From contig QHBU01000024.1 in NCBI GenBank assembly GCA_003244045.1, positions 1 to 35,764 on the forward strand: DNA of 35,764 nt. Direction: 5' to 3'. Shown here in pieces: positions 1 to 35,764 of this stretch. Below the pieces are notes generated by a model that saw only the letters and a program-made list of their open reading frames with translations, made no database searches and was not told the origin of the DNA. The DNA is from Candidatus Aeolococcus gillhamiae (GTDB lineage Bacteria; Chloroflexota; Dormibacteria; Aeolococcales; Aeolococcaceae). Position numbers and translations under genes: made by a program. Each line of letters begins with the position of its first letter. The first letter of the stretch is position 1.

Positions 1-900
1 TGTGGCGGTGGGGGTCGCTGTCGGGGTGGCGGTGACGGACGGAGTGGGCGTCGATGTGTCCGTCGGGGTCGGTGTCGGCGAACTCGAGGCAGCCTGGAAG
101 GTCGCGATTACCGCCGTCCACGACACGGACGACGACAGGGTGGACGCATAACTCTGCGGTCCGGCTGCGCTCAGCACTTGCGTGGCTAACTGCTCCCCGG
201 TGTTGGCCCCACTCACCCGCGACTGCACCGGCGCGACGAACGCATAACCGGTAGTCTGCTTGCTCGGGGTGACCGCGGAGTTCCAGCCGACGCTGGCAAC
301 GGCAATCTCATTGGGCTTGGAAGTCGGCGTGGGTCCGGTGGACGCTGCAGGGCCCGTCCCCGACTTCGCCGCGGTGACATCGAGCGGGGCGATGGTGGCG
401 ACGCCCGACAGCTCGATGACGGTCATGGCGACCGCCGACGCCGCAGTCGTCGTCACCGTGACGCTCCCGGTGGCAGCGACGGTCGTGGCGTTGGCCGCGT
501 ACCACATCTCCTGGTCGGACTGCTTCCCCGCCGCGACGGCCGTGGCCCGCGCCCACGTATTCCCGGCACTGTCGCTGACGACGGTGACCGCGGCGGTGCC
601 GCTGACGTTGCGCACCTTCACGACCGCGGCGAGCAGATCGCCTCTGGTGGTGTCAGCGCCCGGTGTGGCGCTGAGCTGTGATCCCTGTGTGGTGAGGGCT
701 GCGCTGAAGCTCCGCACCACGCCGAGCGGCGCGGACGTCGGGTGCAGGGTGAGCGCGACGGTGCCGCCCACAGAGATGGCGGCGACGGCAACGACCAGCG
801 CCGCCACCCGGAGTCGGAAGGCGCGGGCACCGCCAGACCCACGGGCCAGCGCGCCGACAGCCTGCGCCCGCGAGACCAGCCCGAGCCGCCTCCGCCGCAT
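1..900 (-). CDS. Partial: membrane-anchored or secreted beta-sandwich protein with Pro/Thr-rich stalk
   Basis: An open frame runs from an ATG at 898-900 leftwards to the window edge: 300 codons, no stop, so the C-terminus is missing. The N-terminus is Arg-rich (MRRRRLGLVSRAQ), followed near residues 30-46 by one hydrophobic segment (VAALVVAVAAISVGG) that can act as an uncleaved signal anchor. Residues of about 60-270 form a Val/Thr/Ala-rich all-beta region with SDSAGNTWARA and EMWYAANA motifs, as in extracellular Ig- or fibronectin-like repeats of Chloroflexi and actinobacteria. From about residue 272 the chain becomes a Pro/Thr/Ser stalk (SSSPTPTPTDTSTPTP) still running at the edge. Such linkers usually join surface domains, so another domain may follow. 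The substrate or role is not recognisable. The opposite-strand frames here are shadows. Confidence 0.75.
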   Translation of the reverse strand, partial: MRRRRLGLVSRAQAVGALARGSGGARAFRLRVAALVVAVAAISVGGTVALTLHPTSAPLGVVRSFSAALTTQGSQLSATPGADTTRGDLLAAVVKVRNVSGTAAVTVVSDSAGNTWARATAVAAGKQSDQEMWYAANATTVAATGSVTVTTTAASAVAMTVIELSGVATIAPLDVTAAKSGTGPAASTGPTPTSKPNEIAVASVGWNSAVTPSKQTTGYAFVAPVQSRVSGANTGEQLATQVLSAAGPQSYASTLSSSVSWTAVIATFQAASSSPTPTPTDTSTPTPSVTATPTATPTAT

Positions 901-1177
901 CCTCGAACCTCTGTGGCCCAGGCTTCGTTGTGGCAGCCCAGTGCCAGCCAAATGCTACGCCGATCGAGATGCGAGCGCCCACTGTTGTTTCAGGACCACC
1001 TCGACAGAGCTCTTTCACGACCCGGTTGGCGCAATTGCCGCCGGATGCTCCGCTTCGCAGGGACGCCAACGATGCCGGCCCGGTGAACTCCGCCTGATGT
1101 TCGGGGGAGTCCTCGACTATGACTTCGCCGAGCGCGTCGTCGACGTTGTCTTGCGGGGTTTTGCGGACGCTCCGTAG

Positions 1178-1687
1178 TCAGCTGTTCTGTTCGATGTAGC
1201 GCTTGGGGTCCTTGTCCTTCGCCTCGATGCCCGCTGCATGTTCGGCCTCGAACATGGCGAATGCCACGGCGATGTCGTGGCGCAGCTGCAACGAGGCGTG
1301 GTGGCGGAAGTCGGTGAGGTCCTCGCGTTCTTCCTCGGCCATGTGGTCGCTGTTCGCCTTGTTCGCGGCGGTCACGGCCTTCCACCAATCGTCGCTGCCA
1401 ACCTCGTGCTCACCGGCCTCCCTGGTGGCGTCACGGATGTCGTTGTGATCCTTGATGACGTCGGTCACCTCTTCGACGACGCTCTCGCCTCCGACCCCGG
1501 TTCCGATCTTGAGCAGATGGGGATAGAACAGCTGCTCCTCAGCCTCGGCGTGCACCTCGAGGAGGATGCGCAGGCGCGTCCAGACGGCGCCCAGCCCCTC
1601 GGTGTTGGAGCCGCCGATGTCCTCGAGGAACGCGAACATCCGCCGCTGCTCGTGGTGGTCGTGCAGGATGAGTTCGGTGATGTCCAT
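1178..1687 (-). CDS. Hemerythrin HHE cation-binding domain protein
   Basis: This 169-residue protein is a four-helix bundle of the hemerythrin-like (HHE) family, which binds a non-haem di-iron centre and senses or stores O2, NO or iron in the cytoplasm. Likely metal ligands are visible in order: the N-terminal LHDHHEQRRMF helix, LEVHAEAEEQLFYPHL, IKDHNDIRDA and DHMAEEERED, giving the expected spaced His and Glu residues. Length and motif order fit the single-domain family. The ATG at 1685-1687 has a GAGG Shine-Dalgarno match close upstream. A TAGACT box (reverse complement of 1722-1727) is a candidate -10 about 35 nt before the start. The gene stands alone, divergent from the small plus-strand ORF at 1768. 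The ligand and physiological role cannot be told from sequence. Confidence 0.88.
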   Translation of the reverse strand: MDITELILHDHHEQRRMFAFLEDIGGSNTEGLGAVWTRLRILLEVHAEAEEQLFYPHLLKIGTGVGGESVVEEVTDVIKDHNDIRDATREAGEHEVGSDDWWKAVTAANKANSDHMAEEEREDLTDFRHHASLQLRHDIAVAFAMFEAEHAAGIEAKDKDPKRYIEQNS

Positions 1688-1767
1688 GGCACCTCGGAGG
1701 AAGCGGTTGCCTGCTGGGGCCAGTCTATGCCTGCCGCGTTGACGACCGCGTACCCTACGGCGATCAA

Positions 1768-1977
1768 ATGACAGATGCAGGTGAGGATGCCATGCCCGAG
1801 GAGGTCGACGACACCACGGCAGCTGAGGTTGGCCACGCGCTGATCCGCTGGCTCACGGATGAAGACCCGGCCGGAGTTGCGCGATTCGCGCCTGGTCTCG
1901 GTCCCGTCGACGACGCCCGCGCCACGCGCGTTGGCCACGCCGTCGTGGAGCTGCTGCAGCACCTCGACGTCGCCTGA
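1768..1977 (+). CDS. Hypothetical small acidic protein (69 aa)
   Basis: The ORF lies between the divergent hemerythrin gene and the convergent lon gene, ending 21 nt from the lon stop. The 69-residue product is acidic and has two similar helical stretches, EVGHALIRWL and RVGHAVVELL, suggesting an internal duplication or a small helical hairpin. Codon third positions are strongly G/C-rich, like the neighbouring genes, which favours real coding. There is no clear Shine-Dalgarno sequence; a TACCCT box at 1751-1756 lies 11 nt before the ATG and could give a very short leader. No family is recognised. It could still be a chance ORF. Confidence 0.4.
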   Translation: MTDAGEDAMPEEVDDTTAAEVGHALIRWLTDEDPAGVARFAPGLGPVDDARATRVGHAVVELLQHLDVA

Positions 1978-1998
1978 GCTGCTCTGCGAGGGCGGCGG

Positions 1999-4332
1999 CT
2001 ACGCTGCAGCCGCCGCTTCCGTGGCGCGGGGCGCCAGCGCGACAGCGATCGCCTCCTCCACCCGGCTCGCCAGGTGAAAGGTCATCGCCTCACGGACACT
2101 CTCGGGCACGTCGTCGATGTCCTTCTCGTTGCGGCGCGGCAGGATCACCTCGGTGAGCCCCATGCGGTGGGCGGCCAGCACCTTCTGCTTGACGCCCCCG
2201 ATGGGCAGCACCAGTCCCTGCAGGGTCACCTCGCCGGTCATGGCCACGGTGTTGCGCATCGGCCGGCCGGTGAGCAGACTCACCAGCGCGGTGGTCATCG
2301 CCACCCCGGCTGACGGGCCGTCCTTGGGCACAGCGCCCGCCGGCACGTGGACGTGGACGCTCTTCTGCGCCGCGTCCGGGTCGATGCCGAGCTCGACGGC
2401 GTGGGCGCGGACGTACGACAGAGCGATCTGCGCGGACTCCTTCATCACGTCACCGAGCTGGCCGGTCAGCGTCAGCTTGCCGTCGCCCTCGCTGGTGGCC
2501 GCCTCGATGAAGAGCACATCGCCACCGGTCCCGGTGACGGCCAGCCCGGTGGCCACGCCGGCGACCGACGTGCGCTCGACGACCTCGTTGTCGAACTTCG
2601 GCTTGCCGAGCAGCTCACGGACCTCTGCGGGCGTGATCGCGAATGGCGGCGTGAGCTCGCCGGTCGCGATCTTCGTCGCCACCTTGCGGGTCATCTTGCC
2701 CAGCTCGCGTTCGAGGTTGCGGACGCCCGCCTCGCGCGTGTGGTCGGTGATCACCGCGAGGATCGCCGGGTCGGTGACGCTGACCTCCTCCGGCTCGAGG
2801 CCCGCCTGGGTGACCTGGCGGCGCAGCAGGTGGTCGCGCGCGATGGCCACCTTCTCGTTCTCGGTATAGCCGTCCAGGCGGATCAGCTCCATGCGGTCGA
2901 GCAGCGGCGCGGGGATGGTCTCCCAGACGTTGGCGGTCGGGATGAAGAGAACCTCGGAGAGGTCGAGGTCGACCTCGAGGTAGTGATCACGGAAGGTGTT
3001 GTTCTGAGCAGGATCGAGCACCTCGAGCAGCGCCGACGACGGGTCGCCGCGCCAGTCGCTGCCGACCTTGTCGACCTCGTCGAGCATGATCACCGGGTTC
3101 TTGGTGCCGGCCTCTTTGAGGGCGCGCACGATGCGACCGGGAAGCGCGCCGACGTAGGTGCGACGGTGGCCGCGGATGTCGGCTTCGTCATGGATGCCGC
3201 CCAGCGACACGCGCGCGAACTTCCGTCCCAGCGCACGGGCGACCGACTCGCCGAGCGACGTCTTGCCGACGCCGGGCGGCCCGACTAGGGTGATGATCGC
3301 GCCCGAACCACGACCGCCGAGCACGGTGAGGCCGCGCTCATGACGCAGCTTGCGGACGGCAAGGAACTCGATGATGCGCTGCTTCACGTCGTCGAGGCCG
3401 GTATGGTCGGCATCAAGGATGCGACGCGCCTCGGCTAGGTCGAAGTTGTCCTCCGAGCGCACGTTCCAGGGAATCTCGAACATCCAGTCGAGGTACGTCC
3501 GGATCCAGCCGTGCTCGGGGTTCTGCTCGCTGGTCCGCTCGAAGCGGTCCACCTCGCGTTCGACCTCCTTGCGCACGTCGTCAGGCATGCCCGCGTTCTC
3601 GAGCCGTTCGCGGTAGCCGGCGGCGACGTCGTCACCGCCCTCGCCGAGCTGCTTCTTGATCGCCTCAAGCTGCTGGCGCAGCAGGTAATCGCGCTGCGTC
3701 TTCTCCATGCCCTCGTTGACCTCGGTGCGGATCTTCTCGCGCACCGACGCGTCGGCCAGGATGTCCTTGGTCCACGCGATGAGCCGGGTGAGGCGGGCCT
3801 CGATGTCGATCGTCTCGAGCACCTCGACGCGCTGCTCGACGCTGAGGTCGGGCGAGTAGCCCGCCAGGTCGGCGAGATGGCCGGGATGGCGGACGGAACG
3901 CACCGCCTCGATGACCCGGCCGGCGCCACGCGACTCGAGGAGGTTCTCGATCAGCGCGCGATACTCGCGCGCCAGCTCGCGAGCGGCATCGGTCGGCTCG
4001 CCGTCGGCGAGGGGCTCGACCTGCACCCACAGTGCGCCGCCGATGTCGGACTGACCGCCACCGAGGCGTGCGCGATGGAGGCCCTTGAAGATGGAGACGT
4101 CGGCGCCGGTGGGCAGCTGGCCGGACTCGACCACCTGGGCGACGGTGCCGATGGACGAGAAGGCCCCGCCGACGTGCGGCACCAGCAGGAGGAGCCGGTT
4201 GCCCTTCTGGGCGGCGGCCACTGCGGCCCGCTGGGTGTCGCCCTCGATGGCGAGGGTCACGGTCATGCCGGGAAGGACGACGACGTCGTCGAGTTGCAGG
4301 ATCGGCAGCAGTTCGGAGGTCAGTTCAGCCAT
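1999..4332 (-). CDS. lon: ATP-dependent protease Lon (La)
   Basis: Lon is a cytosolic AAA+ serine protease that degrades misfolded and regulatory proteins. The chosen ATG (4330-4332) gives 777 residues, the usual family length, and begins MAELTSELLPILQLDD, the standard N-terminal LON domain start; a longer frame upstream adds only Arg-rich non-homologous sequence. Visible in order are the LON substrate-binding domain, a coiled helical region, Walker A GPPGVGKTS (from residue 351), the Walker B region VIMLDEVDKV, and the C-terminal protease domain with catalytic Ser674 (KDGPSAGVAM) and Lys717 (GGVKQKVLAA), 43 residues apart as in E. coli. Domains look complete. I saw neither a HAIR nor a CIRCE heat-shock operator upstream; a TAGCTT box (reverse complement of 4401-4406) is a weak -10 candidate. 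Confidence 0.96.
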   Translation of the reverse strand: MAELTSELLPILQLDDVVVLPGMTVTLAIEGDTQRAAVAAAQKGNRLLLLVPHVGGAFSSIGTVAQVVESGQLPTGADVSIFKGLHRARLGGGQSDIGGALWVQVEPLADGEPTDAARELAREYRALIENLLESRGAGRVIEAVRSVRHPGHLADLAGYSPDLSVEQRVEVLETIDIEARLTRLIAWTKDILADASVREKIRTEVNEGMEKTQRDYLLRQQLEAIKKQLGEGGDDVAAGYRERLENAGMPDDVRKEVEREVDRFERTSEQNPEHGWIRTYLDWMFEIPWNVRSEDNFDLAEARRILDADHTGLDDVKQRIIEFLAVRKLRHERGLTVLGGRGSGAIITLVGPPGVGKTSLGESVARALGRKFARVSLGGIHDEADIRGHRRTYVGALPGRIVRALKEAGTKNPVIMLDEVDKVGSDWRGDPSSALLEVLDPAQNNTFRDHYLEVDLDLSEVLFIPTANVWETIPAPLLDRMELIRLDGYTENEKVAIARDHLLRRQVTQAGLEPEEVSVTDPAILAVITDHTREAGVRNLERELGKMTRKVATKIATGELTPPFAITPAEVRELLGKPKFDNEVVERTSVAGVATGLAVTGTGGDVLFIEAATSEGDGKLTLTGQLGDVMKESAQIALSYVRAHAVELGIDPDAAQKSVHVHVPAGAVPKDGPSAGVAMTTALVSLLTGRPMRNTVAMTGEVTLQGLVLPIGGVKQKVLAAHRMGLTEVILPRRNEKDIDDVPESVREAMTFHLASRVEEAIAVALAPRATEAAAAA

Positions 4333-4417
4333 TTCAAGATCTGATGTACCCGTGCCAGCCGGTTTCGAACCGCACCGAGAGGCGTCACGCGGTCTGTGAC
4401 AAGCTAGCCCCATGCCC

Positions 4418-4434
4418 CGGAGGCGCCACCTCCG
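4418..4434. promoter_or_regulatory. Small inverted repeat between lon and the divergent small genes
   Basis: CGGAGG and CCTCCG form a perfect 6-bp inverted repeat around a 5-nt loop, in the divergent region between lon (-) and the 37-aa ORF (+). It contains an anti-Shine-Dalgarno-like CCTCC and could be a small RNA hairpin or a protein site. There is no T-tract, so it is not an obvious terminator. In GC-rich DNA such a repeat can arise by chance. Confidence 0.2.
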
Positions 4435-4457
4435 TCTGCACCGGATGAGGACGTGAC

Positions 4458-4571
4458 ATGAGCCAGGACATCGAGGGCTACGGTCCTCGCGCCGACCAGA
4501 CCGACGTCGACCGCCTCCTCGAAGATGCTCGAACCTTCTCGCCGAGCGCCGGCCGGCACGCTGCCGGCTGA
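4458..4571 (+). CDS. Hypothetical 37-aa ORF before the DUF5709-like gene
   Basis: A 37-codon ORF starting MSQDIEGYGPRADQTDVDR, with GAGG at 4447-4450 seven nt before its ATG. It lies 53 nt upstream of the DUF5709-like gene on the same strand. The hydrophilic, acidic N-terminal half looks like coding sequence. The last residues (SPSAGRHAAG) are low-complexity. It may be a genuine small protein, a leader peptide, or the head of a gene whose remainder was lost. No family is recognised. Confidence 0.35.
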   Translation: MSQDIEGYGPRADQTDVDRLLEDARTFSPSAGRHAAG

Positions 4572-4624
4572 CGGGCTTGATGTTCAATGCGCTGAGCGGC
4601 ACCCGCCGCGAAGGAGACCCATCG

Positions 4625-5008
4625 ATGGCCAACCGTGATCCGCAGACTCCTCACCCCGAGGACCTGCCCTGGAACGACGAACCCGCCGACAGCGACGTCG
4701 TGATCGGCAGCGCTGAGCCTGATCCCGCCGAGGTCGTCGGTGATGCAGGGGAGGAGGTCGACATCTCCCACCGCGGCGTCAGCGACCCCGACCACCGCGA
4801 CACGCTCGAGGAGCGGTTGGCGGAGGAAGAGCCGGACCGCCTCCTCCACGCCCAGGCCGACGAGGTCGGCGACCTGGTCGCGCCGGAGGCGGGCGGCGAC
4901 GACCTCGTCGCCGAGCGCGCCGAGCCAGACCAGGGCGAGCTCGAAGCAGCCGACATCGAGCCGGCTGAGGGAGCTGCGATGCACATCAGCAGTGAGGGTC
5001 GCGCGTAG
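4625..5008 (+). CDS. Acidic DUF5709-like protein
   Basis: The 127-residue product starts MANRDPQTPHPEDLPWNDEP. The start is fixed by AAGGAG at 4611-4616, eight nt before the ATG at 4625; an upstream in-frame ATG at 4577 lacks such a site. The sequence is very rich in Asp and Glu and probably disordered. It carries the pattern typical of actinobacterial DUF5709 proteins: an HRGVSDPD segment, then LEERLAEEEPDR, then GDLVAPEAGGDD with DLVAERA, and an EGAAMHI ending. The function of that family is unknown. The next gene, the pirin, starts 56 nt downstream on the same strand, so co-transcription is possible. Confidence 0.65.
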   Translation: MANRDPQTPHPEDLPWNDEPADSDVVIGSAEPDPAEVVGDAGEEVDISHRGVSDPDHRDTLEERLAEEEPDRLLHAQADEVGDLVAPEAGGDDLVAERAEPDQGELEAADIEPAEGAAMHISSEGRA

Positions 5009-5064
5009 CCGCGGATGCCACACATGAACCCCGATCCTTCGCAGCCAGCCACCGGAGAGTCGTC

Positions 5065-6075
5065 ATGCCCGCAGTGACCGTCGACAACCTTCTGACCCTT
5101 CCTCGCGTCCCCAACGCCCGCGTCGCCACTGCGATGGAACGTCCGGTGACGTCGGTCACCACTGCCCCGAAGGGTTTCGAGGGCGAGGGCTTCCCGGTGC
5201 GCCGGGCGTTCGCGGGCGCGCAGCTGGCCGACCTCGATCCGTTCGTCCACATGGACCAGATGGGCGAGGTGGAGTACGCGCCCGGCGAGCCGAAGGGCAC
5301 CCCGTGGCATCCGCACCGCGGCTTCGAGACGGTCACCTACATGATCGACGGCACCTTCGAGCACCAGGACTCGCACGGTGGTGGTGGCCTCATCACCAAC
5401 GGTGCCACTCAGTGGATGACCGCGGGAGGCGGGATCCTGCACATCGAGACACCACCCGAGGCACTGGTGATGTCCGGCGGTCTCTTCCACGGCATTCAGC
5501 TCTGGGTCAACCTGCCCGCCCGGGACAAGATGATCCCGCCGGCGTACCAGGGGATCGAGGCGGGTGACGTGACCCTGGTCGCCTCTGCGGACGGCGGGTC
5601 CCTGGTGCGGGTGATCGCCGGCGAGTTCGCCGGCCATAGCGGTCCGGGGTCGACGCATACGCCGATGGCGCTGGTCCACGCGACCGTGGCCCCGGGCTCG
5701 CAGCTGCAGCTGCCCTGGAACCCGTCGTACAACGCCCTGCTCTACGTCCTTGCCGGGTCCGGCCGCGCCGGGGCAGAGGCTCGGCCGGTGCACAGTGGGC
5801 AGCTGGCTGTCTTCGGCGCTGGTGACTGGCTCACCGTGCGCGCCGACGACCGCCAGGATTCACGCAGCGCCACGCTCGAGGTTCTGCTGCTCGGCGGCCA
5901 GCCCATCCGCGAGCACGTCGAGCACTACGGCCCGTTCGTCATGAATACGCGCGACGAGATCGCGCAGGCGCTGGAGGATTTCCAGGCGGGCCGCCTCGGG
6001 ACCATCCCGGCCAACGCGCTGATGCCCCACGTGCCGGACCCGAACCCCGTCCGCGCCGAGCACACCGGCATCTGA
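5065..6075 (+). CDS. Pirin family protein (bicupin)
   Basis: The 336-residue protein has the two-cupin layout of pirins, iron-binding proteins that include quercetinases (quercetin 2,3-dioxygenase-like YhhW) and redox-responsive regulators. The N-terminal cupin shows HPHRGFETVTY (two His metal ligands), then EHQDS and HIETP (third His and Glu ligands), so the metal site is complete. The C-terminal cupin (about residues 190-290) includes QLQLPWNPSYNALLYVLAG. Length is slightly above the usual 230-300 residues. The start is supported by GGAGAG just before the ATG. Whether it acts as an enzyme or a regulator cannot be judged from sequence. A gene-free gap of 121 nt follows before ftsH. Confidence 0.9.
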   Translation: MPAVTVDNLLTLPRVPNARVATAMERPVTSVTTAPKGFEGEGFPVRRAFAGAQLADLDPFVHMDQMGEVEYAPGEPKGTPWHPHRGFETVTYMIDGTFEHQDSHGGGGLITNGATQWMTAGGGILHIETPPEALVMSGGLFHGIQLWVNLPARDKMIPPAYQGIEAGDVTLVASADGGSLVRVIAGEFAGHSGPGSTHTPMALVHATVAPGSQLQLPWNPSYNALLYVLAGSGRAGAEARPVHSGQLAVFGAGDWLTVRADDRQDSRSATLEVLLLGGQPIREHVEHYGPFVMNTRDEIAQALEDFQAGRLGTIPANALMPHVPDPNPVRAEHTGI

Positions 6076-6184
6076 GCGGTCAACGCCGCCGCGGCAGCGC
6101 TATCCGCGCCGCCGGAGCCCCTGGCTGACGAAGTAGTCGGACGGCAACCGGATCGCCCCACGGCCGGCCCAGCCGGTTCGGCGC

Positions 6185-6190
6185 TAGGCT
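6185..6190 (+). promoter_or_regulatory. Candidate -10 box of a leaderless ftsH promoter
   Basis: TAGGCT matches the actinobacterial TAnnnT -10 pattern and ends exactly 6 nt before the ftsH ATG at 6197. Transcription would therefore begin at or next to the start codon. No Shine-Dalgarno sequence is present, which agrees. No convincing -35 is visible. Confidence 0.45.
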
Positions 6191-6196
6191 AGATCC

Positions 6197-8194
6197 ATGC
6201 CTGACCAGCCGACCAAAAGGCAGCCCAAGCCGCCGCGTTTGTCGCTGGCGCGCTGGCGGCCGGCGCCGCCGCGTCGGCCCGGCGGCTCCAACCTCCCGCG
6301 GCCGGGGACCCCGCGACCGCCAGCGCCGGCGCCGACCGGATTCCGCTCGCGCACCTTCTGGACCACTCTGGCCGTGCTGTTCGCCATCAACATCCTGTTC
6401 ACCAACGTCTTCTTCGCCCCCACGCAGCCCAAGACGGTGGTCATCCCGTACGACGTCTTCGTGCAGCAGGTGAAGTCGGACAATGTCACCAGTGTCACCA
6501 GCACGTCGGAGGCGATCGTCGGCAGCACCAAGAAGCCGGTGACGGCGGGATCCGGGCAGGGCAGCGCCACCAACTTCTCCACGCAGCGGCCGTCGTTCGC
6601 CACCGATGACCTGCTCGGCGTGCTGCAACAGCACAAGGTCACCATCGATGCTCTCAACCCGAACCCGCCAACGCCGCTGTGGCAGACGCTGCTGCTCAGC
6701 TTCGGCCCGGTGTTGCTGCTGGTCCTGTTGTTCGTCTATGTCAGCCGGCGGATGGCGTCGCTGCGCAGTGGCGCGGGAGGCATCCTGGGGCGGTTCGGTC
6801 AGAGCGGTGCGCGACTGTACAACGCGGAGCACCCGCCGACCACGTTCGCCGACGTCGCCGGCATTGACGAGGTCAAAGCGGAGCTGCTCGAGATCGTCGA
6901 TTTCCTCAAGGAGCCGGCCAAATATGAGCGCCTGGGAGGGACGGTGCCGAAGGGAGTGCTGCTCATCGGCGCGCCCGGCACCGGCAAGACTCTGCTGGCT
7001 CGTGCGGTTGCCGGGGAGGCAGGTGTCCCCTTCTTCTCGATCTCCGCGTCGGAGTTCATCGAGGCGATCGTGGGCGTTGGCGCGTCACGTGTGCGTGACC
7101 TCTTCGAGAAGGCGCGGGCTGCGGCGCCCGCGATCATTTTCATCGACGAGATGGACGCGGTGGGGCGGTCGCGCAGCGCCGCCCTGCGCATCGGTGGCAA
7201 CGACGAGCAGGAGCAGACGCTCAACCAGATCCTCACCGAGATGGACGGGTTCGACCCGCATGAAGGTGTCATTGTGCTGGCGGCCACCAACCGCGGCGAC
7301 GTGCTCGACTCGGCGTTGCTCCGTCCCGGCCGCTTCGACCGCCGCGTCCAGGTCCATGCTCCCGACCGCGCCGGCCGCGCGGCGATCCTGCGCATTCACA
7401 CCCGCAACATCCCGCTCGCTCCTGATGTCGACCTCAACGAGATCGCCTCGCAGACTGCCGGCATGGTGGGCGCGGATCTGCGCAGCCTCGCCAACGAGGC
7501 AGCGCTGTCGGCGGCGCGACGCGGCGCCGCGCTGGTGACCCTCGAGGACTTCACCGTCGCCATCGAGAAGGTCGAGTTGGGCTCCGAGCGCAAGCTGATG
7601 CTCACCCCTGAGGATCGCGAGCGAATCGCCTATCACGAGTCCGGCCACGCGCTGCTCGGCCTCCTGCTCCCCGGTGCCGATCCGGTCAGCCGCGTCTCGA
7701 TCATCCCGCGCGGCCAGTCGCTGGGAGCGACGACACAGACGCCGGTCGACGACCGGTTCAACTATGGAGAGGATTACCTGCGCGGCCGGATCACCGGCGC
7801 CCTCGGCGGGAGGGCGGCCGAGGAGCTCATCTACGGGGTGGTCAGCACGGGGGCCGAGGCGGACCTGAGGATGGTGACCGGCATCGCGCGCGAGATGGTC
7901 GTGCGATGGGGGATGAGCCCGAAGGTCGGGGCGCTGAACTACTCAGAAGAGGGGAGCGCTGCCATCGCCTTCGGCACGCAGCGCCCGTACAGTGACGCCA
8001 CCGCGGAGCTGATCGACAGCGAGGTCAAGCGCATCTCGGATGAATGCCTTGCGCAGGCAGTCGCGCTGCTCAAGGCCAATCGTGGCAGGCTCGATGCGCT
8101 TGCCCGCGCGCTGTTGGAGCACGACACGCTGTACGCCGCGGAGATCCTGCGTGTCGCCGACATACGCCAACCCGTGGTGGCGGCGACCGCGTAA
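6197..8194 (+). CDS. ftsH: ATP-dependent zinc metalloprotease FtsH
   Basis: FtsH is a membrane-anchored AAA+ protease that degrades unstable cytosolic and membrane proteins. The 665-residue product has a Pro/Arg-rich cytosolic tail of about 50 residues, a first membrane helix (about 54-74), an external domain, a second helix (about 161-183), then the AAA module: Walker A GAPGTGKT (258-265), Walker B IIFIDE (Asp317/Glu318) and the RPGRFDRR arginine fingers. The zinc site is HESGH (His480, Glu481, His484) with Asp556 as the expected third ligand. The pore loop reads FIEAIVG (287-293) where classical FtsH has FVEMFVG, so Ile291 replaces the substrate-gripping Phe. The gene is preceded by a leaderless-type promoter. 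The SnoaL-like gene follows 16 nt downstream. Confidence 0.95.
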
Positions 8195-8210
8195 CCAGAC
8201 AGGAGATGCC

Positions 8211-8600
8211 ATGACCGACACCGCCGCCGTCGCCACCGCGTACATCGATGCCGTCGGAGCCGGGCGGTGGGACGAGGTCGCGGCGCTGCTGACGCCCGAT
8301 GCAACCTTCGAGATCGCCGGTGGGGGACGCCACGAAGGCGCCACCGCCTTCCTGGCCGCGTTCGACGCTCTCAAGCCGATCATCGAGCGCAACGAGATCC
8401 GCAGCGTCATCACCGACGGCGATCGCGCCGTCGTCCTCTACGACTTCGTCACGCGAACCCCGGTCGGAGGCGTCCTCTCCGCCGAATGGCTGACCATTGA
8501 GGACGGCAAGGTGGCGTCGTCCTACCTTCTCTTCGACAAGGGACGCTGGCCGGAGGTCATGCAGCACCTGCAGCGCCCCGTCGCGCCGCCGTCAGCCTGA
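8211..8600 (+). CDS. SnoaL-like / nuclear transport factor 2-like domain protein
   Basis: The 129-residue protein begins MTDTAAVATAYIDAVGAGRW and contains the alpha+beta cone-fold pattern of SnoaL-like proteins: an N-terminal helix pair, LLTPDATFEIAGGG, a central helix, and beta strands ending DGKVASSYLLFDKG. Members include polyketide cyclases, ketosteroid isomerase relatives and many proteins with unknown small-molecule ligands, so no reaction is assigned. The start is set by AGGAG at 8201-8205, five nt before the ATG; the frame is open further upstream, but that part overlaps ftsH. The stop overlaps the next gene's ATG by one base, so the two are translationally coupled and probably co-transcribed with ftsH. 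Confidence 0.8.
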   Translation: MTDTAAVATAYIDAVGAGRWDEVAALLTPDATFEIAGGGRHEGATAFLAAFDALKPIIERNEIRSVITDGDRAVVLYDFVTRTPVGGVLSAEWLTIEDGKVASSYLLFDKGRWPEVMQHLQRPVAPPSA

Positions 8601-8947
8601 TGAGCGTTGACGAGCATCTCGCCGCGCGCGTGCGCGAGCTTGTGCGAACCGAGGTCGGGGTGACCGAGAAGCGCATGTTCGGTGGGCTGGCGTTTCTGAT
8701 CAACGGCAACATGGCGGTCAGCGCCAGCGGTCAGGGCGGATTGCTGCTCCGTGTCGATCCAGGCCAGACGCGCGCTCTCAGCAGCAGGCCGCACGCGGAG
8801 GTCGCGGTGATGCGTGGACGCGAGATGGATGGCTGGTTGCGTGTCGATGCCGACGGCGTGCGGACCAAACCTCAGCTGGGAAAATGGGTGAGCACAGGCG
8901 TGGCGTACGCTCGCACCCTGCCGCCGAAGAAGCAGTCAGCTCACTGA
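8600..8947 (+). CDS. TfoX N-terminal domain protein
   Basis: The 115-residue protein matches the stand-alone TfoX/Sxy N-terminal domain: the EKRMFGGLAFLINGNMAVSA core followed by LLLRVDPGQT, and a C-terminal GREMDGWLRVDADGV with a Lys-rich tail. The C-terminal TfoX domain seen in proteobacterial competence regulators is absent, as is usual for actinobacterial and Chloroflexi members, whose role is unknown. The ATG overlaps the upstream stop (TGATG), giving tight coupling to the SnoaL-like gene. There is no evidence here for a competence role. Confidence 0.85.
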   Translation: MSVDEHLAARVRELVRTEVGVTEKRMFGGLAFLINGNMAVSASGQGGLLLRVDPGQTRALSSRPHAEVAVMRGREMDGWLRVDADGVRTKPQLGKWVSTGVAYARTLPPKKQSAH

Positions 8948-8978
8948 GTCCGCCGCGGTCCTGAACGCTTGACCGACG

Positions 8979-8984
8979 TATCCT
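8979..8984 (+). promoter_or_regulatory. Candidate -10 box of a leaderless promoter for the OsmC-like gene
   Basis: TATCCT fits TAnnnT and ends 7 nt before the ATG at 8992; there is no Shine-Dalgarno sequence in the 44-nt gap after the TfoX-domain gene. A TTGACC at 8969-8974 is too close to be its -35. Confidence 0.35.
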
Positions 8985-8991
8985 TGCCCTG

Positions 8992-9399
8992 ATGTTCCGG
9001 GTGGAGACGCGCACGCTCGACGGTCAGACGACGGCGGTCGGCGGAGCCGGTCCTCACTCCGTGATCGTGGACCGTCCCATCGAGGCAGGTGGCGGCGGGC
9101 GAGGGTTCAACGGCGGCCAGCTGCTCCATCTGGCGGTTGCGGGCTGCGTCTCCAATGACCTGTTCCGCGAGGCCGCGCGTTCTGGGATAACGCTGTCTCG
9201 CGTGGTGGTCATCGTGGATGGTGACTTCGAGGGCGACCCGCCGGTCTCGACAGGCATCACCTATCAGGTGGATGTCGAGGGCGACGCGTCGACCGAGGAC
9301 CTCGACGCTCTCGTGCGCCACGTTGATGAGATCGCCGAGATCCCCAACTCCCTACGCCGTGGCACTGCGGTCAAGCTGCGCAGCGCCAAGGTGCATTAG
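8992..9399 (+). CDS. OsmC/Ohr family protein with a single conserved cysteine
   Basis: The 135-residue protein is an OsmC-fold protein: an N-terminal beta-hairpin, FNGGQLLHLAVAGCVSNDLF with one Cys at the end of the central helix region, then VVVIVDGDFEGDPP and a C-terminal helix. Canonical OsmC/Ohr hydroperoxide reductases use two Cys. The place of the second one (usual CPVSNAL-type motif) here reads AEIPNSL, so that Cys is absent. A thiol peroxidase reaction of the usual kind is therefore unlikely, and its activity is unknown. The gene is convergent with galK, and the two stop codons overlap (9396-9399). No Shine-Dalgarno sequence; a leaderless-type -10 lies upstream. Confidence 0.82.
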   Translation: MFRVETRTLDGQTTAVGGAGPHSVIVDRPIEAGGGGRGFNGGQLLHLAVAGCVSNDLFREAARSGITLSRVVVIVDGDFEGDPPVSTGITYQVDVEGDASTEDLDALVRHVDEIAEIPNSLRRGTAVKLRSAKVH

Positions 9400-10415
9400 C
9401 CCTTCAGCTCCCGCACACGCGCGCCCGCTGAAGCGTGGACGCGCCGGCCGGCGATCACCGTCCCCCGTTCCACCACGGCGACTGCACAGCCGCCGAAGCC
9501 CGCGCCGGTCAGCCGTGCCCCGAACACCCCCGTGGTGCAGTTGAGCTCGTCGACCAGTGCGTCGAGGGCCGGCGTCGACACCTCGAAGTCGTCGCGCAGA
9601 CTACGGTGGCTCTCGCGCAGCAGCCGCCCGAAACGCTGGAGATCAGCGGTGCGCAGCGCGTCAGCGGCCTCGGCCACGCGCTCATTCTCGCTGACGACGT
9701 GGCGCGCCCGGCGGCGCAGACGATCATCCGGGATGCGCTCGACATCGCCTCGAGCCGCGTCGCGCAGCGGCCCGATCACGTCCGCCGCGCGCTCGCAGTC
9801 GGCGCGCCGCTCTACATACGGTGAGCCCACGAGTGCGCGGTGCTCGCCGGAGTCGATGACGACCACCTCGAGCCCGTCGGGGATGCGGACCGGATCCACG
9901 GTCAGCAACCGACAGTCGATCAGCAGCGCGCAACCCTGGACGCCTGCGGTAGCGGCCAGCTGATCCATGATCCCGCAGGGCACGCCGCTGGCGAGCTGCT
10001 CCGCGCGGCGACACAGCTGTGCCACTTCCAGCGCGCTACCCAGGGCCCCAAGGGCGAGGGCGGTGGCCACTTCCAGCGCGGCACTCGACGAGAGTCCGGC
10101 TCCGAGTGGGAGCGTTGTGGTGATGGATCCCGTGCCACCGCTGATGTCGTAGCCGGCCGACCGCAGCTCGACGACAACACCGGCGACGTATCGCGCCCAC
10201 GCCGGCTGAATCGTCGTGGGATCGACGACATCCGTCTCGATGGCGGCCGGTGCGGGATCAGCGTCCGAGCGAAGTGTCACCGTCGTGGTCGGCAGGGGCG
10301 AGAACCGGACGGTCGTGCCCGTGTCGAGAGCCATGGGAAGGACGAGACCGCCGCTGTAGTCGGTGTGGTCGCCGATCAGATTGACCCGCCCCGGGGAGTA
10401 GGCCTCAATGATCAT
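9396..10415 (-). CDS. galK: Galactokinase (GHMP kinase family)
   Basis: Galactokinase phosphorylates galactose to galactose-1-phosphate with ATP in the Leloir pathway. The 339-residue protein starting MIIEAYSPGRVNLIGDHTDY has the galactokinase signature (GRVNLIGDHTDYSGG), the GHMP ATP-binding loop LPLGAGLSSSAALEVA, the central GIMDQLAATAG segment with the catalytic Asp region, and the C-terminal GARLTGAGFGGCAVAVV motif. It is slightly short but complete for the family. The ATG at 10413-10415 was chosen because homology begins there; the frame continues upstream through non-homologous sequence. It overlaps the end of the preceding coiled-coil gene by 11 nt, so the two are translationally coupled. 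No galT or galE is in the window. A related sugar kinase specificity is possible. Confidence 0.88.
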   Translation of the reverse strand: MIIEAYSPGRVNLIGDHTDYSGGLVLPMALDTGTTVRFSPLPTTTVTLRSDADPAPAAIETDVVDPTTIQPAWARYVAGVVVELRSAGYDISGGTGSITTTLPLGAGLSSSAALEVATALALGALGSALEVAQLCRRAEQLASGVPCGIMDQLAATAGVQGCALLIDCRLLTVDPVRIPDGLEVVVIDSGEHRALVGSPYVERRADCERAADVIGPLRDAARGDVERIPDDRLRRRARHVVSENERVAEAADALRTADLQRFGRLLRESHRSLRDDFEVSTPALDALVDELNCTTGVFGARLTGAGFGGCAVAVVERGTVIAGRRVHASAGARVRELKG

Positions 10416-11211
10416 TCGACCACTGGAAAGCCCTCGCCGCCTCTTCTGCGGCCTCGGCCGCCCCAGCCGCGCTGATCGCCTCCTCCTCGGCGAGCCGGGC
10501 GGCCTCGGCGAGGTGATCGGCGCGATCCCGCTTGGCCTCCGCAAGAGCGCGGGCGCGGCGGGAGGCCTCGCCCAGCTCGGCAGCCCTTCGCTTGGCCGCG
10601 CGGTCGCCGGCAGCCTGGCGGATCTCCTGCGGCGGCGACGCCTTCCGCTTGACGCCAACCGGCGCTCGCTCGCTCCTGAGAGACGCCAGGGCCTCCACCA
10701 GCTCGGGTGGATCGTCACCGACATCGTCAGTGCCGAGGAACCCCGCTGGTTCGAGGTCCCTGTCGAGGGTTCCCCGCCAGAGCGCGACCCGCTCGCTGGC
10801 ACCGCCTGTCGCCGCAGCCTGCAGCGTCGTCCGGATTCGTCGCAGTGCCTCCGCACCGGTGGGATGATCGGCGCGTTCGAGCACCGACCCCGCAGCGGCT
10901 GCCACGGCGTCGACCGATCGGCGCACGCGCTCCGACGCTGCGCGGAGCAGCTCGCCGCTCACCTCACCGTCGCCGGCCGCCTGCTGCATGTCGCGCGCGT
11001 CGGCACCCGCGGCCAGGAGCCCGGTGATCAGCGTCGGCTCGTCGAAGGCGACCTGGTCGATCGCCCATGCGGTCACTGACGGCTTGCGGAGCTTGCCGAC
11101 GGCGACGGACGCCACAGCATCATGCGTGCGGAGCGATCTGGCGATGGCGGCGCGCTGGCCAATGAAGTCCTCCAGCGGCCCGTGATAGAGCTCAGTCACT
11201 GCGGCGTCCAC
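10405..11211 (-). CDS. Hypothetical protein with C-terminal coiled coil, upstream of galK
   Basis: The 268-residue product begins with a GTG at 11209-11211. The N-terminal part has a pattern seen in uncharacterised actinobacterial proteins: ELYHGPLEDFIGQRAAIARSL, then VGKLRKPSVTAWAIDQVA. The middle is helical (SGELLRAASERVRRSVDA). The C-terminal 90 residues are Ala/Glu/Arg-rich with heptad character (RRARALAEAKRDRADHLAEA), so a coiled coil is expected. No membrane segment or catalytic motif is visible, and I do not assign a function. A TACGCT box 6 nt before the GTG suggests a leaderless transcript that continues into galK. Confidence 0.7.
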   Translation of the reverse strand: MDAAVTELYHGPLEDFIGQRAAIARSLRTHDAVASVAVGKLRKPSVTAWAIDQVAFDEPTLITGLLAAGADARDMQQAAGDGEVSGELLRAASERVRRSVDAVAAAAGSVLERADHPTGAEALRRIRTTLQAAATGGASERVALWRGTLDRDLEPAGFLGTDDVGDDPPELVEALASLRSERAPVGVKRKASPPQEIRQAAGDRAAKRRAAELGEASRRARALAEAKRDRADHLAEAARLAEEEAISAAGAAEAAEEAARAFQWSNDH

Positions 11212-11217
11212 AGACCG

Positions 11218-11223
11218 AGCGTA
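11218..11223 (-). promoter_or_regulatory. Candidate -10 box for the coiled-coil/galK operon
   Basis: On the minus strand TACGCT (TAnnnT) ends 6 nt before the GTG start at 11211, the same geometry as upstream of ftsH and the first PAP2 gene. No Shine-Dalgarno sequence is present. Confidence 0.4.
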
Positions 11224-11238
11224 GTCGCGCGCCGGGTG

Positions 11239-12063
11239 TCAGGACGCGCGGCGATAGGCGCGTACGGCGAGCGGCGCAAACACCACGAGAATCCCTGCCA
11301 GCCAGGCCAGCGCCTCCCAGAGTGACGGAAAGAGCGGAAACTGCGGGCCGCCGAGGGCGAGCGACCGCATCGAGTTGATGACCAGCGTCACCGGTTGATG
11401 GTTGGCGAACGCCTGCATCCATCCCGGCATGGTGGCGATGGGGACGAATGCCGAGCTGACGAACGTCAGGGGGAACAGCCAGATCAGGCCGAAGGCCTGC
11501 ACCGACTCCTCGTCCTTGATCGCCAGGCCGATGAAGGCCGACACGCAGCAGATGGTGACCCCGAACAGCTCGGCGAGCAGGATCATCGCCACCGCATTGA
11601 GCGCGCCATTCTGGAATCGGAATCCCACCGCGTACCCCACGCCGACGATGACGAGGATGGTGACCAGCATGCGGATGGCGTCTGCCATCAACCGTCCGGC
11701 CAGAACGGCCGATCGCGCCATGGGCAGCGAGCGCAAGCGGTCGATGATGCCCGCCTTCGCTTCCTGGGCCAGCGCGATCGCGGTTGCGAAGGTGGCGAAC
11801 GCCGCCGTCTGGCCGATGATCCCCGGCATCAGGAAATTGACGTAGCCGCCGGCGTTGTTCACCGGAATGGCGCCGCCGAACACGTAGCGGAAGAGGAGCA
11901 CGAAGATCACCGGCTGGACCACGGTGAACACGATGTACGCCGGCACCCGCAGCCACACGAGAAGGTTGCGCCGAGTCATCACCAGCGAGTCGCTGACCGC
12001 CCAGCGCGCCAGCTGCGCCACGCTGGGACGCGATGGCGGTGCTGTCGTTGTGGCCGTTGTCAT
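11239..12063 (-). CDS. ABC-2 type transporter permease (DrrB-like)
   Basis: The 274-residue integral membrane protein is the permease half of an ABC-2 type exporter of the daunorubicin-resistance DrrB kind. It has a short cytosolic N-terminus, VFTVVQPVIFVLLFRYVFGG as first membrane segment, the YVNFLMPGIIGQTAAF region, EAKAGIIDRLRSLPMARSAV (the coupling region that contacts the ATPase), and further helices including ILVIVGVGYAVGF, FPLTFVSSAFVPIATMPGW and LAGILVVFAPLAV, six in all. The start codon overlaps the stop of the ATPase gene by 4 nt (ATGA), so the two subunits are coupled. The substrate is unknown; such pairs export drugs, lipids or glycolipids. Confidence 0.9.
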   Translation of the reverse strand: MTTATTTAPPSRPSVAQLARWAVSDSLVMTRRNLLVWLRVPAYIVFTVVQPVIFVLLFRYVFGGAIPVNNAGGYVNFLMPGIIGQTAAFATFATAIALAQEAKAGIIDRLRSLPMARSAVLAGRLMADAIRMLVTILVIVGVGYAVGFRFQNGALNAVAMILLAELFGVTICCVSAFIGLAIKDEESVQAFGLIWLFPLTFVSSAFVPIATMPGWMQAFANHQPVTLVINSMRSLALGGPQFPLFPSLWEALAWLAGILVVFAPLAVRAYRRAS

Positions 12064-13088
12064 CGCTCAGCCGCCTCCTTTTGCGCCGCGGGGCGGCGAC
12101 CACGTCCTCGAACGGCACCGTCCTCGCTCTCGGCCGCGTGGCCGGTGACGGCGAGGAATACGTCGTCGAGCGACGGCCGATGCAGCGCCAGTCCATCGGT
12201 CTCGACTCCGGCGGCATCGAGACGGCGCACCGCGTCGACGATGGCGTGCGAACCACGGCTCCCCACTTGCAAAGCGACGCGGCGCGACTCCGCGTTGACG
12301 CGCGGCTCGGTATCGGTCAGCCCTGCGACCGCCTCCACCGCCCGCGCCACGAGGTCTCGGTCGACCACGGTGAACTCGAGCACGTCTCCGCCGACGCGGT
12401 CCTTCAGCTGATCGGAGGTGCCCTGCGCGATCACCTGGCCCCGCTCGATGACGATGATGTCGTCAGCGAGCTCATCGGCCTCGTCGAGGTACTGCGTGGT
12501 GAGCAGGATCGTGGTTCCCTGCGCTGCAAGCTGGCGGATCACGTCCCACATGCCGAGCCGCCCGTACGGATCGAGACCGGTCGTCGGCTCGTCGAGGAAC
12601 AGAACAGCTGGGTCGCCCATGAGGCTGGCGGCCAGGTCGAGGCGGCGCTTCATGCCGCCCGAGTACGTCTTGGCAGGACGGTCGGCGGCGTCGACGAGGT
12701 CGAACCTCTCGAGCAGGTCCGCGGTGCGGGCGCGGACGTCATTCCGCTCCAGGTGACGCAGCCGCCCCATGATGTCGAGGTTCTCTCTGCCGGTGAGCTC
12801 GACCTGGATGGCGGTCGCCTGGCCGGCCAGCGCGATGACGCGGCGCACCGCGGCCGCATCACGCACCACGTCGTGGCCCTCGATGGACGCGGTTCCGGAG
12901 TCGGGACGGAGGAGTGTCGACAGGATCCGGACCGCGGTGGTCTTGCCGGCGCCGTTGGGACCGAGCACCCCGAGGACCGATCCGCGCGGCACAGCGAAAT
13001 CGATGCCGCGCAACGCCTGGACCTTGCCGAACGCCTTGTGGAGGCCTTCAACGCGGATCGCGTGGTTGTCGGAGGCGAGGGCGTTCAT
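12060..13088 (-). CDS. ABC transporter ATP-binding protein (DrrA-like)
   Basis: The 342-residue ATPase begins MNALASDNHAIRVEGLHKAF (ATG at 13086-13088; the 27 upstream in-frame codons lie in the promoter region). It has Walker A GPNGAGKTT, the Q-loop area ALAGQATAIQVELTGREN, the signature YSGGMKRRLDLAASL, Walker B VLFLDEPTTGLD and the switch region ILLTTQYLDEADELAD. The extra C-terminal domain of about 100 residues (VLEFTVVDRDLVARAVEAVA onward) is typical of DrrA-type drug-export ATPases. It is the first gene of a two-gene operon with the permease and is divergent from the HTH/coiled-coil gene. A promoter with TTGACG, an 18-nt spacer and CACAAT lies directly upstream. Confidence 0.93.
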   Translation of the reverse strand: MNALASDNHAIRVEGLHKAFGKVQALRGIDFAVPRGSVLGVLGPNGAGKTTAVRILSTLLRPDSGTASIEGHDVVRDAAAVRRVIALAGQATAIQVELTGRENLDIMGRLRHLERNDVRARTADLLERFDLVDAADRPAKTYSGGMKRRLDLAASLMGDPAVLFLDEPTTGLDPYGRLGMWDVIRQLAAQGTTILLTTQYLDEADELADDIIVIERGQVIAQGTSDQLKDRVGGDVLEFTVVDRDLVARAVEAVAGLTDTEPRVNAESRRVALQVGSRGSHAIVDAVRRLDAAGVETDGLALHRPSLDDVFLAVTGHAAESEDGAVRGRGRRPAAQKEAAER

Positions 13089-13096
13089 CCAGCGAC

Positions 13097-13126
13097 ATTG
13101 TGCCCGCGGGACTTGGCTGCCGTCAA
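13097..13126 (-). promoter_or_regulatory. Candidate promoter of the ABC exporter operon
   Basis: On the minus strand TTGACG (complement of 13121-13126), an 18-nt spacer and CACAAT (complement of 13097-13102) form a good sigma-70-type promoter. The -10 ends 8 nt before the ATG, so the mRNA would have almost no leader. Confidence 0.5.
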
Positions 13127-13128
13127 GT

Positions 13129-13152
13129 CGTGGTTGACATGCCTTGACCACG
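13129..13152. promoter_or_regulatory. Candidate operator palindrome between exporter and HTH gene
   Basis: CGTGGT (13129-13134) and ACCACG (13147-13152) form a perfect 6-bp inverted repeat with a 12-nt spacer. A second overlapping inverted repeat, GTCAA (13122-13126) and TTGAC (13134-13138), lies beside it. The sites cover the -35 regions of both divergent promoters, a position suited to a repressor controlling both genes. The binding protein is not known; the adjacent HTH protein is the obvious candidate. Confidence 0.35.
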
Positions 13153-13172
13153 GTATGAACCGCTGTCATAGT
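13144..13172 (+). promoter_or_regulatory. Candidate promoter of the HTH/coiled-coil gene
   Basis: TTGACC (13144-13149), a 17-nt spacer and CATAGT (13167-13172) form a plausible promoter. The ATG at 13182 lies 9 nt after the -10, so a very short leader is expected. Confidence 0.45.
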
Positions 13173-13181
13173 TCCCTTGAC

Positions 13182-13664
13182 ATGAGCCGTTCAGTCCCTG
13201 ATGACGTGGCGGCGGCCTGGCAGCAGACCATCGACGCATCTGCGCTGGCCGCCGTGGCCTCCAGCCGATCTCTGCACCAGGGTCTGGCGCAGTGGCAGCT
13301 CGACCTGGTGCGCGAGGCGCTCGCGGACGGCGCCAGCTGGGAGGACATCGGCGAAGCATTGGGTACGACCAGACAGGCCGCGTGGGCGCGGTTTCACCGC
13401 GCCCTGGATGAAGGAGGACAGCTCCGGATGGCACAGCCAAGTCGCCGTGAACGCATCAGCGCGATCAAGGACGCGGGCATCGCCCGGATCCGTCAGCTCG
13501 AAGAGCAGTGGCAGATCGAGCGAAGCCGGCTGCGCGACGAGATGGCGCAGACGCAGCGCAATCTCAAGGAGGCGCAGCGACTCCACACACGGCGCCAGAA
13601 AGAAGCGCGCGACGAGCTTCGTCGCGCCATCACAGCGGCCAGCTGGGAACTGCATGCAGGCTGA
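13182..13664 (+). CDS. Helix-turn-helix protein with C-terminal coiled coil
   Basis: The 160-residue protein contains, at about residues 45-75, ADGASWEDIGEALGTTRQAA followed by WARFHRAL. This is a sigma-region-4-like helix-turn-helix pattern common in small actinobacterial regulators of unknown target. The remainder is strongly charged and helical (EQWQIERSRLRDEMAQTQRN and ARDELRRAI), a probable coiled coil for oligomerisation. The start at 13182 is preferred; an in-frame ATG at 13155 would place the promoter inside the gene. The gene is divergent from the DrrAB-type exporter with a palindrome between them, which suggests, without proving, that it regulates the exporter and itself. A stem-loop terminator candidate follows directly. 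Confidence 0.72.
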   Translation: MSRSVPDDVAAAWQQTIDASALAAVASSRSLHQGLAQWQLDLVREALADGASWEDIGEALGTTRQAAWARFHRALDEGGQLRMAQPSRRERISAIKDAGIARIRQLEEQWQIERSRLRDEMAQTQRNLKEAQRLHTRRQKEARDELRRAITAASWELHAG

Positions 13665-13666
13665 CC

Positions 13667-13685
13667 CGCCCCGTCAGTTGGGGCG
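13667..13685 (+). terminator. Stem-loop terminator candidate after the HTH gene
   Basis: CGCCCC and GGGGCG pair perfectly around a 7-nt loop immediately after the stop codon, followed by TCTTAGTTAG. The T-tract is weak, as is common in high-GC genomes. Confidence 0.45.
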
Positions 13686-13760
13686 TCTTAGTTAGGGGCG
13701 CGCCCAGGGAGCGCCCGCAGGTGTCCATGCGTCGGCAGTCGAGCTCGGGGCGGCGCGGGG

Positions 13761-14324
13761 TCAGGCGACTGCCGACGGCTCGAGAAGCCTGCCGTTTCTC
13801 GACAGATCGGGGTCGGTGCATGCGGCGAGGTTGAAACAGCAGGGCCGTCGCTTCCCGCTGTTCATCTTCGAAACACTGACCTCGACTCGTCGCTTGCGCG
13901 TGTCACCGTTGCTGGTTGCATTGACCCAGCGAACCCATTCCCAACGCGCCATGGGCGTAATGTCTTTCCAGAGATCTTGAATCTTCTGAGGGGCAGCCAC
14001 CAGAGCTGTCTTCAGGTCCTGCGGCACGATCGGCTCCGGCCAGACCTTGCTGGGTTCGATGTCGAGCCTCACGGTGTCACCCGCGCTGACACGTGCCTTG
14101 CGCTGGAGCTTTCCCTCGACCCTCATCCAGTGGCCTCCAGAGCCGTCGGGTTCCAGCACCGTCTGGAACGGATGGCCATTGATCGTTCCCTGGACGGCCA
14201 CCTGCCCCCGCGACGGGAGATTGTTGCTCGTCTTCTCGGGCAACCGCAGAATCGTCCATCTGTCGATCGCCTGAAGCGTGGCGTCACAACGGATGGTCGA
14301 CGTGCCCTGAGTCATAGCCGTCAT
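13761..14324 (-). CDS. DUF1905 plus YdeI/OmdA-like C-terminal domain protein
   Basis: The 187-residue protein has an N-terminal DUF1905 beta-barrel (about residues 10-95: IRCDATLQAIDRWTILRLPE, then GQVAVQGTINGHPFQT, GSGGHWMRVEGKLQRKA and GDTVRLDIEP). A YdeI/OmdA-like C-terminal region follows (about 110-175: APQKIQDLWKDITPMARWEW, then WVNATSNGDTRKRRVEVSVSK). This combination is widespread and has been linked to bacteriocin protection, but the biochemistry is unknown. The ATG at 14322-14324 is taken; a second in-frame ATG four codons later is equally possible. The gene stands alone, tail-to-tail with the HTH gene. Confidence 0.82.
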   Translation of the reverse strand: MTAMTQGTSTIRCDATLQAIDRWTILRLPEKTSNNLPSRGQVAVQGTINGHPFQTVLEPDGSGGHWMRVEGKLQRKARVSAGDTVRLDIEPSKVWPEPIVPQDLKTALVAAPQKIQDLWKDITPMARWEWVRWVNATSNGDTRKRRVEVSVSKMNSGKRRPCCFNLAACTDPDLSRNGRLLEPSAVA

Positions 14325-14429
14325 ATGGTGACAGGCCGACGCTCGGGGCTCAGCCGACGCCGTTCAACGGCGCTCGGTCGGGAACCCCGCGGGAACATGA
14401 CGGTGCCGCCGTCAAGCCCCACACCGCCC

Positions 14430-15356
14430 CTATGAAGGCGGCCGGCGAAGCCCCTGTTCCCCGGCACTTGCGGGGAAACCTCCTTTCGCACAAGCAACGT
14501 CGCGCGTGCCCGGCGGCCGGTTCTCGGTCGAATCCGGCAAGGCCGTACCCCGTCCGAGTTGGGACTGACGATTAGAAGGCGGGTCGTCGGCATTGGGAGC
14601 GCTGCTCGCGCCTGGGCTCGCGTGGTGTTCGCGCGCCGCCATCGGAAGCCACCTGCGACTGGGAGCCGGCAGCCACCGTTCAGGCAGCCAGAGGATGAAC
14701 GCCGACCAGCCCACTCCGAGCAGGATGCCGCCGATCACGTCGGTCGGCCAATGAGCGCCAGCCCACACCCGGCCGATCGAGACGAGCACTACCACGACCA
14801 CGGCAAGGGACCAGATGACAGCACGCCACCGTGGCCCCACCCGCGGCGAGATGGCCGCCGCGAGCATGAGGCTCAGCCACGTGAAGAAGACCGCGTGACC
14901 ACTCGGATAGCTGTAACCATTGGAGGGATTGAGGATGCTCACAACGTCGGCGGTCGGGCGGTGACGCTGTATCGACACCTTGACGATCTGATCGATCAGG
15001 CTGCCCAGAGCACCGAGCGCCATGAGCCAGCCGGAACGCCGGTCCCAGACGAACAGCGCGACAACGACAGCTGCCCCGAACAGGTCCTGTACCAGCCCAC
15101 CCGTGATGTTGGTGAACGTCATCCAGTACGTCAGCGGCCCCCATGGCACCTGCTGCACCGCGTGTGCGATGGGAACGTCGAAAGCGCTGCGCGTCCACCC
15201 GGTGAGTACGAAAAACGTGGTGACCACGAATAGGGCGAAGGCGGTGACGCACAGTGGTCCGAGCCAGCGTCGCGCAGCGGGGCCGGGTTCGCCGGCGATG
15301 ATCTGGCGCGCCGCTGTACCGGCGCCCGCGTGGACGTCTTCGGGAGGCGCGGTCAT
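14430..15356 (-). CDS. PAP2 family phosphatase (membrane)
   Basis: The 308-residue protein is a type 2 phosphatidic acid phosphatase-like integral membrane enzyme, which removes phosphate from lipid phosphates such as undecaprenyl diphosphate. The three active-site motifs are present: KVSIQRHRP, YPSGHAVF, and GRVWAGAHWPTD with the catalytic His (Gly-Arg replaces the more usual Ser-Arg). Five to six hydrophobic segments surround them. A polar tail of about 70 residues after the last helix (PPSNRQSQLGRGTALPDSTE and beyond) has no counterpart in the family core and is probably disordered. The ATG lies 6 nt after a TAGAAT box. The gene is divergent from a second PAP2 gene. Exact substrate unknown. 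Confidence 0.88.
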   Translation of the reverse strand: MTAPPEDVHAGAGTAARQIIAGEPGPAARRWLGPLCVTAFALFVVTTFFVLTGWTRSAFDVPIAHAVQQVPWGPLTYWMTFTNITGGLVQDLFGAAVVVALFVWDRRSGWLMALGALGSLIDQIVKVSIQRHRPTADVVSILNPSNGYSYPSGHAVFFTWLSLMLAAAISPRVGPRWRAVIWSLAVVVVVLVSIGRVWAGAHWPTDVIGGILLGVGWSAFILWLPERWLPAPSRRWLPMAAREHHASPGASSAPNADDPPSNRQSQLGRGTALPDSTENRPPGTRDVACAKGGFPASAGEQGLRRPPS

Positions 15357-15362
15357 CAGGAC

Positions 15363-15368
15363 ATTCTA
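15363..15368 (-). promoter_or_regulatory. Candidate -10 box of the first PAP2 gene
   Basis: On the minus strand TAGAAT (five of six matches to TATAAT) ends 6 nt before the ATG at 15356 with no Shine-Dalgarno sequence between, indicating a leaderless transcript. Confidence 0.5.
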
Positions 15369-15411
15369 GTTTGCGTGTCAGGAAAGCCCAGCCCGCCGGG
15401 TGCAATTCCGG

Positions 15412-15417
15412 GACAAT
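15412..15417 (+). promoter_or_regulatory. Candidate -10 box of the second PAP2 gene
   Basis: GACAAT ends 6 nt before the ATG at 15424, repeating the leaderless geometry of its divergent neighbour. This favours 15424 over the in-frame ATG at 15400. The match to the -10 consensus is modest. Confidence 0.3.
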
Positions 15418-15423
15418 CGGTCA

Positions 15424-16092
15424 ATGCCGACGATCCCAGCGTCGCGCGTTCTGCGCCTGACCGGACCCGTCAACCGGGTCTTCATCAGCGTCGCTGCGGT
15501 AGCCGGCGTGCTCTTCGCCGTGCTGTCCGTGCTGGTGGTCCTGCACCCAGGTCCGTTTCCGTTCGATGGGCCGGCGGAGGTCGACGTCCAGGCCATCGAT
15601 TTCGCACCGCTGGCTCCCTTCAACACCTTCGTGTCAGCGCTCGCCGGATTCGTGGGCGTAGGTGTGGGCGTGGGAATCATCGTCGTGACATTCATCTTTC
15701 GGAGAGCGGCGACGCCGTTTGTCGCGTTCTCCGCGGTGTACTCCGCGATCTACAACCTAGTCAACGTCATTATCCGCCGGCCGCGACCGACGGGCGTATC
15801 CCACACCACCCACGATCTGCTGGGTTACAGTTTTCCCAGCGGCCATGTGGGGTTCTTCGTGTGGGTTGGCGTCCTGGCCCTCGTGCTCCTCGCGCGCGGA
15901 CTGCCGCGGGCCCTGTATATCGTTTGCGGTGTGCTGGTGGCGGTGGTGATTGTGGGCGCCGCGATCAGCCGCATGTATGTGGGGGCGCACTGGCTGAGTG
16001 ACGTCGTCGGCGGCTTCCTCGTCGGCGTGTGCTGGACATCGCTGAGCCTGTCGTTTGGCCGGTTGACGGGGCCCGTCTTCTCGCCGAAATAG
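15424..16092 (+). CDS. PAP2 family phosphatase (membrane), second copy
   Basis: The 222-residue membrane protein carries a full PAP2 active site: NVIIRRPRP, the PSGHVGFF motif and AISRMYVGAHWLSD. Hydrophobic segments lie at about residues 18-42, 62-92 and through the rest, giving about six helices. It is shorter than its divergent neighbour and lacks the polar tail; the two differ clearly outside the motifs, so they are not a recent duplication. The ATG at 15424 is preferred because a -10-like box stands 6 nt upstream; starting at 15400 would add eight residues. A lipid phosphatase role (undecaprenyl or phosphatidate type) is likely; the substrate is unknown. Confidence 0.87.
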   Translation: MPTIPASRVLRLTGPVNRVFISVAAVAGVLFAVLSVLVVLHPGPFPFDGPAEVDVQAIDFAPLAPFNTFVSALAGFVGVGVGVGIIVVTFIFRRAATPFVAFSAVYSAIYNLVNVIIRRPRPTGVSHTTHDLLGYSFPSGHVGFFVWVGVLALVLLARGLPRALYIVCGVLVAVVIVGAAISRMYVGAHWLSDVVGGFLVGVCWTSLSLSFGRLTGPVFSPK

Positions 16093-16600
16093 GCGCAGGG
16101 TCCAGCGCCACGGATCGTGCTTTCGTCGACCTGCGCCACGCGGATTCTGCCGCCACCCACGAAAGTCACAAAGCCAGGCATGATTGGTGCGATCCCGCGA
16201 TGGCCGCGCCCGGGATCGCCACGACACTGGGCGTATGCACCTGCGTCTTCGCCCTTAGCCCTCGCGCGTGGCGCGACGTGGCCGGCCGGCTGCTCGGCGT
16301 CTTTGCATTAGCAGGACGTCTTTCACCCTCTCGGTGTCAATCACGCAGCGTCACCCGAGGCTCAACTCGCGGCGGCGCGCCTCCTGACCACGAGCGACCT
16401 CGATTGTGGGTTCGCGACGCGATGTCAGGGTGAGCGGCTTGTCGCAACCGTTTCGTCCTGGTCTCCACGGCGACGGCGCGGAGGTTCAGGGGGACGCTGT
16501 ACGGGCTCCCGCAGGGAAGGAGCCAGTCGGGTCTTGTTGCGCCGATGTGACCCCGTATGTCCTCGCAGGCGCCAGACTGGCGCCGTTCACCGGAATCTCG
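16093..16600. other. Gene-free stretch of 508 nt before the histidine kinase
   Basis: I see no convincing coding frame on either strand; open frames here are extensions or shadows of the PAP2 and kinase genes. The sequence probably holds the kinase promoter, but no clear -35/-10 pair or palindrome stands out. Confidence 0.5.
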
Positions 16601-17782
16601 ATGGAGCCTATGGACGACAACGAACCTGCCGCGGAGATAGTCCCCAGCCCACTGTCCCGGCTTGACAGCCCTGATCTCTTGAAGGTCATCGTGGATTCGG
16701 CCCTCGCCGGAGTGGTGACGATGGGGGAGGACGGTCACGTCAATGGATGGGGCGCGTCGGCGGAACGCACCTTCGGGTGGACCGCCGCGGAAGCTGTCGG
16801 CAGCCGCCTCTCCGATCTCATCGTACCGGCCCGGTATCGGGAGGCTCACAACGAGGGCCTGCGGCGCTACCGCGCCACAGGGGAGGGCCCGGTGCTGGGC
16901 ACCGTCATGGAGATGGAGGCGCTCCACAAGGACGGTCGAGAATTCCCCGTGGAGATACGCATCTCGCCAGCCGCGGTTGTCGACGGCGAGACCGTTTTCA
17001 TCGCTTTCGCCCATGACATCACTGCGCGCCGCGAGACTGAGCGGGCTCTCGCGGCTCGGGTTGCGGAGATCGCCGCGGCGAAGGCAAGCGTCGAGGACTA
17101 CGTGCGCATGATGGTCCACGAGATGCGCCAACCGCTGACGGTGGTCACCGGTTACACGGAGATCCTGCTGGGGCAGTTGGCGCCCGACGCACCGTCGAGG
17201 GCAGAGCTCGAGGTGATCCTCGAGCAGGCCGGCGAGGCTGGCGGGATGGTCGAGGATCTCCTGCTGGCAGCGCGCCTCGAGGCGGGGAGTGTGGAACCGC
17301 ACCTCGAGCCCTTCCAGCTGGCTGAGGTCGTGCGGGCGGCGGTCGCCCGGGTGATGCCGCGAGCAGCCCTGCGCCGCGGCACCATCACTGCGGCTGCCAT
17401 CCCTGAAGGCCTTCGGGTGCGCGCCGACCGGACGTTCACGAGACGCATTCTTGACAACCTGCTCAGCAATGCGGTCGCCTACTCGCCGAGCGCTCCCGCG
17501 GTCGATGTCACCGTGGACGTCGCCGAGGACGAGGTGAGCATCAAGGTCGCCGACCAGGGCCGCGGAATCCCGCGGGCCTTTGCCGAACGGGTCTTTGATC
17601 GGTTCGCTCGCGCCGACGAACACAATTCGCCCCCCGGCAGTGGACTGGGCCTCTACATCTCTCGGCACCTCGCGGAGCGTCAACAGGGGACCCTGGCGCT
17701 GGTCTCCAGTGTCGAGGGCCGCGGCAGCATCTTTTGCCTCTGCATGAGAGCTGACCGTGAGAGCGCGCAGCGAATCCGCTGA
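16601..17782 (+). CDS. PAS-domain sensor histidine kinase
   Basis: The 393-residue protein starts at the ATG at 16601 (MEPMDDNEPAAEIVPSPLSR); the frame is open for 65 more codons upstream without homology. A PAS domain (about residues 30-140) includes VVTMGEDGHVNGWGASAERT, FGWTAAEAVG and FIAFAHDITARRE. The HisKA dimerisation domain has the H-box MMVHEMRQPLTVVTGYTEIL with phospho-acceptor His173. The ATPase domain has the N-box DNLLSNAVAYSP, G1 ADQGRGIP, the F-box region VFDRFARAD and G2 GSGLGLYISRHLA. There are no membrane helices, so it is probably a cytosolic sensor; the PAS ligand is unknown. No response regulator gene is adjacent, so this is an orphan kinase in this window. Confidence 0.92.
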   Translation: MEPMDDNEPAAEIVPSPLSRLDSPDLLKVIVDSALAGVVTMGEDGHVNGWGASAERTFGWTAAEAVGSRLSDLIVPARYREAHNEGLRRYRATGEGPVLGTVMEMEALHKDGREFPVEIRISPAAVVDGETVFIAFAHDITARRETERALAARVAEIAAAKASVEDYVRMMVHEMRQPLTVVTGYTEILLGQLAPDAPSRAELEVILEQAGEAGGMVEDLLLAARLEAGSVEPHLEPFQLAEVVRAAVARVMPRAALRRGTITAAAIPEGLRVRADRTFTRRILDNLLSNAVAYSPSAPAVDVTVDVAEDEVSIKVADQGRGIPRAFAERVFDRFARADEHNSPPGSGLGLYISRHLAERQQGTLALVSSVEGRGSIFCLCMRADRESAQRIR

Positions 17783-17806
17783 GCAAACGTAGAGGGCCGC
17801 GCAGCC

Positions 17807-18268
17807 TCAGGCGAACATCCGATCCCATGCCCTGAGGTCCACGGGATGGAACCAGCGCTCATACTGCCGGCCGATTACCAGGACGCGATGAATCTCCTTG
17901 AGGGCGGGCAGAGTCGTTCCCCAGACCCCACGAAAACTGGTGACGACGTCGAAGCTTGCGTCGTCGAAAGGCAGGGCATGCATGTCGCCGGTGCGGACGT
18001 CCGCCGCCGGGTTGCGGTCTCGTGCAATGGCGACGAGGCGCGGCGAGGCGTCGATGCCGGCGGTCACGGCGCCACGGGCGCGAGCGAGCTCCAAGGCCAT
18101 GCCGGAGCCGCACGCAACATCCAGCAATCGATCGCCGCCGCCGACACCAAGCAAGTGATGGACAGCGACGTACTCGCGACAGTTGGCGGGCTCGCTGAGG
18201 GTGGCGAAGTCGACGGCCTTGCGTCCCCAGCCCTCGTCGACGACGGTCCAGTCTGCTGCCTGCGTCAC
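17807..18268 (-). pseudogene. 3'-truncated SAM-dependent methyltransferase
   Basis: The start is a GTG at 18266-18268 with an excellent AGGAGGAG site just upstream. The 153-residue product begins VTQAADWTVVDEGWGRKAVD and contains a class I SAM-binding fold: motif I LLDVACGSGMALELA, the acidic GIDASPRLV loop, VRTGDMHALPFDDASFDVVT and the strand FRGVWGTTLPALKEIHRVL. Intact relatives are about 260-280 residues and continue with VPGGR-type sequence. Here the reading changes after HRVL to VIGRQYERWFHPVDLRAWDR and stops, so the C-terminal third is replaced by unrelated sequence. It is probably non-functional or altered. It is divergent from a hydrolase fragment that is also cut at its 3' end. Confidence 0.7.
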
Positions 18269-18356
18269 CGCTCCTCCTCTCGATGCTCGCTGACCACCGT
18301 CCACCGCATTGTGACGAGCCAGCTGGTCTCGGCGACGGCGGGCTGTACGATCGGGG

Positions 18357-18530
18357 GCGACGACGACTGCCGATTTCCTCGAGGTGGGCAGGGGCCCGCT
18401 CGTCCTCCTCATTCACTCGAGCGTGTCCACCGCCCGGCGGTGGCGTCGCCCGATGCAGGAGCTGTCGGGCGAGTTCCACCTCCGCGCCGTCAATCTCTAC
18501 GGGTACGGGGCGACGCTCCCGTGGGTCTAG
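18357..18530 (+). pseudogene. N-terminal fragment of an alpha/beta hydrolase without a start codon
   Basis: This frame reads TTTADFLEVGRGPLVLLIHS, then SVSTARRWRRPMQELSGEF and HLRAVNLYGYGATLPWV followed by a stop at 18528-18530. It matches the first about 55 residues of alpha/beta hydrolases: the oxyanion strand with the His of the HG-type motif and the NLYGYG turn. The nucleophile elbow and the rest of the catalytic triad are missing. No ATG, GTG or TTG occurs in frame upstream before a TGA at 18312-18314; an ACG stands where the ATG would be expected, after a GGGGGCG stretch. A TACGAT -10-like box survives at 18346-18351. The fragment is divergent from the truncated methyltransferase. Confidence 0.6.
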
Positions 18531-18852
18531 GAATTTCTGGCCGCTACCTTCCGGCGAAAGGCTGGGGCGCGGCCGGGACCGCGGGGGCGAGATTTGTATT
18601 CGGGAGGGGGTGAAAATGTCCTCCAGACGACTACTCACCCCCAATTGCCACAGCGTTCCACACTGGTCCCATAAGACGTCCCACGCTGATCACGCAGCGT
18701 TCTCACGGGCAACTCGGCAGTGCACCGCTAGCGGTTGAAATCCAGGAGGCGGATGGTGCGTGGGCTACGCGAGTGTGCGTCAAACTGGGGTAGACCCAGA
18801 CCATGTGCGCGTCGACGGCGCGCCCTGAACCCGAGAGTCGCAGGAGCGAATC
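18531..18852. other. Gene-free stretch after the hydrolase fragment
   Basis: Frames are short and interrupted, and I recognise no domain, repeat or RNA. It lies between a broken gene and the VOC gene and is probably decayed sequence. AGGAG at 18841-18845 is the Shine-Dalgarno site of the VOC gene. Confidence 0.45.
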
Positions 18853-19218
18853 ATGGCGATCAAGCGGATCTATCCGTATGTCGAAACCGATGATCTTGAC
18901 GCTTCCCGAGGCTTCTACACCGAGATCTTCGGGTTGCAGGTCGCGATGGAGACTCCCGTGCTCGGCCTGCAGGCCCCGGATCTGACCTCCGCGCAGGTCA
19001 TCGTCTGCCCGCGCGGCGTTGAGACTCCACAGCCACACTTCGGAATCGACGTCGGCGAACCCGAAGCCGTCGACCAAGCACACGCCCGCGTCAACGACCG
19101 AGGCCTGCGCGTCGTCTACCCGCTCACCAACGAACCGTGGGGCGTCCGCCGCTTTTTCGTCGAGGACCCTGACGGCCGTATCATCAACGTCCTCGCGCAC
19201 CTCCCCTTCGGCGAGTAA
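18853..19218 (+). CDS. VOC family (glyoxalase/bleomycin-resistance-like) protein
   Basis: The 121-residue protein has the paired beta-alpha-beta-beta-beta units of the vicinal oxygen chelate superfamily. The first unit begins MAIKRIYPYVETDDLDASRG and includes FYTEIFGLQVAME; the second includes PHFGIDVGEPEAVDQAHARV and ends PWGVRRFFVEDPDGRIINVL. The C-terminal VEDPDGRIINV pattern, with the preceding Arg/Phe strand, is typical of the glyoxalase-like subgroup. Members bind metals or drugs, or catalyse isomerisations and ring cleavage; no substrate is assigned. The start is supported by AGGAG about 7 nt before the ATG. It stands alone in a decayed neighbourhood but appears intact. Confidence 0.85.
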   Translation: MAIKRIYPYVETDDLDASRGFYTEIFGLQVAMETPVLGLQAPDLTSAQVIVCPRGVETPQPHFGIDVGEPEAVDQAHARVNDRGLRVVYPLTNEPWGVRRFFVEDPDGRIINVLAHLPFGE

Positions 19219-19473
19219 CGTAGGCGGTAATTGGTGAGGTTTCGTCCGTCCAGAACGCTGCCCCCATCTCGCTCGAGAGTACATCGCCGACGCGCGCACC
19301 TGGACCCTCGTGGCCATGGCGATGACGCTGGCCGTAGGGCGGCCTTACCCAAAGGACGAGTTGAGGTTTCCCGCGGCCGGTTGGTCGGTCACGGGAGAAC
19401 CAGCAGCGCCGCCTTTGGTCGTCCGGCGCACAACGATCGGCACTGACATCGCGAGGGACCAGGTTCGTTGCAC

Positions 19474-20478
19474 ATGCGCCTCCTGATCCTCGGCGGAACC
19501 GCGTGGCTAGGCGGGTACATCACATCGACTGCGCTGGAGTTGGGCCACCAGGTGACTTGCCTGGCCCGAGGGGCCTCGGGTCCGGTGGCCGCAGGCGCGG
19601 CTTTCGTGCGGGCCGATCGGGAGCGACCAGACGCCTACGACGAGGTCGCTGCTGAGCGTTGGGACGTAGTCGTGGACGTGTCCCGACAACCCGGTCAGGT
19701 CCAGCGAGCGGCGGCGGCACTGGTGCGTCGCAGCAGGTCGTTCGTCTTCGTCTCGTCCGCCAACGTCTATGCCGACCACAGCTCACCGGGGCAAGACGAG
19801 ACGAAGACGCTGCTTCCTCCGCTGGTAGGCAACATCATGGAGAGCATGGCGGTGTACGGCGAAGCCAAGGTGGCCTGTGAGCAGCACGTGATGGACGCTT
19901 ACGGCCCGGAACGCACGGTCATCGCCCGAGTGGGGCTCATCGGCGGTCCGGGCGACGTCTTCGACCGCACCGGGTACTGGCCGCTGCGCTTCGCGCGGCC
20001 CGCTCGTGAGGACGGTAAGGTACTGGTCCCCGACGCGCCGACAGAGCTCACACAAGTCATCGACGTCCGTGACCTCGCTCGCTGGCTCGTAGAGGCCGGC
20101 ACCAGCAGCCTACACGGGATCTTCAACACCACCGGCGAGACGATTCCGCTGTCCGAACACCTGCAGATCGCTCGTACGGTGGCCGGTCACAGTGGCCCTG
20201 TCGTCCCCGCATCCTCGGAATGGCTTCTCGCGCATCAAGTGCAACCCTGGATGGGTGATCGCTCGCTGCCACTCTGGCTTGGTGATCCTGATTGGGCAGG
20301 CTTCAATGCACGCGACAGCAGCCGCGCGCGTTCGGCGGGTTTGCGAACCCGGCCACTGGAGGACACGCTGACTGCTGGGCTTGCGTGGGAGCTCACACGG
20401 GACCTTTCCCGGCCGCGCCGGGCCGGCCTCTCGGATGACGACGAACGATCGCTGCTGGACGAGTTCAGTCCCAGATGA
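19474..20478 (+). CDS. Extended SDR / NAD-dependent epimerase-reductase
   Basis: The 334-residue protein starts MRLLILGGTAWLGGYITSTA, an N-terminal Rossmann fold with the GGTxWLG dinucleotide loop of extended short-chain dehydrogenases. RSFVFVSSANVYADH gives the catalytic Ser/Thr strand, and MAVYGEAKVACEQHV carries the YxxxK active-site pair. VIDVRDLARWLVEAG and FNTTGETIPLSEHLQIA are typical of the C-terminal substrate-binding part. Relatives are annotated as isoflavone-reductase-like or epimerase proteins in actinobacteria; the substrate is unknown. The ATG at 19474 is chosen; a TTG two codons earlier is an alternative. A GAGGG lies about 20 nt upstream, too far to be ideal. Confidence 0.85.
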   Translation: MRLLILGGTAWLGGYITSTALELGHQVTCLARGASGPVAAGAAFVRADRERPDAYDEVAAERWDVVVDVSRQPGQVQRAAAALVRRSRSFVFVSSANVYADHSSPGQDETKTLLPPLVGNIMESMAVYGEAKVACEQHVMDAYGPERTVIARVGLIGGPGDVFDRTGYWPLRFARPAREDGKVLVPDAPTELTQVIDVRDLARWLVEAGTSSLHGIFNTTGETIPLSEHLQIARTVAGHSGPVVPASSEWLLAHQVQPWMGDRSLPLWLGDPDWAGFNARDSSRARSAGLRTRPLEDTLTAGLAWELTRDLSRPRRAGLSDDDERSLLDEFSPR

Positions 20479-21148
20479 CACGCCGCGGGCAGGCCGCCGT
20501 TGGCGACCGGCAACGATGGTCAGCCGGACACCCCGCGCACAGCCAACGACGCCTCGGCTGTCGTTCGATGAGATCGGCGACGGCCAACCCACTCGCCAGC
20601 TCCTGTGGCCTACCCATGTCACCAGTGAGACACCGACGCGGTCACGCTCCGTTTTCCTATGCAGGAACAGCTCCTGGCGTGACTTGGTATACGGGCGCTG
20701 ACCAGCTGGGACATCGGCGAGGCCGATGTGGAACAACGTCTCAGGCCCCGGCTTCACGCGACTACTTTGGGTCGATGTCGAAGACGTATCGACTGCTGAG
20801 GGACCTCATAAGCTACGTGGCCGGAAGTGCCTCAAACCAAGTCCACGGAACCATCCAATCGGACTACCAGCTTCTCCCACCAACCGCTGGGAATCTGGCC
20901 GGCTTGCAGCCGATTGTGCCGGCGAACTTTACCCAAACGTCGTCGCATCCCGCCACACAAGGGGCTGACACTGGCTCAAATTGCTTCGTGTAGGATGACC
21001 CCGCTTCGACCGGGGGTTACGAAGCGGGCATTCTCATTGCTTTAGCAGGTGCCGGCAACGACCGCCGGGCCTCGCAACGGCGTCGCCTCGCCGTGGAATG
21101 ATTCGGCACGGCCGATGGTGACCTGCGTCCCCAGATGCTCAGTGCGGC
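20479..21148. other. Gene-free stretch of about 670 nt
   Basis: Neither strand shows a frame with recognisable homology or neighbour-like composition. The stretch looks less GC-rich than its flanks between about 20,780 and 21,040. The only clear structure is the hairpin at 21000-21028, listed separately. It may be degraded or horizontally acquired DNA. Confidence 0.45.
21000..21028 (+). terminator. Strong 9-bp stem-loop, terminator-like
   Basis: CCCGCTTCG (21000-21008) and CGAAGCGGG (21020-21028) pair perfectly around an 11-nt loop. The sequence downstream (CATTCTCATTGCTTTAG) is T-rich in part, so a plus-strand rho-independent terminator is likely. No gene ends immediately upstream; the SDR stop is about 520 nt away. 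Confidence 0.5.
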
Positions 21149-21273
21149 ATGACTCGACGGCGCTGGATCCATCGCAGTGACATCCCAACGTTCGATCATG
21201 TCGAAAGCAGCCTCGAGACCGGCCAGTCGAGCGGTGCGTTGGCCGCGATCACCGACATAGACGACGCGCGCGC

Positions 21274-21664
21274 GTGTCCGCGCTCCGTTTTTACGAAGAG
21301 GTCGGCCTTCTCCAGCCGTCGCACCGTGTCGGCGGCAGACGTCGGTACGAGAACGGGAGTCTGCGACGCCTGGCAATCATCGGGCTCTTCCAGGACGCCG
21401 GTTTCACCCTTTCTGAGATCGCTCGACTGCTCAACGGCGGTGCCCCGCAACGGCGGCATTTTCGGGAACTCGCCGAGCACAAAGCTGACTGAGCTCGATG
21501 CGCGCATCCATCGTGCCCAAGCCGCCGCCGAATTGCTCGGCGACGCGATGCGCTGTCCGTGCCGGAGCTTCGAGGAGTGCGACCTAGTCAACGACCGAAT
21601 GGACCGCCAGCTCGAGGAATCCCCCGCGTCGCTGCCGGCCACCCGTCTGCCGAGAGGCGAGTAG
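21274..21664 (+). pseudogene. MerR-family regulator broken by frameshifts
   Basis: From the GTG at 21274 the frame reads VSALRFYEEVGLLQPSHRVG, then GRRRYENGSLRRLAIIGLFQ and GFTLSEIARLLNG. This is the MerR winged-helix DNA-binding domain after its first helix. That frame ends at 21490-21492 after EHKAD. Continuing from LTELDARIHRAQAAAELLGD in the frame shifted by one base (the extra G is near 21483) restores the family's dimerisation helix and a CPCRSFEEC cysteine segment, ending at 21664. The N-terminal half of the DNA-binding helix pair is missing from this frame; a possible remnant (SSGALAAITDIDDAR) lies upstream in the other frame, separated by a GCGCGCGCG run that looks like a two-base expansion. 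Real decay or two sequencing errors are both possible. Confidence 0.6.
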
Positions 21665-21728
21665 CCGCGAGCACGACATGGCGTTCTCTCTGCTCCGGGG
21701 CGAAGCGGCGTGGTTCGGCCAAGTGCGA

Positions 21729-21734
21729 TAGGCT
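21729..21734 (+). promoter_or_regulatory. Candidate -10 box for the HAD-GH65 gene
   Basis: TAGGCT, identical to the box before ftsH, lies about 50 nt before the GTG at 21785. A GAGG site at 21774-21777 then serves translation. No clear -35 was seen. Confidence 0.35.
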
Positions 21735-21784
21735 GGTGGGAGGCATTCGGTCGGCCCCGGGTCCTGGGTCAAACGAGGTGCGAC

Positions 21785-24631
21785 GTGGAGGACCTGGACG
21801 CGGCCCTGTGCAGGCGCTTCGAGGCCTGCGTGGCGGACTGGGACGGCACCCTCGTGCCCGACCGCGCGGCCGGCGCGGAACCGCTGCGCCAGGTGGTCGA
21901 GGGGCTCTGTGCGACGGGGTTCGACGTGGTCGTCATCACGGGCACGCACGTCGAGAACGTCGATGGGCAGCTGCGCGCCCGGCCGCCTGGTCCGGGGCGA
22001 CTGCTCTTCTGCGTCAATCGCGGGTCCGAGGTGTTCGGGTGCTCGGAGGACGGGCTCGTGCTGATTTCGCGGCGCGAGACCACAGCCGCTGAGAACGCAC
22101 AGCTGGACCGTGCCGCCGCGCTGACGGTGGAGAGGCTGGCAGCCCGCGGCCTCGAGGCCACAATCGTGGCCCAGCGGCTCAACCGGCGCAAGGTGGACAT
22201 CATTCCGCTGGCAGAGTGGGCGGACCCGCCCAAGGCGCGGATTGCGGACCTGGTCGCCGCGGTCGAAGCCCGGCTCGCGTCCGCCGGGATCAAATCGGTC
22301 GAGGAGGTGGTGGCGGTAGCACACGCGGCCGCCACCGAGGCCGGCATGGTCAACGCACGGATCAGCAGCGACGCCAAATACGTGGAGATCGGGCTGACCG
22401 ACAAGGCCGATGCGGCGCGCTGGACCTTCAACGACCTTTGGGCCCACGGCATCGCCGCCGGCGACGTCCTGGTGGCTGGGGACGAATTCGGTGAGCTCGG
22501 TGGCGTGCCCGGGAGCGACTCGCTCATCCTGGTCCCCGAGGCCGAGGGCGCGCTGGCCGTCACCGTGGGCGCCGAGCCGTTCGGGGCACCTCCCGGGGTG
22601 CTGGCCCTGCACGGTGGCCCTGCGCGCATGATCGAGGTCCTCGAAGACCAATTGCGCCGTCGCCGAGAGGGACAGCCACCGTCCCCGACCCGCACGCCGG
22701 GCTGGTGTGTCACTGTGGAAGGGCTCGAGCCGGAGCACGAGCGTAGCCGCGCCGCCATCCTCACCGTGGGCGACGGCCTGATCGGCACCACCGGCTCACT
22801 GTTGCTGTCACACCCGGCAGCAGCCTCGGAGACGCGCACTGCCGGTTTCTACGATGGCGAGGGCGCGGAGGAGCACCTTCGACCATGCCCGGCATGGAAT
22901 CAGCTCGACGCGGCACTGGACAGTGCGGCGCGGGTGTCGCGAGCGCTCGACCTTCGCACCGGGGTGGTCGCGTACGACGTGGCTCACAACGGCGCGACGG
23001 TGTCGGCAGTCGCGTTCAGCTCGCTGGCGGAGCCCGGAACCGCTGTGCTCTGGACCCAGGGCGATGGCGAGCTCTTGACGCAGCGCAGCGGGGCCCGGGA
23101 GTCGACGGTCACCAGCTCCCAGACCGGCAGCGTGACCGTCCACGTCAGCGACACGCGTCGGGACGGCGCCGGCGACGCGGTCGTCGAGCGGCTTGCCGTC
23201 TATGCACGAGGAGACGGCGACGCGGCGCGTGCTCGCGCCGCGCTGGTCAGCTGCAGGGGGATCAACGCGGTGCATCGCGCGCACCGCGAAGCCTGGGCCA
23301 CGCGCTGGGCGGACGCGGACATCAGCCTCCGCGGTGACGACGACCTGCAGCGCGACATTCGCTTCGCGCTGTTCCAGCTGATGGGCGCCGTGGCCACCAC
23401 GGGCGAGGCCGCCCTGGGTGCGCGCGGACTCAGCGGCGACGGCTACAACGGCCACGTCTTCTGGGATTCCGACGTGTTCGTGGTGCCGTTCCTGGCGGCG
23501 ACCTGCCCAGCCGCCGCGCGGGCGATGATCGAGTACCGCGTTCGGCGCCTCGCCACCGCGCTCGCCCGGGCCCGCGCGCTGGGACGCGAGGGCGCCAGGT
23601 TTCCCTGGGAGTCGGCGAGCAGCGGCCGGGAGATCACCCCAACGATGGTGATCGGACCACGCGGGGAGAGGGTCGTGGTGCGCACCGGCGAGATGGAGGA
23701 GCACATCGTCGCCGACGTCGCATGGGCCGCCTGCCGGTACGCGGACTGGAGCGGTGACCGCTCATTCGAGAGCGGTCCGTTCGTCCGGTTGCTGGTGGAG
23801 ACCGCGCGCTACTGGGCATCGCGGATCGAGTCCGACGCCGACGGCTCGGCGCACATCCGCCACGTGATCGGCCCCGACGAGTACCACGACGACGTCGACG
23901 ACAACGCGTTCACCAACGTGATCGCCCGCTGGAACCTGCGTGCCGCCGCAATGCGCGCCGGCGCGCATTGCGACAACGATGAGGTGCGGCGTTGGAACGC
24001 ACTCGCCGACCGGCTGGTCGACGGCCTGGATGCACAGACTCTGGTCTACGAGCAGTTCACCGGTTTCTCCGGGCTGACACCGTTCCCGCTGCGCGAAAAA
24101 TATGGACCCGGGCCGATCGCCGCCGACTCGCTGATCGGCTTCGATCGCGTCCAGACGCTACAGGTCGTCAAGCAGGCCGACACGCTGATGCTCCACCTGA
24201 TGCTGCCGGGTGAGGTCCATCAGGGTTCGCTCGGGCCCAACCTCGACAGGTATCTGCCGATCACGGCTCACGGCAGCTCGCTGTCCCCGGCGGTGCACGC
24301 TGCCCTGCTGGCGCGGATGTCGCGTCACGCAGAGGCGCTCGAACTGCTGCGCTTCGCCGCGGGCATTGACCTCGACGAGGCGTCCAACCCGGCGGCACGC
24401 GGCCTGCACGTGGCCACGATGGGCGGGGTCTGGCTGGCCATGGCCGAGGGTTTTGCGGGTATCCAGGCCGACGGAGACGGCCTGCTGGTTCGCCCGCGCA
24501 TCCCCGAGGCGTGGGAGTCGCTCACCGTCAACGTCGTCTACCGCGGGGTTCGCGTGCGGGTGCGGATCCGCGGCCGCGAGGTGACCGTCGACACCGATCG
24601 ACCGATGCGCGTGGTGATCGCCCGCGACTGA
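21785..24631 (+). CDS. HAD phosphatase (trehalose-phosphatase type) fused to GH65 glycoside phosphorylase/hydrolase
   Basis: The 948-residue protein starts at GTG 21785 with GAGG seven nt upstream; an upstream in-frame ATG adds only non-homologous residues. The N-terminal domain (about 1-300) is a HAD phosphatase: VADWDGTLVPD with Asp18 and Asp20, VVITGTHVEN, KYVEIGLTDKADA and VLVAGDEFGELGG. The rest is GH65: a beta-sandwich (about 325-560), then an (alpha/alpha)6 barrel with FWDSDVFVVPF and general acid Glu699 in GPDEYHDDVDDNAFTN. The HGSSLSP motif at His829 matches the phosphate-binding loop of maltose/trehalose/kojibiose phosphorylases, favouring phosphorolysis over hydrolysis. Mycobacterial OtsB1-type proteins have a related phosphatase-GH65 fusion. 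Likely substrates are trehalose- or other disaccharide-phosphates and alpha-glucosides. The GT4 gene follows after 143 nt. Confidence 0.88.
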   Translation: MEDLDAALCRRFEACVADWDGTLVPDRAAGAEPLRQVVEGLCATGFDVVVITGTHVENVDGQLRARPPGPGRLLFCVNRGSEVFGCSEDGLVLISRRETTAAENAQLDRAAALTVERLAARGLEATIVAQRLNRRKVDIIPLAEWADPPKARIADLVAAVEARLASAGIKSVEEVVAVAHAAATEAGMVNARISSDAKYVEIGLTDKADAARWTFNDLWAHGIAAGDVLVAGDEFGELGGVPGSDSLILVPEAEGALAVTVGAEPFGAPPGVLALHGGPARMIEVLEDQLRRRREGQPPSPTRTPGWCVTVEGLEPEHERSRAAILTVGDGLIGTTGSLLLSHPAAASETRTAGFYDGEGAEEHLRPCPAWNQLDAALDSAARVSRALDLRTGVVAYDVAHNGATVSAVAFSSLAEPGTAVLWTQGDGELLTQRSGARESTVTSSQTGSVTVHVSDTRRDGAGDAVVERLAVYARGDGDAARARAALVSCRGINAVHRAHREAWATRWADADISLRGDDDLQRDIRFALFQLMGAVATTGEAALGARGLSGDGYNGHVFWDSDVFVVPFLAATCPAAARAMIEYRVRRLATALARARALGREGARFPWESASSGREITPTMVIGPRGERVVVRTGEMEEHIVADVAWAACRYADWSGDRSFESGPFVRLLVETARYWASRIESDADGSAHIRHVIGPDEYHDDVDDNAFTNVIARWNLRAAAMRAGAHCDNDEVRRWNALADRLVDGLDAQTLVYEQFTGFSGLTPFPLREKYGPGPIAADSLIGFDRVQTLQVVKQADTLMLHLMLPGEVHQGSLGPNLDRYLPITAHGSSLSPAVHAALLARMSRHAEALELLRFAAGIDLDEASNPAARGLHVATMGGVWLAMAEGFAGIQADGDGLLVRPRIPEAWESLTVNVVYRGVRVRVRIRGREVTVDTDRPMRVVIARD

Positions 24632-24692
24632 CGAGCGGGCTCCGTCTGCACGGCGACGCGCAGACAGCTTCCCATGTGCGGTACCGGCGCGG

Positions 24693-24698
24693 TAGAGT
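24693..24698 (+). promoter_or_regulatory. Candidate -10 box before the GT4 gene
   Basis: TAGAGT fits TAnnnT. A start point near 24705 would give a leader of about 35 nt before the short ORF at 24740. No clear -35 was seen. Confidence 0.3.
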
Positions 24699-24739
24699 TG
24701 CATGTGACGAGTGCCGCCGACGGAAAGGGAGGCACCGAC

Positions 24740-24778
24740 GTGTACGTTAAATTGCGCGTGTTGCAGGGTGCCGCATGA
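24740..24778 (+). CDS. Short upstream ORF (12 codons) coupled to the GT4 gene
   Basis: A GTG at 24740, with a strong AAGGGAGG site about 8 nt upstream, opens a 12-codon frame (MYVKLRVLQGAA). Its TGA overlaps the glycosyltransferase ATG (ATGA at 24775-24778). The glycosyltransferase has only a weak site of its own (AGGG), so ribosomes finishing this ORF may re-initiate there. It could be a coupling or leader peptide, or the head of a lost gene. Confidence 0.35.
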   Translation: MYVKLRVLQGAA

Positions 24779-25896
24779 CACAACGCCATGTGGTGGTGGT
24801 GGCTCCGCCGTGGTACCCGGTGCCCCCTGACGGATATGGCGGGATCGAACTGGTCGTCGCGCTGCTCTGTGATGCGCTCCGGGGCGCCGGGCACCAGGTT
24901 ACGCTGCTGGCGGCGGAGGGATCGCGGCCCGACGCGATGGTCCTCGCGCCTCGCTCCTGGCGCGGCGACCTCGGACGACCTGAAGAGCGGCTGCGTGAGC
25001 TCACCTATGCGGCGCGGGTTGCTGACGCCCTCGAGGACCTCGGCCGGATCGATGTGATCCACGATCACTGCGGCTTCGCCACCCTGATGGCGACATGCGC
25101 CGCCGACCTCGCCCCGGTGCTCCACACCGTGCACGGCGACATCCCCGAGACCTATTCCGCGTTCTACTCATCGATGGCGCGACGCGCACACTTCGTGTCG
25201 ATCAGCGTGGCCCAGCGTCGCGGCATGCCGGAACTGCCCTGGATCGGCACCGTTCACAATGCGGTCGACGTCGACTCACTGCGAGTCACCGCCTCCAAGG
25301 AGCCGTACCTGCTGTGCTTGGCACGAATCTGCCCGGACAAGGGTCAGCAGGTGGCAATCGAGGCGGCGCGACGCTCCGGAATGCGGCTGGTGCTGGCTGG
25401 AAAGGTGGAGGATATCCCCGAGGCCGCCGACTACTTCGATCGCCTCGTTGCGCCCGCCATCGACGGCGATCGCGTCGTGCACATTGCCAATGTCGCCGGC
25501 GCCGAGAAGGCGCGGCTGCTGTCACACGCCTCCGCACTGCTGGCCCCACTGCAGTGGGAAGAGCCCTTTGGCTTGGCGATGGTCGAGGCGATGGCCAGCG
25601 GGACACCGGTGATCGCCATGGCCCGTGGGGCTGCGCCGGAGCTCGTCACCGAGGGCGTGACCGGCTTCCTGGTGGACGACGTCGATGGCATGGTGGCCGC
25701 TGTGCCACGGACCACGCAGGTCGACCCGTGGCGGTGTGCGGAGGTGACACGCACCCGGTTCGGCCCGGACGCGATGGCCGCCGCCTACCTCCGCCTCTAC
25801 GAGACTCTGATCTGGAAGCCGCCGGTCGTTGCCTCTCCTGCGCACGGTGCGGACGACGCCGAGGCGGCGGTGCTCGCGGGTCGCGGCAACCGGTAG
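24775..25896 (+). CDS. Glycosyltransferase family 4 (GT-B fold)
   Basis: The 373-residue protein is a retaining GT-B glycosyltransferase of the GT4 type. The N-terminal acceptor domain begins RHVVVVAPPWYPVPPDGYGG with the Gly-rich loop, followed by IDVIHDHCGFATLMATC and VLHTVHGDIPETYSAF. The C-terminal donor domain has LLCLARICPDKGQQVAIEAA, LVLAGKVEDI, and the nucleotide-sugar signature EEPFGLAMVEAMASGTPVIA with APELVTEGVTGFLVDD. It is complete, soluble and close to the usual length. Its place directly after the HAD-GH65 gene suggests a shared role in sugar or glycan metabolism. Donor and acceptor are unknown. Confidence 0.92.
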   Translation: MTQRHVVVVAPPWYPVPPDGYGGIELVVALLCDALRGAGHQVTLLAAEGSRPDAMVLAPRSWRGDLGRPEERLRELTYAARVADALEDLGRIDVIHDHCGFATLMATCAADLAPVLHTVHGDIPETYSAFYSSMARRAHFVSISVAQRRGMPELPWIGTVHNAVDVDSLRVTASKEPYLLCLARICPDKGQQVAIEAARRSGMRLVLAGKVEDIPEAADYFDRLVAPAIDGDRVVHIANVAGAEKARLLSHASALLAPLQWEEPFGLAMVEAMASGTPVIAMARGAAPELVTEGVTGFLVDDVDGMVAAVPRTTQVDPWRCAEVTRTRFGPDAMAAAYLRLYETLIWKPPVVASPAHGADDAEAAVLAGRGNR

Positions 25897-26089
25897 CCGC
25901 CCCACCCACCGCTCTACGAGGACCGTCCCCAACTGGGGCGTCGCCGACTGAGCAGCTAACTGACAGCGCCAACGGTGTTCGGGCGAAGTGGCTCATTCCG
26001 TGCTGGCGGCGCGGTGCGCACCGGCCACCGCCACGTTGGGAGGCGCGGACCATCGTGGTGGTGGCCTGTACGTCAAGATCGTCGCCGAC

Positions 26090-26458
26090 TAGGCAACGGG
26101 ACGGGAGAAGGGTCGCGACGCCGCGTGGATCGCCGAGGTCGACGGCCGCAGGGTCGGATGCGTGTTCTGTGTGGCCAGGGACGCGGAGGTCGCGCAGTTG
26201 CGGATCCTTTTGGTGGACCCCGTTGCTCGCGGCCTTGGTATCGGGCGGCGACTGGTCGAGGAGTGTGTCCAGTTCGCCCGGAAGGTCGGATACCAGCGCG
26301 TGGTCCTCTGGACGAACCACCCATTGGTGTCCGCGGCTCGGATCTACGTTGCGGCCGGTTTCACGCTGGCCACTGAGGAACATCACCACAGCTTTGGGGT
26401 CGACCTCGTCGGTCAGGTCTACGAACTCGACCTGGCCACCGGACGCGGCCGACATTGA
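26090..26458 (+). pseudogene. GNAT acetyltransferase remnant with in-frame stop
   Basis: From about 26120 the frame reads AAWIAEVDGRRVGCVFCVAR, then VAQLRILLVDPVARGLGIGR and RLVEECVQFARKVG, ending YELDLATGRGRH. This is the GNAT core with the acetyl-CoA loop (RGLGIGRRL) and the FGVDLVGQVYELDL end of MarR-associated acetyltransferases. Upstream in the same frame a TAG at 26090-26092 interrupts KIVAD-stop-ATGREKGRDAAWIAEVDG, where relatives have an uninterrupted helix. The first about 40 residues are not recognisable. A GTG at 26162 could start a 98-residue remnant lacking the first beta strands, probably inactive. Confidence 0.6.
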
Positions 26459-26767
26459 GCCTGCGCTCGGGGGATCGTCGCGCGCCGTCAGCAGCCCGGG
26501 GGCAACCGCGTGCGTGGGTGGCGTCACGGTCCTTGGTGGGCGTCGTCGGTATCGGAGCTGTGTTCCTCGCGTCTTGTTGATGAGATGCACGAACGCCTGG
26601 AGTTGTGCGCGCAGGTCCGGGTAGAGGTCGCCGGTGTCGGGGAAGGCCAGCGCCCGCGACCGACGCCCGTATGCATCGAATGCCAGAGCCCTTGCGGGCG
26701 TGTGCCTGCCGCCGGCCCGCATTGGCGGCGACCGCCCAAGCCCCGAATGGTCACCGCCCGCCAGCTG
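26459..26767. other. Gene-free stretch between the GNAT remnant and the FNT gene
   Basis: No supported gene. On the minus strand at about 26570-26690 a frame reads ALAFDAYGRRSRALAFPDTG and continues DLYPDLRAQLQAFVHLIN, which looks protein-like, but has no recognised family and no start or stop of its own. It may be another gene relic. Confidence 0.35.
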
Positions 26768-27622
26768 TTACGGCGCTCGGCTCGTGCGGGCCTTCTCGCT
26801 CGTTTGCGCGAGCCGGAAGATCGTGACCAGACCCACGCCGCCAACGAGGTTCCCGGCCGTGGTGATACCCATCCAGGCGGCAACCTCAAGCCATGAATGG
26901 CTGGTGTGCTGGAAGCCTACGAAGATCAGCGCGGCGCCAACCACCGTGTGCGAGGTGTTGGCCGCGAAGACCACAAAACCGGCAGCCCAGATGACCAGGA
27001 TCTTGCCTAGGACATTGCGGACGGCGAGGACGAGCCAAGTCAGCACGGTCATGATGAGGCCGGCCAGAACGGCTGACACGAAAACGGCCAACAAGGGCAG
27101 GTTCAACTTGTAGTCAGCGTAGGCGGTGTAGCCAGCAATGATGGGCGCGCCAATCGCCTCGGGCACAGACAACATCGCCGCCATGGCAACGCAGCCAAAC
27201 ATGTTGCCGACCCACGAGACTGCCCAGAGCCGTAGCAGATCAACCGCCCTACCATCACCCTTGACTACGGCCACCACCGGGATCAGGAAGTTTTCGGTGA
27301 AGAGCTCGGATCGACCCAAGATGACGAAGACAAAGCCAATCGGAAAGACGACTCCTGCCAAGACCAGCGCTGCGTACAGCCCTGCGCGAGGTGCGGCGCC
27401 GAGGAGCGCTCCGATGACCACCGCCGCCGCGAGGCCGCCAAGGGAGACCTCGACCCCGCCAATGATGGCGGTGATCAGGATATCGGCAGTGCTGCGTCCC
27501 AATCGCGCCTCGCCGACCGCCGACCCGCGCTCGATGACGTCGTCGGGCTCCTCGCCGAGAACCTCGTCGACCGGAAGGCTGTCGTCTTCTCCCGCTTTCG
27601 GCCTGTTCGCGGTGCGAGCCAT
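26768..27622 (-). CDS. Formate/nitrite transporter (FNT) family channel
   Basis: The 284-residue membrane protein belongs to the pentameric FNT channels, which pass formate, nitrite, hydrosulfide or small organic anions. It starts MARTANRPKAGEDDSLPVDE (ATG at 27620-27622); the longer frame upstream has no family similarity. A soluble N-terminal stretch of about 65 residues precedes six hydrophobic helices. Family landmarks include ILGRSELFTENFLIPVVAVV, the LRLWAVSWVGNMFGC helix, and FVVFAANTSHTVVGA with a central His in the pore region. A CACAAT box 8 nt upstream may be its -10. No formate dehydrogenase or nitrite reductase is nearby, so the substrate is open. Confidence 0.85.
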   Translation of the reverse strand: MARTANRPKAGEDDSLPVDEVLGEEPDDVIERGSAVGEARLGRSTADILITAIIGGVEVSLGGLAAAVVIGALLGAAPRAGLYAALVLAGVVFPIGFVFVILGRSELFTENFLIPVVAVVKGDGRAVDLLRLWAVSWVGNMFGCVAMAAMLSVPEAIGAPIIAGYTAYADYKLNLPLLAVFVSAVLAGLIMTVLTWLVLAVRNVLGKILVIWAAGFVVFAANTSHTVVGAALIFVGFQHTSHSWLEVAAWMGITTAGNLVGGVGLVTIFRLAQTSEKARTSRAP

Positions 27623-27630
27623 CGGATCAG

Positions 27631-27636
27631 ATTGTG
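27631..27636 (-). promoter_or_regulatory. Candidate -10 box of the FNT gene
   Basis: On the minus strand CACAAT ends 8 nt before the ATG, the same sequence and spacing as before the ABC exporter ATPase gene. No good -35 was found and no Shine-Dalgarno sequence is visible. Confidence 0.3.
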
Positions 27637-28116
27637 GCCTGCCGTCGACCGAGGCGCTTGCGGGGCAGATGGCGGCGGACGCCAGCCACCCGGATCCCAT
27701 TGGCTTGACCGTTGGGCGCATCGGGCCGGCCTTCCCTCGTATGGCACGTATCGGTGGGTGGGTCAGAAGCGGACAGACAGCGCGGGTGCGGCCGGTTCCT
27801 CTCCTCCGAAGACGATGGGGCGGTCTGACTGCGGGCGCCCTCGCTGAGAGCGCGCACGTTCGACCCCAGGAACCTGGTCAGCGGGTTTGGAGGCGTGAGC
27901 GCGGTGCAGTCGGTGCGGTGCACCTGCTCGTTTGGATGAGGACGCGGTGCTCGGGAGGCACGCGCACTGCACGCCGGCGCGCGTAGTCGTATGCCGATTG
28001 GCCGGTGTAGTGGGTCCAGGATTTCCCAGACCGCTACTCTCGGCCGGACCGACGTGGTCCAGATCCGACCGCAGCGGCGCGATTTCCGGGGACCGCCCGC
28101 GAAGGCCGGACCTGCC
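27637..28116. other. Gene-free stretch of about 480 nt before the aryl-CoA operon
   Basis: No convincing frame on either strand. Open frames crossing here are extensions of shadows from the FNT and ligase genes. No RNA gene or strong hairpin was recognised. Confidence 0.45.
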
Positions 28117-28152
28117 ATCACGGTAGATTGACGACCGTCAGCAAACCGTGAT
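28117..28152. promoter_or_regulatory. Nested palindromes: candidate operator of the aryl-CoA operon
   Basis: ATCACGGT (28117-28124) and ACCGTGAT (28145-28152) are a perfect 8-bp inverted repeat. Centred within the spacer is a second perfect repeat, TGACG-AC-CGTCA (28129-28140). Together they cover the -35, the spacer and the first base of the -10 of the operon promoter. A repressor bound here would block RNA polymerase. The PaaX-type protein encoded at the end of the operon is the natural candidate ligand, but the sequence does not resemble the E. coli PaaX site. Confidence 0.5.
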
Positions 28153-28157
28153 AGCGT
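28128..28157 (+). promoter_or_regulatory. Candidate promoter of the aryl-CoA operon
   Basis: TTGACG (28128-28133), an 18-nt spacer and TAGCGT (28152-28157, TAnnnT) form a promoter overlapping the nested palindromes. Transcription would start near 28164, leaving a leader of about 55 nt that contains the GAGGAGG ribosome site at 28207-28213. Confidence 0.5.
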
Positions 28158-28220
28158 CGCGGCAGCCAGGACGGGCGGCGTCCAGGAGGACGTCGCGGCG
28201 CCGGGCGAGGAGGCGATCAG

Positions 28221-29825
28221 ATCACGCGGTCCGCGCACGTCGACAGCTTCGCCCGGGACCACCTCCCGCCGCGCCAGCAGTGGCCCAAGCTGATCTTCGC
28301 CCTGCCCGAGCTGCTCTACCCCGAACAGCTCAACTGCGCGCATGAGCTGCTGGACGCCACCGCCGCGCGCCTCGGCGGCGACCGCCGCTGCCTGGTCACC
28401 GACAGCGTGACGTGGACGTACGCGGACCTGCTGCGCCACACCAACCGGATCGCCAACGTGCTCGTCAGGGACCTCGGACTGGTGCCGGGCAACCGCGTGC
28501 TGATGCGTGGCACCAACAATCCCTGGCAGGTCGCGTGCTGGCTGGCTGTCCTCAAGGCCGGTGGGGTGGTGGTGAGCACGATGCCGCTGCTGCGCGCCGG
28601 CGAGCTTCGGCCGGTCATCGAGGCGGCCCAGCCGTCCCTGGCGATCTGTGATGTCGGCCTCGCCGATGAGCTCGTCGCCGCCGGAACCGGCGGGGCGGCG
28701 ATCGTCCCGGTGGGGGGTGGCGGCGCCGACGACATGACCGTCCGAGCAGCGTCGCGGCCCGACAGCTTCGCGGCCGTGCCGACCGCAGCGGACGACGTGG
28801 CGCTCATTGCTTTCACCTCCGGGACCACGGGGCGGCCGAAGGGCTGCATGCACTTCCATCGCGATGTGCTGGCCATCGCCGACACGTTCTCGAGCCACGT
28901 TCTGCGCCCGCACTGCGACAGCCTGTTCGTGGCCAGCCCGCCGATGGCCTTCACGTACGGGCTCGGCGGCATGTTGGTGTTCCCGCTGCGTGTCGGCGCC
29001 GCCAGCCTGCTGCCGGAGAAGACGGCGCCGCCGCTGCTCGCCGAGGCGATCGCGCGCCACCGCGCCACCGCGGTGTTCACCGCGCCGACCGCGTACCGCG
29101 CCATGCTCCGCCTGCCCGGAGTCGCGCTCGATTCGCTCGAACACTGCGTCTCGGCAGGCGAGCACCTGCCCGCCGCGACCTGGGAGGCGTGGCGAGAGGC
29201 GACGGGGCAGCGCATCATCGACGGCATCGGCGCCACCGAGATGCTGCACATCTTCATCTCAGCGTCCGCTGATGAGGTGCGACCCGGGTCCACCGGGCGC
29301 GCTGTGCCCGGCTTTCGCGCACGCGTCGTCGATGACGATGGACAGCCCGTCGCCGACGGAGACGTCGGCCGCCTCCAGGTGCAGGGACCGGTCGGCTGCC
29401 GCTACCTCTCCGACGAGCGCCAGCTGGAGTACGTGCGCGACGGCTGGAACGTCACCGGCGACTCGTACGTGCGTGACGAGGACGGCTACTACTGGTACCA
29501 GGCGCGCACCGACGACATGATCATCTCGTCGGGCTACAACATCGCCGGGCCGGAGGTGGAAGGTGCGCTGCTGCGACACCCTGACGTGGCCGAAGCGGCC
29601 GTGGTCGGCGTGCCTGATGAGGATCGCGGAACGGTGGTGAAGGCGTTCGTCGTCCTCGCCGCGGACACCGAGGCGTCGGCCGTCAGCGCGCGCCTCCTCC
29701 AGGACTTCGTTAAGCACCAGATTGCGCCGTACAAGTATCCGCGGGTCATCGAGTTCGTCGAAGCGCTGCCGCGTACCTCCAGCGGCAAGGTGCAGCGCTT
29801 CCGACTCCGCGAGCAGGTGAGATGA
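28221..29825 (+). CDS. 2-aminobenzoate/benzoate-type aryl-CoA ligase, with ATC at the expected start
   Basis: This ANL-superfamily enzyme activates an aromatic acid to its CoA thioester with ATP. Homology begins at ITRSAHVDSFARDHLPPRQQ and runs on through LPELLYPEQLNCAHELLDAT, as in benzoate- and 2-aminobenzoate-CoA ligases. Taking ATC 28221 as codon 1 gives 534 residues, the normal length. Motifs are the AMP loop FTSGTTGRPKG (from residue 199), DGIGATEMLHIF, DGWNVTGDSYVRDEDGYYWY and the catalytic Lys523 in SSGKVQRF. No ATG, GTG or TTG lies in frame between the stop at 28152-28154 and this point; a GAGGAGG site sits exactly 7 nt before the ATC. The first conventional start is GTG 28407, which would remove 62 conserved residues. 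The stop overlaps the SDR start (ATGA). Confidence 0.87.
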   Translation: MTRSAHVDSFARDHLPPRQQWPKLIFALPELLYPEQLNCAHELLDATAARLGGDRRCLVTDSVTWTYADLLRHTNRIANVLVRDLGLVPGNRVLMRGTNNPWQVACWLAVLKAGGVVVSTMPLLRAGELRPVIEAAQPSLAICDVGLADELVAAGTGGAAIVPVGGGGADDMTVRAASRPDSFAAVPTAADDVALIAFTSGTTGRPKGCMHFHRDVLAIADTFSSHVLRPHCDSLFVASPPMAFTYGLGGMLVFPLRVGAASLLPEKTAPPLLAEAIARHRATAVFTAPTAYRAMLRLPGVALDSLEHCVSAGEHLPAATWEAWREATGQRIIDGIGATEMLHIFISASADEVRPGSTGRAVPGFRARVVDDDGQPVADGDVGRLQVQGPVGCRYLSDERQLEYVRDGWNVTGDSYVRDEDGYYWYQARTDDMIISSGYNIAGPEVEGALLRHPDVAEAAVVGVPDEDRGTVVKAFVVLAADTEASAVSARLLQDFVKHQIAPYKYPRVIEFVEALPRTSSGKVQRFRLREQVR

Positions 29826-30562
29826 CGGTTGCAGTGGTGACGGGCGCCTCGCGTGGCATCGGTCGCGCGATCACGCAGGACCTCGCATCGCGCGGTCACC
29901 AAGTTGTCGCTATGGCGCGCAATCGGACGGCGCTCGAAGCGCTGGCCCGTGAGGTTGCCGGCGACGTGGTCCCGATCGTGTGCGATGTGAGCGACGAGAA
30001 CGCTGTCAACGAGGCGTTCGCCGGCCTGGGCGATGTCGACATCCTGGTGAACAATGCCGGGGCAGCGACGTCGAACCCTGTTCACCGAACCACGCTAACG
30101 CAGTGGGACGAGATGCTGCGTGTCAACGCCACTGGCCCATTCCTCTGCACGCGCGCGGTGCTCCGCGGGATGCGCCAGCGGGACCACGGGCGGATCGTCA
30201 CCATCGCGTCGGTGGCGGGACTGTCCGGGGGCCGGTACATCGCCGCCTACGCAGCCTCGAAGCACGCGGCGGTCGGGTTGATACGCGTGGTCGCCGCCGA
30301 GGTGCGAGGCAGTGGGGTCACCGCCAACGCCGTGTGCCCCTCGTACGTGCGCACCGCGATGACGGACAACACCGTCGCCGCCATCGAGGAGCGCAGCGGT
30401 GGGGCGGCCGGTTCGGGGGAGGCGATCCTGGTGGCGCAGATGGGACTCGGCCGGTTGATCGAGCCGGAGGAGGTCGCCGCCGCAGTTGCCTACCTGCTGT
30501 CGCCGGCGGCGGCGGCCGTCAACGGCGAGGTTATCGTCATCGACGGCGGAGGTGGCGAGTGA
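29822..30562 (+). CDS. Short-chain dehydrogenase/reductase (3-hydroxyacyl-CoA dehydrogenase-like)
   Basis: The 246-residue classical SDR oxidises or reduces a ketone/alcohol with NAD(P). It has TGASRGIG in the first loop, VCDVSDENAV, the NNAG motif (ILVNNAGAA), the catalytic Ser in IASVAGLSGG, the YAASK pair, and the VCPSYVRTAMT region after it, ending NGEVIVIDGGGGE. Fold and length are complete. It overlaps the ligase gene by 4 nt upstream (ATGA) and the crotonase gene by 4 nt downstream (GTGA). In the proposed pathway it could reduce the ring ketone left by the monooxygenase/reductase, or act in beta-oxidation; sequence cannot separate these. Confidence 0.92.
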   Translation: MTVAVVTGASRGIGRAITQDLASRGHQVVAMARNRTALEALAREVAGDVVPIVCDVSDENAVNEAFAGLGDVDILVNNAGAATSNPVHRTTLTQWDEMLRVNATGPFLCTRAVLRGMRQRDHGRIVTIASVAGLSGGRYIAAYAASKHAAVGLIRVVAAEVRGSGVTANAVCPSYVRTAMTDNTVAAIEERSGGAAGSGEAILVAQMGLGRLIEPEEVAAAVAYLLSPAAAAVNGEVIVIDGGGGE

Positions 30563-31374
30563 GCTCTATCGCCACGCCGCGCCAGTGGACGAACTTCCGC
30601 GTCGTGGTGCGCCGCGGGGTCATGGCGATCGCACTGGACCGACCCGACCGTCTCAACGCGCTTACGTTCGACGTCTACGCCGACCTGCGCGACCTCTTCG
30701 CGGACCTGCGCGAGCGCGAGGACGTGGGGGCGGTGACGCTGACCGGGAGCGGACGCGGGTTCTGCTCCGGTGGTGACGTCGACGAGATCATCAGGCCGCT
30801 GCTCGACGCGGACGCGCAGCGGCGGCTCGAGTTCACGCGCATGACCGGCGCCGTGATCGAGAACATGCGGCGGTGCCCGCAGCCGGTCATCGCCGCCGTC
30901 AACGGTGTGGCGGCCGGGGCCGGTGCGGTGCTCGCCCTGGCCGCCGACTTCCGCCTGCTCGTTCCCACCGCAACGTTCCGCTTCCTGTTCACGCAGGTGG
31001 GCCTCTCCGGCGGTGACATGGGCGCCGCCTACCTGCTCCCACGAGTGGTCGGGCTGGCACGGGCCACCGAGATCCTCATGCTCGGCGATCCCGTGGGCGC
31101 TCAACGTGCGCTGGAGATCGGTCTTGCCAATGGCATCGTCGACGCGTCTGCGTTGCAGGACGAGGCCGCGGCACTCGCGGACCGCATCGCCTCGGGGCCG
31201 CGACGGGCGTACGCGGCGACCAAGCAGATGCTCACCGACGAGCAGGACATGGACCTCGCCCGCGCCATCGAGCACGAGGCCCTCGCGCAGGCGCAGCTCA
31301 TGGACACGGACGACCATCGCGAGTTCCACGCGGCCTTCAGCGAGCGGCGGCCGCCGCGCTGGAGCGGCCGGTGA
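30559..31374 (+). CDS. Crotonase-family enzyme (enoyl-CoA hydratase or ring hydrolase)
   Basis: The GTG at 30559, with GGAGG at 30548-30552, gives a 271-residue crotonase, an enzyme class that stabilises CoA enolates. The first oxyanion-hole segment is TGSGRGFCSGGDVDEII, and the second is VNGVAAGAGAVLALAADFRL. Where typical hydratases have a QPE-type catalytic Glu before the PGxGG turn, this protein reads FLFTQVGLSGGDMGAAYLLP. Simple enoyl-CoA hydration by the usual two-Glu mechanism is therefore uncertain. Aspartate-based members such as MenB and the ring-opening hydrolase BadI are worth comparing. Both ends overlap neighbouring genes by 4 nt (GTGA), so expression is coupled. A ring-opening role in the operon is inference. 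Confidence 0.88.
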   Translation: MSSIATPRQWTNFRVVVRRGVMAIALDRPDRLNALTFDVYADLRDLFADLREREDVGAVTLTGSGRGFCSGGDVDEIIRPLLDADAQRRLEFTRMTGAVIENMRRCPQPVIAAVNGVAAGAGAVLALAADFRLLVPTATFRFLFTQVGLSGGDMGAAYLLPRVVGLARATEILMLGDPVGAQRALEIGLANGIVDASALQDEAAALADRIASGPRRAYAATKQMLTDEQDMDLARAIEHEALAQAQLMDTDDHREFHAAFSERRPPRWSGR

Positions 31375-31793
31375 GCGAGACCCCTCACACACTCATCAAC
31401 CCCGCCGAGCTCGGCGCGGCGGCAGGGTTCAGCCATGGTGTGCTGGCGGGCCCGGGCCGCGCCCTGTACATCGCGGGCCAGGTCGGCGCGGATGACGGCG
31501 GAGCGGTCGTCGGCGGCGGCATCGTCGCTCAGTTCGATGCGGCCCTGGGGCGAATTGTTGCCGTGGTGAGCCATGCCGGTGGCGCGTCGGAGCACGTGGT
31601 GTCGATGACCATCTACACGACGGTGCTCGACGACTACCGATCCAAACGCGGAGAGGTTGGCGCCGCGTACCGACGACACTTCGGGCGGCACTTCCCCGCC
31701 ATGGCTCTCGTGGGCGTCACCGAGCTTGTGGACCCAGCGGCCGTGGTCGAGATCAGCGCCGTCGCCGTGGTGCCTGTGGCGACCTGGATGTGA
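31371..31793 (+). CDS. RidA family protein (enamine/imine deaminase type)
   Basis: The 140-residue protein begins [20 protein letters not shown] and follows the RidA/YjgF fold: [17 protein letters not shown], then [31 protein letters not shown] and a closing [17 protein letters not shown] strand. RidA proteins are trimeric and hydrolyse reactive enamines/imines to ketones plus ammonia. The strict RidA Arg of the C-terminal motif (usually RxxV before the last strand) is not evident here, so it may belong to an Rid1-7 side group. It sits in an operon whose predicted monooxygenase product is an enamine, which gives a direct reason for its presence. GTG start, overlapping the crotonase stop by 4 nt; the next gene starts 4 nt after its stop. 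Confidence 0.87.
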
Positions 31794-31797
31794 GCTC

Positions 31798-34104
31798 GTG
31801 AACATCGTCTGCGTCGGCGGCGGACCCGGCGGCTTGCTCTTTGCCATCCTCTCGCGGCTGGCCGACGACGGGAACGCCGTCGAGGTTCGCGAGCGCAACC
31901 GTGCCGACGACCCGTTCGGTTTCGGTGTTGTTTTCTCGGACGAGACACTGACCAACCTGCGCGGCGCCGACCCGGCGACGTTCGCGCGCATCGAGGCAGA
32001 GATGCGCTACTGGACGGAGATCGACATCGATCTCGGCGGCCGCTTGATGCGTTCCGGCGGACACGGCTTCGCCGCGTTGGAGCGGCGCCGCCTGCTCGCG
32101 ATCCTCTCCGAGCGTGCCGTCGAGGTGGGTGTGCGGGTGCGCTACTCGTCGACCTCGACCGACCTGGCACGCTTACGCGCTGAGCACGACCTGGTTGTGG
32201 CGACCGACGGGGTGAACAGCCAGCTGCGGGCCGCCGGCGCCGCGGTGTTCCAACCGGTGCTCGAGGTCGGCAGCGCGCGCTACGTGTGGCTGGCCACCAC
32301 GCATTGCTTCGAGCGCTTCTCGTTCATCTTCCGCGACACCGAAGCGGGGCCGGTTCAGGCGCACGCCTACCCGTACAGCGATGGCATGGCGTCGTTCATC
32401 GTCGAGGTGGAGGAGGCGACCTGGCAACGCACCGGGCTCGACGACCGGGTGGCCAACCTGGCGCCCGGTGCGAGCGATCCCTCCGCCCTCGCGTTCGCAG
32501 AGCGCGTCTTCGCGCGGGACCTCGCCGGGCACGGGGTGATCGGCAACAACTCGCGGTGGATGCGCTTCACCACGGTGAGCAACCGCACCTGGCGAGACGG
32601 CAACGTCGTGCTGCTTGGCGACGCCGCGCACACCGCGCACTTCTCGGTGGGGTCGGGCACCAAGCTTGCCATGGAGGATGCGATCTCGCTGGCGTCCGCC
32701 CTGCGCGCCACTGCGTCGCTGGACGACGCTCTGGTGGCGTACGAGACGGAGCGGCGGCCGCTGGTGGAGAGCACCCAGCGCGCCGCGCGCACCAGCCAGG
32801 AGTGGTTCGAGGGCGTGCGTCGCTACCTCCCTCTGGCGCCCGAGAACTTCGCGTTCCAGCTGATGACCCGCTCACAACGCATTACGTTCGACAACCTGCG
32901 CATGCGCGACGCCGGTTTTGTCGATCGCAGCCTGCACTCGTTCTGGGGCGCCGCCCCGCAGAACCTCCGTCCCGAAAATCGCGACACGCCGCCGCTCTTC
33001 TACCCATTCCAACTGCGCGACATGCGGCTGCTCAACCGCGTGGTGGTGTCGTCGATGGCGCAGTACTCGGCCGAGGACGGTGTCCCTGACGACTGGCACC
33101 TCGTGCATCTGGGCAGCCGGGCGGTCGGCGGGGCGGGTCTGGTGATGACCGAGATGACCTGCGTCTCGCCCGAGGGCAGGATCACCCCGGGGTGCACGGG
33201 CCTGTGGAACGACACGCAGGAGAGCGCGTGGCAGCGGATCGTCGTGTTCGTGCACGAGAACAGCCAGGCGCGCATCGGCCTGCAGCTCGGCCACTCTGGG
33301 CGCAAGGGCTCCACCAAGGCAATGTGGGAGGGAGACGACATCCCGCTGGACGATGGCAACTGGCGCTTGCTCGCCCCCTCGCCGATCCCGTACCGGGCTG
33401 GCCTGCAGACGCCGGTGGAGATGACGCGCGCTGACATGGAGATGGTCACCTCGCAGTTCGTCCGCGCCGCACAGCGTGGGGCCGCCGCCGGCTTCGACCT
33501 CCTCGAACTCCACTGGGGGCACGGCTACCTGCTGTCGTCGTTCCTCTCGCCGTTCACCAACCGCCGCGCCGATGCGTACGGTGGATCGCCGCAAGCGCGC
33601 AGCCGCTACCCGCTCGAGGTCCTCGACGCCGTGCGCGCGGTGTGGCCCGCGGCCCGGCCCATGTCGGTGCGCATCTCGGCGACAGACTGGCTGGCCGGCG
33701 GTTTCAACGCCGACGACGCCTGCGTGCTCGCGGCTGCACTCCGTGACCATGGGTGCGACATCGTCGACGTCTCCAGCGGTCAGGTCGACCCCGCCGAACA
33801 GCCACGTCACGGCCGGCTCTGGCAGACACCGTTCAGCGATCGCATCCGCCAAGAGGTGGGGATTCCCACCATCGCGGTGGGCGGCATCGCGAGCGTCGAC
33901 GACGTCAACACCATCCTGCTCGCGGGCCGAAGCGACCTGGTCGCGCTGGCCCGACCGCACCTCGTCGATCCGTACTGGACTCTCAACGCCGCCATCGACC
34001 TGGAGTATCCCGGGCACAGATGGCCCGTCCAGTACGTGTCGGGAAAGACCGCGCGACGCCGTGAGCAGACCGCCATGGCCGCGCGCGAGAGGGACGCGAG
34101 GTGA
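31798..34104 (+). CDS. 2-aminobenzoyl-CoA monooxygenase/reductase-like FAD/FMN fusion
   Basis: The 768-residue protein is a two-domain flavoenzyme. Residues 1-395 are a class A FAD monooxygenase: [15 protein letters not shown] Rossmann motif, [14 protein letters not shown], the second NAD/FAD motif VVATDGVN and [20 protein letters not shown]. From about residue 401 an old-yellow-enzyme (FMN) domain follows: [31 protein letters not shown], and [20 protein letters not shown] with His572, His575 and Tyr577, then [16 protein letters not shown]. This order is that of 2-aminobenzoyl-CoA monooxygenase/reductase, which hydroxylates and reduces the ring of anthraniloyl-CoA. Salicylyl-CoA 5-hydroxylase is a close relative and the main alternative substrate class. 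GTG start 31798, 4 nt after the RidA stop; the stop overlaps the next gene. Confidence 0.9.
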
Positions 34105-35237
34105 CCGCGTTGCCGTCGACGCCCAACGACATCGTTCGACTGGCTCGCGAGCAGCTGGCGCCGGTTGCGGCCCGCGGTGCCCCGGGCCGTGTCAATCGCG
34201 AGCTGCTCGGCGCGCTGCACGACACTGGGCTGCTCGCCCGCGCGTTTCCGAGCAGCGTCGGCGGCACCCAGCCCGGTGCCGTGTCTGCGCTCGAGCTCTG
34301 TGTGCTCAGGGAGGCCTTGGCCCGAGGTTGTGTCGAGGCGGAGACGGCGCTCGCCATGCAGGCGTTGGGCGCGTATCCCATCCTGCAGTCGGGAACGCCC
34401 GCCACCGTCGAGCGCTGGGTGCCGGGAGTCTGCGCCGGTGAGATGGTCGCGGCGTTCGCGCTCTCCGAGTCGGGGGCCGGCTCCGACGCCGCCGCGCTCG
34501 AGCTCCGCGCCGAGCCCGCAGGAGGAGGCTACGTGCTCAACGGCACCAAGACCTGGATCTCCAACGCGCCCGATGCCGACGTGTACACCGTCTTCGCGCG
34601 CACCAGCGGCGTCCGCGCGCGGGGCGTCACCGCGTTCGCGGTCGACGGCCACGCTCCCGGCGTGTCAGGGACGCCCCTGGAGATGGTCTCCGGTCACCCG
34701 ATCGGGGAGGTGACGTTCAACGACGTCAACGTCTCCAGCGACGCCGTGCTCGGCGAGGTCGACGCCGGGTTCGCCGTCGCCATGCGCACTCTCGACCTGT
34801 TCCGACCGAGCGTCGGTGCGTTCGCGGTGGGGATGGCACAAGCCGCTCTGGACGCCGCGCTCGACCACGCGCGAACCCGCCAAGCATTCGGAGGAGTGCT
34901 GTTCGACATGCAATCCGTGGCGCACCGGCTCGCCGACATGGCGATCGCGGTGCACGCTTCGCGCCTCATGGTGCTCGACGCCGCGCGCGGCTACGACAGC
35001 GGCGTACCGGACGTGACCATGCGCTCCTCGATGGCCAAGCTGTTCGCCACCGAGGCGGCGCAGGGCGTTGTGGACGGCGCTGTCCAGATCCACGGGGCCT
35101 CGGCGCTGGAGCGCGGTCACCTGCTCGAACACCTCTATCGCGATGTGCGCGCTCCACGCATCTACGAGGGCCCCACCGAGCTGCAGCGAACCATCATCGC
35201 CCGCCGCTTGAGGTCGTCCACGGGGACCACGGCGTGA
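34101..35237 (+). CDS. Acyl-CoA dehydrogenase
   Basis: The 378-residue FAD enzyme of the acyl-CoA dehydrogenase family introduces an alpha,beta double bond into an acyl-CoA and passes electrons to ETF. It has an N-terminal helical domain, the FAD/substrate loop [40 protein letters not shown], and the C-terminal helical bundle with [20 protein letters not shown] and [23 protein letters not shown]. The catalytic base is Glu356 in [14 protein letters not shown], so the active site is intact. GTG start 34101, overlapping the previous stop by 4 nt (GTGA); the stop overlaps the PaaX-like start in the same way. In the pathway it would oxidise the ring-opened dicarboxyl-CoA intermediate. Confidence 0.93.
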
Positions 35238-35764
35238 CGCCGGCGGGCAACGGCGCGGCCGGCTCCGTGGGCCAGCCGTCGACGCGGTCGCTGATCCTCG
35301 ACATTTACGGGGCGGAGATCCGCGCGCTCGGCGGATGGCTGGCCATCGCCGCGCTGGTCGCGCTCATGGCGGACCTCGGCCACGACGCACAGGCGGTGCG
35401 GGCTGCGGTGTCGCGCATGAAGGCGTCGGCCCTGCTGACTGCGGACACGCGCGACGGCGTGGCGGGCTACCGCCTCACGGAGTCCGCCCTGGAGATCCTG
35501 CGTGACGGCGACCAACGGCTCTTCCAAGCCTCCGCACCGCCGGGCCTCGACGACGGGTGGGTGGTGGCCGTCTTCTCCGTGCCCGAGCAGAGCCGTGAGC
35601 GCCGTCACCGGCTGCGCGCCCTGCTGATCCGGCTCGGCTTCGGGCAGGTGACGCCGGGCGCGTGGATGGCGCCGTCGCGCATCGAGAGGGAGGCCCGGCG
35701 CCTGCTCGACCGAGCCCAGCTGGCGCAGTACGTGAGTCTGTTCGAGGGCGACTACCGGGGCTGC
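35234..35764 (+). CDS. Partial: PaaX-family transcriptional regulator
   Basis: A frame open to the right edge (177 codons seen) starts at GTG 35234, overlapping the dehydrogenase stop by 4 nt. After a short Gly/Ala leader it reads STRSLILDIYGAEIRALGGW, then LGHDAQAVRAAVSRMKASAL and VAGYRLTESALEILRDGDQR, the PaaX N-terminal winged-helix. GWVVAVFSVPEQSRERRHRL, then LRALLIRLGFGQVTPGAWMA, is the central PaaX domain. PaaX proteins are GntR-like repressors released by aryl-CoA thioesters (phenylacetyl-CoA in E. coli). Encoded inside this aryl-CoA operon, it probably senses the CoA ester of the substrate and controls the nested palindromes at 28117-28152. The C-terminus lies outside the window. Confidence 0.88.
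   Translation, partial: MTPAGNGAAGSVGQPSTRSLILDIYGAEIRALGGWLAIAALVALMADLGHDAQAVRAAVSRMKASALLTADTRDGVAGYRLTESALEILRDGDQRLFQASAPPGLDDGWVVAVFSVPEQSRERRHRLRALLIRLGFGQVTPGAWMAPSRIEREARRLLDRAQLAQYVSLFEGDYRGC

Follow-up and report, generated by a model that had tools for sequence, protein, structure and literature searches.

A putative anthraniloyl-CoA degradation operon with a PaaX-type regulator gene in Candidatus Aeolococcus gillhamiae

Two described systems come closest to the locus reported here. In Azoarcus evansii, 2-aminobenzoate is processed by a ligase and a monooxygenase/reductase and then by beta-oxidation (PMC4539516), and a review cites genetic evidence that a 2-aminobenzoyl-CoA cluster takes part in the degradation of anthranilate (PMC6221969). 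In Arthrobacter sp. Rue61a, two PaaX-related regulators encoded on pAL1 take part in the control of quinaldine degradation, and anthranilate-CoA ligase activity was measured for ARUE_113p00220 after expression in E. coli (PMC3534580). We have analyzed a stretch of 35,764 nucleotides (the window), which is one complete contig (C24) of a 2.96-Mb MAG whose assembly comprises 302 contigs and is 84% complete. At its right-hand end, seven genes on the + strand encode, in this order, a ligase, a short-chain dehydrogenase/reductase (SDR), a crotonase, a Rid protein, a monooxygenase/Old Yellow Enzyme (OYE) fusion, an acyl-CoA dehydrogenase (ACAD) and a PaaX-type regulator. Judging from the sequence, it is highly probable that these genes constitute an inducible operon for the aerobic degradation of anthranilate via CoA thioesters, most likely belonging to the pathway known from Azoarcus and Arthrobacter. 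This would extend the CoA-dependent breakdown of anthranilate (tryptophan) to an uncultured lineage, with a regulator and an operator which are amenable to testing.

Gene content and coupling

The seven-gene operon proposed in the initial annotation is real, with all genes on one strand and in the order and with the domains that had been assigned to them, and the nearly universal 4-nt stop/start overlaps are likewise confirmed, as these can be read directly from the sequence at five of the six junctions, the exception being that between Rid and fusion (Table 1). The stretch originally attributed to the operon (28117-35764) holds as far as the gene set is concerned but not in respect to its start, since coding begins only around 28221 and positions 28117-28153 are an inverted repeat. 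Indeed, the conserved N-terminus of the ligase (SAHVDSFARDHLPP...) starts at about 28221, no in-frame ATG, GTG or TTG is found upstream of it, and the ATC at this position sits 7 nt 3' of a GGAGG. At the other end the contig finishes at 35764, so that the C-terminal domain of PaaX lies past it, and neither this remainder nor the downstream genes were found when searched for elsewhere in the assembly; absences from a genome which is 84% complete are nevertheless weak evidence. A misbinned contig was also considered and rejected: the flanking genes share 70-88% DNA identity with those of a congener and of a further family member, and therefore the contig probably belongs to the lineage of the source genome. 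The fusion is absent from the three congeneric genomes, a point against the reading given above.

Table 1. Positions of the features of the operon and sequence of its gene junctions.
Feature	Position	Strand	Remarks
Bipartite inverted repeat around operator-like palindrome	28117..28153		outer arms ATCACGG / CCGTGAT
Putative promoter TTGACG-N18-TAGCGT	28128..28157	+	read from sequence; predicted -35 overlaps operator
Proposed PaaX-type repressor operator TGACGACCGTCA	28129..28140		exact TGACG-N2-CGTCA palindrome
Aryl-CoA (predicted anthranilate-CoA) ligase	28221..29825	+	probable ATC start, or assembly error at start codon
Junction ligase/SDR			ATGA, 4-nt overlap
SDR	29822..30562	+	PF00106, 7.6e-54
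Junction SDR/crotonase			GTGA, 4-nt overlap
Crotonase-family protein, PRK08258 type; candidate ring-opening hydrolase	30559..31374	+	368.4, cut-off 330
Junction crotonase/Rid			GTGA, 4-nt overlap
Rid-family protein without RidA catalytic Arg (Met instead)	31371..31793	+	PF01042
Junction Rid/fusion			4-nt gap, TGA-GCTC-GTG
FAD monooxygenase/OYE fusion, 2-aminobenzoyl-CoA monooxygenase/reductase type	31798..34104	+	NF006101
Junction fusion/ACAD			GTGA, 4-nt overlap
ACAD	34101..35237	+	domain search
Junction ACAD/PaaX			GTGA, 4-nt overlap
PaaX-type transcriptional regulator, cut by contig end	35234..35764	+	177 aa present

Ligase, fusion enzyme and substrate

The ligase reaches 374.7 of 375.25 bits against the benz_CoA_lig model, shows 55.9% identity to ARUE_113p00220 across its entire length, and has as best PDB match an anthranilate-CoA ligase (4wv3). 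The fusion has the domain order initially claimed, the FAD monooxygenase domain being N-terminal and the OYE domain C-terminal; it passes the full-length NCBIfam equivalog NF006101 (1091.8 bits, cut-off 1078), and both the FAD-binding motifs and the OYE histidine motifs are intact. Among the PDB matches there is no full-length relative, the two parts being matched separately by OYE proteins or VioD.

Anthranilate is a product of tryptophan degradation, and genes of the kynurenine pathway recur in the vicinity of such clusters. About ten of the clusters that were examined have a tryptophan 2,3-dioxygenase or kynureninase gene inside them or close by, those of Thalassospira and Ruegeria included, and in L010, a nearby member of the clade of the window, TDO, KynU, SDR and RidA stand beside the fusion. 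In the source genome itself kynA adjoins kynU on another contig (C46), and no 3-hydroxyanthranilate dioxygenase scored above cut-off in this 84% complete genome. Against this stands that, across 110 genomes of the class of the source genome, the co-occurrence of kynureninase and fusion is not above chance, with kynureninase in 28 of the 53 fusion-bearing genomes versus 24 of 57 without it (p=0.34). Anthranilate is favoured on account of the identity of the ligase, the kynurenine neighbours, the genome's own kynA-kynU pair and the match of regulator and operator to pAL1, and the anthraniloyl-CoA reading of the initial annotation comes out strengthened, given the homology of the ligase to tested anthranilate ligases, the neighbouring kynurenine-pathway genes and the combination of PaaX with a conserved operator.

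We infer the following catalytic steps, the order of the later ones included. The ligase would convert anthranilate to anthraniloyl-CoA, whose ring would be hydroxylated at C5 by the FAD domain of the fusion and then reduced by its OYE domain to 2-amino-5-oxocyclohex-1-ene-carbonyl-CoA. Hydrolysis of the enamine/imine may be assisted by the Rid protein, and SDR, Asp-type crotonase and ACAD would together account for ring opening and the start of beta-oxidation.

The same chemistry could be directed at a different aromatic acid with an ortho substituent, such as a substituted aminobenzoate, as might be suggested by the fact that the fusion is just 44-61% identical to fusions beyond its own small clade; we regard this as unlikely, considering that the kynA-kynU pair of the same genome yields anthranilate. 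A distinct scenario is that the fusion forms mainly 5-hydroxyanthraniloyl-CoA, which would then undergo hydrolysis and cleavage by a cupin dioxygenase. This is what pAL1-type clusters suggest, as FAH, cupin and thioesterase genes are present in pAL1, Tsukamurella, Rhodococcus and further actinobacterial clusters, and a hydroxyanthraniloyl-CoA-like ester was detected in extracts of Rue61a (PMC3534580). For the present operon such a branch is very improbable: the window has no FAH, cupin or thioesterase and carries crotonase, SDR and ACAD instead, and its fusion falls outside the pAL1 clade. In a tree of 48 sequences, of which pAL1 is the nearest studied reference, the window fusion groups with its counterparts from two genomes in the same family (69-70% identity, support 100/96), is joined next by L010 (96/90) and then by four actinobacterial MAG sequences (100/99), and the sister of this group is a large actinobacterial clade that includes pAL1 (100/99); the fusions of the Alphaproteobacterial and related clusters form a separate clade. 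In agreement, the OYE site reads MAQY (or MSQY) in the clade of the window, where the window itself has MAQY, and in most Alphaproteobacteria, versus MDMY in the pAL1 clade. The closest named matches of the fusion are from Acidimicrobiales, Acidimicrobiia and further actinobacterial MAGs. A route through salicylyl-CoA toward gentisate, with the fusion as salicylyl-CoA 5-hydroxylase, draws on the title of NF006101 ('bifunctional salicylyl-CoA 5-hydroxylase/oxidoreductase'), where the activity stands in the family name only, and is likewise very improbable, as the operon (28117-35764) contains neither gentisate dioxygenase nor thioesterase, a Rid protein goes together with the fusion in most clusters with enough flanking sequence, the recurrent neighbours are kynurenine genes and the nearest tested ligase acts on anthranilate.

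PaaX-type regulator and candidate operator

In the truncated regulator the N-terminal and central domains (PF07848 and PF20803) are recognized, and the 177-aa fragment alone yields 84 bits against the phenylacetate repressor model TIGR02277 (cut-off 264.55). The palindrome at 28129-28140 lies 81 nt upstream of the ligase start, in a putative promoter region for which a strict sigma-70 scan reported nothing. Its pattern occurs twice in the window, with 0.11 occurrences expected, and the second site, at 11457, falls within an unrelated predicted coding region. When all 1024 five-base half-sites were scanned with a 2-nt spacer, TGACG ranked first, being found upstream of cluster genes in three of the ten other PaaX loci (next best, one of ten). 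The window is the fourth PaaX locus bearing the palindrome, and all 40 of the PaaX-free loci lack it; Fisher's test gives p=0.006 without the window and p=0.001 with it, related loci not being fully independent. TGACG-N2-CGTCA is the operator of MeqR2, the anthraniloyl-CoA-sensing PaaX-type repressor of pAL1, and on pAL1 the palindrome stands directly upstream of one of the PaaX genes.

The idea of self-regulation has gained ground from these observations, the palindrome being shared by several PaaX-bearing loci. Since the palindrome is linked to PaaX loci and in pAL1 precedes a PaaX gene, the PaaX-type protein likely autoregulates the operon; it would bind the palindrome that overlaps the predicted -35 element and so repress transcription, and anthraniloyl-CoA, as the predicted effector, would release it. 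We do not propose a wider regulon, as the genome holds seven sites in total versus about three expected from base composition and four for a reversed control pattern, with none on the kynA-kynU contig C46.

Later steps and comparison with known clusters

To our knowledge, the later steps of the pathway are apparently without assigned enzymes, and the conserved companions of the fusion, namely the arginine-less Rid protein and the Asp-type crotonase, are the best candidates for them. The Asp of the GxDMG motif is kept in all 27 crotonases of the clusters, and in the alignment the window protein has neither of the two enoyl-CoA hydratase glutamates. From the roles of these Asp and Glu residues within the family, a retained Asp and the loss of both Glu indicate that the crotonase fits an isomerase or a ring-opening hydrolase and not a hydratase. 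The catalytic arginine of RidA (Arg105) is absent from 28 of 28 cluster Rid proteins. In known Rid proteins this residue binds the free carboxylate of the substrate and is needed for imine deaminase activity (PMC4433059, PMC5619798); a CoA thioester has no free carboxylate and would not require it, so that the missing arginine fits a substrate of this kind. Alternatively, the arginine-less proteins may not be deaminases at all, and the loss of this residue speaks against the Rid assignment and makes the nitrogen removal ascribed to the gene set in the initial annotation less certain. Our tentative proposal, which we hold with somewhat less than even confidence, is that the Rid protein is a dedicated CoA-thioester enamine deaminase and the crotonase with the invariant Asp a ring-opening hydrolase; if true, the two would supply the unassigned later steps, and a function would be provided for arginine-less Rid proteins, termed 'mysterious' in the literature. 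SDR, crotonase and ACAD are beta-oxidation-type genes present within the cluster, and the SDR adjoins the fusion in many relatives too.

The six-enzyme set is found together in Ruegeria, Paracoccus, Phyllobacterium, Roseivivax, Thalassospira, Deinococcus and Gemmatirosa (Gemmatimonadota), several of these clusters having kynA/kynU inside or beside them, and MarR is the usual regulator where one was mapped. Aminobacter has the enzyme set around the fusion with no ligase in the stretch seen, many Acidimicrobiia relatives hold a large part of the set, and PaaX-linked actinobacterial versions are found in pAL1, Tsukamurella, Rhodococcus and Streptomyces plasmids. The notion of a fixed gene order finds no support, as order and orientation vary widely among clusters; the exact order of the window, with PaaX as the final overlapping gene, was not seen in the other clusters compared. 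Nor is there support for the view that a high-GC version with RidA and PaaX is uncharacterised, given that ligase, fusion, RidA and PaaX all occur on pAL1, which has been studied experimentally (PMC3534580), and that the enzyme set is widespread.

With the A. evansii 2-aminobenzoate clusters (Schuhle et al. 2001; PMC4539516), from a different phylum, the operon has in common the ligase, the monooxygenase/reductase fusion and beta-oxidation genes. The clusters of Ruegeria, Thalassospira, Paracoccus and Deinococcus, arranged as fusion-SDR-MarR-crotonase-ACAD with ligase and RidA nearby and often kynA/kynU, share all six enzymes, whereas MarR replaces PaaX, the order differs and the fusions are about 48-50% identical. 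The plasmid cluster of Streptomyces sp. BHT-5-2 shares crotonase, fusion (53% identical), PaaX, ligase and ACAD but differs in order and strands. In pAL1 FAH, cupin and thioesterase take the place of SDR, crotonase and ACAD, and the PaaX genes are not last in the enzyme operon; nevertheless, it shares with the window the ligase (56%), the fusion (53%), RidA, a cluster-adjacent PaaX-type regulator and the palindrome TGACG-N2-CGTCA.

Probable anthranilate supply and distribution in the genus

Another contig of the genome that carries the operon encodes tryptophan 2,3-dioxygenase and kynureninase side by side (locus L112), and this pair is likely to supply the operon with anthranilate. The distribution of the operon is patchy; the monooxygenase/Old Yellow Enzyme (OYE) fusion is absent from all three congeneric genomes (G001, G002 and G003); kynureninase is present in 3/3 of these.

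Genes outside the operon
Feature	Location	Strand	Remark
Tryptophan 2,3-dioxygenase and kynureninase genes (L112)	G000:C46:27863-29811		adjacent
Formate/nitrite-type transporter-like gene	window 26768-27721	minus	recognised by eye

The 5' end of the operon

None of the codons ATG, GTG and TTG occurs in frame ahead of the conserved N-terminus of the ligase in the window (28221), and an ATC is found at 28221, 7 nt 3' of a GGAGG. Judging from the sequence, the ligase likely starts at this ATC, or else the start codon contains an assembly error. The gene upstream of the operon looks, from its sequence, like a formate/nitrite-type transporter.

Related fusion clusters

In two relatives of the same class (L101 and L102) the OYE active site of the fusion is degraded, with the Cys/Ala-Tyr motif absent and the histidine lost, and here the reductase half may have changed or ceased to function; crotonase, Rid, acyl-CoA dehydrogenase and SDR genes still adjoin these fusions. 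In the actinobacterial clusters L002, L003, L004, L005, L007 and L107, thioesterase, cupin and FAH genes replace the beta-oxidation genes, which suggests that there the same fusion serves a hydroxylation and ring-cleavage branch.
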